Below, piece after piece: positions 1 through 64,000 of a stretch of DNA of 64,000 nucleotides. How positions within the stretch are numbered: position 1 is the stretch's first letter; every line of letters starts with the position of its first letter. This DNA is from Rivibacter subsaxonicus (GTDB lineage: Bacteria; Pseudomonadota; Gammaproteobacteria; Burkholderiales; Burkholderiaceae_C), in NCBI RefSeq assembly GCF_004217215.1, contig NZ_SHKP01000004.1, forward strand, positions 124,001-188,000, written 5' to 3'. The position numbers were made by a program, and so were the translations under genes. A model generated the notes under the pieces. That model worked only from the letters and a program-made list of their open reading frames with translations. It ran no database searches and was not told the origin of the DNA.

Positions 1-1151
1 GGCTGCAGGTCGAGCATCCGGTGACCGAGGCGATCACCGGCCTCGACCTCGTGGAATGGCAGCTGCGCGTGGCCGCCGGCCAGCAACTGCCGCTGCAGCA
101 GGACGAGCTGAAGATCCGCGGACATGCGATCGAGGCGCGGCTCTGCGCCGAGAACACCGACGCCAACTTCCTGCCCAGCACCGGCACCCTGCATGTGCTG
201 CGCTGGCCCGAGGGTGCGCTGAATTTCCGCTTCAACGCCGACCAGGAGCGCTTCCACGAGCCGGCGCCGCTGCGCATCGACGCCGGCGTGCGCGAGGGCG
301 ACGCGATCACGCCCTTCTACGACCCGATGATCGCCAAGATCATCGTCTGGGGCGAGGACCGGGCTCAGGCGTTGGCGCGCATGGACGCGGCGCTGGCCGC
401 GACCCGCGTGGTCGGGCCGCACACCAATGCCGCCTTCCTGCGCCGGGTCGTCAACAGCAACTCCTTTGCCGGTGCCGAACTCGACACCGGTCTCATCGAG
501 CGCGAGCGCGATGCCTTGTTCGATGCCGCGCCGCTGTCGCTCGAACTCGCGGCCGCCGGCATCGTCGCGCACGAACTGGCCGCCGAGGCCGCGCTGCAGG
601 GCGCCGATCCCTGGTCGCGGCGCGACGGCTGGCGCCTCTACGGCGCCTCGCGGCGGGTGTTCATGCTCGAGCACCAGCAGGGCGGCAGCGACCGCGTCGT
701 GCTCGAGCGCCTGCACGACGGCGGCATGACCCTGGTGCTCGGCGAGCGCCGCATTCCATTTACCGCGCGCGCGCTCGGCGACGAGCGCCACGAACTGCGT
801 CTCGACGGCCGCCGCGTCGAACTCGCGGTGCACGCGGTCGGCGAGCAGGTCACGGTCTTCGCGCCCGAGGGCAGCGCCAGCCTGCGCGAGGTCGACGTTC
901 TGGCCCATGCCGGTGACGGCGCCGCCGAGGGCGGTCGCGTCACCGCGCCGATGCCCGGCAAGGTGGTCGCCTACCTGGCGCAGCCCGGCGACAAGGTCAG
1001 CCGCGGCCAGCCGCTGGCGGTGATGGAGGCGATGAAGATGGAGCACACGCTGACCGCGCCGAGCGACGGCGTCGTCAAGGCGCTGCGCTACGCGGCGGGC
1101 GAACAGGTCGGCGAGGGCGAGGCGCTGCTCGACTTCGAGGCCGCTGCGTGA
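1..1151 (+). CDS. Acyl-CoA carboxylase biotin-carboxylase/biotin-carrier subunit (probably 3-methylcrotonyl-CoA carboxylase alpha), 5' truncated by window
   Basis: This is the C-terminal part of a carboxylase alpha subunit; the reading frame is open from base 3 and enters from outside the window. The first residues read LQVEHPVTE, the conserved end of the biotin carboxylase catalytic domain, followed by the biotin carboxylase C-terminal domain. The extreme C-terminus is a biotinyl carrier domain with the motif VMEAMKMEHT; the lysine at 1035-1037 is the expected biotinylation site. The protein would carry out ATP-dependent carboxylation of biotin for an acyl-CoA carboxyltransferase partner. 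HMG-CoA lyase lies about 600 bases downstream, which favours 3-methylcrotonyl-CoA carboxylase of leucine degradation over propionyl- or acetyl-CoA carboxylase. The substrate assignment is inferred from context. Confidence 0.9.
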   Translation, partial: LQVEHPVTEAITGLDLVEWQLRVAAGQQLPLQQDELKIRGHAIEARLCAENTDANFLPSTGTLHVLRWPEGALNFRFNADQERFHEPAPLRIDAGVREGDAITPFYDPMIAKIIVWGEDRAQALARMDAALAATRVVGPHTNAAFLRRVVNSNSFAGAELDTGLIERERDALFDAAPLSLELAAAGIVAHELAAEAALQGADPWSRRDGWRLYGASRRVFMLEHQQGGSDRVVLERLHDGGMTLVLGERRIPFTARALGDERHELRLDGRRVELAVHAVGEQVTVFAPEGSASLREVDVLAHAGDGAAEGGRVTAPMPGKVVAYLAQPGDKVSRGQPLAVMEAMKMEHTLTAPSDGVVKALRYAAGEQVGEGEALLDFEAAA

Positions 1152-1180
1152 TGCCGCGGCGGGAGTGCGTCGCTTCTGCT

Positions 1181-1594
1181 CTAGAAGCGCGTCTGCATCA
1201 CCATCCGCGCCGGATTGCCGGCGTGGAGTTCTTCGGCCTCGACGGCCGGAGGCAGCGAATCGGTGTCATCGTCCCAGCCCGACAGCGGCTTGCTGAAGCC
1301 GAAGCCGCTGCCCAGCGCGGCCCAGCCGCGCGAGGAGGAGGGTGCCGCGCCGGCCACCGGCGTGCTGGCGGCCAAGGTGCGCAGGCGCGCCTTGTCCTCG
1401 ATGCGGGTCTCGGCCTCGAACTGCGCGGCAAGCGTGAGCAGTTCGGAGCTCGCCAGGCCCTTGCAGGCACAGAGCACCTCGGCCGCCTCGGCGCGATGGC
1501 GCAGCATGCGCGACACGTCGACCGCGACCCCCAGCTCGCGCTGGAGCACGATGCGGATGCGGTTGGCGATGCGAAGGCGACGGGTGCTGTCCAT
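1181..1594 (-). CDS. Hypothetical protein, 137 aa
   Basis: This is a minus-strand frame between the carboxylase and the HMG-CoA lyase, both on the plus strand. I start it at the ATG giving MDSTRRLRIAN; the longer frame upstream only overlaps the lyase gene. The N-terminal half is predicted helical and basic (repeated Arg, RIRIVLQREL, then RMLRHRAEAAEVL). The C-terminal third is low complexity and Ser/Gly/Asp rich (GFGFSKPLSGWDDDTDS) and looks disordered. There is no signal peptide or membrane segment. I do not recognise a family. Its position in the liu-like cluster suggests nothing specific, and it could be a chance frame, although its composition is more protein-like than the other shadow frames here. 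Confidence 0.5.
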   Translation of the reverse strand: MDSTRRLRIANRIRIVLQRELGVAVDVSRMLRHRAEAAEVLCACKGLASSELLTLAAQFEAETRIEDKARLRTLAASTPVAGAAPSSSRGWAALGSGFGFSKPLSGWDDDTDSLPPAVEAEELHAGNPARMVMQTRF

Positions 1595-1748
1595 GGGCTG
1601 AATCCTCGCCGCCAGCCTACGCCGTTGCCATCCCTCCGCAGAGGGTGAAAGTGCGCGTGGCCCCTTGCGCCGTGGGGTTCCGGACGCACGCGCATCATCG
1701 CAGCGTGAAGCAGTGCACACGGCGCCAAAACGAGGCAACAGAGAAATC

Positions 1749-2666
1749 ATGAGTTCATCCCTTCCGAGTCGCGTCACGCTGGTCGACGTCGGCCCGCGCG
1801 ACGGCCTGCAGAACGAGAAGCAGGCGGTTGCCGCCGCCCACAAGATCGAACTGGTGCAGCGCCTGCAGCAGGCCGGGTTGCGCGAGATCGAGGTCACCAG
1901 CTTCGTCAGCCCGAAGTGGGTGCCGCAGATGGCGGATGGCGCCGAGGTGATGGCCGGCATCGCGCGGCCGGCCGGCGTGCGCCACAGCGTCCTGGTGCCC
2001 AACATGAAGGGCTTCGAGGCCGCGCTGGCGACGCGGCCCGACGAGATCGTCGTCTTCGGCGCCGCCAGCGAGGCCTTCAGCCAGAAGAACATCAACTGCT
2101 CGATCGCGGAATCGATCGAGCGCTTCGCGCCGGTGACCGCCGCCGCGCGCGAAGCAGGGCTCAAGGTGCGCGGCGCGGTGTCGTGCGCCGTTGCCTGTCC
2201 CTACGAGGGCGAGATCCACCCCGACCGGGTCGAACTTGTCGTGCGGCTGATGAAGGAGATCGGCGTGCAGCACGTGGGCATCGCCGACACCATCGGCGTC
2301 GGCACGCCGCGCCGGGTCCAGGCGGCGATGGAGCGCGCGCTGAAGCACTACCCGTTGGCCGAAGTGAGCGGCCATTTCCATGACACCTACGGCCAGTCGC
2401 TGAGCAACGTCTACGCCTGTCTGGAGATGGGCATCGCCAGCTTCGACGCCAGCGTTGCCGGCCTCGGTGGCTGCCCCTACGCCAAGGGCGCCACCGGCAA
2501 CGTCGCGACCGAGGACGTGGTCTTCATGCTTCACGGCCTCGGCATCGAGACCGGCATCGATCTCGACGCGCTGGTCGACACCGCGGCCTGGATCAGCGGC
2601 GTGCTCGGCCGCAAGCCGGTGTCGCGGGTTGCGAACGCGATGCTGGCCAGGCGCGCTGCCGCATAA
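1749..2666 (+). CDS. mvaB: Hydroxymethylglutaryl-CoA lyase
   Basis: A protein of 305 residues that cleaves HMG-CoA to acetyl-CoA and acetoacetate, the last step of leucine catabolism. The N-terminus carries the DRE-TIM metallolyase signature VDVGPRDGLQNE, and the C-terminal half carries the active-site cysteine motif GLGGCPYAKGATGN. The metal-binding histidine motif appears as SGHFHDTYG. Length and motif order match bacterial HMG-CoA lyases. I chose the ATG at 1749 because the family begins a few residues before the VDVGPRDG strand; the longer upstream frame has no family match. Together with the carboxylase upstream it supports a leucine/isovalerate degradation cluster. Confidence 0.95.
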   Translation: MSSSLPSRVTLVDVGPRDGLQNEKQAVAAAHKIELVQRLQQAGLREIEVTSFVSPKWVPQMADGAEVMAGIARPAGVRHSVLVPNMKGFEAALATRPDEIVVFGAASEAFSQKNINCSIAESIERFAPVTAAAREAGLKVRGAVSCAVACPYEGEIHPDRVELVVRLMKEIGVQHVGIADTIGVGTPRRVQAAMERALKHYPLAEVSGHFHDTYGQSLSNVYACLEMGIASFDASVAGLGGCPYAKGATGNVATEDVVFMLHGLGIETGIDLDALVDTAAWISGVLGRKPVSRVANAMLARRAAA

Positions 2667-2675
2667 GCTTGCGGC

Positions 2676-4121
2676 ATGAGTGATTTCAGCTTCTTCTGGC
2701 ACGACTACGAAACCTTCGGCGTCGTGCCGCGCCGCGACCGGCCCTCGCAGTTCGCCGGCGTGCGCACCGACGCCGATCTCAACGAGATCGACGCGCCGCT
2801 GATGCAGTACTGCCAGCCGGCGCCCGACTTCCTGCCCGAGCCCGAGGCCTGCCTGCTGACCGGCATCCTGCCGCAGACCTGCCTCGAGCAGGGCGTGCCG
2901 GAGCACGCCTTCGCGGCCCGCATCGAACGCGAACTGGCCCGGCCCGGCACCATCGGCGTCGGCTACAACAGCATCCGCTTCGACGACGAGGTCACGCGCT
3001 TCCTGTTCTGGCGCAACCTGATCGATCCCTACGCGCGCGAGTGGCAGGACGGCTGCGGCCGCTGGGACCTGCTCGACGTGGTGCGCTGCTGCCACGCGCT
3101 GCGACCCGATGGCATCGAGTGGCCGAAGCACGTGAGCGGCGAGATGGCCGGCCGGCCCTCGTTCAAGCTCGAGCACCTGAGCGCGGCCAACGGCCTCGTG
3201 CACGAGGCGGCGCACGACGCGCTGTCCGACGTGCGCGCCACCATCGCGCTGGCGCGGCTGATCAGGACGCGCCAGCCCAAGCTCTGGGACTTCTGCCTGC
3301 GCCTGCGCAGCAAGCAGGCGGTGCTGGCCGAGATCGGCGGCGGGCGCCGGCCGCTGCTGCACGTCTCGGGCATGTACGGCGCCGAGCGCGGCGGCATCGC
3401 GGTCGTGTGGCCGCTCGGCCAGCACCCGACCAACAAGAACGAGGTCATCCTGTGGGACCTCGCGCATGACCCGTCCGAGTTGCTCGGGCTCAACGCCGTC
3501 GCGATCCGCGAGCGTCTTTTCAGCAGGCAGGAAGAGCTGCCCGGGGGTGTGACTCGCTTGCCGATCAAGACGCTGCACATCAACAAGTCGCCGATTGTCA
3601 TCAGCAACCTCAAGACGCTGTCGCCGGCGATGGCCGAGCGCTGGGGCGTCGACATGGAGCGCGCGCTGCGCCATGCAGACGTCGCCGCCAGCCTCGGCGG
3701 CGTGCTCGACGGGCTCTGGGGCGAGGTCTACGCGCGTCCGGCACCGGATCGCGCGCCGGACGTCGACGAAGACCTCTACGGCGGCTTCGTCGGCAACAAC
3801 GACCGCCGCACGCTGCAGCGCCTGCGCGGCCTCGCGCCCGCGCAGCTGGCGCAGGCGCGGCCGGCCTTCGACGATGGGCGGCTCGAGGAACTGCTGTTCC
3901 GCTACCGCGCGCGCAATTTCCCGGCCACGCTCGACGAGGCCGGCCAGGCGCGCTGGCTGCAGCATTGCAGCGAGCGCCTGCACGAGGGCGCGCATGGCGG
4001 GCTGACGCTGCAGGCCTTCTTCGACCGCATCGACACCCTGAGCGAGAGCGCCGACGAGCGCGGCCAGGAACTGCTCGGCGCGCTCTACGACTACGCCGAG
4101 ACCATTGCTCCGCCAGCATGA
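2676..4121 (+). CDS. sbcB: Exodeoxyribonuclease I
   Basis: A protein of 481 residues, the usual length of ExoI, the processive 3'-5' single-strand DNA exonuclease used in recombination and mismatch repair. The N-terminus has the first DEDDh motif as WHDYETFG (Asp10, Glu12), followed by RPSQFAGVRTD, typical of ExoI. Further DEDDh elements are visible in GYNSIRFDDE and in HDALSDVRATIALA, which contains the catalytic His and Asp. The C-terminal half holds the SH3-like and helical ExoI-specific domains. It starts ten bases after the HMG-CoA lyase stop, and its stop overlaps the next start (ATGA), so it is probably translationally coupled to the YbaK-like gene. Confidence 0.95.
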   Translation: MSDFSFFWHDYETFGVVPRRDRPSQFAGVRTDADLNEIDAPLMQYCQPAPDFLPEPEACLLTGILPQTCLEQGVPEHAFAARIERELARPGTIGVGYNSIRFDDEVTRFLFWRNLIDPYAREWQDGCGRWDLLDVVRCCHALRPDGIEWPKHVSGEMAGRPSFKLEHLSAANGLVHEAAHDALSDVRATIALARLIRTRQPKLWDFCLRLRSKQAVLAEIGGGRRPLLHVSGMYGAERGGIAVVWPLGQHPTNKNEVILWDLAHDPSELLGLNAVAIRERLFSRQEELPGGVTRLPIKTLHINKSPIVISNLKTLSPAMAERWGVDMERALRHADVAASLGGVLDGLWGEVYARPAPDRAPDVDEDLYGGFVGNNDRRTLQRLRGLAPAQLAQARPAFDDGRLEELLFRYRARNFPATLDEAGQARWLQHCSERLHEGAHGGLTLQAFFDRIDTLSESADERGQELLGALYDYAETIAPPA

Positions 4122-4624
4122 ACGACACCGCCAACCTGCCGCCCCGCCCGCCCGGCTTCGAGCACGTGAGCCGCGTGCTCGAAACGCTCGGCCATCCGCA
4201 CGCACCGCGCTGGCTCGAGGTCTCCGCGCGGACCGCGCAGGAGGCCGCCGAGGCGCTCGGCATCGAGGTCGGCCAGATCGCCAAGAGCGTGATCTTCCGT
4301 CGCCAGGCCGACGATGCGGCGGTGCTGGTCGTCACCTCGGGCGACCGCCGCGTCGACGAGAAGAAGGTGGCGGCACTGGTCGGTGCCATCGGTCGTGCCG
4401 ATGCCGACTTCGTGAAGGCGTCGACCGGCTTCAGCATCGGCGGCGTCTCGCCGGTCGGCCACGCGACGAAGCCGGTGACGCTGATCGACCGCGACCTCTG
4501 CCGCTTCGACATCGTCTGGGCCGCCGCCGGCCACGCCAACGGCGTGTTCCCGCTGACGCCAGCCGAGCTCGAACTGCTGACCGGGGCACCGGTCGCCGAT
4601 GTCGTGCAGGAGCCTGCCCGGTGA
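4118..4624 (+). CDS. YbaK/EbsC-type aminoacyl-tRNA deacylase
   Basis: A protein of 168 residues with the YbaK/ProX editing fold. Residues of the family are visible in IGQIAKSVIFR-like sequence (VGQIAKSVIF), in VVTSGDRRVDEKKV and in FSIGGVSPVGH, which is the conserved glycine-rich loop of the deacylase pocket. Family members hydrolyse mischarged Cys-tRNA(Pro) or Ala-tRNA(Pro) in trans. Which substrate this one uses cannot be told from sequence. The ATG overlaps the sbcB stop codon by four bases, and its own stop overlaps the GTG start of the next gene, so the three genes form a tight unit. Confidence 0.88.
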   Translation: MNDTANLPPRPPGFEHVSRVLETLGHPHAPRWLEVSARTAQEAAEALGIEVGQIAKSVIFRRQADDAAVLVVTSGDRRVDEKKVAALVGAIGRADADFVKASTGFSIGGVSPVGHATKPVTLIDRDLCRFDIVWAAAGHANGVFPLTPAELELLTGAPVADVVQEPAR

Positions 4625-4842
4625 ACGCTCGGCAGCCGTTGCCGAAGTGGCAACCGCAGATGGCTGGCGCCGTGCCCAGCCCCTGCAACAGCGTCTGCCG
4701 CATCGACGCCGCGAGCGGCTACTGCGAGGGCTGCTGGCGCACCATCGACGAGATCGTGCAATGGGCGCGGCTCGACGACGGCGCCAAGCGCGCCGTCTGG
4801 CACGAACTGCACCGACGCGCCGCGGAGGGCGCCACGCGATGA
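4621..4842 (+). CDS. DUF1289 family small Cys-rich protein, 73 aa
   Basis: A small protein with the DUF1289 pattern: SPCNSVCRID, then GYCEGCWRTIDEI and W-x-x-L-D-D. The cysteine spacing (CxxxC and CxxC) suggests metal binding, but the family's function is unknown. The start is a GTG overlapping the stop of the deacylase gene (GTGA), and its own stop overlaps the ATG of the next gene, so it is translated as part of a four-gene string from sbcB to the isomerase. Confidence 0.8.
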   Translation: MNARQPLPKWQPQMAGAVPSPCNSVCRIDAASGYCEGCWRTIDEIVQWARLDDGAKRAVWHELHRRAAEGATR

Positions 4843-5501
4843 CCCCGATCAGCTTCTGGTTCGATCCGATCTCCCCCTACGCCTGGCTCGCCTTCGAGCG
4901 CCTGCCGCAGGCGCTCGAGGGCTGCAGCTACGTGGTGCGCTACCGGCCGGTGCTGCTGGCCGGGCTGCTCAAGCACTGGGGCCAGCGCGGGCCGGCCGAG
5001 ATCGCGCCCAAGCGCAACTGGACTTACCGCCAGGTGCAGTGGCTGGCGCAACGGCAGGGCACGCCGCTGCAGGTCCCGGCCGCGCATCCCTTCAACCCGC
5101 TGCCCTTGCTGCGCCTGCTCCACGCCTGCGACGACAGCGGCCTCGGCCCCAATCGCTGGCAATGCGAGCAGGTGCTGCGCCACGTGTGGGAGGGCGGCGC
5201 GGCGGTCGACGATCCGCAGCGCATGAGCGCACTGACGCAGCAGCTGGCGCCGGCGCTCGATCCCGCTGCCGAACCGGTCAAGGCGGCGCTGCGCGCGGCC
5301 GGCGACGATGCGGTCGCGCGCGGCATCTTCGGCGTGCCGACGCTCGAACTGCCGCCGCGCGCGGGCGAGTCCGAGGCTCGCCTGTTCTGGGGCCTGGACT
5401 CGCTCGAGATGGTCGCCGGCGCGCTGCGCGGCGATCCCTGGTTCGACGGCCCGGCCTGGGCCGAGGGCGGCCGCGCGCGGCCGGGCATCGAGCGGCGTTG
5501 A
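4839..5501 (+). CDS. 2-hydroxychromene-2-carboxylate isomerase / DsbA-like thioredoxin-fold protein
   Basis: A protein of 220 residues from the kappa-class glutathione S-transferase/HCCA isomerase group. The N-terminus ISFWFDPISPYAWLAFERL is the characteristic family start, with the serine of the SPYAW segment in place of a thioredoxin cysteine pair. RYRPVLLAGLLKHWG and GIFGVPTLEL (the cis-Pro loop) are also typical. In naphthalene degraders the enzyme isomerises 2-hydroxychromene-2-carboxylate using glutathione. No aromatic degradation genes surround this copy, so the substrate is unknown. The start overlaps the preceding stop by four bases. Confidence 0.85.
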   Translation: MTPISFWFDPISPYAWLAFERLPQALEGCSYVVRYRPVLLAGLLKHWGQRGPAEIAPKRNWTYRQVQWLAQRQGTPLQVPAAHPFNPLPLLRLLHACDDSGLGPNRWQCEQVLRHVWEGGAAVDDPQRMSALTQQLAPALDPAAEPVKAALRAAGDDAVARGIFGVPTLELPPRAGESEARLFWGLDSLEMVAGALRGDPWFDGPAWAEGGRARPGIERR

Positions 5502-5508
5502 AGCCGGG

Positions 5509-6567
5509 CTACAGCCTGGCCTCGAGCACGATGTTGAACGGCGTCTCGGCGGCGCGCCGGAAGCGCTTGAAGCCGCCCTGCGTCACCACCTCGCGCAGCC
5601 TTGCCTCGCCGGCCTGCGCGCCCAGGCACAGCCCGACCTCCTGCGAGCGCGAGGCCGGCGTGCAGATGAAGCTCGAGGCCGAGTAGTAGACGCGGCCGAC
5701 CGGGTTGAGGTTGTCCTCGAGACGGTCGTTGGCAAAGGGTTCGACGATCATCCAGGTGCCGTTGCTGGCCAGCGCCTTGCTCACGTGCGCGGCGGCGCCG
5801 ACCGGGTCACCCATGTCGTGCAGGCAGTCGAAGAAGGTCACCAGGTCGTAGGCGCGGCCGGGGAAGTCCTTGGCCGAGGCTACCTCGAAGTTGACGCGAT
5901 CGGCCACGCCGGCCTGCTTGGCCGCCTTGCGCGCCTGCTCGATCGAGGGCGCGTGATAGTCGAAGCCGGTGAAGCGCGCCTTCGGGTAGGCCTGCGCCAT
6001 GATGATGGTCGAGGTGCCATGGCCGCAGCCGACGTCGGCCACGCTGCCCCCGGCCTGCAGCCGGGCCTCGACGCCGTCGAGCGCCGGCAGCCAGGCGCTG
6101 ACCAGGTTGGCGGCGTAGCCGGGCCGGAAGAAGCGCTCGGTGCCGTGGAAAAGCGAGGCATCGTGCTCGTGCCAGCCCAGGCCGAGCCCGGTGCGCAGCG
6201 CGCTCTCCATCTTCGGCACCGACTTGAACTGGTCGACCGCGATCTGGAAGGCGCCCGGAATGAAGGCCGGGCTGCCCTCCTGCGCCAGCGCCAGGGACTG
6301 CTCCTCGCTTAGCGAGAAGCGCTGGCTGGCCGGGTCGTAGCCCACGTAGCCGCTGGCGGCCTGGGCGCTGAGCCATTCGCGCAGGTAGCGCGGGTCGGTC
6401 TCGGTGCGCTTGGCCAACTGCTCCACGGTGGCCGGGCCGGCCTCGGCCATCGCCTTGTAGAGCCCGAGCCGGTCGCCCACCACCACCGTGGCAGCGTGCA
6501 GCACCGCGCCGATGTCGGTCACGAACTTGCCCATGAACTCGTTGAGTCGCGCTTCGTCGATGGCCAT
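5509..6567 (-). CDS. Class I SAM-dependent methyltransferase with N-terminal winged helix
   Basis: A protein of 352 residues. The first 90 residues resemble the dimerisation/winged-helix domain of O-methyltransferase-like proteins (LYKAMAEAGPATVEQLAKRT, then DPRYLREWL). The SAM-binding motif I is VADVGCGHGTST, followed by the acidic loop FTGFDYHAPS and motif FFDCLHDMGDP. This layout matches the Rv2258c-like family, whose substrates are mostly unknown. It is convergent with the isomerase gene, with only about eight bases between the stops, and divergent from the LuxR-type regulator. The 136-base divergent spacer probably carries both promoters, so the regulator may control it. Confidence 0.85.
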   Translation of the reverse strand: MAIDEARLNEFMGKFVTDIGAVLHAATVVVGDRLGLYKAMAEAGPATVEQLAKRTETDPRYLREWLSAQAASGYVGYDPASQRFSLSEEQSLALAQEGSPAFIPGAFQIAVDQFKSVPKMESALRTGLGLGWHEHDASLFHGTERFFRPGYAANLVSAWLPALDGVEARLQAGGSVADVGCGHGTSTIIMAQAYPKARFTGFDYHAPSIEQARKAAKQAGVADRVNFEVASAKDFPGRAYDLVTFFDCLHDMGDPVGAAAHVSKALASNGTWMIVEPFANDRLEDNLNPVGRVYYSASSFICTPASRSQEVGLCLGAQAGEARLREVVTQGGFKRFRRAAETPFNIVLEARL

Positions 6568-6703
6568 GACGGTGTCCCTTGAAAGTCCGCAACCATTCCG
6601 GCCGGCGGCGGCGCCGCGGCCTAAACTGTGTGTTCACCTTAGTCGCCACCACGCGACCCGCCATCATCCGAATTGCGTACGGCGACCCGCGCCGGCTGCT
6701 GCG

Positions 6704-7546
6704 ATGAACCACCTCACCCGCAACGACTACGCTGCCGCGCTGCAGCTGCTGCAGCGGCTCGAGGCTGCGAGCACCGATCCCGCTGCATTTGCCCGCGCGG
6801 TGGTCGACGCGATCGGCGAACTGGTGCCCTACGAGCTCGGAACGCTCAGCGTCTGCCAGCTCGATAGCGGCCACCGCGACGTGATCGGCCTGCCCGGCGT
6901 TCGTCTGTCGGCGGCCGACCTCGAGGCCTTCGATCACCATTTCCACAGCCACCCGCTGGTGGCCGCGCATGGCCGGCAGGGACGGCGCGAGACCGCACGC
7001 ATCTCCGACTGCATCGGCCGCGCGGACTTCCGTCGCACGCCGCTCTATGCCGACTACTACCGCCGCATCGGCCTCGAGTACGTGGTCGCGGTGCCGCTGC
7101 ACCAGGATGCCCGGACGCTGGCGAGCTTGGTGCTCAACCGCTCGACGCTCGACTTCAGCGAGCGCGACTTCGAGAAGCTCGAACTGCTGCGGCCGCACCT
7201 GGCCTTTCTCTACGCCCAGGCCTGCAGCAACGTGCAGCGGCGGCCGGCGCAGGCGCTGGCGCCCGAGTCCGTCCCGCAGCCGCCGCCGGCCGCGGCCGAC
7301 GGCGCGGCCAAGCTCACCGCGCGCGAGCGCGAGGTGCTGGCCTGGCTGGCACGCGGCAAGACCGACGCCGAGATCGCGGTCTGGCTCGCGCTGAGTCCGC
7401 GCACCGTCCACAAGCACCTCGAGCACATCTATGTGAAGCTCGGCGTCGAGACGCGTACCGCGGCCGTGATGCGCGGCCTCTCGCTGCGGCCGCCACCGGC
7501 GCCGTTGTCAGCGTGTGTTGGATTCGCGTCAGAGCAAGGTAAGTAG
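6704..7546 (+). CDS. LuxR-family transcriptional regulator
   Basis: A protein of 280 residues. The N-terminal about 180 residues look like a GAF-type sensory region (ELVPYELGTLSV, YYRRIGLEYVVAVPLHQD, LNRSTLDFSERD). After a Pro/Ala-rich linker comes a C-terminal LuxR HTH: LTAREREVLAWLARGKTDAEIA followed by LSPRTVHKHLEHIYVKLGV. I start it at the ATG giving MNHLTRND, since the longer frame upstream crosses the divergent promoter region. There is no receiver domain, so it is likely a one-component sensor. It is divergent from the methyltransferase gene, its most likely target. The ligand is unknown. Confidence 0.88.
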   Translation: MNHLTRNDYAAALQLLQRLEAASTDPAAFARAVVDAIGELVPYELGTLSVCQLDSGHRDVIGLPGVRLSAADLEAFDHHFHSHPLVAAHGRQGRRETARISDCIGRADFRRTPLYADYYRRIGLEYVVAVPLHQDARTLASLVLNRSTLDFSERDFEKLELLRPHLAFLYAQACSNVQRRPAQALAPESVPQPPPAAADGAAKLTAREREVLAWLARGKTDAEIAVWLALSPRTVHKHLEHIYVKLGVETRTAAVMRGLSLRPPPAPLSACVGFASEQGK

Positions 7547-7602
7547 CGAGGCCTAGGCTCGCACCAACGTCCGCCACTGGGCGTGACAACAAAGGAGACA
7601 CC

Positions 7603-7911
7603 ATGGACGACGACCTGGTCAGGCGCATAGCGAGCCACCCGAAGTACCACGAGCTGAAGTCCAAGCGCACCAGCTTCGGCTGGTGGCTGACGCTGGCGAT
7701 GATGGTCGTCTACTACGGCTTCATCCTGCTGGTGGCCTTCAACAAGCCCTTCCTGTCGCAGCGCCTGGGCGAGGGCGTGATGACCGTCGGCATCCCGCTC
7801 GGCTTCGGCGTCATCGTCTTCACCGTGCTGATCACCGCGTTCTACGTGCGGCGCGCCAACAGCGAGTTCGACGACCTGACCTCGGCCATCTCCAAGGACG
7901 TGCTGAAATGA
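7603..7911 (+). CDS. yjcH: DUF485 membrane protein, ActP partner
   Basis: A protein of 102 residues with two hydrophobic helices ([20 protein letters not shown] and the [20 protein letters not shown] region) and a conserved N-terminal [11 protein letters not shown] segment, all typical of DUF485. These proteins are almost always encoded directly before acetate permease ActP and are thought to assist it. A purine-rich AAAGGAG ribosome binding site lies just upstream of the ATG. Its stop overlaps the ActP start by four bases, indicating translational coupling. Confidence 0.92.
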
Positions 7912-9635
7912 GCGCCGCCTCCAACAGGCGCCGCTCGGCGCTGGTGCTGGCCGCGCTGTGCGCGGTCTCCGCCACCATCTACGCCGCCGGTGCCGACCTC
8001 GGCCAGGCCCAGAAGCAGGCCACCAACTGGACCGCGATCGGGATGTTCGGCATCTTCGTCGTCGGCACGCTGTTCATCACCAAGTGGGCGGCGTCCAAGA
8101 CCAAGAGCGCGGCCGACTTCTACACCGCCGGCGGCGGCATCACCGGCTTCCAGAACGGCCTGGCGATCGCCGGCGACTACATGTCGGCGGCCTCCTTCCT
8201 CGGCATCTCGGCCGCGGTGATGGCCAGCGGCTTCGACGGCCTGATCTACTCGATCGGCTTCCTGGTCGGTTGGCCGGTGATCACCTTTCTGATGGCCGAG
8301 CGGCTGCGCAACCTCGGCAAGTTCACCTTCGCCGACGTCGCCGCGTTCCGCTTCGAGCAGACCCCGATCCGCGTCTTCGCGGCCTCGGGCACGCTGGTCG
8401 TCGTGGCCTTCTACCTGATCGCGCAGATGGTCGGCGCGGGCCAGCTCATCAAGCTGCTGTTCGGGCTCGAGTACTGGATCGCGGTGGTCATCGTCGGCGC
8501 GCTGATGATGGTCTACGTGCTGTTCGGCGGCATGACCGCCACCACCTGGGTCCAGATCATCAAGGCCTGCCTGCTGCTCGGCGGTGCCTCGTTCATGGCC
8601 TTCATGGTGATGCTGAGCTACGGCTTCAGCCCGGAGGCGCTGTTCGCCGCCGCGGTCAAGGTCAAGGCCGACCTCGCGGTGCAGGGCGGCAAGCCGGCCG
8701 ATGTGGCGGCCCAGCTCGGGCAGTCGATCATGGGTCCGGGCAACTTCATCAAGGACCCGATCTCGGCGATCAGCTTCGGCATGGCGCTGATGTTCGGCAC
8801 CGCCGGGCTGCCGCACATCCTGATGCGCTTCTTCACCGTGCCCAGCGCCAAGGAGGCGCGCAAGTCGGTGATGTGGGCGACCGGCTGGATCGGCTACTTC
8901 TACCTGCTGACCTTCATCATCGGCTTCGGCGCGATCACCTTCGTGCTGACCAACCCGCAGTTCCTCGACGCCAAGGGCGGCCTGATCGGCGGCGGCAACA
9001 TGGCGGCGATCCATCTGGCCAACGCGGTCGGCGGCAACGTTTTCCTCGGCTTCATCTCGGCGGTGGCCTTCGCGACCATCCTCGCGGTGGTGGCCGGCCT
9101 GACGCTGTCGGGTGCCTCGGCGGTCTCGCACGACCTCTACGCCACCGTCATCAAGAAGGGCAAGGCCGAAAGCGCCGCGGAGCTCAAGGTCTCGCGCTGG
9201 ACCACGGTGGCGCTCGGCATCGTCGCGGTCGCGCTGGGCATCGCCTTCGAGAAGCAGAACATCGCGTTCATGGTCTCGCTGGCCTTCGCGATCGCGGCCT
9301 CGGCCAACTTCCCGGTGCTTTTCATGAGCGTGCTGTGGAAGGACTGCACCACCCGCGGCGCGGTGATCGGCGGCTTCCTCGGCCTGGTCTCGTCGGTGGT
9401 GCTGACCGTGGTCTCGCCCTCGGTGTGGGAGGCCACGCTCGGCAACCCGAAGGGCTCGGCGCTGTTCCCCTACACCTCGCCGGCGCTGTTCTCGATGAGC
9501 ATCGCGTTCTTCGGCATCTGGCTGTTCTCGGTGCTCGACAAGAGCAAGCGCGCCGCCACCGACCGCGGCGGCTTCCTGGCGCAGCAGGTGCGCTCGGAGA
9601 CTGGCATCGGTGCCTCGGGCGCGAGCGGGCATTGA
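7908..9635 (+). CDS. actP: Cation/acetate symporter
   Basis: A protein of 575 residues of the sodium:solute symporter family. It opens with a signal-like hydrophobic segment ending in YAAGA, then about 13 predicted membrane helices. Family sequence is visible in [24 protein letters not shown] (the ActP/SSS entry segment) and in [22 protein letters not shown]. It imports acetate and other short-chain monocarboxylates. It is coupled to the DUF485 gene upstream and followed by a good terminator at 9704-9743. The CBS-DUF294 protein and SSS-type kinase downstream suggest an acetate uptake and sensing locus. Confidence 0.94.
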
Positions 9636-9673
9636 AACCGGGCCGCGGGGCGGCGTCCGCGGGCGCCCCCCGC

Positions 9674-9691
9674 ATCCGGCCTGAGCCGGAT
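9674..9691. repeat. Short perfect inverted repeat after actP
   Basis: Perfect 7-base arms ATCCGGC and GCCGGAT enclose the loop CTGA. It lies between the actP stop and the terminator at 9704, and may protect the 3' end of the mRNA or add to termination. Confidence 0.5.
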
Positions 9692-9703
9692 CAACCCTGA
9701 AAC

Positions 9704-9743
9704 GCGGGACTGCGGGCACACTGCCGCAGTCCCGCTCTTCATT
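9704..9743 (+). terminator. Rho-independent terminator after actP
   Basis: A perfect 12-base stem (GCGGGACTGCGG with CCGCAGTCCCGC) with an eight-base loop is followed by the T-rich tail TCTTCATT. It ends the yjcH-actP transcript just before the next gene, whose promoter must therefore be nearby or depend on readthrough. Confidence 0.8.
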
Positions 9744-9752
9744 GGCCAGCCC

Positions 9753-11183
9753 ATGCCCGACACCCCGGCTTCGGACACGCAGCGCGAATGGCTGTCGCTG
9801 GTGACGGCGCGCATCCGCGATGCCTACCTGCGCAAGCCCTTCTACGTCGATGGCGGGCAGGACCTGGTCTCGGTCTGCCGGCTGCTGTCGCAGCAGGGCC
9901 TGACCAACGCGCTGGTGCGCGACGGCGACCGCCTGGGCATGTTCACCACCACCGACCTGCGCGACGCGCTGCTGCGCGCCGAGCCGCCGGCCGAGCTGCC
10001 GGTGCGCGAGGTGGCGCATTTCGACCTGATCGAGGTCCAGGCCGACGCCGAGCTGTTCGAGGCCCTGTGGCTGATGGTGCGCCATCGCGTGCACCGCCTG
10101 CTGGTGCGCGACGGCGAGGCGGTGCTCGGCGTGCTCGGCCAGCTCGACCTGGTCAGCTTCGTCTCGAACCACTCGCACATCGTCGCGCTGCAGATCGACG
10201 AGGCGCGCAGCGTCGCCGAGCTCAAGCAGGCCGCGCTGCGCATCGACGCCATGATCGCGTTGCTGCACGAGGGCGGCATCCGCATCGACCGCATCGCGCG
10301 CGTCGTCAGCGAGCTCAACGCGCGGCTGTTCGCGCGCCTGTGGTCGCTGCTGGCGCCGGCCGAGCTGGTCGCCAACAGCTGCCTGCTGGTGATGGGCAGC
10401 GAGGGCCGCGGCGAGCAGATCCTCAAGACCGACCAGGACAACGCGCTGCTGCTGCGCGACGGCTTCGACTGCGACGGGCTCGACGCGCTGACCCTGCGCT
10501 TCAGCGAGGCGCTCGGCGAGTTCGGCTACCCGCCATGCCCGGGCGGCATCATGCTGAGCAACGCGCGCTGGCGCCAGCCGTTGGTCGCCTTTCGCGCGAC
10601 GCTGCGCGAGTGGGTCCACGGCGCCACCGACGACGGCCCGCTGAACCTGGCGATCTTCTTCGACGCCAGCGCGGTGGCCGGCGACGCCACGCTGCTGCGC
10701 GAGGCGCAGGCGCAGCTTGAACGCCTGCTCGTCGGCAGCGACGCCTTTCTCGCGCGCTTTGCCGCCGCCGCCGACCAGTTCAGCGAGCCGGGTGGCTGGT
10801 GGACGCGCCTGACCCAACGCCAGGACGAGCAGCCGCTCGACCTGAAGAAGCTCGGCACCTTCCCGATCGTGCATGGGGTGCGCGCGCTCGCGCTGCGCCA
10901 TGGCGTGCGTGCGCCGGGCACGCTGGCGCGGCTGCAGGCGCTGGTCGCGGCCGGCCAGCTCGAGCCCGCGCTGGCGCAGGACCTGGGCGAGGCGCTGCAG
11001 GCGCTGATGGCGATGAAGCTCGACCACCAGCTGGCCCAGCGCCGCGCCGGGGGCACGCCCGGCAACCTGGTGCTGCCGGCCGAGCTCAGCACGCTCGAGC
11101 GCGACCGGCTCAAGGATGCGCTGGCGATCGTGCGCCGCTTTCGCGAACTGCTGCGCCACCGCTTCCGGCTCGACAGCCTCTGA
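9753..11183 (+). CDS. CBS-domain protein with DUF294 nucleotidyltransferase-like domain
   Basis: A protein of 476 residues. Residues about 25-140 form a CBS pair (VSVCRLLSQQGLTNALV and the VHRLLVRDGEAVLGVLGQLDL segment). Next comes the DUF294 putative nucleotidyltransferase domain with GSEGRGEQILKTDQDNALL, in which the GS and DxD-like residues are intact, and then the DUF294 C-terminal domain. CBS pairs usually bind adenosine nucleotides. A CBS-DUF294 protein commonly sits beside actP and a DnaQ-type exonuclease gene in proteobacteria, as here. Its biochemical role is not established; signalling by nucleotidylation is a reasonable inference only. Confidence 0.85.
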   Translation: MPDTPASDTQREWLSLVTARIRDAYLRKPFYVDGGQDLVSVCRLLSQQGLTNALVRDGDRLGMFTTTDLRDALLRAEPPAELPVREVAHFDLIEVQADAELFEALWLMVRHRVHRLLVRDGEAVLGVLGQLDLVSFVSNHSHIVALQIDEARSVAELKQAALRIDAMIALLHEGGIRIDRIARVVSELNARLFARLWSLLAPAELVANSCLLVMGSEGRGEQILKTDQDNALLLRDGFDCDGLDALTLRFSEALGEFGYPPCPGGIMLSNARWRQPLVAFRATLREWVHGATDDGPLNLAIFFDASAVAGDATLLREAQAQLERLLVGSDAFLARFAAAADQFSEPGGWWTRLTQRQDEQPLDLKKLGTFPIVHGVRALALRHGVRAPGTLARLQALVAAGQLEPALAQDLGEALQALMAMKLDHQLAQRRAGGTPGNLVLPAELSTLERDRLKDALAIVRRFRELLRHRFRLDSL

Positions 11184-11201
11184 CACGCGCGGGACGCACC
11201 G

Positions 11202-11429
11202 ATGCACGAGCGCCTTCGCTCCCAGCGCCTGGTGGCCCTGTTCGCGGCCGGCTGGCTGCTGCTGAACTTTCCGCTGCTCACGCTCTGGGATCGCGATGTC
11301 GAGATCGCGGGCTGGCCGCTGCTGCCGACCGTGCTCTTCCTCGGCTGGGCCTTGCTGATCGGCCTCGCGGCCTGGGTCGTCGAGGCAGGCGGGGATGACA
11401 ACAGCGACGACGACGGCGACGACGCATGA
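11202..11429 (+). CDS. Small two-helix membrane protein, 75 aa
   Basis: It has a positively charged N-terminus, two hydrophobic helices (LVALFAAGWLLLNFPLLTLW and LPTVLFLGWALLIGLAAWVV), then a strongly acidic tail (GGDDNSDDDGDD). The stop overlaps the ATG of the symporter-kinase gene, so the two are likely made together. Small membrane proteins of this type often precede SSS transporters, but no specific function is known. Confidence 0.75.
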   Translation: MHERLRSQRLVALFAAGWLLLNFPLLTLWDRDVEIAGWPLLPTVLFLGWALLIGLAAWVVEAGGDDNSDDDGDDA

Positions 11430-14161
11430 TCGCCGCCCCGCTCGTCGTCGGCACCGGCCTGGCCTACCTGCTGCTGCTGTTCGTGGTGGCGGCCTTCGGC
11501 GACCGCCGTGCGCGCGCCGGCCGTTCGCTGATCGGCAACGCCTGGGTCTACGCGCTGTCGATGGGCGTCTACTGCACCGCATGGACCTACTTCGGCAGCG
11601 TCGGCCGCGCCGCCAGCTCGGGTCTGTGGTTCCTGCCGATCTACCTCGGGCCGACGCTGGCGATGCTGCTGGCCTGGATGGTGCTGCGCAAGATGATCCG
11701 CATCGCGCGCGTGCACCGCATCACCTCGATCGCCGACTTCATCGCCAGCCGCCACGGCAAGAGCCGCGCGCTGGCGGCGCTGGTGACGCTGATCGCGCTG
11801 GTCGGCATCCTGCCCTACGTCGCGCTGCAGCTGAAGGCGATCGCCACCGCCTACGCGCTGCTGACCGGTGCCGAGGCGGGCAGCGCCGGTGCCTGGTGGC
11901 GCGACAGCACGCTCTACGTCGCGCTGCTGCTGGCCGGCTTCGCGGTGGCCTTCGGCACCCGCCACCTCGACACCACCGAGCGCCACGAGGGCATGGTCGC
12001 GGCGATCGCGCTCGAGTCGGTGGTCAAGCTGCTGGCCTTCCTGGCGGTCGGCGTCTTCGTCAGCTGGGGCCTCTTCGCCGGGCCGGCCGACCTGTTCGCG
12101 CGGGCGGCGGCGCGGCCCGACCTGAAGCCGCTGCTCGGCCTGGGCACGCAGGGTCCGTTCGCCGGCGGCCAGTGGGCCGCGCTGACGCTGCTGGCGATGC
12201 TGTCGGTGATCTTCCTGCCGCGCCAGTTCCAGGTGATGGTGATCGAGAACGTCGACGAGCGCCATGTGCGGCGCGCCAGCTGGGCCTTCCCGCTCTACCT
12301 GCTGCTGATCAACCTGTTCGTGCTGCCGATCGCGCTCGGCGGGCTGCTGCATTTCGGCCCCGGCGGCGCCGATCCCGAGACCTTCGTGCTCTCGCTGCCG
12401 CTGGCCCAGGGCCAGCAGGGGCTGGCCCTGCTGGCCTTCATCGGCGGCCTGTCGGCGGCCACCGGGATGATCATCGTCGAGGCCACCGCGGTCTCGACGA
12501 TGGTCTGCAACGACCTCGTGATGCCGCTGCTGCTGCGCCTGCGCCGCTTCGGCGGCCGCGCCGGCGCCGACCTGACGGCGCTGCTGCTTGCCGTGCGGCG
12601 CGCGGTGATCGTGCTGCTGCTGCTGCTCGGCTATCTCTACTTCCGTATCGCCGGCGAGGCCTACGCGCTGGTCAGCATCGGCCTGATCAGCTTTGCCGCC
12701 GTGGCCCAGTTCGCGCCGACGCTGCTCGGCGGCATGTACTGGAAGGGCGGCACCCGCGCCGGCGCGCTGGCCGGCCTTGGGGCCGGCTTCGCGCTCTGGG
12801 CCTACACGCTGATGCTGCCGTCGATCGCCAAGTCGGGCTGGATGGACAAGGCCTTTCTCACCGAGGGCCTGTTCGGCATCGGACTGCTGCGCCCCGAGCA
12901 GCTGCTCGGGCTCGCCGGGCTCGACAACCTGACGCATTCGCTGCTGTGGAGCCTGCTGGCCAACGCCGGGCTCTACGTCGCGGTGTCGCTGCTGCGCACG
13001 CCCAGCGCGGCCGAGACCAGCCAGGCGCTGCTGTTCGTCGATGTCTTCGAGCGCGACCACCCCGCAGCCGGCGCCGCGCCGGTGTTCTGGCGCGGTCGGG
13101 CCGAGCTGGCCGAGTTGCAGCGGTTGATGACGCGCTTCCTCGGTGCCGACGCCGCGCAGCGGCTGTTTGCCGACTACGCGCGCCGCAGCGGTGCCGTCGA
13201 CATTGCCGCCATCAGCGCCGACGCGCGCCTGGTGCAGTTCGTCGAGACCCAGCTGGCCGGCGCGATCGGTGGCGCCTCGGCACGCGCGATGGTGGCCTCG
13301 GTGGTGCACGAGGAGCCGCTGGCGATCGACGACGTGATGCGCATCCTCGACGAAAGCTCGCAGCTGCGCGCCTACTCGCAGGCGCTGGAGCAGAAGTCGG
13401 CCTCGCTGGCGCGCGCCGGAGCCGAGCTGCGCGCCGCCAACGAGCAGCTCAAGAGCCTGGACCGGCTCAAGGACGACTTCATGTCCTCGGTGACGCACGA
13501 GCTGCGCACGCCGCTGACCTCGATCCGCGCGCTGGCCGAACTGATGGTCGACGACCCGGCGATGGACGAGGCGCAGCGCCAGCAGTTCCTGGGCCTGGTG
13601 GTGGCCGAGACCGAGCGCCTGACGCGCCTGGTCAACCAGGTGCTCGACATGGCGAAGATCGAGTCGGGCCACGCCGAATGGCGCAGCGCCGATGTCGATC
13701 TGCGCGCGCTGTTGCAGCAGGCGGCGCAGACCACCGCCGAGCTGTTCCACGCGCGCGGCGCGCGGCTCGAGCTGGAGCTGCCCGATGCGGTGCCGACGCT
13801 GCGCACCGACCCCGACCGGCTGACCCAGGTGCTGCTGAACCTGCTGTCCAACGCTGCCAAGTTCGTGCCGGCCGCGGAAGGGCGCGTCGCGCTGCGCTTG
13901 CGGGTCGATCCGCAGCGCGCCACCATCGAGGTGCAGGACAACGGCCCCGGCGTGCCGCCGGAGCAACAGCAGCTGGTGTTCGAGAAGTTCCGCCAGGGCG
14001 GCGACGCGCTGAACCGGCCGCAGGGCACCGGCCTCGGCCTGCCGATCAGCCGCCAGATCGTCGAGCATTTCGGCGGCCGGATGTGGCTGCACTCTGACCC
14101 AGGTCAAGGCGCCTGCTTCGGCTTCGAGTTGCCATGGCGGCATGAGGAGAGTGGCGCATGA
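11426..14161 (+). CDS. Sodium:solute symporter-histidine kinase fusion (CrbS/CbrA-like)
   Basis: A protein of 911 residues. The first about 500 residues form an SSS-type membrane domain with about 13 helices (YCTAWTYFGSVGRAASSG near the start, MVIENVDERHVRRASW centrally). A linker then leads to a HisKA domain with phospho-acceptor His691 in SSVTHELRTPLTS and an HATPase domain with LLNLLSNAAKFVP, DNGPGVPP and GTGLGLPISRQIVEHFGG. This is the architecture of CrbS, the acetate-switch sensor, and of CbrA. Position next to actP favours acetate or a related carboxylate as signal. The stop overlaps the ATG of the receiver gene, its likely partner. Confidence 0.92.
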   Translation: MIAAPLVVGTGLAYLLLLFVVAAFGDRRARAGRSLIGNAWVYALSMGVYCTAWTYFGSVGRAASSGLWFLPIYLGPTLAMLLAWMVLRKMIRIARVHRITSIADFIASRHGKSRALAALVTLIALVGILPYVALQLKAIATAYALLTGAEAGSAGAWWRDSTLYVALLLAGFAVAFGTRHLDTTERHEGMVAAIALESVVKLLAFLAVGVFVSWGLFAGPADLFARAAARPDLKPLLGLGTQGPFAGGQWAALTLLAMLSVIFLPRQFQVMVIENVDERHVRRASWAFPLYLLLINLFVLPIALGGLLHFGPGGADPETFVLSLPLAQGQQGLALLAFIGGLSAATGMIIVEATAVSTMVCNDLVMPLLLRLRRFGGRAGADLTALLLAVRRAVIVLLLLLGYLYFRIAGEAYALVSIGLISFAAVAQFAPTLLGGMYWKGGTRAGALAGLGAGFALWAYTLMLPSIAKSGWMDKAFLTEGLFGIGLLRPEQLLGLAGLDNLTHSLLWSLLANAGLYVAVSLLRTPSAAETSQALLFVDVFERDHPAAGAAPVFWRGRAELAELQRLMTRFLGADAAQRLFADYARRSGAVDIAAISADARLVQFVETQLAGAIGGASARAMVASVVHEEPLAIDDVMRILDESSQLRAYSQALEQKSASLARAGAELRAANEQLKSLDRLKDDFMSSVTHELRTPLTSIRALAELMVDDPAMDEAQRQQFLGLVVAETERLTRLVNQVLDMAKIESGHAEWRSADVDLRALLQQAAQTTAELFHARGARLELELPDAVPTLRTDPDRLTQVLLNLLSNAAKFVPAAEGRVALRLRVDPQRATIEVQDNGPGVPPEQQQLVFEKFRQGGDALNRPQGTGLGLPISRQIVEHFGGRMWLHSDPGQGACFGFELPWRHEESGA

Positions 14162-14535
14162 ACCAGAAGAAGATCCTGATCGCCGATGACGAGCCCAACA
14201 TCCTCATCTCGCTCGAGTTCCTGATGAAGCGCGAGGGCTACGCGGTTGCCGTCGTGCGCGACGGCACGGCGGCGCTGGCGGCGATCCGCGAGCAGCGGCC
14301 CGACCTCGTGCTGCTCGACGTGATGATGCCGGGCATGAGCGGGCTCGACGTCTGCCAGGCGGTGCGCGCCGACGAGTCGCTGGCCGGCGTGAAGATCCTG
14401 ATGCTCAGCGCCAAGGGCCGCGACACCGACGTCGCCAAGGGCAGCGCGCTCGGTGCCGACGCCTACGTCACCAAGCCCTTTGCCACCCGCGAACTGGCCG
14501 AGACCGTGCGCCGCCTGCTCGCCGACGCCGCATGA
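14158..14535 (+). CDS. Stand-alone response regulator receiver protein
   Basis: A protein of 125 residues consisting of one receiver domain: acidic pocket IADDEPN, phospho-acceptor Asp54 in LVLLDVMMPG, and the conserved Lys in VTKPF. There is no DNA-binding output domain, unlike CrbR or CbrB, so it must act through protein contact, phosphorelay or a separate output. It is translationally coupled both to the symporter-kinase upstream and to the PAS-exonuclease downstream, which makes the exonuclease protein a candidate target. Confidence 0.92.
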   Translation: MNQKKILIADDEPNILISLEFLMKREGYAVAVVRDGTAALAAIREQRPDLVLLDVMMPGMSGLDVCQAVRADESLAGVKILMLSAKGRDTDVAKGSALGADAYVTKPFATRELAETVRRLLADAA

Positions 14536-16697
14536 CGATGAAGATCGACCGCCGCGAGCTGCTCGCCACGCTCGCGCCGGGCCTGGTGCTGGCGCTGGTC
14601 GTGCTCGGCATGGCCGCGCTGCTGCGGGCGACGCTGGAGCCGGCCGAGCGCGCGACGCTGGCGGCGCTGCTCGAGCCGCGCGCGGCGCTGCTGCTGCTGG
14701 TGGGGTTGTTGCTGGCCGGTGGCCTCGGCGCGCTCGGCCGCGGCGCCTACCGCCACTGGGTCGCGGCGCCGGCGCGCCTGGCCGAGGAGGCCCGCGTGCT
14801 GGCGGCGACCGACGCGCAGCGCGCGCTCGCGCCGCAGGGCAGCACGGAGAACCGGGCGCTGGGTGCAGTCATCGACGATCTGGTGCGCCAGCGCGGCGCG
14901 CTGCGCGACGATGTCCAGGCGCGCGTGCAGGAGGCCAGCCGCGAGATCGAGCAGCAGCGCCAGCGCCTGGCGGCGCTGATGGCCGAGCTGACACAGAGCG
15001 TGGTGGTGTGCAATCTCGACGGCCGCATCCTGCTCTACAACCACCGCGCGCTGCTGCAGTTCCGCGCGCTCTCGAGCGCGCCGGCGCTGGCCGGCGGCGG
15101 CGAGCTGATCGGCCTCGGCCGCTCGATCTACGCGGTGTTCGATCGCCGGTTGGTGGAGCATGCGCTGCAGAGCATCCGGCAGCGGCGCCAGCGCGGCGAT
15201 GCCCACCCCTCGGCGCAGTTCGTCACCGGCACGCCGGCCGGCCAGCTGCTGCGCGCGCAGATGGCGCCGGTGCGCGCGGGCGACGAGGAGGACGCCGAAG
15301 TCGCCGGCTTCGTGCTGATGCTCGAGGACATCACGCAGCAGTCGGCCGAGGCCGCGCAGCGCGACCGCCTGCTGCAGGACCTGATCGAAGGCAGCCGCGC
15401 CGGCCTGGGCAACCTGCTGGCGGCGCTCGAGATGCTCGAATTTCCGGATGTCGACGAGCCGACGCGCGAGCGCTTCCAGGCCGTGATCCGCAGCGAGGCG
15501 CGCGCGCTGAGTGTGCGCGTGCGCGACGTGGCCAGCCAGACCGCGCAGACCATCAAGACGCGCTGGCCGCTCGAGGACATGCTCGGTGCCGACCTGGTTG
15601 CCGCGGCGCTGCGTGCCATCGAGACGCAGCATGCCTGTCGCGTCGTCGGCGACGAGGTCGACGCCGCGCTGTGGCTGCAGCTCGACAGCTACTCGCTGCT
15701 GCAGGCGCTGGTGTTCCTGGCCGGCCGCCTGGTCGAGGACCACGGCGTGCGGCTGCTGCGGCTGCGCCTGGCGCGCGCCGGCCAGCGGGCCCAGCTCGAC
15801 CTTGTCTGGAGCGGGCCGGCGATGAGCACCGAGACCGCGGTCGGCCTCGAGACCGAGCCGATCCGGGTCGGCAGCGACACGCTGGCGCTGACGGTGCGTG
15901 ACGTGGTCGAGCGCCACGACGGCGCCTTCTGGTTCGAGCGCGTGCGGGTGCGCCACGAGGCCTTCTTCCGTTTCCTGCTGCCGCTGGCCGAGGCCGGCGA
16001 GCGCTTCGAGCCGGCGCCCGGCCCGCGCGGCGAGAGCCGGCCCGAGTTCTACGACTTCGACCTGTTTCGCGTCAGCGAGCAGGCGCGCGAATTGTCCGAT
16101 CGGCGCCTCGCCGATCTCGCCTTCACCGTCTTCGATACCGAGACCACCGGCCTCGAACCCTCGGCCGGCGACGAGATCATCCAGATCGGCGCGACCCGCA
16201 TCGTCGGCGGCAAGCTGCGCCGCCACGAATGCTTCGAGCAACTGGTCGACCCGCGGCGCGAGATCCCGGCCGCGTCGATCCCGATCCACGGCATCCGCCC
16301 CGAGATGGTCGCCGGCCAGCCGGGCATCGAGTTGGTGCTGCCGGCCTTCCACGCCTTCGCGCGCGACACCGTGCTGGTGGCGCACAACGCCGCCTTCGAC
16401 ATGCGCTTCCTGCAGCTCAAGGAGGCCAGCACCGGCGTGGTCTTCGAGCAGCCGGTGCTCGACACGCTGCTGCTGTCGGCGGTGCTCCATCCGCAGCAGG
16501 AGTCGCACCGGCTCGAGGCCATCGCCGAGCGCCTGGGCGTGACGGTGCTCGGCCGCCACACGGCGCTCGGCGACGCGATGGTCACGGCCGAGGTCTTCGT
16601 GCGGCTCGTGCCGCTGCTGGCCGAGCGCGGCATCGTCACGCTCGGCCAGGCGCTGGAGGCGGCCCAGCAGAGCTACCTGGCACGTGTGCGCTACTGA
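14532..16697 (+). CDS. Membrane PAS/degenerate kinase protein fused to a DnaQ-type 3'-5' exonuclease
   Basis: A protein of 721 residues. It starts with two membrane helices (residues about 12-35 and 50-70), a HAMP-like linker and coiled coil, then a PAS domain around residues 145-270 (VVVCNLDGRILLYNHRALLQF). Next is a region laid out like a histidine kinase core but without the phospho-His and without recognisable ATP-binding boxes. The last about 190 residues are a complete DEDDh exonuclease: FDTETTGLEP (Asp535), VAHNAAFDMRF, and LGRHTALGDAMVTAEVF. It resembles the polymerase III epsilon exonuclease family. It overlaps the receiver gene by four bases. The combination suggests a membrane sensor whose output is a nuclease; the DNA or RNA substrate is unknown. 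Confidence 0.88.
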   Translation: MTMKIDRRELLATLAPGLVLALVVLGMAALLRATLEPAERATLAALLEPRAALLLLVGLLLAGGLGALGRGAYRHWVAAPARLAEEARVLAATDAQRALAPQGSTENRALGAVIDDLVRQRGALRDDVQARVQEASREIEQQRQRLAALMAELTQSVVVCNLDGRILLYNHRALLQFRALSSAPALAGGGELIGLGRSIYAVFDRRLVEHALQSIRQRRQRGDAHPSAQFVTGTPAGQLLRAQMAPVRAGDEEDAEVAGFVLMLEDITQQSAEAAQRDRLLQDLIEGSRAGLGNLLAALEMLEFPDVDEPTRERFQAVIRSEARALSVRVRDVASQTAQTIKTRWPLEDMLGADLVAAALRAIETQHACRVVGDEVDAALWLQLDSYSLLQALVFLAGRLVEDHGVRLLRLRLARAGQRAQLDLVWSGPAMSTETAVGLETEPIRVGSDTLALTVRDVVERHDGAFWFERVRVRHEAFFRFLLPLAEAGERFEPAPGPRGESRPEFYDFDLFRVSEQARELSDRRLADLAFTVFDTETTGLEPSAGDEIIQIGATRIVGGKLRRHECFEQLVDPRREIPAASIPIHGIRPEMVAGQPGIELVLPAFHAFARDTVLVAHNAAFDMRFLQLKEASTGVVFEQPVLDTLLLSAVLHPQQESHRLEAIAERLGVTVLGRHTALGDAMVTAEVFVRLVPLLAERGIVTLGQALEAAQQSYLARVRY

Positions 16698-16709
16698 GGA
16701 TGAGTCGCG

Positions 16710-17285
16710 ATGCAGACCGATGAAACAGCCGACACGGTGCTCGACTTCTGGTTCGGACCCGAGCCCGGCGTGCGCCGCGCCGAGTGGTTCCGCAAGGATC
16801 CGGCCTTCGACGCGCTGATCGCCGAGCGCTTCGGCGCGCTGGTCGAGACGGCGCTCGCGCATGGCCTCGACCACTGGGCCGGCGTGCCGCGCGCCGCGCT
16901 GGCGCGCCTGATCGTGCTCGACCAGTTCACGCGCAACATCCACCGCGGCAGCGCGCGCGCCTTTGCCGGCGACGCGCTGGCGCTGGCCGCTGCGCGGGAG
17001 CTTGTACGAAGCGGCTGGGACCGCGGCTACACCGGCGTGCAGCGCGGCTTCGTCTACCTGCCGTTCGAGCATGCCGAGGACCTGGCGGCGCAGCGGGAGG
17101 CGCTGCGCCTCTTCGGCCAGCTCGAGCGCGACGATCCCACGCAGCGCGGCCTGCTCGAATGGGCACAGAAGCACTTTGAGGTGATCGCGTGCTTCGGGCG
17201 CTTTCCGCATCGCAACGAGGCGCTCGGACGGGCCAGCACGGTCGAGGAGCAGGTCTTCCTGGCGCAGCCCGGGTCGGGCTTCTAG
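16710..17285 (+). CDS. DUF924 family protein
   Basis: A protein of 191 residues with clear DUF924 features: VLDFWFGPEPGVRRAEWFRKD at the start, LARLIVLDQFTRNIHRG in the middle, and RFPHRNEALGRAST near the end. These proteins have a TPR-like all-alpha fold; function is unknown. It begins 12 bases after the exonuclease gene and could be the last gene of that transcript. Confidence 0.88.
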   Translation: MQTDETADTVLDFWFGPEPGVRRAEWFRKDPAFDALIAERFGALVETALAHGLDHWAGVPRAALARLIVLDQFTRNIHRGSARAFAGDALALAAARELVRSGWDRGYTGVQRGFVYLPFEHAEDLAAQREALRLFGQLERDDPTQRGLLEWAQKHFEVIACFGRFPHRNEALGRASTVEEQVFLAQPGSGF

Positions 17286-17363
17286 TACGCCGGCACGAGG
17301 CGCTTGCGCCGCGTCGGCGCGGCGCACTAATGTTGGAAGGTGCCGCGCCCGAACCTTGTCGCC

Positions 17364-18200
17364 ATGCCCGGCATGTCCCTGCCGACGATCCGCCCCGCCG
17401 CGCCCCTCGGCGCAGCGTCGCCGACGCGCAGCCCGGACCCGCATCGACCTAGGCCATCCGGGCGTGGATGGCGTCGCCCTCTCTGGCTCGGCCTGCTGGC
17501 CCTTGTCGCGCTGCTGCTGGCGATCGGCGCCCCGGCGCAGGACGACGAGACGGCGCCTGGGCCGGGGCCCGACATCGCGGGACTCAAGCGCGACACCTTG
17601 TACTTCCTGGGCTACCAGGTGGCGACGGTCGCGGTGCTCTATGCGCTGCCCGCCCACATGACGAACTTCGACCGCGACAACGCGAGCTTCGACCAGTGGC
17701 GCGAGAACGTGACGAACCCGCAATGGGACGATGACCAGCACGTCGTCAACTACCTGCTGCATCCCTACTGGGGCGCCGCCTACTACGTGCGCGGCCGCGA
17801 GCGGCGCCTCGACCGCATGCAGGCCTTCTGGTACGGGGTCTTGCTGTCGACGCTCTACGAGTTCGGCGCCGAGGCCATGTTCGAGCCGGTCTCGTACCAG
17901 GACCTGGTGGTGACGCCGGTGGCCGGCTGGCTGCTCGGCGAGTACGTGTTCATGCCGCTGCGCGCGAGCCTGCTGGCGCAACCCACGCTGGGCACGCTGG
18001 ACCGCACGCTGCTGGTCCTGACCGACCCGCTCGGAACGCTGAACGGGCTCACCGACCGGCTCTTCGGCGTGCCGACCCAGCTCAGCGTCGCACTCGTGCC
18101 AAGCGGCCGGATCGCACGCAACCCCGCGTGGCAGCCGGTCGGTGCTCCGCCCCGACCCACAGGCCGCGGCTGGGAACTGCGACTGGAACTGCGCTGGTGA
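17364..18200 (+). CDS. DUF3943-like membrane-associated protein
   Basis: About 278 residues from the ATG giving MPGMSLPT; a GTG 24 bases upstream is an alternative start. A Pro/Arg-rich N-terminus is followed by a hydrophobic segment ([21 protein letters not shown]) that could be a signal anchor or signal peptide. The body has [43 protein letters not shown] and [12 protein letters not shown], which I associate with DUF3943 envelope proteins. It is probably exported or membrane-linked. Function is unknown. Confidence 0.7.
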
Positions 18201-18222
18201 GTCCGGCCCGGCGGCGGTCTCG

Positions 18223-18597
18223 CTAGCGCGGTGGCCGCCGGCGCGCCAGCCGCCAGCCGATCGCGATGCCGAGCGCCATCAGCGCGAGCGCCATCGCCGC
18301 CAGCAGCGCGAGTCCGGATGCCGCCGGCAGCGCGAGCCCGGTCGCCGCCGGCAGCGCGGCGCTGCCGCCATCCTGCGTGGCGCCGCGCAACGCGCTCCAG
18401 TCGGCGCTGTCGATCTGCGTCATGCTCGTGGCCTCGGGCAGCCCGTAGACGCAGAGCTCGCCGCCCGGAAGCTTGCAGAAGCGCGCGGCCGGACAGGCGC
18501 GCAGGATGTCCTGGCGCGCGCCTTCGGCGCATTGCGCGCCGGCGCTCTTCAGGACCGTGATCGTGATCTCCGGATGCTTGGTCAGTTGCTCGGGCAT
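18223..18597 (-). CDS. Hypothetical protein with C-terminal membrane helix, 124 aa
   Basis: Starting at [16 protein letters not shown], the protein has a soluble N-terminal part with three cysteines in a short stretch ([18 protein letters not shown]) and one more Cys in GELCVYGL. It ends with an Ala/Leu-rich transmembrane helix and a basic tail [10 protein letters not shown], so it looks tail-anchored. It is divergent from the sigma-54 activator gene with only about 65 bases between the starts, so the two share a promoter region. No family recognised. Confidence 0.6.
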
Positions 18598-18661
18598 CGT
18601 GAGCTCCTTCGCGGTTGGCGCGGGTTGTCGCCGAGGCGACGCGCGGTGCCTGCGGCGTACC

Positions 18662-20131
<1,470 letters not shown>

Positions 20132-20525
20132 GTCGCGGCAGACGTTGATCTGGCGCGAACGTCAGAGCAAGGGTTCAGTCTGGGTCGCGCCAATCGGCGC
20201 GCCAGCTTCTCGCACGAGTTGCGACCGGACTTCGGCGACGCCCCGCTTCCTGCACGCGGCCGAGGCAGGATGCCGGCAGGCTGTTGTTCGACAGTGTCTG
20301 CAGTCGACCACAAACGGACCTGGGCCCCCAGTGCCGCAGAGCGCTCACTCGCAAGCGATTGATCTCACTCAGTCTTCGATAGCTCGCGAAGAAGTGACTC
20401 TGCATGAGGTTGTTCATTCACAAAGATCCATGGGACCGTCGTACAGAGGGCGACCAGTAACCAATCGATCGTGAATGTCCACGGTACGCTAGCGTCAGTC
20501 GTCGCTGCCTGAGATCATTTGGCGC
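20132..20525. other. 394-base intergenic region, nothing recognised
   Basis: The spacer between the sigma-54 activator and the cyclase-TPR gene has no convincing coding frame and lower GC than its surroundings. A short GCGCC/GGCGC dyad near 20190 and an AT-richer stretch from about 20340 to 20470 are visible, but I see no clear promoter or insertion sequence. Confidence 0.4.
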
Positions 20526-22556
20526 ATGGAGAACTCCGAGCTGCGGCACCGCCTGCTGGCCATCCTGGCAGCCGACGGCGTGGGCTTCTCGCGCCTGATG
20601 GCCGCCGACGAACGAGCGACTGTGGCCATGCTCGACACGGCGCGCGCCATGTTCAGCGAACAGATTTCCGCTCACGGTGGACGTTTGGTCGACACGGCCG
20701 GCGACTCCGTGCTGGCCGTGTTCGACACCGCGGCTGGTGCGGTGGTCGCGGCCCTTGCGGTGCAGGCCCGGTTGGACGAGCAGCGCAGTGAAATACCGCC
20801 CGAGCAGTGCCTGCGCTTCCGCATCGGCGTCCACTTGGGCGATGTGTTCGAGAAGGCGGACGGCACCGTGTACGGCGACGGCGTCAACATCGCGGCACGC
20901 TTGCAGGCGCTGGCTGATGCCGACGGCCTCGCCGTGTCGCAGTCGGTGCAGATGGCGGTTCAGGGGCATGTGGCAGCGCACTTCGAGAACATGGGCGCCC
21001 AGTCGGTCAAGAACATCTCGCGGCCGGTGCAGGTGTTCCGCGTCCGGGCCGGTAACACGGCTGCGCCGCGTCGTCTGAAGTCGCGCAGGGTGCTCGTCGC
21101 CATCGCAGCGGCCTTGGTGGTGGTGGCGGTGGCGGGCGTTGCCTGGCAGGCCGTGGTGTCGCGGACACCATCGAGCGGCGTCGCGGCCAGCAATTTCGAC
21201 GCGGCGACCGCGCGCAAGACGCTCGCGGTCTTGCCCTTCGCTAACCTGGGCGACGACAAGGCGAACGAACTCCTCACCGACGGGGTCACGGACGAGTTGA
21301 TCGGCCTGCTCTCGCGCGTGCGCGGCCTGCGCGTGACGGGACGCGACTCGTCCTTCTACTTCAAGGGCAAGCAGGTGCCGATGGCCGAGATGGCGCGCCA
21401 ACTCGGGGTCAGCTACCTGGTCGGCGGTAGCGTTCGGCGGGACGGCTCGCGCGTGCGCATCAGCGCCCAACTGCTGAATGCAGCCGACGGCGCGGTGCTC
21501 TGGTCGCGGTCCTTCGACCGCGAATTCAAGGACGTGCTGGTTGCCCAGGGCGAGATCGCGTTGGGCATTGCAGGCAGCCTGACACAGTCGATCGACGACT
21601 CGGCGAGCTTTGGCGGTCGGGGCACGACGAGTCCCGAGGCCTGGCAGGCCTTCCTGGAGGCCAAGGGCCTGCCGGCGGGCCAACGCGTCGCGGCCTATGA
21701 GCGCGTGCTGGCGCTCGACCCGAACTTCGCTCGCGCCCATGTGGCCCTGGCGGATCAGGTGCTCGGGCTGGCACTCATCGGCAAGCTGTCCAAGCAGGTC
21801 GCGAGCGAGCGGATGACCAACTATCTGCAGGAAGCCTTGCGGATCGATCCTCGCTACGATCATGCCTATGGCCTGCTGGGCGCGGCGGCCAAGATCGCCG
21901 ACGACATGCAAGCGCTACGGCGCCACGCACAGCGTGCGCTCGACATCGACCCCGACTCATCGGCGGGCCACGGGTGGACGGCCGAGCTGAAACTGCACGC
22001 GGGCGACATGGGCGGGGCACTCCCGGCATTCAGGCGGGCTGCCGAGCCTGTACCGCTGGTCGGTTGGGCACGCCTCAACTATGCGATGGCACTTCGCCAC
22101 GCGAACCAGCCGGCCCAGGCACTGCAGGAGGCCGAGCTGGCCCTGGCGCTCGACCCGAATTCCGTGCGCGCACTGGCGGAGAAGGCTCACTGCCTGCTGA
22201 TGCTCGGACGCCGCGACGAAGCGTTGCGGCTTGCTCGTGAGCGGGACTTCACGACCTTCTTGATCCGCTACGGAGCGCCAGAGGACCAGGCCGCCATGCG
22301 CCAACGCAAGAATCTGGACGCGCACGCCACCGCCTGGCAGGAGTTCCTGCTAGGACGACCGGATGCGGTTGTCGAGCATCTGGAGGTGGACCACTCCGGC
22401 GACATCCAGGGCCGCGCCCGGGTGCTGTTCGACGCGGAGTACGACCCGGTGCGCAGGCGGCCCTCCTTCGAGGCCTGGCTGGCCAGGCACAAACTGACTG
22501 AGGCCCACGAGCGCGCGCAAGCCTGGCGGGCAGCCAATCCCGTGCCCAAGCGCTAG
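20526..22556 (+). CDS. Class III nucleotidyl cyclase with TolB-like and TPR regions
   Basis: A protein of 676 residues. Residues 1-175 form an adenylate/guanylate cyclase domain: LLAILAADGVGFSRLMAADE holds the first metal Asp, TAGDSVLAVF the second, and FRIGVHLGDV and YGDGVNIAARL are typical. A single membrane helix follows (VLVAIAAALVVVAVAGVAW). Then comes a TolB/FlgO-like segment (KTLAVLPFANLGDDKANELLTDG, YLVGGSVRRDGSRVRISAQLL), then several TPR repeats to the end. The architecture is common in proteobacteria. The product nucleotide cannot be assigned from the sequence. It is a likely membrane-anchored signalling protein with a periplasmic repeat region. Confidence 0.88.
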   Translation: MENSELRHRLLAILAADGVGFSRLMAADERATVAMLDTARAMFSEQISAHGGRLVDTAGDSVLAVFDTAAGAVVAALAVQARLDEQRSEIPPEQCLRFRIGVHLGDVFEKADGTVYGDGVNIAARLQALADADGLAVSQSVQMAVQGHVAAHFENMGAQSVKNISRPVQVFRVRAGNTAAPRRLKSRRVLVAIAAALVVVAVAGVAWQAVVSRTPSSGVAASNFDAATARKTLAVLPFANLGDDKANELLTDGVTDELIGLLSRVRGLRVTGRDSSFYFKGKQVPMAEMARQLGVSYLVGGSVRRDGSRVRISAQLLNAADGAVLWSRSFDREFKDVLVAQGEIALGIAGSLTQSIDDSASFGGRGTTSPEAWQAFLEAKGLPAGQRVAAYERVLALDPNFARAHVALADQVLGLALIGKLSKQVASERMTNYLQEALRIDPRYDHAYGLLGAAAKIADDMQALRRHAQRALDIDPDSSAGHGWTAELKLHAGDMGGALPAFRRAAEPVPLVGWARLNYAMALRHANQPAQALQEAELALALDPNSVRALAEKAHCLLMLGRRDEALRLARERDFTTFLIRYGAPEDQAAMRQRKNLDAHATAWQEFLLGRPDAVVEHLEVDHSGDIQGRARVLFDAEYDPVRRRPSFEAWLARHKLTEAHERAQAWRAANPVPKR

Positions 22557-22768
22557 GAAACTCCGAGTGGTCGGGCGGCACCCGACTTCGATACCACCGG
22601 AACCCAACACCCAATGCGCATAGGCATCGAACCTCGGACCCGGCGGAGGTCGGGGCCGAGCAGCCAGCCGTCAATGTCAGCTAAAGGTGGCTGCGAATGC
22701 CTTCAACGGGTCGACACCGGCTGCATCAATCACTGCCCGCCGGCGCCGCTTTGCGGTCGCACGGCCGC

Positions 22769-22817
22769 TGTCCGAACCCTCGGACACTGTCCGATCGGCG
22801 GACAGCGGCGCTGTCCG
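22769..22817 (+). promoter_or_regulatory. Array of five CGGACA half-sites forming overlapping palindromes (putative activator binding sites)
   Basis: Alternating half-sites TGTCCGA, TCGGACA, TGTCCGA, CGGACA and TGTCCG occupy 22769-22817. They form a perfect 15-base palindrome TCGGACACTGTCCGA at 22780-22794 and a second one, CGGACAGCGGCGCTGTCCG, at 22799-22817 with 8-base arms. The array ends about 75 bases before the -24 element of the sigma-54 promoter, the usual distance for an upstream activator sequence. The likely ligand is the activator encoded at 18662-20131. Confidence 0.75.
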
Positions 22818-22890
22818 GTGCTGCGGTCCTATGGCACGTTTGGCCGCGCCAGCCGGCTCTGTCGACCTCGATTCAAGGGTTCTCCCCCAA

Positions 22891-22905
22891 TGGCACATGG
22901 CTTGC
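22891..22905 (+). promoter_or_regulatory. Sigma-54 (-24/-12) promoter of the PHB utilisation cluster
   Basis: TGGCACATGGCTTGC matches the sigma-54 consensus TGGCAC-N5-TTGC exactly, with GG and GC separated by ten bases. Transcription would start near 22917, about 40 bases before the first gene, whose ATG is preceded by a GAGGAG-type ribosome binding site. An activator-site array lies upstream. Confidence 0.85.
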
Positions 22906-22957
22906 GGATAGCAGGCTCACCACGGCCGAACACAGGCCGACCTGAGGAGACGAAACG

Positions 22958-24175
22958 ATGAATCGCCACCCGACCCGCGCCCGCCGCGCGCTGATCGCCG
23001 CCGCCGCGCTGGCTGCCACCACCTTCGCCCTGCCGGGTGCCGCGCTGGCGGCCGATGCTGCCAAGGAAATCCGCATCGCCCATGTCTACAGCAAGACCGG
23101 GCCGCTCGAGGCCTATGGCAAGCAGACCCAGACCGGGCTGATGCTCGGCCTGCAGTACGCCACCGGCGGCACGATGATGGTGAACGGCAGGAAGCTGGTG
23201 CTGATCGAGAAGGACGACCAGGGCAAGCCCGACGTGGGCAAGGCCCAGCTCGCCGCCGCCTACGCCGACGACAAGGCCGACATCGCGGTCGGCCCGAGCA
23301 GCTCCGGCGTGGCGCTGGCGCTGCTGCCGGTGGCCGAGGAAGCCAAGAAGATCCTGCTGGTCGAGCCCGCGGTGGCCGACTCGATCACCGGCGACAAGTG
23401 GAACAAGTACATCTTCCGAACCGGCCGCAACAGCAGCCAGGACGCGATCAGCAACGCGGTGGCGCTCGACAAGGAAGGCACCACGATCGCGATGCTGGCG
23501 CAGGACTACGCCTTCGGCCGTGACGGCGTGAAGGCCTTCAAGGACGCGATCAAGAAGGCCAAGATCGTCCACGAGGAATACCTGCCGACCACCACCACCG
23601 ACTTCACCGCCGGTGCCCAGCGCCTGATCGATGCGCTCAAGGACAAGCCGGGTCGCAAGGTGATCTTCATCATCTGGGCCGGTGCGGGCAATCCGTTCAA
23701 GATCGCCGACCTCGACCTCAAGCGCCACGGCATCGAGATCGCCACCGGCGGCAACATCCTGCCGGCGATGGCGAACTACAAGCAGTTCCCCGGCATGGAA
23801 GGCGCCACCTACTACTACTTCGGCATCCCGAAGAACCCGGTCAACGAGTGGCTGGTCGCCAACCACTACAAGGAATACAAGACCCCGCCCGACTTCTTCA
23901 CTGCCGGTGGCATGAGCGCGGGCATCGCGCTGGTCGAGGCGCTCAAGAAGACCGGTGGCGTGACCGACACCAACAAGCTCATCACCGCGATGGAGGGCAT
24001 GAGCTTCGAGACGCCCAAGGGCAAGATGACCTTCCGCAAGGAAGATCACCAGGCGATGCAGTCGATGTACCACTTCAAGATCAAGGCCGACCCGGCCTTC
24101 GCCTGGGGCGTGCCCGAGCTGGTGCGCGAGATCAAGCCCGAAGAGATGGCGGTGCCGATCCGCAACAAGCGCTGA
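22958..24175 (+). CDS. HAAT-type ABC transporter substrate-binding protein (LivK-like) 1
   Basis: A protein of 405 residues with a Sec signal peptide (ARRALIAAAALAATTFALPG, cleavage near ALA-AD) and a type I periplasmic binding fold: IRIAHVYSKTGPLEAYGKQTQTG, LVLIEKDDQGKPDVGKAQ, and a C-terminal GKMTFRKEDHQAMQSMYHFKI. The family binds branched-chain amino acids, amides or other carboxylates. Because it is followed by a PHB depolymerase and HAAT transporter genes, under a sigma-54 promoter, its ligand may be 3-hydroxybutyrate or its oligomers. This is inferred. Confidence 0.88.
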   Translation: MNRHPTRARRALIAAAALAATTFALPGAALAADAAKEIRIAHVYSKTGPLEAYGKQTQTGLMLGLQYATGGTMMVNGRKLVLIEKDDQGKPDVGKAQLAAAYADDKADIAVGPSSSGVALALLPVAEEAKKILLVEPAVADSITGDKWNKYIFRTGRNSSQDAISNAVALDKEGTTIAMLAQDYAFGRDGVKAFKDAIKKAKIVHEEYLPTTTTDFTAGAQRLIDALKDKPGRKVIFIIWAGAGNPFKIADLDLKRHGIEIATGGNILPAMANYKQFPGMEGATYYYFGIPKNPVNEWLVANHYKEYKTPPDFFTAGGMSAGIALVEALKKTGGVTDTNKLITAMEGMSFETPKGKMTFRKEDHQAMQSMYHFKIKADPAFAWGVPELVREIKPEEMAVPIRNKR

Positions 24176-24182
24176 CGCGCAC

Positions 24183-24208
24183 GCGGCCGGGCAAAACGCC
24201 CCGGCCGC
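24183..24208 (+). promoter_or_regulatory. Strong intercistronic hairpin
   Basis: Perfect 9-base arms GCGGCCGGG and CCCGGCCGC enclose an 8-base loop, without a T-run after it. Lying between the binding-protein gene and the depolymerase gene, it may stabilise the upstream mRNA segment or attenuate readthrough, so that binding protein is made in excess. Confidence 0.6.
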
Positions 24209-24298
24209 ATCACTTCTTGCAGTTGCAGTGCGACCTCCGCAAACACGGAGGCGAGGGGAGAGCTTTTCCTTCACACCAACAACGAGGAGACAAGGCAC

Positions 24299-25819
24299 AT
24301 GAACAGCAGCAACTTCCTGCGCGCGCTGGCCCTGGTGGCCGCGCTGTGCAGCGGCAGCGCCTTCGGCGCGGTCGCCCTGCCGCAGTACAACGTCGACACC
24401 AGCAAGATCAGCGTGTCGGGCCTGTCGGCCGGCGGCTTCATGGCCAACCAGCTCGGCTACGCCTACTCGTCGACCTTCATGGGCGTCGGCGTCTTTGCCG
24501 CCGGCCCCTACATGTGCGCGGGCCACAGCAACTACACCGCCTGCATGTACAACGCCACCGTCTCGGCCAGCATGCTGAGCACGATGCAGGCCGACATCAA
24601 CAACTGGAGCGGCACGGCGATCGACAGCAAGTCGAACGTGGCGAACCAGAAGATCTATATGTTCGTCGGCAACAGCGACTACACCGTCGGACCGAATCCG
24701 ATGAACGCGGTGCAGACGCAGTACACCAACAACGGCGTGCCTGCGGCGAACCTGGAGTACGTCAGGCGCGCCAGCACCGCGCACGTGTTCCCGACCGACT
24801 TCGACGCCACCGGCAACAACGCCTGCAGCAGCAGCGCCTCGCCCTACATCAGCAACTGCGGCTATGACGGCGCCAAGGCCGCGCTGAGCAAGTTCTACGG
24901 CACGCTCAACGCACGCAACAACGCGCCGGCGGCCGCCAACTACATCGAGTTCGACCAGAGCGCCTACAGCAACGGCAACCCCGGCATGGCGGCCACCGGC
25001 TGGCTCTACGTGCCGGCGAGCTGCGCCGCGGGCACGCAGTGCAAGCTGCACGTGGCGCTGCACGGCTGCCAACAGCACACCGTGGCGATCAGTGACAAGT
25101 TCGTCAAGAACACCGGCTACTCGCGCTGGGCCGACACCAACAACATCATCGTGCTGTTCCCGCAGGCCAAGGTCGACAGCACCAGCCGCGGCACCGCCGC
25201 CAGCGGTTCGCTGGCCAATCCCAACGGTTGCTGGGACTGGGTCGGCTGGTACGGCAGCAACTTCGCGCAGAAGGCCGGCACCCAGATGGCGGCGATCAAG
25301 GCGATGGTCGACCGCCTCGCCTCGGGCACCGGCAGCGGCGGCGGCGGTGGCGGTGGCGGCGGTACCGCGCTGCCGGCACCGACCGGCGTCGGCACCTCGG
25401 GCGCGACCGCGTCGAGCATGGTGATCGCCTGGGGCAGCGTCAGCGGCGCCAGCGGCTACAACGTCTACCGCGGCGGCACGCAAGTCAACAGCGCGCTGGT
25501 AGCCGGCACCAGCTACACCGACACCGGCCTGGCCGCGGCGACCACCTACAGCTGGACCGTGGCCGCGGTCGATGCAAGCGGCGTCGTCGGCGCGCAGTCG
25601 AGCGCCGCGACCGGCGCCACCACCGGCACCGCGCCGCCGCCTGCGACCTGCTTCACGAGCAGCAACTACGCCCACACCACCGCCGGCCGTGCACACCAGA
25701 GCGGCGGATACGCGCTGGCGAACGGCTCGAACCAGAACATGGGGCTGTGGAACACCTTCGTCACGACGACGCTGAAGCAGACCTCGCCCGGCTACTACGT
25801 CATCGGCACCTGCCCCTGA
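24299..25819 (+). CDS. Extracellular PHB depolymerase (type II catalytic domain, Fn3 linker, C-terminal binding domain)
   Basis: A protein of 506 residues with a signal peptide (cleavage near SAFGA). The lipase box GLSAGGF places nucleophile Ser43 near the N-terminus, while the oxyanion His255 motif VALHGCQQH lies far downstream; this order defines the circularly permuted type II catalytic domain. NGCWDWVGWYG follows. After a poly-glycine linker (about residues 345-355) comes a fibronectin type III domain (APTGVGTSGATASSMVIAWG), then a C-terminal domain beginning CFTSSNYAHTTAGRAHQSGG, found in PHB depolymerases as a substrate-binding domain. It would be secreted and cleave polymeric 3-hydroxybutyrate. 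It sits inside an ABC transporter gene set. Confidence 0.92.
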   Translation: MNSSNFLRALALVAALCSGSAFGAVALPQYNVDTSKISVSGLSAGGFMANQLGYAYSSTFMGVGVFAAGPYMCAGHSNYTACMYNATVSASMLSTMQADINNWSGTAIDSKSNVANQKIYMFVGNSDYTVGPNPMNAVQTQYTNNGVPAANLEYVRRASTAHVFPTDFDATGNNACSSSASPYISNCGYDGAKAALSKFYGTLNARNNAPAAANYIEFDQSAYSNGNPGMAATGWLYVPASCAAGTQCKLHVALHGCQQHTVAISDKFVKNTGYSRWADTNNIIVLFPQAKVDSTSRGTAASGSLANPNGCWDWVGWYGSNFAQKAGTQMAAIKAMVDRLASGTGSGGGGGGGGGTALPAPTGVGTSGATASSMVIAWGSVSGASGYNVYRGGTQVNSALVAGTSYTDTGLAAATTYSWTVAAVDASGVVGAQSSAATGATTGTAPPPATCFTSSNYAHTTAGRAHQSGGYALANGSNQNMGLWNTFVTTTLKQTSPGYYVIGTCP

Positions 25820-25847
25820 GCCGCACGCCCCACCAGAAGTTGAAGCA

Positions 25848-26648
25848 ATGGCCGCTCTCCTCGAAACCAGGGACCTGACGATCCGCTTCGGCGGCCACGT
25901 GGCGGTCGACAGCGTGTCCTGCGCCTTCGCCGCCGGCACGCTGACCGCGATCGTCGGGCCCAACGGCGCCGGCAAGACGACCTACTTCAACCTCGTGTCC
26001 GGGCAACTGCGTGCCTCGAGCGGCTCGGTCTGGCTCGACGGCGAGGACATCGGCACGCTGCCGGCCCCGCTGCGCACGCGCAAGGGGCTCGGCCGTGCCT
26101 TCCAGCTGACGCAGCTGTTCCCGACGCTGTCGGTGCTCGAGAACGTGCGGCTGGCGGTGCAGGCGCGCGCGCAGGGCCGCCACGAGGCCAGCGCCGGACG
26201 CGTCAGCGGCGTCTTCGACCTGGCCCGCGTCTGGCTCGACCGCCGCACCTGGATCGACGAGGCGATGGGCCTGCTCGAGCAAGTGCGCCTGGCCGACCGC
26301 GCCGACGCACCCGCCGCCAGCCTGCCGCATGGCGACCAGCGCAAGCTGGAGGTGGCGCTGCTGATCGCGCTCGATCCCAAGGTCTATCTCTTCGACGAAC
26401 CGACCGCCGGCATGAGCGTGGACGAGGTGCCGGTCGTGCTCGACCTGATCCGCTCGCTCAAGAGCCGGCGCGACCGCGCGATCCTGCTGGTCGAGCACAA
26501 GATGGACGTGGTGCGCGAGCTGGCCGACCGCATCGTCGTGCTGCACCAGGGGCAGCTGGTGGCCGATGGCGAACCGGCGGCGGTGATTGCCTCGCCGGTG
26601 GTGCAGCAGGCCTACCTCGGCGTCGTGGCAGAGGAGGAGGCCGCGTGA
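25848..26648 (+). CDS. HAAT ABC transporter ATP-binding protein (LivG-like)
   Basis: A protein of 266 residues. Walker A is GPNGAGKTT, the Q-loop region is LGRAFQLTQLFP, the signature is LPHGDQRKLE (the LivG variant of LSGGQ), and Walker B is VYLFDEPTAGMS. The extended region between Q-loop and signature is typical of LivG. It energises transport together with LivF. It starts 28 bases after the depolymerase stop and overlaps livF by four bases. Confidence 0.92.
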   Translation: MAALLETRDLTIRFGGHVAVDSVSCAFAAGTLTAIVGPNGAGKTTYFNLVSGQLRASSGSVWLDGEDIGTLPAPLRTRKGLGRAFQLTQLFPTLSVLENVRLAVQARAQGRHEASAGRVSGVFDLARVWLDRRTWIDEAMGLLEQVRLADRADAPAASLPHGDQRKLEVALLIALDPKVYLFDEPTAGMSVDEVPVVLDLIRSLKSRRDRAILLVEHKMDVVRELADRIVVLHQGQLVADGEPAAVIASPVVQQAYLGVVAEEEAA

Positions 26649-27394
26649 AGCCTCTGCTCGAACTGGCCGGTGTCCACACCCACATCGGCGCGTATCACAT
26701 CCTCCATGGCGTCGACCTCGTCGTGCCCGAGGGCGAGGTGACGATGCTGCTGGGCCGCAATGGCGCCGGCAAGAGCACAACGCTGCGCACGATCATGGGC
26801 CTGTGGCAGGCATCGAGCGGCAGTGTCCGCTTCGACGGCGCCGCGATCGGCGGCCCCGGCAATGCGCAACTGCCGACGCCGGCGATCGCGCAGCGCGGCA
26901 TCGCCTACGTGCCCGAGAGCATGGGCATCTTCGGCGACCTGACGGTGGCCGAGAACCTGGTGCTCGCCGCGCGTTCCGCGGCCCGCGTCGATGCGCTCGA
27001 CAAGGCCCGGCTCGACTGGGTCTTCGGCCTGTTCCCGGCGCTGAAGAAGTTCTGGCTCTACCCGGCCGGCAAGCTCAGCGGCGGCCAGAAGCAGATGCTG
27101 GCGATCGCGCGCGCGATCGTCGAGCCGCGCAAGCTGCTGCTGATCGACGAGCCGAGCAAGGGCCTGGCGCCATCGATCATCCGCAACCTGGTCGAGGCCT
27201 TCAACGAGCTCAAGCGGCAGCAGGTGACGATCCTGCTGGTCGAGCAGAACTTCATGCTGGCCAAGGCGGTCGGCGACAGCGTCGCGGTGATGGACGACGG
27301 CCGCGTCGTCCACGCCGGCGCGATGGCCGAACTGGCCGCCGACGAGACGCTGCAACAGCGCCTGCTCGGGCTGGCACTGGGAGCCCACCAATGA
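26645..27394 (+). CDS. HAAT ABC transporter ATP-binding protein (LivF-like)
   Basis: A protein of 249 residues with Walker A GRNGAGKST, signature LSGGQKQMLA and Walker B LLLIDEPSKGLAPSI, the last being a LivF hallmark. It is coupled by ATGA overlaps to livG before it and to the permease gene after it. It acts as the second ATPase of a heterodimer. Confidence 0.93.
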   Translation: MKPLLELAGVHTHIGAYHILHGVDLVVPEGEVTMLLGRNGAGKSTTLRTIMGLWQASSGSVRFDGAAIGGPGNAQLPTPAIAQRGIAYVPESMGIFGDLTVAENLVLAARSAARVDALDKARLDWVFGLFPALKKFWLYPAGKLSGGQKQMLAIARAIVEPRKLLLIDEPSKGLAPSIIRNLVEAFNELKRQQVTILLVEQNFMLAKAVGDSVAVMDDGRVVHAGAMAELAADETLQQRLLGLALGAHQ

Positions 27395-28425
27395 ACGCCG
27401 CCACGGTCACCGGCACCGCTGCATCCGCCATTCCGAAGACCCCGATCGACTGGCAGCCGCTGCTGCTGCTGGCCGGCGTGATGCTCGCTGCGCTGCCCGC
27501 GATCGGCAGCGGTTCGACCTGGGTCACGCTGACCGTTGCCGGGCTGGCGATGGGGATGATGTTGTTCGTCATCGCCTCCGGCCTGACGCTGGTCTTCGGC
27601 CTGATGGACGTGCTGAACTTCGGCCACGGCGTGTTCATCGCGCTCGGCGCCTACGTGGCGGTGAGCGTGATGGGCGGCATGGGTGCTCTTGCCGGCAGCG
27701 CCTCGCTGGGCTCGAACCTGCTCGCGATAGGCGCCGCGATGCTCGCCGCGGTGCTGATCGCCGGCGTTGCCGGCCTGGTCTTCGAGCGCCTGATCGTGCG
27801 CCCGGTCTACGGCCAGCACCTGAAGCAGATCCTCATCACGATGGGCGGCATGATCGTCGGCGAGGAGCTGATCAAGGTGGTCTGGGGCCCGGCCCAGCTG
27901 CCGCTGCCACTGCCCGAGGCGCTGCGCGGCGCGATCCTGGTGCCGGTGTTCGGCGACGCCGCGGCGATCGAGAAGTACCGCGTGCTGGCGGTGCTGGTCG
28001 GCCTGCTGGTCCTGACCGCGCTGCTGTGGACGCTGAACCGCACCAAGATCGGCCTGCTGGTGCGCGCCGGCGTGCAGGACCGCGAGATGGTCGAGTCGCT
28101 CGGCTACCGCATTCGCACGCTCTTCGTCGGCGTCTTCGTCGCCGGCTCGGCGCTGGCCGGCCTCGGCGGTGTGATGTGGGGGCTCTACCAGCAGAGCGTG
28201 ACGCCGCAGATCGGCGCCCAGGTCAACGTGCTGATCTTCATCGTGATCATCATCGGCGGGCTCGGCTCGACCTTCGGCGCCTTCGTCGGCGCGCTGCTGG
28301 TGGGCCTGGTCGCCAACTACACCGGCTTCCTCGCGCCCAAGGTCGCGCTGTTCTCCAACATCGGGCTGATGGTCGCGGTGCTGCTGTGGCGGCCGCAAGG
28401 GCTGTACCCGGTGACGAACCGTTGA
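27391..28425 (+). CDS. HAAT ABC transporter permease (LivH-like)
   Basis: A protein of 344 residues from the ATG overlapping the livF stop. About eight membrane helices are visible. The LivH-type core is GLTLVFGLMDVLNFGHGVFIALGAYVA, followed by GVQDREMVESLGYRIRT, the cytoplasmic loop contacting the ATPase. With the LivM-like gene it forms the inner-membrane channel of the transporter encoded in this cluster. Confidence 0.92.
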   Translation: MNAATVTGTAASAIPKTPIDWQPLLLLAGVMLAALPAIGSGSTWVTLTVAGLAMGMMLFVIASGLTLVFGLMDVLNFGHGVFIALGAYVAVSVMGGMGALAGSASLGSNLLAIGAAMLAAVLIAGVAGLVFERLIVRPVYGQHLKQILITMGGMIVGEELIKVVWGPAQLPLPLPEALRGAILVPVFGDAAAIEKYRVLAVLVGLLVLTALLWTLNRTKIGLLVRAGVQDREMVESLGYRIRTLFVGVFVAGSALAGLGGVMWGLYQQSVTPQIGAQVNVLIFIVIIIGGLGSTFGAFVGALLVGLVANYTGFLAPKVALFSNIGLMVAVLLWRPQGLYPVTNR

Positions 28426-28441
28426 TGAAGAGAAGACCGCC

Positions 28442-29524
28442 ATGCTGAACCGTCTTCTCTCCCACGACCTGCCGCGCAGCCGCTGGCTCGCCGCCGCGCT
28501 GCTCGTCGTCTTCGTCGGCCTCGCGCTCGCGCCCTTCGTCTTCGAGGGCAGCCGTGCGCTGAGCGTCGCCGCCAAGATCTGCATCTTCGTCGTGCTGGTC
28601 GCGAGCTACGACCTGCTGCTGGGCTACACCGGCATCGTCAGCTTCGCCCACACGATGTTCTTCGGCATCGGCGCCTACGGCGTGGCGATCGCCAGCACGC
28701 GGCTCGGCGAGGGCTTCGGCGCGGTTGCGATCGGCACGCTGCTGGCGCTGGTCGTGAGCCTGCTGCTGGCGCTGGTGATCGGCCTGTTCTCGCTGCGCGT
28801 CAAGGCGATCTTCTACGCGATGATCACGCTCGCGGTGGCCTCGGCCTTCCTGACGCTGGCCTCGCAACTGAGCGACTTCACCGGCGGCGAGGACGGGCTC
28901 TCGTTCCGCAACCCGGCCTGGCTCTCGCCGAGCTTCGAGCCCTTCGAGGAACCCTTCCTCGGCGTCATGATCGACGGCCGGATCCTCAGCTACTACCTGC
29001 TGTTCCTCGCCAGCACCGGGCTGTTCCTGGCGCTGCTGCGCATCGTCAACTCGCCCTTCGGCCGCGTGCTGCAGGCGATCCGCGACAACGACTTTCGCGC
29101 CGAGGCCATCGGCTTTCGCGTCGTCGCCTACCGCACGCTGTCGAACATGCTCGCGGCGGGCTTCGCCACGCTGGCCGGCGTGCTGCTCGCGCTGTGGCTG
29201 CGCTACACCGGGCCCGAGACCACGCTCTCCTTCGAGATCATGCTCGACGTGCTGCTGATCGTCGTCATCGGCGGCATGGGCACGCTCTACGGCGCGGTGG
29301 TCGGCAGCGCGCTCTTCCTGCTCGCGCAGGGCTACCTGCAGGCGCTGCTCAAGCTCGCGCACGACGCTCTGACGAGCCTGCCGCAACTGCCGGCCATCGT
29401 CGGCGAGCTGGTCTCGCCCGATCGCTGGCTGCTCTGGCTCGGGCTCGGTTTCGTGCTCTGCGTCTATCACTTTCCCAGCGGCATCGTCGGACGTCTTCGG
29501 GCGGCTCGCGGGTCGCACTCCTGA
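28442..29524 (+). CDS. HAAT ABC transporter permease (LivM-like)
   Basis: A protein of 360 residues and about nine to ten helices. LivM features are YDLLLGYTGIVSFAHTMFFGIGAY, the loop AIRDNDFRAEAIGFRVVAYR, and VIGGMGTLYGAVVGSALF. It begins 16 bases after the LivH-like gene and completes the translocation complex. The oligomer hydrolase gene follows 32 bases later, so transport and hydrolysis genes are probably co-transcribed. Confidence 0.92.
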   Translation: MLNRLLSHDLPRSRWLAAALLVVFVGLALAPFVFEGSRALSVAAKICIFVVLVASYDLLLGYTGIVSFAHTMFFGIGAYGVAIASTRLGEGFGAVAIGTLLALVVSLLLALVIGLFSLRVKAIFYAMITLAVASAFLTLASQLSDFTGGEDGLSFRNPAWLSPSFEPFEEPFLGVMIDGRILSYYLLFLASTGLFLALLRIVNSPFGRVLQAIRDNDFRAEAIGFRVVAYRTLSNMLAAGFATLAGVLLALWLRYTGPETTLSFEIMLDVLLIVVIGGMGTLYGAVVGSALFLLAQGYLQALLKLAHDALTSLPQLPAIVGELVSPDRWLLWLGLGFVLCVYHFPSGIVGRLRAARGSHS

Positions 29525-29556
29525 AGTCCCTCGCCAGAAACAAACGGAGAAGACCC

Positions 29557-31767
29557 ATGAAGACGATCCACGCCAAACGCATCCCGAGCGCTGCCAGCGC
29601 GCTGGCCCTGGCCGCGCTTGCGGCCCTGCTGGCCGGTTGCGGCGACGACGACGAGCCGACGCCCGTCAACACGCTGCCGGCCGGCATCACGCAGCTCGGC
29701 GTGACCGCCTACCCGGCCAACGCGCCGACCGGCTCGCCCTTCGGCACCACGGCGGCCACACAGGACCTGCTGACCGGCGGCCTCGGCAAGGGCGGCCTCG
29801 CACTGGCCGCGCCGGCCTACGCCGATCCCGCCAACCCGAGCGCGATCGAGCTGCGCCGCAATGCGCTGCATGGCAACTACCGAGGCATCGTCGACATCAC
29901 GGCCAACGGCGGCTACGGCAGCCTCTACGGTCCGAACATCACGACCGGCGGCAGCCTGACCGCGAGCGAGGGCATGATCCCCGGCCGCGAATACGTCGCC
30001 ACGCTCGACGACGGCAGCGGCCGCAAGCAGGTCGTGATCGCGGTGCAGGTGCCCGACAGCTTCGATCCGCACAACCCCTGCGTCGTGCTCGGGCCGTCTT
30101 CCGGCTCGCGCGGCGTCTACGGCGCGATCGGCAGCGCCGGCGAATGGGGCCTCAAGCATGGCTGCGCGGTCGCGCTGACCGACGCCGGCAAGGGTGTCGG
30201 TCTCTACAACCCGATGGACGACACGGTCAACCGCATCGACGGCACGCGCGCCACGCGCGCCGCCGCCGGCAGCCTGAGCTTCTTTGCCGCCAACCTCAGC
30301 GACGCGGCGCGCACCGCCTTCAACGCGCTGTTCCCGGACCGCATCGCGATCAAGCAGGCCCATTCGCAGCAGAACCCCGAGAAGGACTGGGGCTCGGACA
30401 CGCTGGCGGCGGCGCGCTACGCGATGTACGTGCTCAACGGCATCCACGGCACGACGATCACGCCGGTGCCCTTCACCGCGGCCAACACGCTGGTCATCGC
30501 CGGCTCGGTCTCGAACGGCGGCGCCGCGGTGCTGCGCGCGGCCGAGCTCGACACCGAGGGCCTGATCGACGGCGTGGTCGCCGGCGAACCGGTGACCGAG
30601 ATGCCGACCAGTAGCGGCTACGCCATCCAGCAGGGCGGCACGCCCGTGGCCGGGGCCTACGGCCGTCCGCTGGCCGATTACGTGACCTTCGGCAACCTCT
30701 ACCAGCCCTGCGCCGCGCTGGCCGCGGACGCCACGATGGCCGAGGCTTCGATCTTCAACTACATCCCGCTGGTCGGCATGACCGCACGCGCCACCGCGCG
30801 TTGCACCGGTCTCGCGGCCAAGGGCCTGGTCACCGGTGTCACGACCGCCGAGCAGTCGCTCGACGCGCTCAACAAGCTGCGCGCCTTCGGCTGGACCGTC
30901 GACCACGACCGCATGCACAACGCCCACTACGCGCTGGGCAACGGCCCGATCCTGTCGGCGATGTACCCGATGGCCTATGGCCGCTTCGGCCTCGAGGCCA
31001 ACCTGTGCAACACCAGTTTCGCGGCGACCAATGCCGCCACCGGTGCCGTCGCACCGGTCAGCGCCGTGGTGCTGGCCGGCAGCTTCGCGAGCGCCAACGG
31101 CACCGCCAACGGCGCTCCGGCCGGCGTGGTCTACAACGACTCGGTCGGTGGCGCCAGGGCGTGGCAGTTCGCGGTCTCGCCCTCGACCGGCGTGGCCGAC
31201 TTCGGCCTCGACAACGCGCTGTGCCAGCGCGCGCTGGTGACCGGCACCGATCCGGTCAGCGGTGCCGCGCTGACGGCGAGCAGCGTTCCCACCGCGGCCC
31301 AGAGCGCGGCGGTGCGTGCCGGCATCGCCGAGGTTCTGGTCAACGGCAACCTGCGCGGCAAGCCGACGATCGTCGTCGCCGGCCGCAGCGACGCGCTGGT
31401 GCCGGTCAACCACAACGCGCGCGCCTACACGGCCTACAACCGCACGATCGAGGGCGCGGCCAGCCGGCTGAGCTACATCGAGGTCACCAACGCCCAGCAC
31501 TTCGACAGCTTCCTGTCCTTCGGCGGCTTCGACTCCCGCTTCGTGCCGCTTCACGTCTACTTCGTGCGCGCGATGGACGCGATGCACGCGCACCTGAAGA
31601 GCGGGACTGCGCTGCCGCCGAGCCAGGTGGTGCGCACCGTGCCGCGCGGCGGCGCGCCGGGTGCGGCGCCGGCGATCACCGCCGCCAACGTGCCGGCGAT
31701 CGCGGCCGCGCCGGTCGTGGGTGACCAGATCAGCTTTGCCGGCAATGCGCTGAACGTGCCGAACTGA
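29557..31767 (+). CDS. D-(-)-3-hydroxybutyrate oligomer hydrolase, lipoprotein
   Basis: A protein of 736 residues. A lipoprotein signal is clear: basic start MKTIHAKR, hydrophobic stretch, lipobox LLAGC with Cys at about residue 28. The body matches 3HB-oligomer hydrolases: LRRNALHGNYRGIVDITANGG near the start, VVLGPSSGSRGVYGAIG, SVSNGGAAVLRAAE (a likely nucleophile serine in an S-x-S-N-G-G setting), and a C-terminal NAQHFDSFLS segment that may hold the catalytic His. These enzymes split soluble oligomers released by PHB depolymerase into monomers. Lipidation would hold it at the cell envelope, suited to feeding the adjacent transporter. It is slightly longer than typical family members. Confidence 0.9.
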   Translation: MKTIHAKRIPSAASALALAALAALLAGCGDDDEPTPVNTLPAGITQLGVTAYPANAPTGSPFGTTAATQDLLTGGLGKGGLALAAPAYADPANPSAIELRRNALHGNYRGIVDITANGGYGSLYGPNITTGGSLTASEGMIPGREYVATLDDGSGRKQVVIAVQVPDSFDPHNPCVVLGPSSGSRGVYGAIGSAGEWGLKHGCAVALTDAGKGVGLYNPMDDTVNRIDGTRATRAAAGSLSFFAANLSDAARTAFNALFPDRIAIKQAHSQQNPEKDWGSDTLAAARYAMYVLNGIHGTTITPVPFTAANTLVIAGSVSNGGAAVLRAAELDTEGLIDGVVAGEPVTEMPTSSGYAIQQGGTPVAGAYGRPLADYVTFGNLYQPCAALAADATMAEASIFNYIPLVGMTARATARCTGLAAKGLVTGVTTAEQSLDALNKLRAFGWTVDHDRMHNAHYALGNGPILSAMYPMAYGRFGLEANLCNTSFAATNAATGAVAPVSAVVLAGSFASANGTANGAPAGVVYNDSVGGARAWQFAVSPSTGVADFGLDNALCQRALVTGTDPVSGAALTASSVPTAAQSAAVRAGIAEVLVNGNLRGKPTIVVAGRSDALVPVNHNARAYTAYNRTIEGAASRLSYIEVTNAQHFDSFLSFGGFDSRFVPLHVYFVRAMDAMHAHLKSGTALPPSQVVRTVPRGGAPGAAPAITAANVPAIAAAPVVGDQISFAGNALNVPN

Positions 31768-31808
31768 GCGGGCGCCGCCCGCCGATTTCCGTAGAGAGAG
31801 AGAGACAA

Positions 31809-32960
31809 ATGAAAAAGACAGGTCGTTGGGGAATTCTTCGCACGCAGCTGGCCGCGCTGCTGCTGGCCGCGGCCGGCAGCAGTGCCGGCGCGGCCGGATC
31901 CGAGATCGTGATCGGCCAGGTCGCGCCGCTGACCGGCGTGCTGGCGACCACCGGCAAGCAGATGGTGGTCGGCGGCCAGGTCTACTTCGACTGGATCAAC
32001 GCCCAGGGCGGGGTGCACGGCGCGAAGATCCGCACCATCGTCGTCGACGATGGCTACAAGGTCGACGAGACGCTGCGCCTGACCCAGGAGCTGACCGCCA
32101 GGCCCGAGGTGGTCGCGCTGTTCGGCTTTGCCGGCACCGCCAACATCGGCAAGCTGCTGGCCGAGAAGACGCTCGAGCAGGCCGGCATCGCGCTGGTCGC
32201 GCCCTACACCGGCGGCGAGCCGCTGCGCTCGCCCTACAACCCGTGGATCTTCCACCTGCGCGCCGGCTATGCCGACGAGGCCGAGCACATGGTCAAGCAG
32301 CTCACGACGCAGGGCATCGAGCGCGTCGCGGTGCTGTACCAGAACGACGCCTTCGGCAAGGCCGGCCTGGCCGGCGTCGAGGCCGCGCTGGCCAGGCGCC
32401 AGCGGGTGCCGGCGGTCGCCGCCGGCTACGAGCGCAACACGACCGACGTCGAAGAGGCGGTCAGGAGCGTGCGCGCCGCCGAGGCGCAGGCGGTGATCAT
32501 GATCGCGGTCAACAAGCCGGCCGCGGCCTTCGTCAAGCAGTACCGCGCGGCCGGCGGTGGCGGCCAGCTGTTCAACATCTCGGTGGTCGATCCGGCCGAG
32601 CTGGTCAAGCTGGCCGGTGAAGGTGCGGCGCGCGGCCTCGCGATCAGCCAGGTCGTGCCCTATCCCTACGTACCGATGCTGCCGGTGGTGCGCGAGTTCC
32701 AGGAGCGGCTGCAGAAGTTCGCGCCGGGCGAGCAGGTCAACTACACGAACTTCGAGGAGTACCTCGGCGCCAAGGTGCTGGTCGAGGCGCTGCGCCGCGC
32801 CGGCCCCAAGCCCACGCGCGCCGGGCTGATCCGCGCGCTCGAGTCGATGGAGTCCTACGACCTGGGCGGCATGACGGTCGGCTTCGGGCCGAAGCAGCGG
32901 GTCGGTTCGCGCTTTGTCGAGGTCACCGTGATCGGCAGCGGCGGCAAGCTCCGCCGTTGA
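31809..32960 (+). CDS. HAAT-type ABC transporter substrate-binding protein 2
   Basis: A protein of 383 residues with a signal peptide (LRTQLAALLLAAAGSSAGA). The type I binding-protein fold shows as IVIGQVAPLTGVLATTGKQMVVGG, VVALFGFAGTANIGKLL and VAVLYQNDAFGKAGLAGVE. It is clearly different in sequence from the binding protein at 22958-24175, so one transporter may have two ligand specificities, for example monomer and oligomer. A GCGGGC-GCC-GCCCGC hairpin just after the preceding stop may set its expression level. Confidence 0.88.
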   Translation: MKKTGRWGILRTQLAALLLAAAGSSAGAAGSEIVIGQVAPLTGVLATTGKQMVVGGQVYFDWINAQGGVHGAKIRTIVVDDGYKVDETLRLTQELTARPEVVALFGFAGTANIGKLLAEKTLEQAGIALVAPYTGGEPLRSPYNPWIFHLRAGYADEAEHMVKQLTTQGIERVAVLYQNDAFGKAGLAGVEAALARRQRVPAVAAGYERNTTDVEEAVRSVRAAEAQAVIMIAVNKPAAAFVKQYRAAGGGGQLFNISVVDPAELVKLAGEGAARGLAISQVVPYPYVPMLPVVREFQERLQKFAPGEQVNYTNFEEYLGAKVLVEALRRAGPKPTRAGLIRALESMESYDLGGMTVGFGPKQRVGSRFVEVTVIGSGGKLRR

Positions 32961-32988
32961 GCGGGGTGAGGATGATCGGGGAGCGGGG

Positions 32989-33906
32989 ATGAAGTCGAAC
33001 TACCTGCGCTGCGCGGGTCGCGAGTTGCACTACGTGGAGTGGGGCGCGCCGCAGGCCGAGGTCGTGATCGCCTGGCACGGCCTGGCGCGCACCGGGCGCG
33101 ACATGGACGAGATCGCGCGCCACCTGTCAGGCGAACGCCGGGCCGCCCCAAGTTCGACTGCTCCCCCTCGGGGGGGCGGACGCCGCGAAGCGGAGGCCTT
33201 GGGGGCACCCGACAAGCGGTGGCGAGTCATCTGCCCCGACACCGTCGGCCGCGGCCTGAGCCAGTGGAGCCCGCTGCCGGCGCAGGAGTACTGCCTCGAC
33301 TTCTACGTTCGGCAGGCGGTCGACCTGCTGCAGCAACTGGGCATCGAGCGCTGCCACTGGCTCGGCACCTCGATGGGCGGCGCGATCGGCACCGTGGCGG
33401 CGGCCGGGCCGCTGCGCGGCTGCATCGAGCGCCTGGTGCTCAACGACAACGGGCCGAGCCTGGCGCCCAAGGCCATCGAGCGCATCCGCAGCTATGCCGG
33501 CGCGCCGGCGGCCTTCGACACGGTGACCGAGCTCGAGGCCTACTTCCGTAGCGTCTACGCACCCTACGGCTGGCTCAGCGACGAGCAATGGCGCCGGCTC
33601 ACCGAGACCTCGGTGCGGCGTCTGCCCGACGGCCGCGTGACGCCGCACTACGACCCGGCGATGGCGCAGCAGTTCATCCATCGTCCCGACGACTACGAGC
33701 GCTGGGCCGAGTGGGACAGCCTCGAGCTGCCGGTGCTGTGCCTGCGCGGCGAGCACAGCGACCTGCTGCTGCGTGAGACCACCGAGCAGATGCGCCTGCG
33801 CGGCCCGCGCGCGGCGGTGGTCGAGATCGCCGACTGCGGCCACGCGCCGGCGCTGAACACGGTGGCGCAGATCGGGCTGGTGGAGAGATTTCTGGCGGGA
33901 TATTGA
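32989..33906 (+). CDS. Alpha/beta hydrolase containing a repeat-derived insertion
   Basis: A protein of 305 residues with an alpha/beta hydrolase fold: VVIAWHGLARTGRDMDE holds the oxyanion strand, nucleophile Ser128 lies in GTSMGG, and the catalytic His is in DCGHAPALN. Between HLSGER and RWRVICPDTVGRG there is an Arg/Gly/Pro-rich segment of about 25-28 residues not expected in the family; it is encoded by a GC-palindromic repeat at 33140-33209 inserted in frame. Position at the end of the PHB cluster suggests an esterase acting on hydroxyalkanoate oligomers, but the substrate is unknown. Confidence 0.85.
   Translation: MKSNYLRCAGRELHYVEWGAPQAEVVIAWHGLARTGRDMDEIARHLSGERRAAPSSTAPPRGGGRREAEALGAPDKRWRVICPDTVGRGLSQWSPLPAQEYCLDFYVRQAVDLLQQLGIERCHWLGTSMGGAIGTVAAAGPLRGCIERLVLNDNGPSLAPKAIERIRSYAGAPAAFDTVTELEAYFRSVYAPYGWLSDEQWRRLTETSVRRLPDGRVTPHYDPAMAQQFIHRPDDYERWAEWDSLELPVLCLRGEHSDLLLRETTEQMRLRGPRAAVVEIADCGHAPALNTVAQIGLVERFLAGY
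33140..33209 (+). repeat. Palindromic repeat element inside a coding region, copy 1
   Basis: Begins GGGCCGCCCCAAG, contains a CCCCCTCGGGGGG dyad, then CGCGAAGCGGAGG and a closing CTTGGGGG that pairs with the opening CCCCAAG. The same layout occurs at 48493-48553. It is 70 bases long, and the host frame stays open across it. Confidence 0.7.
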
Positions 33907-34036
33907 GGCAGTGCGCGATGCGCGAGAGAAGCAAGTGTTGCGTGACGTTCAGCACGTCAGTACTGACGCGCAAGGAAATGTCGAGGAAAGGGCGCGCTAC
34001 CCTGGCGGGCTTCATCAATTGACTTTGGACCGGTCC

Positions 34037-34426
34037 GTGGCGAAAAGCGCTGTGAACAGAGCAAACATTCTGTTGTCGCTATGCGCTGTCTTCATGTCCG
34101 GATGCGCCACTCGCGTCTCCCCGGAGCCTCCGCAAACTGCGGTCGTCTCAGGAAGCAGTTCCAAGGCACAAGTTCACCTGTCACTTGACCAAGGCATTGC
34201 CGTCCAGCGGATAACCGCCCTTTCGGTACACCAGGCATCAGCAGGCGGCCGGAGCTTTGTCTTTTACAGAGTGAAGCAAGGCGCCCCGACGGACATCTAT
34301 CTGATTGCGGTTGAGAACCAAGAGCTGCGCTACTGGGGCTACGTCGACGAGTTCAATCAACAGCCTGACGCAGAGCTGAGGCTTGCTTTGCACTCCATCC
34401 TGCCCGGCCTGCTTCCGCCGAAGTAG
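34037..34426 (+). CDS. Small lipoprotein of unknown function, 129 aa
   Basis: From the GTG giving VAKSAVNRAN, the sequence has a short signal with lipobox FMSGC, then a mature domain of about 105 residues (AQVHLSLDQGIAVQRITALS, YRVKQGAPTDIYLIAVENQELRYWGY). A longer in-frame start exists at 33911, but the lipoprotein signal argues for the later one. Base composition is noticeably less GC-rich than the neighbours, which suggests transfer. No family recognised. Confidence 0.6.
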   Translation: MAKSAVNRANILLSLCAVFMSGCATRVSPEPPQTAVVSGSSSKAQVHLSLDQGIAVQRITALSVHQASAGGRSFVFYRVKQGAPTDIYLIAVENQELRYWGYVDEFNQQPDAELRLALHSILPGLLPPK

Positions 34427-34627
34427 GCGTGTGATTCGTCAGGCGATCGAAGATCCGCGCGAAGGCAGACCATCGTCAACACCGGGCCGGGACTTCCAGG
34501 CCTCCGGTCTATTGCAGCGAAGACCTGCTGTCGTCTTTCCGCTTCGCGCCGGATGCGGATGCGAAGATGCGTACGGCGGCGAAGAAGATCGGCTTAGCCT
34601 GATCTGCGTTGCGATCACGCGTTGAAC

Positions 34628-35077
34628 ATGCTGTCGACACCCTCACTGTTCTGGATCCGCTGGCTTCAGCTCGCCAGCATCGGCGTCATGCTCTTCGGCC
34701 TGGCGATGGTGCTGGCGCCGCTGCTGACGCAGCAGGGCTTCAGTCTGCTGATCTACGGATCGAGCGGCCGCATCGCCGGCTTCGGTGCCGAGGCCGCCGC
34801 CTACATCGCCCTAGTCCACGCGGTTCTCGGTGCCGTGATGTTCGGCTGGGGCGCGCTGATGCTGCTGGTGGTCCGCGGGCCCTTCGGTCGCGGTGAGAAG
34901 GATGGTTGGCAGATGCTGGCGGTGTCGGTCGCGGCCTGGTTCGTGCCGGACACGACGTTCTCGCTGTGGTCGGGCTTCTGGCAGAACGCGGTGTTGAACC
35001 TGGGCTTCGCGCTGCTGTTCGCGGCACCGCTGGCGGCCACCTGGCGCGGCTTTCACGGCGCGCACCGCGCGGCGTAG
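34628..35077 (+). CDS. Four-helix membrane protein, 149 aa
   Basis: Starting from the ATG giving MLSTPSLFWIRW, four hydrophobic helices are apparent (LQLASIGVMLFGLAMVLAPL; AAYIALVHAVLGAVMFGWGA; MLAVSVAAWFVPDTTFSLW; AVLNLGFALLFAAPLAATW). The tail is short. No enzyme motif is seen, and I do not recognise the family. It is convergent with the glycosyltransferase gene, whose stop is ten bases away. Confidence 0.7.
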   Translation: MLSTPSLFWIRWLQLASIGVMLFGLAMVLAPLLTQQGFSLLIYGSSGRIAGFGAEAAAYIALVHAVLGAVMFGWGALMLLVVRGPFGRGEKDGWQMLAVSVAAWFVPDTTFSLWSGFWQNAVLNLGFALLFAAPLAATWRGFHGAHRAA

Positions 35078-35087
35078 CTCCGGGCGC

Positions 35088-35942
35088 TCAGGTCCGGCCC
35101 AGTCGGCGCCCGATCCCCTGCAGCGCGCGCCGGCCCCAGTAGCCGCCGAAGTCGGCCGCCAGGCGCAGCCGCTGGCGCAGCGGCAGGTCGGCGCGCAGGA
35201 TCTCGGTGAGGCAGGCCAGCGTGACCGCGGCGCGCTTGTGCGTGGTCCAGCGCCATGACTTGGACAGCCCCTCGCGGCGCCAGACCTTGTGCACCAGCGG
35301 CTGGGGCACGCGCACGAACTCGCCGAGCAGGCTCAGGTGCAGCAGCCAGGGCCAGTCGGCGCAGAACTCGCCGGCCAGGTGGCGGCGCATGCCGCCCACG
35401 CGCCGCACCGCCGAGCTGCGCAGCAGGCCGCGGTTGGGCAGCCACCACTGGCTCGGTCGCAGGGTCATCACCGCCAGGCGCGCGCGCGCGCTGGCCAGGC
35501 CGTCGAGCGCGCTGAAGCTCATGGTCCGTACCCAGGCCTCGCCCTCGCCGCGCAAGTCGACCACCGCGTCGCTGAAGGCGAGCACCGCCTGCGGGTTGCG
35601 CTCCAGCGCCTCGACCAGCGCCGTGACGTAGCCCGGCTCCAACGGGTCGTCGTGGAAGGCGAAGAAGAGGTAGTCGCCGTCGGCATGGCGCAGCAGCCAG
35701 TTGACGTTGCCGATCCAGCCCAGGTTGCGCGGCTGCCGGTGCAGCTCGACGTTGGCGCGGCCCTGCGCGAAGCGCTGGCACAGCGCCCAGGTGCCGTCGG
35801 GCGAGGCGTCGTCGGCGATCAGGATCTGCAGGTTCGGGTAGCTCTGCGCGGCCAGCGAGGCCAGCGTGGGCTCGATGAAGGTCTCGGCCTTCCAGGCCGG
35901 CAGGCAGGCAACCACGCGCGGCAGGCGTTGCCCGTCGTCCAT
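35088..35942 (-). CDS. Family 2 glycosyltransferase
   Basis: A protein of 284 residues. The GT-A fold is visible in VVACLPAWKAETFIEPTLASL, LQILIADDASPDGTW, and the DxD-like FFAFHDDPLEPGY. LAGEFCADWPWLLHLSLLGEF is the acceptor-side region. It transfers an activated sugar to an unknown acceptor. The start overlaps the stop of the flavoprotein gene (ATGA), so both belong to one minus-strand operon. Confidence 0.87.
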   Translation of the reverse strand: MDDGQRLPRVVACLPAWKAETFIEPTLASLAAQSYPNLQILIADDASPDGTWALCQRFAQGRANVELHRQPRNLGWIGNVNWLLRHADGDYLFFAFHDDPLEPGYVTALVEALERNPQAVLAFSDAVVDLRGEGEAWVRTMSFSALDGLASARARLAVMTLRPSQWWLPNRGLLRSSAVRRVGGMRRHLAGEFCADWPWLLHLSLLGEFVRVPQPLVHKVWRREGLSKSWRWTTHKRAAVTLACLTEILRADLPLRQRLRLAADFGGYWGRRALQGIGRRLGRT

Positions 35943-37204
35943 CACAGCGCGCGGATCACCCGCTCGGCCGCCTGGCGGCCGAACATCGGCGCGGTCGTGA
36001 GCTTGCCCGGGTCGAGCGAGTGGTAACGACCATGCGAGTTGACGCCGATGCGGGTGCGGTCGTGCAGGCCGCTGGCCGGGTCGTTCACGTCGGTCTTGCC
36101 GTAGCCGACGATGACGCCGGCGTCGACCAGCAGCGGCTCGCTCTCGGCCGCGCCGGGGTACCAGGCGTCGATGGCACCGAGCAGCTCGGCGGCAATGGCC
36201 CGCGCCGCCTCGGGCGCCAGCGCCGCGCGGCAGGCGGTGTCCCAGTCCGCGGGAGGCGCGATCTCGTGGGTCCAGCCCTTGCAGCCGAGCGGATACCAGG
36301 AGAAGTAGGCGCTGCCGTCGTCGCGCACCACCACGTCGCCGTAGGGGCCGAGCACCATCGTCACCGAGGGTCCCTGGCGCAGGCGCTGCGGCAGGCGCGC
36401 GATGACGCGGTACTTGAGGCGATGCACCCAGCCCGGCGGCGGCTCGAGCCCGAGGCCGCGATCGATGCGCAGGCGTTCCTCCCACAGGCAGTTGACGACC
36501 TGCTCCGCCTCGATCGACCAGGGACCGGCGCTGCCGCCCCCGGCGACGACGAAGCCTGCGCCGTGTGCGCTCACCGAGTCGACGCGGTGGCCGCTGCGCA
36601 GCTCGATCAGCGGGTGGGCCGCGATCGCCGCGCGCACCAGCTCGGCGAGCTGGGCGGTGTCGACCGCGAGCTCGGCCGTCTCGAAGGCCGCCGCGAAATG
36701 CGCGGTGCGCAGGTGGGGTGCCAGCCGCGCCGGGTCGATGCGGCGGGCCAGGCGATCGGGCCGGGTGCCGAGGTAGTCGAGCGCCGGATCGCGTTTGCGC
36801 CGCTCGTCGTAGAGCGCTTGCACGGCCGCGTAGTGGTCCTCGAGCCGATCGGCATCGAGCAGCGAGTCGTGGGCAACCAGATAGTGAAAGGGCGTCGAGA
36901 GGCGCAGCGTGTCGGCGACCGGGCCGAGCCAGCGTCGCAGCAGGGCGCCGAACTGCAGCGCCCCGTCGAGCTGCAGGCGGGCGGTGGCGAGCGAGGGGTC
37001 GTTGGCGTAGATCAGGCCGAGGTGGATCTTGCCCTCGTTGCGCAGGCTGGCACGCGAGAAGGGCCGCGTGTCGCGCTCGACAAGCCTGACCGGCACGCCC
37101 TGCGTGGCCAGCTCCAGCGCGACGCTGGCGCCGGACAGGCCGGCGCCGAGCACGGTCACGCGTGGCTGGTGGTCGTCGCTCCGGCCTTCTCGGATGGCGG
37201 CCAT
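35942..37204 (-). CDS. FAD-dependent oxidoreductase (DAO-like)
   Basis: A protein of 420 residues beginning after a GGGAGA ribosome binding site. The N-terminus has the dinucleotide-binding GxGxxG motif (VTVLGAGLSGASVALELATQGV) and the acidic strand end LVERD. A D-amino-acid-oxidase-like middle follows, then a C-terminal GRYHSLDPGKLTTAPMFGRQAAE. It lacks membrane segments. The substrate is unknown; pairing with a glycosyltransferase suggests a role in making a modified sugar or secondary metabolite. It is divergent from uvrA. Confidence 0.82.
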   Translation of the reverse strand: MAAIREGRSDDHQPRVTVLGAGLSGASVALELATQGVPVRLVERDTRPFSRASLRNEGKIHLGLIYANDPSLATARLQLDGALQFGALLRRWLGPVADTLRLSTPFHYLVAHDSLLDADRLEDHYAAVQALYDERRKRDPALDYLGTRPDRLARRIDPARLAPHLRTAHFAAAFETAELAVDTAQLAELVRAAIAAHPLIELRSGHRVDSVSAHGAGFVVAGGGSAGPWSIEAEQVVNCLWEERLRIDRGLGLEPPPGWVHRLKYRVIARLPQRLRQGPSVTMVLGPYGDVVVRDDGSAYFSWYPLGCKGWTHEIAPPADWDTACRAALAPEAARAIAAELLGAIDAWYPGAAESEPLLVDAGVIVGYGKTDVNDPASGLHDRTRIGVNSHGRYHSLDPGKLTTAPMFGRQAAERVIRAL

Positions 37205-37379
37205 GGGTTCTCCCTGGGAACGGGCGGGCGCGAAGCTGCGGCCGCCAGTACCGATGGTCTTGCACTTTGGGCAAATCGCAGTGAGGGCAATCGCCAAGCC
37301 GCTGCCGCCGGCGCGCCTTCCGCGCAGAATGTTGGGCCCCGTCCCGGGCCGGCCTTCCGAGCAGTAGCGAGTCCCCTTC

Positions 37380-43091
<5,712 letters not shown>

Positions 43092-43340
43092 TACCGAGCG
43101 TTCAAACGCAGAAGGCCGGGCAGGGCCGTTTTCGGCGCATTGCTGAAGTTCAGCTTCGAGCGGCGAACTCGCGCTCCCGACCCGTAGCGGACCTCCAGTA
43201 TCAGGAGAAGCTGACCTTCGTCAAAGGCACTTAGAGGTCATAGCCTGAAAGGCTGGCCACCCCGACAATCCTGCACCCACTGCCGTGCAAGCCCCTCGCG
43301 CCGAGGATGACCTCCGCGGCCCCACCGTTAGGAGTCCACG

Positions 43341-43652
43341 ATGCTCTTTCTAATCCACTTCGAAGTAACCGTTCCTGCCGATACTCCGACGGAGCTGAAA
43401 GAACAACTACGTCAGGGCGAACATGCACGCGCCTTTGAGTTCATTGAAGCGGGCAAACTGCGCCGCATCTGGCGCCCAGTAGGCACGGCTGACACCTGCT
43501 GCATCTGGGAGGCTGACAGTCTTGAGGAGCTTCATGCCGCGGTACGGTCTCTTCCGCTGTATCCGTACATGAAATTGTCCGTTACCCCTCTCGTTGAACA
43601 TCCCGTCGCCGTAGCATGGAAAAAAGAGCACGGGCCTATGCCGGCGTTCTGA
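43341..43652 (+). CDS. Muconolactone delta-isomerase-like protein
   Basis: A protein of 103 residues matching the MIase fold: MLFLIHFEVTVPADTP start, EFIEAGKLRRIWRPVG, and SLPLYPYMKLSVTPLVEHP end. True CatC converts muconolactone to 3-oxoadipate enol-lactone and is usually about 92 residues. No other beta-ketoadipate genes are nearby, and the base composition is lower in GC than its neighbours, so this is probably a recently acquired orphan whose natural substrate is unknown. GGAG is seen upstream of the ATG. Confidence 0.82.
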   Translation: MLFLIHFEVTVPADTPTELKEQLRQGEHARAFEFIEAGKLRRIWRPVGTADTCCIWEADSLEELHAAVRSLPLYPYMKLSVTPLVEHPVAVAWKKEHGPMPAF

Positions 43653-43877
43653 GGGTAGCGACCTGACACTCGGGCACGTGCGGCTTCTGCAATAGGTCGA
43701 GAGCGGCTGCTTTCTGGCATCCACATTGAATGGCTGGTGATGGCCGGGAGGGTGCGTTCGGCGACCAGCATTGAAGGTCAGCAATGCGCCTTCAACGGTC
43801 GCTCGCGGCGGCTCGATCCTTCATCGCCGAACACAAGGTCGTGTGGGAGCTTCGCCGGGGGCGTGCCCCGGCTTCGT

Positions 43878-44123
43878 TCACTGGAAGACCGGGCAGCTTG
43901 CCAGCCCGGCCGAGGCCGGGAAGGTGCGGGTCTCGAAGCCGGTGCCGGTGAAGTACTCGCAGACCAGCACGAGCGCCTGCGCGCCCGGGGCCGGCGCCGG
44001 TGCCGGCTGCAGCGCGCTCGCCAGGATGCGGGTGCCGCTGACGATGATGAAGAGGTCGAGCAGCACGAAGGACACCAGCGTGCCGATGAGGACGTACTTG
44101 AGCCAGGGCTTCTTGTTGTTCAT
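43878..44123 (-). CDS. Small single-helix membrane protein, 81 aa
   Basis: Starts at MNNKKPWLKYVLIG; one membrane helix (YVLIGTLVSFVLLDLFIIV) follows, then an Ala/Pro-rich linker and a C-terminal segment with two cysteines (LVLVCEYFTG, ASCPVF). The longer upstream frame overlaps the SRPBCC gene and is unlikely. No family recognised. Confidence 0.6.
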   Translation of the reverse strand: MNNKKPWLKYVLIGTLVSFVLLDLFIIVSGTRILASALQPAPAPAPGAQALVLVCEYFTGTGFETRTFPASAGLASCPVFQ

Positions 44124-44166
44124 CTGATTGCTTCTGTGGGATCGGAAAGGGAGAAGGACGCCGGCC

Positions 44167-45054
44167 TCAGGCCGTGCCGTCGAGCACCGCCTGCAGACGG
44201 TCGAGGTTCTGTTCGTTGGCGCCGAGGATGAAGCCGCGCAGCGCCGCGTCGTGCGCCTTCTCGAAGCGCATGTGAAAGCGCAGCTCGGTGCCGCCGGGCG
44301 CGTCGGCAAAGCTCGCGGTCAATCGGTAGAGATGGTCGCCGAGATGGTCGAAGACGATGCGCTCGTTCGGTAGCAGCTCGACGAAGACGCTGTGGTTGGG
44401 GTAGTCGGCGCCGTCCGGCCCGTGCATCACGTAGCGCCAGTGGCCGCCGGGGCTCGGCTCGAAGGCCTCGAAGCTGTTGCGAAAGCCCTTGGGTCCCCAC
44501 CAGCGTGCCAGTTGCGCCGGGTCGGTCCAGGCTTCGAACAGGCGCGCGCGCGGCACCGCGAAGACGCGGACGTTGAGCACCTCGTGATCGTCGCTGGTGT
44601 GGTCGGCCATGACGGCATTCTCCGTGCTGGGCGACGCGTGTCGGCGGCCGCCGCGCAGCGGGCGTGGCGGAAAGATCCACCAGCTTGCCACGACCAGCAG
44701 GCCGAACAGCGTGTAGCCAAGCACGAAGACCCAGGCCGGCGCGTCCCAGTACAGCAGGCGCTGCAGCCAGTGCTCGATGAAGCCGCCGCCGTAGGTGGTG
44801 GTGCCGGCCTGCGCGCGCAGCCACATCTCGAGCGTTGTCAGCGGACAGACCAGGCCGAGCCAGGCCTCGGCGACGACGACCGCGATCGCGGCCAGGTGCG
44901 CGAGCCTGAACCAAAGCGCGTTGACCCAGCGCCAGCCGCGCAGGTTGCCGACGATTACCAGCAACAGCCCGCCGACCACGAACAGCACCACGCCGACATG
45001 CAGTATCAGCACCGCATCCGCGAGCAGGCGCAGGGACGTGCTAGATCCGCTCAC
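44167..45054 (-). CDS. DUF2784 membrane domain in one frame with an SRPBCC/AHSA1 domain
   Basis: A continuous frame of 295 residues. Residues 1-130 have four membrane helices and the DUF2784 pattern (LADAVLILHVGVVLFVVGG, GLVCPLTTLEMWLR, GGGFIEHWLQRLLYWD). Residues about 150-295 are a complete AHSA1-type START/SRPBCC domain (ARLFEAWTDPAQLARWWGPKGF, GGTELRFHMRFEK). Each normally exists as a separate protein. An ATG at the SRPBCC start (44609, giving MADHTSDD) is preceded by GGAGA about nine bases upstream, so the second domain may also be made alone from an internal start. Confidence 0.75.
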   Translation of the reverse strand: MSGSSTSLRLLADAVLILHVGVVLFVVGGLLLVIVGNLRGWRWVNALWFRLAHLAAIAVVVAEAWLGLVCPLTTLEMWLRAQAGTTTYGGGFIEHWLQRLLYWDAPAWVFVLGYTLFGLLVVASWWIFPPRPLRGGRRHASPSTENAVMADHTSDDHEVLNVRVFAVPRARLFEAWTDPAQLARWWGPKGFRNSFEAFEPSPGGHWRYVMHGPDGADYPNHSVFVELLPNERIVFDHLGDHLYRLTASFADAPGGTELRFHMRFEKAHDAALRGFILGANEQNLDRLQAVLDGTA

Positions 45055-45631
45055 CGCGTTTCGAGGCCTCGATCAGCCGCTGTAGCCGGCTCTGGCGGGT
45101 GGCGGCCTGCTTGGCGCTCGTCACCCACCACAGCAGCTTGTGGCGATAGCTCGGCGGCTGGCGCTCGAAGAAGGTCCAGGCGGCCCGGTCGGCCTGGAAC
45201 AGCTTCTGCTCGGCCGGCGCCAGCGTGGCGCTCTCGGCCTGCTCGTAGGCGTAGGTGCGCGACTTGTGCTCCACGCGCCGGGCAAAGGCCGCCAGACCAG
45301 CGGCCTGCATGCGGCCCTCGGCCTCGAGTGCCGCGACGCGCGCGATGTTGATCGCGCTCCAGGTCGAGCCCGGCTTCCTCGGCGTGAAGCGGATCTGGTA
45401 GCGCTGCTCGTCGATGCGCTTGCGCACGCCGTCGATCCAGCCCACGCACAGCGCCTCGTCGACCGACTCAGGCCAGCTCATGCTCGGCTGCCCGCTGCCG
45501 ACCTTGTGAAAGCCGACCACCAACTCGGTGGCGCTGCCGGCGTTGCGTGCCAGCCAGGCGCGGAAGGCCGCCGCGGTGGCAAAGAAGCGCGGCTCGCCGG
45601 GAGCGGCTGGCTTGCTGGCCGGCATCGACAA
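45041..45631 (-). CDS. YdeI/OmpD-associated family protein
   Basis: A protein of 196 residues with the YdeI-like pattern: FFATAAAFRAWLARN, SMSWPESVDEALCVGWIDGVRK, and RFTPRKPGSTWSAINIARV. The C-terminal half is rich in Arg and Lys. Members are cytoplasmic and of unknown biochemical role. It overlaps the DUF2784-SRPBCC gene by 14 bases, so the minus-strand genes here are likely one transcript. Confidence 0.85.
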   Translation of the reverse strand: MSMPASKPAAPGEPRFFATAAAFRAWLARNAGSATELVVGFHKVGSGQPSMSWPESVDEALCVGWIDGVRKRIDEQRYQIRFTPRKPGSTWSAINIARVAALEAEGRMQAAGLAAFARRVEHKSRTYAYEQAESATLAPAEQKLFQADRAAWTFFERQPPSYRHKLLWWVTSAKQAATRQSRLQRLIEASKRGERI

Positions 45632-45647
45632 GCGGACCCGTGCGGAG

Positions 45648-46049
45648 CTACTGCTGCGACTGCTGCGCCTGCAGCATCGCCGCCATCTTCTGGTGGATCA
45701 GGTTGATCGCCTTGAGCGGGCGGATCATCACCTTGAACTCGGTGATCTGGCCGGCGTCGTTCCACTTGATCATGTCGACGCCGTTGACGGCGATGCCGTC
45801 GATCACGACCGTGAACTCGAGCACCGCGTCGTGGCTGCCGATCACCTCGCGCACGTAGCGGAACGACTCGTTGAAGAACACGTGGAAGGCCGCCGACAGG
45901 TACAGCGTGGTCACCGCCTTGCCGAGCTGCGGCGTGTGCACCACCGGCGAGTGAAAGACCACCTCGTCGGCGAGCAGCGCGCCGAGACCGCGCGTATTGC
46001 GGCTCTGCACCAGCTGGTGCCAGGTGGCGATGGGAGTGTTCGAACTCAT
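45648..46049 (-). CDS. NTF2-like/SnoaL-like protein
   Basis: A protein of 133 residues with the cone-shaped NTF2-like fold: an N-terminal helix pair (WHQLVQSRNTRGLGALLADEVVFHSP), then strands in FRYVREVIGSHDAVLEFTVVIDG and VDMIKWNDAGQITEFKVMIRP. Such proteins are small-ligand enzymes or binding proteins; the specific function cannot be assigned. Its start shares a base with the stop of the acetyltransferase gene. Confidence 0.8.
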   Translation of the reverse strand: MSSNTPIATWHQLVQSRNTRGLGALLADEVVFHSPVVHTPQLGKAVTTLYLSAAFHVFFNESFRYVREVIGSHDAVLEFTVVIDGIAVNGVDMIKWNDAGQITEFKVMIRPLKAINLIHQKMAAMLQAQQSQQ

Positions 46050-46579
46050 CAGCAGTCCTTGTTGGTGGGAGGCCGGCGCAACTTGACCAGCGCCAGCTGC
46101 TCGGCGCCGATCGTGCCCCAGCGGTAGTCGACGAAACCCAGCTCGCGGTACAGCGCGAGCGCCGGTGCATTCTGCGCGCCGGTCGAGACCGAGAACACCA
46201 TGCCTTCGCCACGCCGCAGCGCCTCCAGCATCAGCGCGCGCGCGATGCCCTGGCGCTGGTGCGCGGGGTGCACCACCAGCGAGGCGATGCAGATCTGCCC
46301 GGGCTCGTCGTCGGGCCCGATGCCGACGACGCCGAGCAGCTCCTGATCGCGTAGCGCGCCGAGAAAGAACTCCCGGCTCGAGCGGATGTCCTCGACCGTG
46401 CGATCGAGCGGTGCGAAGTGCCTGACCTGCAGCAACTTGGCCTCCTGCGCGTAGGCGAGCATCAGCACGGCGTGGATGCGCGAGGCCAGCGCGGGTTCGC
46501 GGTGATCGAGGGGCTCGATGCGAGGCACGCGCGGGCGGGCCGCGCGGGCCGTGGCTCCCGCTAGCCTATCGGCGCTCAC
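46049..46579 (-). CDS. GNAT-family N-acetyltransferase
   Basis: A protein of 176 residues. Acetyl-CoA-binding motif A is visible as CIASLVVHPAHQRQGIARALM, followed by ALALYRELGFVDYRWG (motif B). The acceptor is unknown. It overlaps the YCII-like gene by 14 bases in the same direction. Confidence 0.85.
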   Translation of the reverse strand: MSADRLAGATARAARPRVPRIEPLDHREPALASRIHAVLMLAYAQEAKLLQVRHFAPLDRTVEDIRSSREFFLGALRDQELLGVVGIGPDDEPGQICIASLVVHPAHQRQGIARALMLEALRRGEGMVFSVSTGAQNAPALALYRELGFVDYRWGTIGAEQLALVKLRRPPTNKDC

Positions 46580-46961
46580 CCGGCGTCTCGGCAGCCAGCG
46601 CGAAGGCGCTGGCGCGCGTCGGGTCGACGGGCCGGATCTCGTAGACCAGGCCGCAGGCCAAGCAGGGGTTGTCGGCCGCGATCTGCGCGGCCTCGTCCAG
46701 GCTGCCGGCGACGATGAACCAGTAGCCGCCGATCAGCTCCTTGGTCTCGGTGAAGGGGCCGTCGGTCACCGCCTGCCGCGAGACCAACTTGCCCTCGCGC
46801 GCCAGGCGCTGCCCGGCCTTGAACCTGCCTTCGGCCAGCAGCCGCTCGTACCAGATGTAGAAGTCGTCGATCGCGCGCTGGATCGCTTCGCGCGGGATGT
46901 CGCTGTCCCACTGGCCACGGGAGATGACGAGGTACTCGGAGGGCGAGGTCGGTTCGTTCAT
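46566..46961 (-). CDS. YCII-related (DGPF motif) protein
   Basis: A protein of 131 residues. The signature TDGPFTETKELIGGYWFI defines the DGPF/YCII-related family, preceded by YLVISRGQWDSDIPRE and followed by AADNPCLACGLVYEIRPV. These dimeric alpha-beta barrel proteins often accompany sigma factors of the ECF group, but none is visible here. I start it at MNEPTSPS; a short upstream extension is possible. Confidence 0.85.
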   Translation of the reverse strand: MNEPTSPSEYLVISRGQWDSDIPREAIQRAIDDFYIWYERLLAEGRFKAGQRLAREGKLVSRQAVTDGPFTETKELIGGYWFIVAGSLDEAAQIAADNPCLACGLVYEIRPVDPTRASAFALAAETPGERR

Positions 46962-47019
46962 GGCTGGCCTCTGGTGGCGGTGCAAGACCGCTGGTGGCGG
47001 GGTGTTTCCGGTGGCACTG

Positions 47020-47760
47020 CTAGTGTGCCGCCCGGGCGCGCCATGAGCCGACTCGCTGCTCCCACTGCCCCAGGTCCACGCCCTTCACGATCAGCCACAG
47101 GCAGAAGAACAGCTCGCCGATGAAGGCGGGCACCAGGATGGCCGGGAAGATCGCCGCGGCCAGCGACGGGGCCAGCAGCAGCGCGAAGCTGTTGACCAGG
47201 TAGCCGAGTCCGGCAGCCAACATCAGCAGCCCGAGGATTCTCGGGAAGTACCCGGAGCTGAAGATCAGATAGCCCCGAACCAGACACGCGAAGCCGAAGA
47301 AGATGAGCCCGATGCCAAAGCCGTGGCCGTGCGCGTTGATCGCCAGGTAGGACAGCGCCTGGAGCTGCTCCGGTGAAAACGCCTTCAGGTAGGCGGCGTT
47401 GTCGAGCAGGAAGACCGGAACCAGGAGATTGAGCTTGTTGGCCGCCAGGACGGCGGTCTGGACCAGGTTGAACAGGGTCGCCAGCAGCGCAAGGCCCTCG
47501 CTCACCGGCCGCAGCAACAGGTAGAGGATCAGGATCACCGGCACGTCCAGCACGTGCATCAGCAGGTCGCCGGCGACGCCGGCACGCCAGAGGAACGGCG
47601 AAGCAGAAATGGCGGCTGCGGTGGCCGGGGCGTCGCCCGAGACGACCAGGGCTCCCCTGACGAAGAGCTCGCCGAAGATGCCGAAGACGATGATCGCCAG
47701 GTACAGGATCCCGCCCAGACGCGCGTAGAACTGCGGCGAACGCTCGATGGCAGTGATCAT
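47020..47760 (-). CDS. DUF4386 membrane protein
   Basis: A protein of 246 residues and about six membrane helices. The start YARLGGILYLAIIVFGIFGE and the region VPVILILYLLLRPVSEGLALL are typical of DUF4386. It is an integral membrane protein of unknown function, often adjacent to small stress-response genes. Confidence 0.82.
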   Translation of the reverse strand: MITAIERSPQFYARLGGILYLAIIVFGIFGELFVRGALVVSGDAPATAAAISASPFLWRAGVAGDLLMHVLDVPVILILYLLLRPVSEGLALLATLFNLVQTAVLAANKLNLLVPVFLLDNAAYLKAFSPEQLQALSYLAINAHGHGFGIGLIFFGFACLVRGYLIFSSGYFPRILGLLMLAAGLGYLVNSFALLLAPSLAAAIFPAILVPAFIGELFFCLWLIVKGVDLGQWEQRVGSWRARAAH

Positions 47761-47791
47761 CGTCCGGCGCCGGCTCGCGTTGCGCGAGGGG

Positions 47792-48433
47792 CTACTGCAC
47801 CACGCCCTTGCTGCGCAGGAACTCGTCGACCAGCTGCAGCCGTACCTGCGGATCGTCGAGCTCCATCAGCTTCTGCTTGGCCACCATCGGGATCGGCAGG
47901 ATCTCGCACCAGCGGTTGGCCAGCCAGCCCGCGCTCTCGAAGTTGTAGGGCGCGAGAAAGGGCTCGGTGCCCTGCTGCTTGAGGGCCTGGATCGCGTTGG
48001 CCAGGCCCTGCGCCGAGCCGACCAGCGCCGCCGCCGGCAGCACGGCCTCGTCGGCCGGCAGGCGCCGGGCCTGCGCCACCCACAGGCCGTCGGCCTGCTG
48101 CTCGGTGCTCAGCGTCTCGAAGCGCTGGGTGCCCTTGCAACGCAGTTGCAGGATGCCGGGCTGGGTGCTGTCGACGCTGAGGATCTCGGCGATGCAGCCG
48201 ACGCGTTCGAACTCCGCGCCGGCGCCCGAGTCGCCGGCATGGCGCACCTCGCTGCCCTTGCGGATGGCCACGACGCCGAAGCCGCTCTTCTGGCGCAGGC
48301 AGTCGGCCACCAGGTCGAGGTAGCGCGCCTCGAAGACCTTGAGGCCGAGCAGTCCGTCTGGGAACAGCACCGAAGTCAGCGGAAACAGCGGCAGCTCGAA
48401 GGCACCTTCTTCGGCGAGGCGGGGGTGGATCAT
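47792..48433 (-). CDS. LON substrate-binding-domain protein
   Basis: A protein of 213 residues comprising only the N-terminal LON domain: ELPLFPLTSVLFPDGLLGLKVFEARYLDLV is the characteristic start, and GCIAEILSVDSTQPGILQLRCKGTQRF follows. There is no ATPase or protease part, so it is one of the free-standing LON-domain proteins, possibly a substrate adaptor. Function is not established. Confidence 0.87.
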   Translation of the reverse strand: MIHPRLAEEGAFELPLFPLTSVLFPDGLLGLKVFEARYLDLVADCLRQKSGFGVVAIRKGSEVRHAGDSGAGAEFERVGCIAEILSVDSTQPGILQLRCKGTQRFETLSTEQQADGLWVAQARRLPADEAVLPAAALVGSAQGLANAIQALKQQGTEPFLAPYNFESAGWLANRWCEILPIPMVAKQKLMELDDPQVRLQLVDEFLRSKGVVQ

Positions 48434-48492
48434 CGGTCGGTCGACAGCAAGAAAATCAAATGACGCTCAGCGCAGGGCCGCGGCCGAGCGCC

Positions 48493-48553
48493 GGGCCGCC
48501 CCAAGCCGGGCGCAGCCCCCGCGGGGGCTGCGAACGAAGTGAGCGTGGGGGTC
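48493..48553 (+). repeat. Palindromic repeat element, copy 2
   Basis: Begins GGGCCGCCCCAAG as at 33140, then a GCAGCCCCCGCGGGGGCTGC palindrome and GCGAACGAAGTGAGCG ending in TGGGGG. It lies between the LON-domain gene and the 3' end of rapZ, where it may also act as a minus-strand mRNA end. A short repeat family present at two loci in one window implies many genomic copies. Confidence 0.7.
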
Positions 48554-48554
48554 G

Positions 48555-49478
48555 TCATCGCGCGTCGAGCTCGCGGTGGCGCACCAGCGCTGGAACCTGG
48601 CCCCGCAGACGCAGCGCAAGCTGTTCGGCAAACCACACGGAGCGGTGCTGGCCGCCGGTGCAGCCGATCGCCACCGTGAGGTAGGCGCGCTGGTCCTGCT
48701 CGAAGGCGGGCAGCCAGCGCGTGATGAAGGCCTCGATCTGGCCGAGCATTTCCATCACCTCGGGCTGTGCCGCGAGGTACTGCGACACCGGCGCATCGCG
48801 GCCGGAGAGCGGGCGCAGCTCGCGCACGTAGTGCGGGTTGGGCAACACGCGCACGTCGAAGACCAGGTCGGCGTCGAGCGGCACCCCGTGGCGATAGGCG
48901 AAGGACTGGAACACCAGCGTCAGCGAACCGGCGGTGGCCGCCACCAGCTGGCGCACCCAGATGCGCAGCTGCGTCGGGCGCAGGGTGCTGGTGTCGATGA
49001 CGGTCGAGGCCTCGCGCAGGTCGGCCAGCAGTTCGCGCTCGAGCTCGATGGCGTCGATCAGCGCGCGGGTCGAGGCGGCCTCGTCGAGCTCGCCGGGTTG
49101 CGACTCGGCGCTCAGCGGATGGCGCCGGCGCGTTTCGGAAAAGCGCCGCATCAGCGACTCGGTGCTGGCGTCGAGGAACAGCGACCGCACCGCGACGCCC
49201 TCCTCGCCCAGCTGCTCGATCAGCGGCAGCAGGTGCGGCAGCGAGCCGCGGCTGCGCACGTCGACCGCGATCGCCAACCGGCGCTGGCTGCGGTCGGCGC
49301 GCCCGGCCTCGAGGCGGATGAACTCGCGCAGCAGTTCCGGCGGCAGGTTGTCGACGCAGTAGAAACCGGCGTCCTCGAGCGCATGCAGCGCGACCGACTT
49401 GCCCGAGCCGGAGATGCCGGTCACCAGCACCAGCTCGTGCCGGGCGTCGCTGGCGGGCAGGGCCGCAGGCGTGTTCAT
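48555..49478 (-). CDS. rapZ: RNase adapter RapZ
   Basis: A protein of 307 residues. Walker A-like [24 protein letters not shown] is the family hallmark, followed by [30 protein letters not shown] and a C-terminal [14 protein letters not shown](F)AEQLA motif that binds small RNA and metabolite in the E. coli protein. RapZ guides RNase E to GlmZ RNA in enterobacteria; in betaproteobacteria its role may differ. Its start overlaps the recN stop by a base. Confidence 0.95.
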
Positions 49479-51175
49479 CAGGCCTTCTCGCGCCTGCGCG
49501 GGCTCGGCTTGGTGGCGGCGCCGGCACTCAGCAGCGCCTGCGCGTGCGCGAGGCTGGTGGCGCCTTCGCCGCCGAGCATGCGCGCCAGTTCGCTGGTGCG
49601 AGCCGCGCCGGCCACCGGCTGCACGGTGCTGTGGGTGCGGCCGGCCTCGGTTCGCTTGCTGACCACCAGATGATGGTCGGCGCAGGCTGCCACCTGCGGC
49701 AGGTGGGTCACGGTCAGCACCTGGCGCTCGGCGCCGAGGCGCTTCATCAGCGCGCCGACCGTATCGGCCACCGTGCCGCCGACGCCGGCGTCGACCTCGT
49801 CGAAGATCAGTGTCTGGGCGCCTTCGCCCTGCGCCGCCGCGAGCTCGCTGGTGGTCACCGAGATGGCCAGCGCGATGCGCGACAGCTCGCCGCCCGAGGC
49901 CACCTTGGCCAGTGCGCGCGGTGACGAGCCGGCATGGCCGGCGACGCGGAAATCGACGTTCTCCAGGCCGAAGCGCTGCGGCTCGGCAACGGGTTCGAGC
50001 GCGGCCTCGAAACGGCCACCGGCCATGCCGAGCTGCTGCATGGCGGCGCTGACCGCGGCGCCAAGCTTGGGCGCGGCGGCGCGGCGCGCCTGCGTCGCGG
50101 CCTTGGCCTCGCGCTCGTAGTGGGCGCGCGCGGCGGTGAGATCACGTTCGAGCGTGGCCAGGTCGGTGGCGGCATCGAGCTGCGCCAGCTCGGCCTGCCA
50201 CTGCGCGAGCAAGGCCGGCAGCTCCTCGGGCGGACGGCGAAAGCGCCGCGCCAGGCTCATCCAGGCCGAGAGCCGCGCGTCGAGCTCGGCCAGCCGCGCC
50301 GGATCGAGCTCGCCGTGGCGCAGGCGCGCGCCCAGCGTGTGGGCGGCGTCCTGCAATTGCGCCTGGGCGCTGCGCAGCACCTCGAGCGGTTCGGCCAGCG
50401 CGGCGTCGTGCGCGAGCACGCCGTCGAGCGCGTCGATGGCCTGCGCGAGGCGCGCGTCGGCGGCCTCGTCGGCCTCGGTGGTGGCATCGAGTGCGAGTTG
50501 CAGCGCGTCGATGATCGACTGCGCGTGGCTCAGGCGCCGGTGCTCGGCCTCGAGCTCGGGCCACTCGCCCTCGGCCGGCGCGAGCTTGGCCAGCTCGTTG
50601 ATCTGCCAGGCGAGGCGTTCGCGCTCGCGCTCCAGATCAGCCTGCTGCGTGCGGGCGTGGTCGAGCCGGTCGCGCGCCGCGCGCCAGGCGCCAAAGGCGG
50701 CGGCCAGCGGCGCGCCGTCGAAGCCGGCGTAGGCATCGAGCAGCGCACGCACCGACTCCGGCCGCGTCAGGCCCTGCCAGGCATGCTGGCCGTGGATGTC
50801 GAGCAGTTGCTCGCCGAACTCGCGCAGCTGCGCCACGGTGGCGGCGCTGCCGTTGATCCAGGCGCGGCTCTTGCCCTGGGCGTCGATGGTCCGGCGCAGC
50901 AGCAGCGTGCCGTCGTCGCTGTCGATGCCGGCTTCGTCGAGCAGCGCGCGCAGCGCCGGCGAGAGCGCATCGAACTCGGCGCTGACCTCGGCCCTGAGCG
51001 CGCCCTCGCGCACCACGCCGGCATCGCCGCGGGCGCCGAGCGCGAGCTGCAGCGCGTCGACCAGGATCGACTTGCCGGCGCCGGTCTCGCCGGTCAGCGC
51101 CGAGAAGCCGGCGCTGAACTCGAGTTCGAGTGCCGGCACGATGACGAAGTCGCGCAGGGCGAGGCGTCTCAGCAT
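49478..51175 (-). CDS. recN: DNA repair protein RecN
   Basis: A protein of 565 residues of the SMC-like RecN family. It begins [19 protein letters not shown] with Walker A GETGAGKS, has the coiled-coil arms in the middle (Arg/Glu/Ala rich), and ends with signature [14 protein letters not shown] and Walker [13 protein letters not shown]. It binds broken DNA ends during double-strand break repair. It lies upstream of rapZ and 55 bases after nadK on the same strand, a common beta-proteobacterial order. Confidence 0.95.
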
Positions 51176-51230
51176 GATGGGATCAGGGTATCGGTGCGCT
51201 CGGCCGGGCCGGGGTGACAGGAGCGGGGGC

Positions 51231-52130
51231 TCACACCACCACCCCTTCGTTCCAGTGCAGCTTGCGCCGCAGCGTGGCGTAGTAGCTCCAGCCGCGCGGG
51301 TGCAGGAAGCGCACCCGGTGCTCGCTGCGCCGCACGTGGATGCGGTCGCCGATCTGCAGGCTGGCCAGGCTCTGGTGGTCGAAGTTGACGCTGGCGTCGC
51401 GGCCGGCGGCGATCTCGACGATCACCTCGCCGGCATCGGGCAGCACGATCGGCCGGTTGGACAGCGAGTGCGGCGCGATCGGCGCCATCACCCAGCCGCT
51501 GATGCCGGGATGCAGGATCGGCCCGCCCGCGCTCAGCGCGTAGGCGGTGGAGCCGGTCGGCGAGGCGATGATCAGGCCGTCGGCGCGGAAGTTGGCGACG
51601 AACTGGTCCTGCACCTGCACCCGCAACTCAACCATGCCGGCGGTGGCGCCGCGCGTGATGACGACGTCGTTGACGGCAAAGCCCTCGTGGATGGTGTCGG
51701 TGTGGCCGGTGGTCGCGGCGCTGCCGCGCGTGATGCGGCCGGCGAGCAGGCTGCGCTGCTCTTCCTCGTAGTCGCCGGCGATCATCGGCGCGAGCGTCTG
51801 GTGCAGGTCGGTCAGCGGAATGTCGGTGATGAAGCCCAGGCGGCCCTGGTTGACGCCCACCAGCGGCAGGCCATGCCGGGCCAGCTGGCGTGCCACCGCA
51901 AGCATGGTGCCGTCGCCGCCGACCACCACGACCAGGTCGCAGCGTTCGCCGATCTCGTCGATCGACAGCAGCGCAGGCTCCGTCAGGCCGGTGTTCAGGC
52001 CGGTTTCGCGATCGAGCGAGACCTCGAGCCCCTGCGCCTGCAGGAACGCGGCCACCTCGCTGATCACCGAGCGGCTGCCGGGTGCCTGGTACTTGCCCAC
52101 GAGGGCGGCGTGACGGAACCGGCTGGTCAT
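51231..52130 (-). CDS. nadK: NAD kinase
   Basis: A protein of 299 residues that phosphorylates NAD to NADP. The catalytic motif [14 protein letters not shown] is present, followed by [14 protein letters not shown] and [22 protein letters not shown], which is the conserved NAD-binding segment. Length fits the family. It is divergent from hrcA with about 100 bases between the starts. Confidence 0.96.
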
Positions 52131-52230
52131 GAGGTGCTGAGTTTGCGCGTCAAATTACACCACAGGGCCTGTTGCGCAGACGGGGCTGCGGCGCCGGCGC
52201 GACGCCGTGGTCCTAGAATGAAATTCAGCC

Positions 52231-53265
52231 ATGAACACCGCACTCGACGATCGCGCCAGGAGCCTGCTGAAGATCCTTGTCGAGCGCTATATCGCTGACG
52301 GGCAGCCGGTCGGCTCGCGCACGCTGAGCCGCGCCTCGGGCCTGGAGCTGAGCCCGGCGACCATCCGCAACGTGATGGCCGACCTCGAGGAGCTCGGCCT
52401 GATCGCCAGCCCGCACACCAGCGCCGGGCGCATCCCGACCGCGCGCGGCTACCGGCTCTTCGTCGACACCATGCTGACCAGCCGGCCGCTGACCGCGGAC
52501 GGCGCAGTGGCGCCACCGCAGTTCGACGCCGCGTTGCAACCCGACCAGCCGCAGCGCGTCATCGCACAGGCGGCGAGCCTGCTGTCCAACCTCAGTAACT
52601 TCGTCGGCGTGGTGACGGCGCCGCGCAAGCACGGGGTGTTCCGCCACATCGAGTTCATGCGCCTGGGCGAGCGGCGCGTGCTGGTGATCCTGGTCGCGCC
52701 CGACGGCGACGTGCAGAACCGCGTGATCGTGACCGCGCGCGACCATTCGCTGGCCGAACTTGTCGAGGCCACCAACTACATCAACACCCACTACGCCGGT
52801 CTCTCGGTGGAGGCGGTGCGCGAGCGACTCAAGAACGAGGTCGACCAGTTGCGCGCCGAGATCTCGCACCTGATGCAGGCCGCGGTGCAGGCCGGCGGCG
52901 AGGCCTTCTCCGAGAGCGTCGAGCAGGTGGTGGTCTCGGGCGAGCGCAACCTGCTGTCGGTGCAGGACTTCGGCAACGACATGGGCTCGCTGCGCAAGCT
53001 CTTCGACCTCTTCGAGCACAAGACCCAGCTGATGCGCCTGCTCGACGTCAGCAGCCGTGCCGAGGGCGTGCGCATCTTCATCGGCGGCGAGAGCCAGGTG
53101 GTGCCCTACGAGGAGCTGAGCGTGGTCTCGGCGCCCTACGAGGTCGACGGCCAGGTGGTCGGCACGCTCGGCGTGATCGGGCCGACACGCATGGCCTACG
53201 ACCGCATGATCCAGATCGTCGACGTCACGTCGCGGCTGGTGACGCATGCGCTGAGCCAGAAATAG
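52231..53265 (+). CDS. hrcA: Heat-shock repressor HrcA
   Basis: A protein of 344 residues with the N-terminal winged helix ([39 protein letters not shown]), the following [18 protein letters not shown] segment, and the C-terminal GAF-like domain ([21 protein letters not shown]). It represses groE/dnaK genes through CIRCE sites. I see no CIRCE element in the spacer before it. Confidence 0.95.
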
Positions 53266-53277
53266 CGGACACCACGC

Positions 53278-53898
53278 ATGAGGCTGCGCCACACGCTGAT
53301 CGCCCTGGGCTGCGGCCTTCTGCTGCTGCAGGCGGCGCAGCCGGCGGCGGCGCAGAACGCGGTCACGCTCTACGGTGGGTGGCGCGGCGGCGGCTCGTTC
53401 CAGCAGGTCGACAGCGATGCCAGTGCCGATGTCGACGCCAGCGGCGCCGGTGCGCTCAGCATCGACTGGGCGCTCGACGGCGCACGCAACGTCCAGCTCT
53501 TTGCCAGTGGCCAGCGTACGCAACTGGCGCTGACGCCGGCCAGCGCCGGCGCGCCGAGCTCGGTGTCGATGCGCATCGGCTACCTGCACCTGGGCGGCTC
53601 CAACTACGTGGAGGGCTTCGTCGGCCAGGGGCTCTACGTGGCCGGCGGCCTGGGCGCGACCTACTTTTCGCCGAGCCTGGACGGGCTGAGCGCCGAGCTG
53701 CGACCCTCCATGAGCCTGGCGCTCGGCTTCGACCAGCCGCTGACCAACGCACTGGCGCTGCGCATGGAACTGCGCGGCTACATCACGCTGATCAACAGCA
53801 GCGGCGGCTTCTTCTGCTCGGGCGGCTGCGTCGTCTCGCTTCGCGGCGACGCCTTCTACCAGGGCGAGGCGCTGCTGGGCCTGTCGCTGCGCTTCTAG
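53278..53898 (+). CDS. Exported beta-barrel-like protein, 206 aa
   Basis: A signal peptide is clear (LRHTLIALGCGLLLLQAAQPAAAQ). The mature part has alternating hydrophobic/polar residues with many Gly and aromatic residues and ends in aromatic Phe (LLGLSLRF), typical of outer-membrane beta-barrels. A C-terminal pair of cysteines lies in FFCSGGCVV. No family recognised. It is 12 bases after hrcA and could be co-transcribed. Confidence 0.7.
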   Translation: MRLRHTLIALGCGLLLLQAAQPAAAQNAVTLYGGWRGGGSFQQVDSDASADVDASGAGALSIDWALDGARNVQLFASGQRTQLALTPASAGAPSSVSMRIGYLHLGGSNYVEGFVGQGLYVAGGLGATYFSPSLDGLSAELRPSMSLALGFDQPLTNALALRMELRGYITLINSSGGFFCSGGCVVSLRGDAFYQGEALLGLSLRF

Positions 53899-53934
53899 GC
53901 TCGCGCCGGCAGGCCCCACCTAGAATCCGCGCGC

Positions 53935-53975
53935 GGGCCGTTAGCTCAGTTGGTTAGAGCAGAGGACTCATAATC
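53935..53975 (+). tRNA. 5' part of a CAU-anticodon tRNA gene (Met or Ile2), interrupted
   Basis: The acceptor strand GGGCCGT, D-arm GCTC-AGTTGGTTA-GAGC, and anticodon arm GAGGA-CTCATAA-TC are intact. After 53975 the sequence departs from a tRNA: no T-arm and no acceptor 3' strand follow. The break lies just past the anticodon loop, a common integrase crossover site. The intact tRNA may be restored at the far end of the island, outside the window. Without the 3' half, Met and lysidine-type Ile identity cannot be separated. Confidence 0.8.
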
Positions 53976-54134
53976 TCTTCGTTAACAAGATGCGGACATC
54001 GAGACGGATGTCTTGGAAGCCGCATGGATGCTTGCTTTCTTCGATATTGAGCGTCGGCCAGACGCTCCTTGAGCAGGCGTCGTGTGCAGTCCGTGTGCAA
54101 ATCCGTTGCACACGCGCTGCCTGAAGGGGAGTTC

Positions 54135-55436
54135 ATGCCTGTTTTTCAGTTGCCCAGTGGAAGCTGGCGCGTTCAGATCCGCCGCAAAGGGTTGCCGCAT
54201 TTCGACAAGGTCTTCGAGACCGAGAACGAGGCGAGGATGGTCGAGGCGGAGCAGTTGAGTCTGCCGGCCCAGGGCTTCCAGCCGGCGGAGATCACGCTGC
54301 GTGATTTGTGGGAGAAGTACGCGGCTTCGAGCGACTTCCGCACGAAGGCGCTGACGACCCAGACGACCGAGAGCGGGCGCATCAAGCCGGTGCTGAGGCA
54401 CCTCGGTGATTACGCCCTCAAGCATCTTGAGAATGCTCCGGGGTTGATCTACGAGTTCATCGACCTGCGTGAGCGAGCGGTTTCGCATCGCACCGGCAAG
54501 CCGCTGTCGTCCACGTCTCGTCGCCTCGAGATCGCAGCGCTGTCGTCGGTAGTGATTTGGGCCAAGAAGCGACGCTACGTCAAAGAGAACTTCGTGCGGA
54601 CCATTTCGAGGCCGGGCCAGGCGAAGCGGACTCGCCGCGTCCCGCCGATCGAGATCGCAAAGATCCAGGCAGGCATGCACCATGAGGATCCGGTGGTTCG
54701 GCAAGCGAGTCGGTTCATGTACTTGATGCGCTGGGTGGGATGCCGGGCCGGCGAGCTGTCGCGGCTCATGTGGTCGAACGTCAACTGGCCGTCTGGCGAT
54801 GCGATGTTTACCAATACGAAGTACAAGGCAGAGAACCGCCGAGTGCATCTGACACCGTCGGTGCTGGAAGTGCTGCGGACGCAGCAGGACTACTCTCTGG
54901 AGTTCTTCCCCGGCTCGCCGTACGTCTTCACGTCGCTCGCCAGGGCATTGGATGCGCCGGAGCCGTTTCGTCCGTTCAACTATTCGGGGGCGGTAAAGAC
55001 CTTGCTTGCCTTCGACATCGTCGCCGCTGGATTCCACACGCACGCCATGAGACGCGAGTTCATCTCGCGCGCGATTGAAGAGGGCATGACTTACGCGAGG
55101 ATCGGCAAGCAGACTGGGCAACGGTCCATTGCATCGGTTCAGATTTACGACCAGGGGGACGTGCTGGCGAAGACGCAGCGCGCGGCGATCGACGAGCACA
55201 CGACCAGTGTGATCACGAGTGACGTATTCCTCGGGTTTGCCCAGATCCTCGGCATGACGCCGAGCCAGCTGCGCGCTGCTCAGAGCGGTCAGCCGGTCTC
55301 GAAGGAGCCGGCGATGTTCACGACTAACGCGGACATCATGGCATCGAGGCGGTCGGTGCAGATCGCACCCACTACAGGTACCCAGGCCAAGAGGCCGCTT
55401 GTTCGACCGCCGCGCGCGCGTCGAAAGGCCGAGTAG
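54135..55436 (+). CDS. Tyrosine recombinase/integrase
   Basis: A protein of 433 residues, from the ATG giving MPVFQLPSG, which has GGGGAG upstream. The N-terminal arm-binding region (WRVQIRRKGLPHFDKVFETENEA) and core-binding domain are followed by the catalytic domain with Arg in WVGCRAGELSRLMW, His-x-x-Arg in HTHAMRREFISRAI, and the nucleophile Tyr in SVQIYDQGD. It sits about 160 bases inside the interrupted tRNA, so it is the likely enzyme for island integration. Its extended C-terminus (about 80 residues past the Tyr) is of unknown use. Confidence 0.92.
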   Translation: MPVFQLPSGSWRVQIRRKGLPHFDKVFETENEARMVEAEQLSLPAQGFQPAEITLRDLWEKYAASSDFRTKALTTQTTESGRIKPVLRHLGDYALKHLENAPGLIYEFIDLRERAVSHRTGKPLSSTSRRLEIAALSSVVIWAKKRRYVKENFVRTISRPGQAKRTRRVPPIEIAKIQAGMHHEDPVVRQASRFMYLMRWVGCRAGELSRLMWSNVNWPSGDAMFTNTKYKAENRRVHLTPSVLEVLRTQQDYSLEFFPGSPYVFTSLARALDAPEPFRPFNYSGAVKTLLAFDIVAAGFHTHAMRREFISRAIEEGMTYARIGKQTGQRSIASVQIYDQGDVLAKTQRAAIDEHTTSVITSDVFLGFAQILGMTPSQLRAAQSGQPVSKEPAMFTTNADIMASRRSVQIAPTTGTQAKRPLVRPPRARRKAE

Positions 55437-55599
55437 GGCAGAGACGTCAGGCCGATCTGGCCACGCGCTCGCAGGCCTGGAAGCGCAGCAGGAACACGAC
55501 GCGCTACTTCGAGGGATCGACTCCGCATCTCGCGGTCGCGTTTCTGTCGCGAGCTCGCTACACGGTGCAGGTCAATGTCGACCTGCCATCAAAGTAGAG

Positions 55600-55779
55600 A
55601 TGACTCAAGACAAGCAACTTCGTCTTCCATTCGCTCCTCAAGCATCGCACCGTACCCCGGCGCGACGCCGATGCCAACTGTTCCGACTGATGCTCGCCGA
55701 ACACGGCCGCATCGGCACGCGGCAGCGACGCTGGGGCTCGATGCGCGCTCGGACGCGGATCACTCGATCGCGCAACTGA
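55600..55779 (+). CDS. Possible small basic protein, 59 aa
   Basis: An ATG after GTAGAG gives MTQDKQLRLPFAPQ followed by a highly basic tail (Arg-rich). It lies between the integrase and a plus-strand terminator. The composition could be real (a small nucleic-acid-binding protein) or accidental. Confidence 0.3.
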   Translation: MTQDKQLRLPFAPQASHRTPARRRCQLFRLMLAEHGRIGTRQRRWGSMRARTRITRSRN

Positions 55780-55818
55780 TGTTCCAGCCTGGTCCATGGG
55801 GCCAGGCGCAAGACCCAA

Positions 55819-55843
55819 GGGCGGCCGTTTGGCCGCCCTCTTT
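55819..55843 (+). terminator. Rho-independent terminator (plus strand)
   Basis: Perfect 8-base stem GGGCGGCC/GGCCGCCC with loop GTTT and tail TCTTT. It closes the integrase transcription unit. Confidence 0.8.
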
Positions 55844-55850
55844 GTGCCCC

Positions 55851-55882
55851 AGAAGAAAGAAGAGGCCCCAGTCGGGGCCTCT
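55851..55882 (-). terminator. Rho-independent terminator (minus strand)
   Basis: Perfect 9-base stem AGAGGCCCC/GGGGCCTCT with a four-base loop. Read on the minus strand it is followed by TCTTTCTTCT. It ends the minus-strand gene at 55936-56595 and any transcript from the RNA region upstream of it. Confidence 0.78.
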
Positions 55883-55935
55883 CGAACTGGCGATAGCGCT
55901 TGGCGCTATGCCGGCTTACCTGCACGCACGCTCGT

Positions 55936-56595
55936 TCAGTGAACGATCCGTGCGTAGTCGTCGATGTCCGACTCGTCCAACTTGACGATCTCCGGCTCGC
56001 CGGCAATCTGCTGTGCAAGCCATGGCCAATGAACCACCAGATTCACCTCTTGAACGATGAACCCCTCGATCGCCGTGCCGATGGCTTCAAGCGATGCCAG
56101 CGACCGCAGCATGACGGCACAGTCAATCACCTTGTCTTCCGGCGCCAACTCCGGCCACTCTTCGACCAGCCTGAGCAGCCCATCGTCCTGCGGCAGATTC
56201 ATCCCGAGCTGCAGGATGTTGACCTTGCCGGTATCCAGCACGTGGCACGCGAAGGTGGCCATGCGCTTGGCGATGACTTCCTCGAGCCAGTTGTAGGACC
56301 GGCTATCGGACATCGGAACGATGTGCCGCCACTGCATACTTCCTGACTGCACGGTCAGCACGCAGTACATCACGCCCGCTCGCGATGGAAACACCGTCAT
56401 CCGTCCGCCGATCGGGACGAAGCCGCTCTCGAGCCTGCGAATCTCCTTCTCCACTGCTGTGAACTCGAGCAAGTAGTCGCTGGGACTACGTGCCGCCGCA
56501 TCGGGTGATGCCGAAGCAAGCTCGACTCTGTCGAGCAGTCCTCCGCAACGCAGCTGCTGCAGCAGCGTGAACATTTGGTTCGTTTGGTCTTTCAT
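55936..56595 (-). CDS. Unknown island protein, 219 aa, downstream of the structured RNA region
   Basis: A protein of 219 residues, acidic, without membrane segments. Visible features are an N-terminal helix (MFTLLQQLRCGGLLDRVEL), a beta-rich middle (SGFVPIGGRMTVFPSRAGVMYCVLTV) and a helical C-terminal half ending in acidic DESDIDDYARIV. I do not recognise a family. It lies directly downstream, on the minus strand, of the hairpin array at 56711-58093 and ends at a strong minus-strand terminator, so it may be co-transcribed with that RNA. Three TTGA repeats at 11-12-base spacing (56611-56637) lie just upstream. Confidence 0.7.
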   Translation of the reverse strand: MKDQTNQMFTLLQQLRCGGLLDRVELASASPDAAARSPSDYLLEFTAVEKEIRRLESGFVPIGGRMTVFPSRAGVMYCVLTVQSGSMQWRHIVPMSDSRSYNWLEEVIAKRMATFACHVLDTGKVNILQLGMNLPQDDGLLRLVEEWPELAPEDKVIDCAVMLRSLASLEAIGTAIEGFIVQEVNLVVHWPWLAQQIAGEPEIVKLDESDIDDYARIVH

Positions 56596-56710
56596 CTCTG
56601 TCCTCTACTGTTGAACTGGTCTTGACGACTGTCTTGACCTGCCCCGTATAGGCACGCTGTTTTCAGAAGTGCACCGAGCACGCTTCGCGTCGCCACACCA
56701 CCGAAAAGCG

Positions 56711-58093
56711 CAGCCGGTGAAGACATGGCTTCACCAGCTGCAAAGAATTGGGGTGTCCCCCGCCAAATCGGCGGGGGACGGGTGCGCGCAATCGCACGCA
56801 CCAGTTCTGTTTGAGTTTCCTTTCTGTCTTTCGATCTTTCTGGTTCTCGCTGCCAAGCAAGACCCATCAATGACCCACGTCGCCGCCAAGCGACGCGGGT
56901 CGGTTTCAGTTCGCAACTGGCATCTCCCGATGCCGTGTCTCATCAACTGCCCGGCGCCTTTCGTCCGCCGTCTTTCGACGGCCGTCATCTCCATGCTTCG
57001 ATCACATCGCATGAAGACTTTCGACGACTACTCAGCTCCGCTCCCCTTCCGACAAGCCTCTTTTTTCGGAGGCGCGGCTTGATGTCAGGTGCCAACCTGA
57101 CGCCTTCGGAAGTTCCCACGTTATTGCCCGGCTACTGCGCTTCGTGACGCCACCACCTCATCAATTGACATAGCTCTGTGAGCTCTCCGGTCGATGTCTC
57201 GACCGCGATTTCCCCCGCCCGATGTTCCATAGCGGCTGGGGTACTCTGTCAACGATTTCCAGTTGTGATCGATGCCCACTTCAGTGGCATCTATGGCTTC
57301 ATGAAGCTCTGCAACGCATCCCCGTTTGGATGCGACTACGTGCTTGAGCTATCCAGCGATCCAGGCGGCTTGCGCCCCCTGGTACCAACGATCCGAGCTT
57401 TCGCCTGATCGCCTCGCCGCGGTTACCCGCGGCGCGTGCAGCCCACACGTGCAGCATGCGTTCAACCGTTGCCGGCTGCCCACAGGCGGTTCTGACGCAG
57501 CATCTGCTGCTCCCGCTTTCACCAGACACAGGTCCGATCCTGGTTACCCAGGTGGCCGTTTCCGTGTCGCCCAACCTCTTCATGGATTGGGTCGAAGGGG
57601 AGTGGTTAACTCCCCAGCGCCCGTCGCCACGCAGCGAGCCTGATTAGAGGCACTGCGCGACGGGCAGTTGTGCTGCAACCGGCTTGGCGGCCGGTGCAGA
57701 GAGAACGAAATTGCGATGGGCGTTGGCGCGCCCCTCGCATCAAAAGTTGCGGTGAGTTGGCGCTTTGCCCGATGAGGTGTCCTGAAGCTTTTGCTTCGAC
57801 CTGCCTCGTGTAGCACAGGCGCCACCGAATCGAGACCGACCATTCGCATGCCTGCTCAGATCGGCCTCGGCGACCTCATCAGCCATTGACATGGCCGATG
57901 AGGTCGCAGCCATGCCTTCGACCAGGCGGCGCATTGAGCGCCATCCGGTCGAACGGGGACGCTGCGCTCCCCGTACCCCTCGCAAGGAACATCTTTAGGT
58001 GTGATTCGATTTCATCGAATCACACGGTGCATTCAGTGCGCGCCTGTGCGGCTCGCCGTGGACATTCGACTGCGGTGCGCGAACACACCGCAG
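56711..58093 (-). ncRNA. Putative very large structured noncoding RNA (at least 27 hairpins), unrecognised class
   Basis: No protein frame is credible here, yet near-perfect local hairpins stand almost end to end. In window coordinates with stem lengths: 58070-58093 (8), 57999-58025 (12), 57953-57974 (7), 57917-57953 (7+5), 57870-57907 (11+5), 57784-57797 (5, enclosed by 57758-57763/57819-57824), 57712-57739 (5+5), 57673-57699 (4+6), 57619-57665 (9+4+4), 57597-57615 (7), 57539-57552 (5), 57497-57510 (5), 57415-57434 (8), 57361-57382 (5+3), 57315-57334 (7), 57271-57291 (6+3), 57188-57205 (7), 57172-57184 (5), 57084-57101 (7), 57053-57081 (6), 56967-56982 (6), 56919-56934 (6), 56907-56919 (5), 56872-56901 (5+6), 56781-56802 (6), 56755-56779 (10), 56711-56740 (4+7). 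Read on the minus strand, five tetraloops are GNRA (GUAA twice, GCAA, GAAA, GGGA) and three A-C mismatches become G-U. Exact ends and promoter are not determined. It resembles ornate large RNAs such as GOLLD and ROOL in style only. Confidence 0.72.
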
Positions 58094-58203
58094 CGTGCCT
58101 ACACGACGCATCTCAACTGCAACGCTGCGCTGTGCAACCCCTGCCGAAGCTCTTCCCCGTCGGGACCTCGTATGTCCGCATCCCGTCCTCGCAGACTGCC
58201 TGC

Positions 58204-59004
58204 ATGCGGATCGTCCTGGAGACCGTGGAGCGGGGCTCGTCTTGGTGGTCGACAGGCACCGTTGCGGTCGACAAGGCGGTTCCGCTGTCGCTCAAGTTCG
58301 CAGAGCTATATCAGACCGATCTGACGCCCGCACAGCGCACGGCTGTCCGGGCAAAGGGCAGGGCTTCGGCGCAGCTGCTGCTCTGGCCGGTTGACGTGAC
58401 CTGCTTTCGCTGGTGGCTGCTCGCGTCGGACGGCCGTGGGCTGGTGCACGAGCGAGAGAAGCTTCAGCACGCGCATCGCTCGGGCGAACGGGTCACCTTC
58501 GGGGATCAGTACAAGCTCGTGCACCGGCAGCGACAGCGCGAAGCCGGTGGCGGCAAACGGTGGACGTGGGCGATGACGCCGCAGCGCTTCGAGCAGCACT
58601 TGAAGATGATTCGCCAGTTGTCCCGTTCTCATGGCCCGGGATCCGGCGTCGGCGACCGGTTGCTGACGTACCTTGATGCGGTCAAGAGGATGCCCGGCTA
58701 CGCCGGAATTCGAGAGCAGAAGTTAGAGCTGCAGCAGGCTGGGCGCGAGGCCTGGCAGCGGACGCATCGAGCCGACCAGGCGTTCCCTTGGACAGAGCGC
58801 ATTCCCTACCTGACTAAGTCCTTCGCGTGCTACCACGCGCCGGAGCCGCTCAGGCTCGACACGCTCGCCAACATGATGCAAAGAGAAGCCGCGGCGCGCG
58901 GTGCTGCTGCGGCAGCGACCGCGGCTGGCTTTCTGGACGCCTTCGGACAGGATGCGGGTGGCGAACCAGTTGCGCCGATGGATGAAGTCGCAGACCCGGT
59001 TTGA
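58204..59004 (+). CDS. Unknown island protein, 266 aa
   Basis: I start this at the ATG giving MRIVLETVERGSSWW; the frame continues upstream to 57886, but that part runs through hairpins of the putative RNA and is unlikely to be coding. The protein is basic in the middle (KLVHRQRQREAGGGKRWTWAMTPQRFEQHLK) with several Trp residues and an Ala-rich C-terminal helix (AAARGAAAAATAAGF). No membrane segment or known motif is seen. It is divergent from the putative RNA, and the about 110 bases between should hold both promoters. Function unknown; nucleic-acid binding would fit the charge. Confidence 0.65.
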   Translation: MRIVLETVERGSSWWSTGTVAVDKAVPLSLKFAELYQTDLTPAQRTAVRAKGRASAQLLLWPVDVTCFRWWLLASDGRGLVHEREKLQHAHRSGERVTFGDQYKLVHRQRQREAGGGKRWTWAMTPQRFEQHLKMIRQLSRSHGPGSGVGDRLLTYLDAVKRMPGYAGIREQKLELQQAGREAWQRTHRADQAFPWTERIPYLTKSFACYHAPEPLRLDTLANMMQREAAARGAAAAATAAGFLDAFGQDAGGEPVAPMDEVADPV

Positions 59005-59054
59005 GGCTGGTCACAGCAGCGAGGCAGAGGTTGCCCCTTGCTTCGCTGTCGTTC

Positions 59055-59351
59055 TCAGCGGGTGCGCCTGGAGTCGGAGGTGTTGGCCCAGATCGTTGCT
59101 TGCCGCTCGGTCAGGACCGATGAAGCGAGGCGCCACCGAATCGTTGCCGTCGTCGCATCGACAACAGCGACTTCGAGACGGTCGCCGACCAGCCGGACCG
59201 CGATGGCCCTGCCGTCGCGCAGGGCGAGGGGCCGGGTGGCCCAGAGTGTCTGGGCTGCGGGCCTGCGGCCTGGGTTGGCAGGACGGGAAGACGGCTTGGA
59301 CTCGCCGGGGGTGTCGACGGCGACCGAGGCTCTGGACGTACGAATGTGCAT
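59055..59351 (-). CDS. Unknown small protein, 98 aa, with ribosome binding site inside a long hairpin
   Basis: ATG at 59351 gives MHIRTSRASVAV, with GGAG five bases upstream. The N-terminal 35 residues are Ser/Pro/Arg-rich and probably disordered. The C-terminal part (LALRDGRAIAVRLVGDRLEVAVVD, then ATIRWRLASSVLTERQ) looks like a small beta-rich domain. Convergent with the gene at 58204-59004. No family recognised. Its leader forms the hairpin at 59353-59418. Confidence 0.5.
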   Translation of the reverse strand: MHIRTSRASVAVDTPGESKPSSRPANPGRRPAAQTLWATRPLALRDGRAIAVRLVGDRLEVAVVDATTATIRWRLASSVLTERQATIWANTSDSRRTR

Positions 59352-59352
59352 G

Positions 59353-59418
59353 TGATCTCCAAGGTGACGCAACTCAGCGAACACACCTGCGGTGTGTTGC
59401 TGTTGCGTCTGGAGATCA
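59353..59418 (-). promoter_or_regulatory. 66-base hairpin covering the ribosome binding site of the 98-aa gene
   Basis: Paired segments are TGATCTCCA/TGGAGATCA (9), GACGCAA/TTGCGTC (7), CAGC/GCTG (4) and AACACACC/GGTGTGTT (8) around a three-base loop: 28 pairs with small bulges. On the minus strand the 3' arm contains the GGAG that would serve the ATG at 59351, so the hairpin would hide it. Translational control is inferred. Confidence 0.65.
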
Positions 59419-60089
59419 GCGCGGGCTACATGGTCGTCGTGGCTCAAATGCGGGCAACGAGTGTCACACCGATCGCCCTACGGGTTGCCCCGCAGGCGAG
59501 GGAGCGCTTGGGCAAGCACGAATTTTCCGTATGAGACGGTGATCAGCGGCACGCCTGCCGATCTCGGTCGCCTTGAACCATCAGTTCGAGAATGTTGTCG
59601 GTGGCAAGGATGCTCTCGATTAGCTGCGGTCGACCGCCTGCTGACGCTCTTCCGTCCTGATCTCACACGCGGCTCCAGACTGGGTGCACCCGTTCGCAGT
59701 GAACGTCCGTAGGACAGCTTGGTGTCCATAGGAGCCGGCGGCGGCGTAGACACGGTGAATGCGTAGGCATTGGCAGTGCTTTCGGGCCTACCTCCCGAGA
59801 CGAGGCGGCAGTGCTTTGCGGAAACTGTAAGAACCGTGATCGTCTGATCGAGCCGTCTGGAGCTGCCTTACTGCCACCGGCGTTAACGCATGTGCCGAGC
59901 GTGCGATCAAACGGCCGCGACATCCAACATAAGCAGAGGGGTCTGCAACTGCGGGGATCGTCGCTGGCGGAGGGCAACTTGCACCGGAGTAATGCGGCCT
60001 ACCGGAGAGCATCAAAGGCCCGCCTGCAGCGCGTGCGTCAATTACCATCACTGAACAATGGCCGGCAAACGCGCCACCGGGGAGAGGGC
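59419..60089. other. Non-coding island stretch, little recognised
   Basis: No convincing gene is visible between the 66-base hairpin and the DUF262 gene. A short direct repeat GGCAGTGCTTT occurs near 59777 and 59808. GC is lower than in the core genome. A GGAGAGG ribosome binding site at the end belongs to the DUF262 gene. Confidence 0.4.
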
Positions 60090-61781
60090 ATGACCAAGAA
60101 GATCAGCGGAGCCGAGTTTCCGCTAGCGAAGATATTCAGCTCCGACTTTGACTACGCAATTCCGTCCTACCAGCGGCCGTATGCGTGGACGGAGGTGCAG
60201 GCGGGGGAGCTGTTCTCGGACCTAGTGGACTTCTTCACCAAGGAGAAAGACGACACCTACTTCCTGGGCAGCATCGTGCTCATCAAGGAAGAAGGCAAGC
60301 CGCACGCCGAGGTCATCGACGGGCAGCAGCGGCTGACCACTTTGACCATTCTGCTTGCGGCGCTGACAACCCAGTTCTCGGGCGAGCTTCGTGCGGACTT
60401 CGAGAACTACATCCGCGAGCCCGGCCGCGCCTCGCAAGGCCTGAAGCCCAAGCCACGGCTTGAACTGCGCGAACGTGACCGGCAGTTCTTCGCGGACTAC
60501 ATCCAAGGCCTCAAGTTGACCGAACTGGTGGCGCTTGATCCAGCGCAGGTGGACAACGAGTCGCAACGCAACGTGCGGCGCAATGCCGAGGTAATGCTGC
60601 AGCGCCTGAAGGCGACCTTCGGCGAGGACACGGACCGCCTGTGCGAGTTCGGCGCCTTTCTGGTTCAGCGCTGCTTCCTGGTGGCGGTGTCGACGCCCAG
60701 CCAGCAGTCGGCCTTCCGCGTGTTCTCGGTGCTCAACAGCCGGGGCCTGGACCTGCTGCCCACAGACATCATCAAGTCCGATGTCATCGGCAGCATCAAG
60801 CAAGTCCACCAGGAAGACTTCACCGAGATCTGGGAAGAGCTGGAAGTCGAGACCGGGCGCGACGGCTTCGCGGAGGTCTTCGGCCACATCCGCATGATCT
60901 ACGCGAAAGAGAAGGCCCGCCGTTCACTGCTGGAAGAGTTCCGCGAGCGCGTTATCCCCAAGGTGGGTTCGGCAGAGGACCTAGTCTCCAAGGTAGTGGA
61001 GCCGTACACCCGAGCCTACCTCATCGCCAAGCACTGCCAGTACATCTCGACTTCGAACGCGGCGGAGATCAACGCGCTGTTGAAGTGGCTGAACCGCATC
61101 GACAACTCGGACTGGCTGCCCTCGGCGATGCAGTTCCTGGCCGAGCATGAGAACGACGCGGCCTATGTGCACTTCTTCTTGCGCAAGCTGGAGCGCCTGG
61201 CCGCGTGCATGCACATCTGCGGCTACGACGTAAACGCGCGGATCGAGCGCTACGCCACCTTGCTACGGGCGCTGGATAGGAGCCACTCGATGGCGTCGCC
61301 CGTGGAGGCCGTCGAATTGACGGCCTTTGAGCAGTCGGCGCTGCGACGCGTGCTGCAGAGCGACATCTACCTGATGACTGCAAGGCGCCGCAACTACCTG
61401 ATCCTGCGGTTGGACTCGTTCCTGGTGGATGGTGCGGCCACCTATGACCCCACCGTTCTGACCATCGAGCACGTGCTGCCGCAGACAGTGGTCGAGGGCT
61501 CAGTGTGGGCCACGCAGTGGCCGAACTTCAGCGATCGCATCCTCTGGCTCCACCGCCTAGCCAACCTGGTGCCGCTGACGCAGCGTCGGAACTCACAGGC
61601 ACAGAACTACGACTTCGAGCGCAAGAAGAAGGCCTACTTCGGCGGCAAGCAAGGCGTGTCGTCATACGCGCTGACCACCCAGGTCTTGAACACTGCGGCC
61701 TGGACACCGGCGGTCGTCGAGCAGCGTCAAGCCGACCTGTTGGAGATGCTGAGCACCAAGTGGGAGTTGGCGGAAACGTGA
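60090..61781 (+). CDS. DUF262/DUF1524 protein (GmrSD-like restriction factor)
   Basis: A protein of 563 residues, starting at the ATG after GGAGAGG. The N-terminal DUF262 (ParB-like NTPase) domain has IPSYQRPYAWTEVQAGELFSDL, YFLGSIVLI and the hallmark VIDGQQRLTTL (Asp77). The C-terminal DUF1524 domain is an HNH nuclease with TIEHVLPQ (His461) and HRLANLVPLTQRRNSQAQN. GmrSD enzymes cleave glucosylated hydroxymethylcytosine phage DNA; many DUF262/DUF1524 proteins are phage-defence genes with other targets. Island location and a defence-like neighbour fit. Which modification it reads is unknown. Confidence 0.87.
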   Translation: MTKKISGAEFPLAKIFSSDFDYAIPSYQRPYAWTEVQAGELFSDLVDFFTKEKDDTYFLGSIVLIKEEGKPHAEVIDGQQRLTTLTILLAALTTQFSGELRADFENYIREPGRASQGLKPKPRLELRERDRQFFADYIQGLKLTELVALDPAQVDNESQRNVRRNAEVMLQRLKATFGEDTDRLCEFGAFLVQRCFLVAVSTPSQQSAFRVFSVLNSRGLDLLPTDIIKSDVIGSIKQVHQEDFTEIWEELEVETGRDGFAEVFGHIRMIYAKEKARRSLLEEFRERVIPKVGSAEDLVSKVVEPYTRAYLIAKHCQYISTSNAAEINALLKWLNRIDNSDWLPSAMQFLAEHENDAAYVHFFLRKLERLAACMHICGYDVNARIERYATLLRALDRSHSMASPVEAVELTAFEQSALRRVLQSDIYLMTARRRNYLILRLDSFLVDGAATYDPTVLTIEHVLPQTVVEGSVWATQWPNFSDRILWLHRLANLVPLTQRRNSQAQNYDFERKKKAYFGGKQGVSSYALTTQVLNTAAWTPAVVEQRQADLLEMLSTKWELAET

Positions 61782-61968
61782 CCTCGGCCGGAGCGGAAGG
61801 GCAAAGACTGATCAGAACACGCCCGTACGAGGCGGCAGCAGCAACCAAAGGGAGCCATACAACATGTTCAGAGCGTTGCCCGGGGCGGCACGGATTGAGT
61901 CGACCTGCGCCGTGATGTCGCCGGACTGCTACGGCCGCGGTGTCCCGGGCCGGGGCTGAGGGGCGACC
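61782..61968. other. Spacer with a possible short peptide frame
   Basis: A 31-codon frame (61864-61959, ATG to TGA, GGGAG about ten bases upstream) lies just before the NERD-kinase gene. It could be a leader or chance. No terminator is evident, so the DUF262 and NERD-kinase genes may share a transcript. Confidence 0.25.
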
Positions 61969-64000
61969 ATGGAGATTCGCCTCATCGAGAAAGCCGGCGT
62001 TCCGGCTTCAGAAATCGATGCGCAGCAGCGCATTCAGAAGGGATTCGATGCCGCCGCGTTTACCAAGGGCTGGCGGGGGTATGCGTCGTTCAAGCTGAGC
62101 CGAGGCGGCCCTGGTGGTGGCGACGACGACTTCGACCTTGTCCTGGTGACCCACACCCACATCATCGCCATCGAGCTGAAGAACTGGCGAGGCAAGGCGT
62201 TGGTCGCTCGCGGCGGTAACTGGTACGTGGATGGGCAGCCTCGCGGGCGATCGCCAGTGCCGCTCATCAACCTCAAGGCCAAGCGCCTGGGCACCACGAT
62301 GCAGACGCGTCTGGGGCCTGCGAAGACGCCCTTGGTGCTGTCGTTCGTTGTCTTGACAGGGACGATCGAGGAACTGGATCTCTCAGAGGAGCAGGAAGAA
62401 GCGAAGTCCGTGCTGTTCATCGATGAGTTGCTGGAGTGGACCAAGGAAGACGAGTATCGGAAGTTCGTCAACCGCCCCTCCCGCATCAGGCCACTGACCT
62501 TCCTGAACGCGTACGACCTTTTCTTCGAGGGGCAGCGAGGTCGCCCTGCTGGCTTCAACATCCATGGCTACCGGCCGGAACCACAACCGCTGTGGGAACA
62601 CCCCAAGCGGCTCTATGCCGAGTACCGCGCGAAGGAGAAGACCGACCCCGACAAGCTCGCATTGCTGAGGCAGTGGGACTTTTCCGCCCTCGGCTCGGAA
62701 CTCATCGGTGAGGGCGAGCGCGGCTTCATCGGCCTGCGTGAACAACGCGTCTATGAACACGTCGAGCTGCGAAACGAGGAACTGTCGCGCAGCCTGCTGA
62801 GGCCGATCGCTCGGATGTCTGAAGCCGACGTGACGCGAGACTTCGCGGAACTCTATGCCTTGCCCCCCAAGGTGACCCGGCTGAGCGAGTTCGTGAACGC
62901 CGGGCTGGCCAGGCTGACTGCGCCGGAGCGCGTTGTCCTCGTGAAAGCGATGCTTCAGCGGTTTGCCGACCTGCACGATCTGAACGTTGCGCACCGCGAC
63001 ATCGGCGCACACTGCCTTTGGGTGGAGCGACCCGCCAAAGTCATCATTTCCGGCTTCCCAGCGGCCTACTACCCGACCATGGCGACCGTCGGCGCCTTCC
63101 GAGACAGAGTGAAGGTTGAGCGGGCCAACCTGCCTGAGGACTCAGGCAACGCCGAAGGCGCGACACCTTACAGGCGCGACATCTACATGTTGGGCGTGCT
63201 CGCGCACTTGATGCTCCACGGCGAACGTCCTCCTCGTGTGGAAGGCAACTTCGTCTGGGAGAAGCGTGCCGACGACGCCCACAGCGGTGGCTTCGACGCG
63301 GTGCTCTCGCGGGCGCTGAGCCCCCAGCCGAAGGATCGCTACGAGTCGGCCCGCGACATGCTGGAGGCGGTGAACGATGTCTCCAAGGGGGATAGCGAGC
63401 AGGTCATCGACCTCGCGGCTTTCGACATTTATCGGGCCAAGAGCCGCGTCAGGGACTACTCCGAAGAAAGCAAGCCACTGGCTGACGATGACGATCTCTT
63501 GGCCTTCCGGAGCTCTTTTGATGGCCAGCCCGTGCTGGTCAAGGAGTGGCATGGGGTTGAGCCCGACCTCAAGCGGCCTGACCTTGCCATCCGGCTCCTA
63601 TCCTTCCTGGAGCGTGCCCGGAACCTGCGTGCCGCCGCCCTGCCAGGCCTAGCCAAGGTGCTCGATTGCGGCTTGAGCCGGCGCAGCTTGCTGCTCGTTC
63701 AGGGCTGGGTTGAAGGAGAAACGCTGGCCGAGTGGATGAAACGCCCGCAGTCGCGCGATGCAAAGCTCGCTGTCGCACGTGCCTTGACGCGAACCCTGGC
63801 GCAGATGCACGACTTCGAGTGGCCGCACGGAGACATCAAGCCGGACAACATCGTCATCGACGCCAACGGCAAACCCGTCTACGTCGACATACTGGACTTC
63901 CGCCGTTCCTCGGGTGATGCCTACACGACGGCATACCTTCCTGCGGACTACAAGTCGATGTCGCCACTGGCGCGCGACCGCTATGGGCTGGCGGCCGTGC
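61969..64000 (+). CDS. NERD nuclease-related domain protein with two kinase-like domains (PglW-like), 3' truncated by window
   Basis: The frame is open from the ATG after GAGGGG to the window end (677 residues seen). Residues about 20-140 form a NERD domain: DDDFDLVLVTHTHIIAIELKNWRG gives the D and E-x-K residues of the nuclease-like core, and GNWYVDGQ and PLINLKAKRL follow. Residues about 220-490 form a first kinase-like domain with HRD at 342-344 but no Lys/Asn after it (HRDIGAHCL), so likely a pseudokinase. A second kinase domain from about residue 500 has HGDIKPDN (620-627) and VYVDILDF, so its catalytic loop looks intact. PglW of BREX type 2 also joins NERD and kinase domains. The remainder of the protein lies outside the window. 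Confidence 0.85.
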   Translation, partial: MEIRLIEKAGVPASEIDAQQRIQKGFDAAAFTKGWRGYASFKLSRGGPGGGDDDFDLVLVTHTHIIAIELKNWRGKALVARGGNWYVDGQPRGRSPVPLINLKAKRLGTTMQTRLGPAKTPLVLSFVVLTGTIEELDLSEEQEEAKSVLFIDELLEWTKEDEYRKFVNRPSRIRPLTFLNAYDLFFEGQRGRPAGFNIHGYRPEPQPLWEHPKRLYAEYRAKEKTDPDKLALLRQWDFSALGSELIGEGERGFIGLREQRVYEHVELRNEELSRSLLRPIARMSEADVTRDFAELYALPPKVTRLSEFVNAGLARLTAPERVVLVKAMLQRFADLHDLNVAHRDIGAHCLWVERPAKVIISGFPAAYYPTMATVGAFRDRVKVERANLPEDSGNAEGATPYRRDIYMLGVLAHLMLHGERPPRVEGNFVWEKRADDAHSGGFDAVLSRALSPQPKDRYESARDMLEAVNDVSKGDSEQVIDLAAFDIYRAKSRVRDYSEESKPLADDDDLLAFRSSFDGQPVLVKEWHGVEPDLKRPDLAIRLLSFLERARNLRAAALPGLAKVLDCGLSRRSLLLVQGWVEGETLAEWMKRPQSRDAKLAVARALTRTLAQMHDFEWPHGDIKPDNIVIDANGKPVYVDILDFRRSSGDAYTTAYLPADYKSMSPLARDRYGLAAV

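Follow-up and report, generated by a model that had tools for sequence, protein, structure and literature searches.

Locus and genomic neighbourhood

The window is a 64,000-nucleotide stretch of Rivibacter subsaxonicus DNA, and all positions refer to it. Between 56711 and 58093 it contains an array of hairpins flanked by two divergent frames. The left frame (55936 to 56595, minus strand), which follows the RNA directly on its strand and may or may not be part of the system, encodes a 219-aa protein with no match in Pfam, NCBIfam, PHROGs or PADLOC. The right frame (P0001, 58132 to 59004, plus strand; 290 aa from a GTG start that we chose) was assigned to acpG on the basis of its homologues, which lie beside the same RNA, and a profile match to TTHC007. 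A tyrosine integrase gene lies further left (54069 to 55436, plus strand; PF00589, E 1.3e-13; phrog_1) and presumably belongs to an integrated element. From the sequence evidence below, the locus is almost certainly a circularly permuted (CP) group II ribozyme together with AcpG. The ribozyme occupies about 56705 to 58110 on the minus strand, as judged from conservation upstream of acpG, minus-strand folding, covariation and a covariance model of domains 5 and 6 (D5-D6), and its 3' end is presumed to be a terminator-like hairpin.

Other features were seen in the same neighbourhood. A GmrSD-type (type IV restriction) protein is encoded beside the module at 59811 to 61781 on the plus strand (PF03235, PF07510; PADLOC Orf5/HEC-06). 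A strong, isolated inverted repeat (z about -6 on either strand) lies at about 59351-59450, in the interval that separates the end of acpG at 59004 from the start of the restriction gene. Strong hairpins at about 55800-55900, between the integrase and the 219-aa gene, have z-scores of -3 to -4.5 and look terminator-like by eye.

Hairpin density and folding

The initial annotation had read the array as a giant structured noncoding RNA. The hairpins it singled out all fold at their places, with 12 pairs at 57999-58025, 11+5 at 57870-57907, 9+4+4 at 57619-57665 and 10 at 56755-56779. We counted non-overlapping perfect stems with loops of 3 to 9, using 40 equal stretches elsewhere in the window as controls. 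Ten stems of at least 7 pairs were found in 56711-58093 (control mean 2.2, maximum 7), and 26 of at least 5 pairs (control mean 16.7, sd 4.2, maximum 30). Since the bare short-stem count is only about 2 sd high, it is the long stems that exceed chance; a density far above chance was thus confirmed for stems of at least 7 pairs and reduced to a modest excess for short ones. The folding z-score in 100-nt windows from 56650 to 58100 was often between -2 and -7.7 on either strand, with some windows near 0, while 212 control windows averaged -0.3 on the plus strand (sd 1.1) and -0.4 on the minus strand (sd 1.2). As annotated, the array holds no credible long protein frame, the exception being the 5' overhang of the AcpG frame, which is open back to 57814.

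The main reading stood: the array corresponds to a conserved minus-strand RNA some 1.4 kb long, from about 58110 to 56705, and its borders agree closely with the extent of the ribozyme. The functional strand, identified from minus-strand folding and covariation, had been invisible to the initial annotation. Its carriage by mobile elements was likewise supported.

OLE, GOLLD and ROOL, with which the array had been compared, are Rfam families. The Rfam scan called for at the time was run with Rfam 15 and gave no match in the window at curated thresholds; a permissive scan of 55800-58400 returned four matches, each under the curated score of its family. Kinship with OLE, GOLLD or ROOL was rejected on the missing Rfam 15 match and on the recovery of published CP group II RNAs by our covariance model.

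Conserved structure and class membership

CP group II ribozymes, formerly called "T-large", were described by Roth et al. in 2021 (PMC8637638). In these RNAs D5-D6 precede D1, the splice motifs are GGGCG and NU, and three pseudoknots and the stems P1 and P2 are particular to the class; in vitro ribozyme activity and expression have been published for other members of the class, and the available text leaves the roles of both RNA and AcpG open (PMC8637638). The array, annotated as a possible new class, is a new member of this already known one.

The DNA upstream of acpG homologues is conserved. When 38 such regions were compared, that of the window matched 22 of the others; two regions had no partners (L023, L037), one had a single partner (L031) and three matched through their coding part only (L094, L101, L102). 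An alignment of 24 sequences gave a better fold on the minus strand (-460) than on the plus strand (-377). The minus-strand structure contained 634 GU against 144 AC wobble cells and the plus-strand structure 255 against 298; because the folding programme favours GU, the counts are biased in favour of whichever strand was folded, and the difference is still large. GAAA loops recur on the minus strand. Read from its sequence, the E. coli relative has a terminator-like hairpin and a T run on the RNA strand. In the window an intrinsic terminator-like hairpin (56709 to 56742, minus strand) has 14 pairs followed by CTTTTC and is the probable RNA 3' end; a terminator search found one on the stretch against an average of 1.8 in shuffles, so the match alone is not significant. 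Taken with the strand evidence, the terminator-like hairpins in the window and in the E. coli relative indicate that the RNA runs away from acpG. No sigma-70-like promoter was found in 56550-58300 on either strand.

Near the 5' side of the RNA stands a hairpin that recalls D5 of group II introns: it starts with AGC, bulges by two bases and has a core that does not vary. The hairpin that follows has a bulged A seven bases before AAU and recalls D6. The 42 sequences aligned over this part came from a D5-D6 scan of 64 sources, of which 54 gave a match and 46 were distinct; three chance matches (L023, L036, L104) and one interrupted locus (L121) were left out. The latter, at 12507-14031 on Pandoraea pPO70-4, has its D5-D6 split in two by an IS256-family transposase gene.

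Across the 42 sequences 94.6% of D5-D6 cells were paired and 19 of the 23 pairs change on both sides, so that homologues with compensatory changes, which the initial annotation had named as a check, do exist. Five measures were compared with 500 shuffles, none of which came up to the real alignment on a single one, and sliding the partners lowered the pairing to at most 54.5%. Pairing reached 99.4% of cells in D5 and 100% in the outer D6 helix, and the bulged-A column of D6 is invariant. The D5 bulge is UG in 33 sequences and UC in 9; the triad is AGC in 39, CGC in two (the window and L026) and AGT in one. In the window and its relatives D5-D6 lie upstream of D1, and GGGCG and NU stand in reversed order around a short linker (four rows of this survey were chance matches: L101, L108 and L110 in reverse, and L116 forward).

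The D5-D6 covariance model also matched RNAs of two plasmids named in PMC8637638, neither of which is in the model: pTT8 at 34.2 bits, where the match adjoins and diverges from TTHC007, and pPNAP05 at 84.1 bits. The model scored 72.8 bits in the genome from which the window comes, the window being one of its 42 sequences. Given the pairing tests and the model and profile matches to published members, the locus belongs to the class with as much certainty as sequence alone can give.

The window copy has the parts expected of the class, all on the minus strand. The D5-like hairpin (57628 to 57659), placed by alignment and pair counts, has a UC bulge and CGC for the usual AGC triad, as in the close relative L026; the partner has changed as well and the pair is kept. 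In the D6-like hairpin (57586 to 57622) the bulged base is A57592, and the 3' splice site, predicted to follow 57586, is seven bases away. The reversed splice sites, marked by the GGGCG and NU motifs, enclose a 13-nt linker (57573 to 57585) that is predicted to form the RNA circle. The D1-D4 part (56750 to 57572) opens on the GGGCG of the 5' splice site (57572-57568) and contains blocks conserved in relatives.

The window copy thus shares with published CP group II ribozymes the permuted order of D5-D6 before D1, an AGC-type triad, a UN bulge, the bulged A of D6, GGGCG and NU around the linker, and an acpG beside the RNA, usually divergent. It differs in its CGC triad and in its 13-nt linker, compared with published circles of 32 to 86 nt (50, 86, 32 and 35 nt in four species; PMC8637638). 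Linkers of our relatives range from 11 to 70 nt. The 9-pair helix annotated at 57619-57665 overlaps both D5 and D6 in the window and could compete with them. Given the triad, the linker and the competing helix, the window copy may or may not be active. Compared with canonical group II introns, the CP class has the same RNA catalytic domains and differs in domain order and in having no intron-encoded reverse transcriptase.

Fold and kinship of AcpG

A profile of the P0001 family matched TTHC007, the published AcpG, at 45.7 bits, and the next protein among the 8 searched of the 14 annotated on pTT8 scored -0.4. No match to AcpG was found in Pfam, NCBIfam, PHROGs or PADLOC, and the available text of PMC8637638 reports no homology for it. 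A known defence protein was rejected as its identity, the same four libraries being without a match. A phage origin was likewise rejected: INPHARED contained no relative, and of 49 and 64 pattern matches in IMG/VR none was confirmed.

AlphaFold models had a mean pLDDT of 77.5 for the window AcpG and 93.7 for a relative. Both models aligned best to a group II intron reverse transcriptase, the window protein with Z 9.1 (rmsd 4.5, 198 residues aligned) and the relative with Z 8.9 (rmsd 3.5, 167 aligned), where by the aligner's own notes a Z of 7-8 is common. The next structural matches were G2L4, DRT9 and retron enzymes, and Prp8 stood at rank 12 in the list for the window protein only. Foldseek gave no match to the models at E up to 0.001 (best E 0.03). 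With hhalign, the probability against five group II-type reverse transcriptases, none of which is over the TIGR04416 cut-off, was 0.3%. The YxDD motif was present in none of 43 AcpG alignment rows, in which some sequences are counted twice, and the group II reverse transcriptase family had no match in the window's own genome at E 0.001.

On these models a maturase-like fold for AcpG is fairly probable; the protein is probably reverse-transcriptase-like in fold and catalytically dead, and could serve as a maturase. The predicted fold resembles that of the group II intron reverse transcriptase/maturase, from which AcpG differs in having no YxDD motif and in failing to match its sequence profiles. 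As the available text of PMC8637638 gives no homology for AcpG, the fold is a new lead as far as our literature search goes. If AcpG is indeed a dead maturase with this fold, it would offer a parallel to Prp8.

Co-occurrence of the RNA and AcpG

Relatives of P0001 were found in 13 of 299 relatives' genomes, in 8 of 369 genomes of the class and in 32 of 399 of the order (Burkholderiales, as its named loci show), the own genome being counted in each. Plasmid records with AcpG numbered 22 with P0001 as query and 28 with the E. coli homologue. Of the order's 399 genomes, 25 gave a match to the RNA model, 32 had AcpG and 24 had both, with the RNA alone only in G227; as some of these genomes supplied sequences for the model, this co-occurrence is not a blind test. 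AcpG lay on the same contig at 27 of the 28 RNA places, divergent at a distance of 245-1140 nt in 21 cases and on the same strand 1.1-2.0 kb upstream in 6. RNAs without AcpG have also been reported (PMC8637638). In Novacetimonas hansenii C110 the pair is split: AcpG is on a 12.3-kb plasmid without a detectable ribozyme, and the ribozyme on a 6.3-kb plasmid without AcpG.

Relaxases and secretion genes on AcpG plasmids

MOB-suite typed 27 of the 28 AcpG plasmid records, 10 of which are near-identical E. coli plasmids, as non-mobilizable and one as mobilizable. This typing is weak on its own, since Providencia pYPR25-2 is typed non-mobilizable and yet carries a 34%-identical homologue of a presumed MOBC protein. 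The relaxase search covered PF03432, PF08751, PF03389 and the MOBC-type protein. PF03432 was absent from all 14 AcpG plasmids searched, and PF08751 and PF03389 from all 15. The presumed MOBC protein matched in one of 15, a weak hit in Sulfuriferula (E 5e-8, 23% identity), and in both sister plasmids used as controls. T4SS genes were found on at least four AcpG plasmids (E. coli pFHI_NMBU_11_03, Gluconacetobacter pGDIPal5I, pBN5 and pPO70-4), several others having been seen only in part.

Relatives of the E. coli plasmid's VirB4 were found in 148 plasmid records; outside E. coli the closest are 54-55% identical. One sister backbone, that of K. aerogenes pIIIF7SW-P1_1 (MOBC by typing), runs coupling protein (minus strand), a 1-kb gap, a 237-aa protein and VirB11. 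We infer that the 237-aa gene, hypothetical in the record, encodes the MOBC relaxase. The E. coli plasmid, whose coupling protein is 46% identical to that of Klebsiella, has the ribozyme, AcpG (230 aa), coupling protein and VirB11. On pGDIPal5I the order is coupling protein (minus strand), ribozyme, AcpG and a VirB11-type ATPase, and on pBN5 coupling protein (minus strand), ribozyme and AcpG. The ribozyme-AcpG pair in the conjugative plasmids thus occupies the place of the sister backbone's presumed MOBC relaxase, to which the E. coli AcpG is unrelated by BLASTP.

In E. coli the element was present in 21 of 5426 genomes, in 15 large-plasmid records and on seven plasmids of 2934-3082 bp, which carry 38-51% of the query. 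One strain has both plasmids (chance about 0.02, clonality ignored). Three of the seven small plasmids were inspected and contained RepL and hypothetical genes only; AcpG was not found on the two 3-kb plasmids present in the plasmid collection. The conjugative placement, these small plasmids and the split pair of strain C110 together suggest a ribozyme locus that is needed in cis and an AcpG that acts in trans.

A possible role in plasmid mobilisation

Our favoured, unproven reading is that the ribozyme-AcpG pair serves mobilisation, and we advance it tentatively. The locus itself, whose identity is far more certain, is read as a minus-strand gene that points away from acpG and ends at the hairpin 56742-56709. 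Its RNA has D5 and D6 on the 5' side and D1-D4 after them, which puts the splice sites inside it with their order reversed. If this RNA behaves like the published members do in vitro, A57592, the bulged base, would attack the 5' splice site before GGGCG (57572), and the freed end would next attack the 3' splice site that follows 57586; the products would be a branched RNA and a small circle, here of 13 nt. AcpG, with its predicted catalytically dead reverse-transcriptase-like fold, would be the maturase-like partner. The pair would form a mobilisation module in place of relaxase and oriT, the locus acting in cis and AcpG in trans.

How far the RNA itself would act on DNA is another matter. RNA-catalysed DNA processing seems to us quite unlikely. 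The same doubt attaches to the fuller proposal of an RNA-based relaxosome. On that view the pair would be a ribonucleoprotein derived from group II introns, in which the RNA perhaps helps to process DNA and the dead-reverse-transcriptase protein resembles the RT-like part of spliceosomal Prp8, and it would have replaced protein relaxase and oriT in conjugative and hitch-hiking plasmids alike. As a target in the own carrier DNA, the circle junction (linker obtained from 17 of 20 sources) was not enriched, with 9 8-mers against 13.7 expected, 3 9-mers against 3.8, 2 10-mers against 0.95 and no 12-mers against 0.1, which leaves nicking by simple reversal of back-splicing at the junction sequence without support. 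This result counts against mobilisation, as do the weak MOBC-like match on one AcpG plasmid, the many copies in islands or small plasmids where no T4SS gene was seen, and the conservation of catalysis, for which an oriT function would not account by itself. The mobilisation module of SGI1 with its sgm-sRNA (PMC9299015) is alike in needing an RNA and having no classical relaxase; it differs in its small RNA and the tyrosine-recombinase-like MpsA, and we cite it as an analogy only.

A role in plasmid maintenance, exclusion or gene regulation in place of transfer, for example through cleavage of a target RNA by the branched product, is a serious possibility. Many carriers are small plasmids or chromosomal islands on which no T4SS gene was seen, and PMC8637638 discusses effects on transcripts in cis and trans. 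Such a role does not predict the relaxase-slot and satellite patterns, and a deletion quoted in PMC8637638 perhaps excludes a replication role on pTT8.

It is rather unlikely that the pair is a selfish passenger that persists for its own sake, its adjacency to T4SS genes being incidental. The flanking genes do vary, no neighbour cluster being common to more than 10 of 51 loci apart from AcpG and frames over the ribozyme, and no mobility mechanism is known for the RNA alone according to the available text of PMC8637638. That distant plasmids carry the pair between their T4CP and T4SS genes argues the other way, as does the retention of catalytic features in divergent sequence.

That the stretch works as single-stranded DNA, as an oriT or single-strand origin with the RNA secondary, is very unlikely. 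The wobble-pair strand asymmetry would fit this too, and the 3-kb E. coli plasmids keep the stretch in cis; against it stand the terminator-like 3' ends, the group II catalytic features and the published in vitro activity and expression of other members (PMC8637638). An unrelated new RNA class, compatible with the missing Rfam match, is refuted by the model and profile matches to the published pTT8, pPNAP05 and TTHC007 and has a negligible probability.

Large natural RNA catalysts are few, and CP group II ribozymes, one such class, have had no assigned role since they were described in 2021. Our literature search found no paper on CP group II RNA besides PMC8637638, in whose available text "oriT" is absent and "relaxase" and "conjugat" appear once each, one of these passages being a reference title. 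The predicted AcpG fold, the absence of three relaxase families together with the relaxase slot, and the 3-kb E. coli ribozyme plasmids without detected acpG are offered as new leads. A mobilisation role is directly testable in laboratory E. coli, where a conjugative plasmid of about 30 kb and a 3-kb satellite share the ribozyme. If the pair does replace relaxase and oriT, plasmids typed as non-mobilizable are mobile after all, and an intron-derived ribonucleoprotein has taken over a central step of horizontal gene transfer.

Further carriers

Some occurrences lie apart from the set above. In Acinetobacter, 68-75 nt of the ribozyme matched in 14 plasmids (L112 and 13 others), none of them among the 28 AcpG records. 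Pseudoalteromonas TAC125 pMtBL (L120, 4086 bp) has, besides a match to D5-D6, an AcpG homologue that is weak (E 2e-7). In Janthinobacterium (L088, 2557-8572) a 5.9-kb element lies between two tRNA matches of like score and carries an integrase, a CP ribozyme, acpG, an HTH_17 protein and a Rep_1-like protein below the Pfam cut-off.
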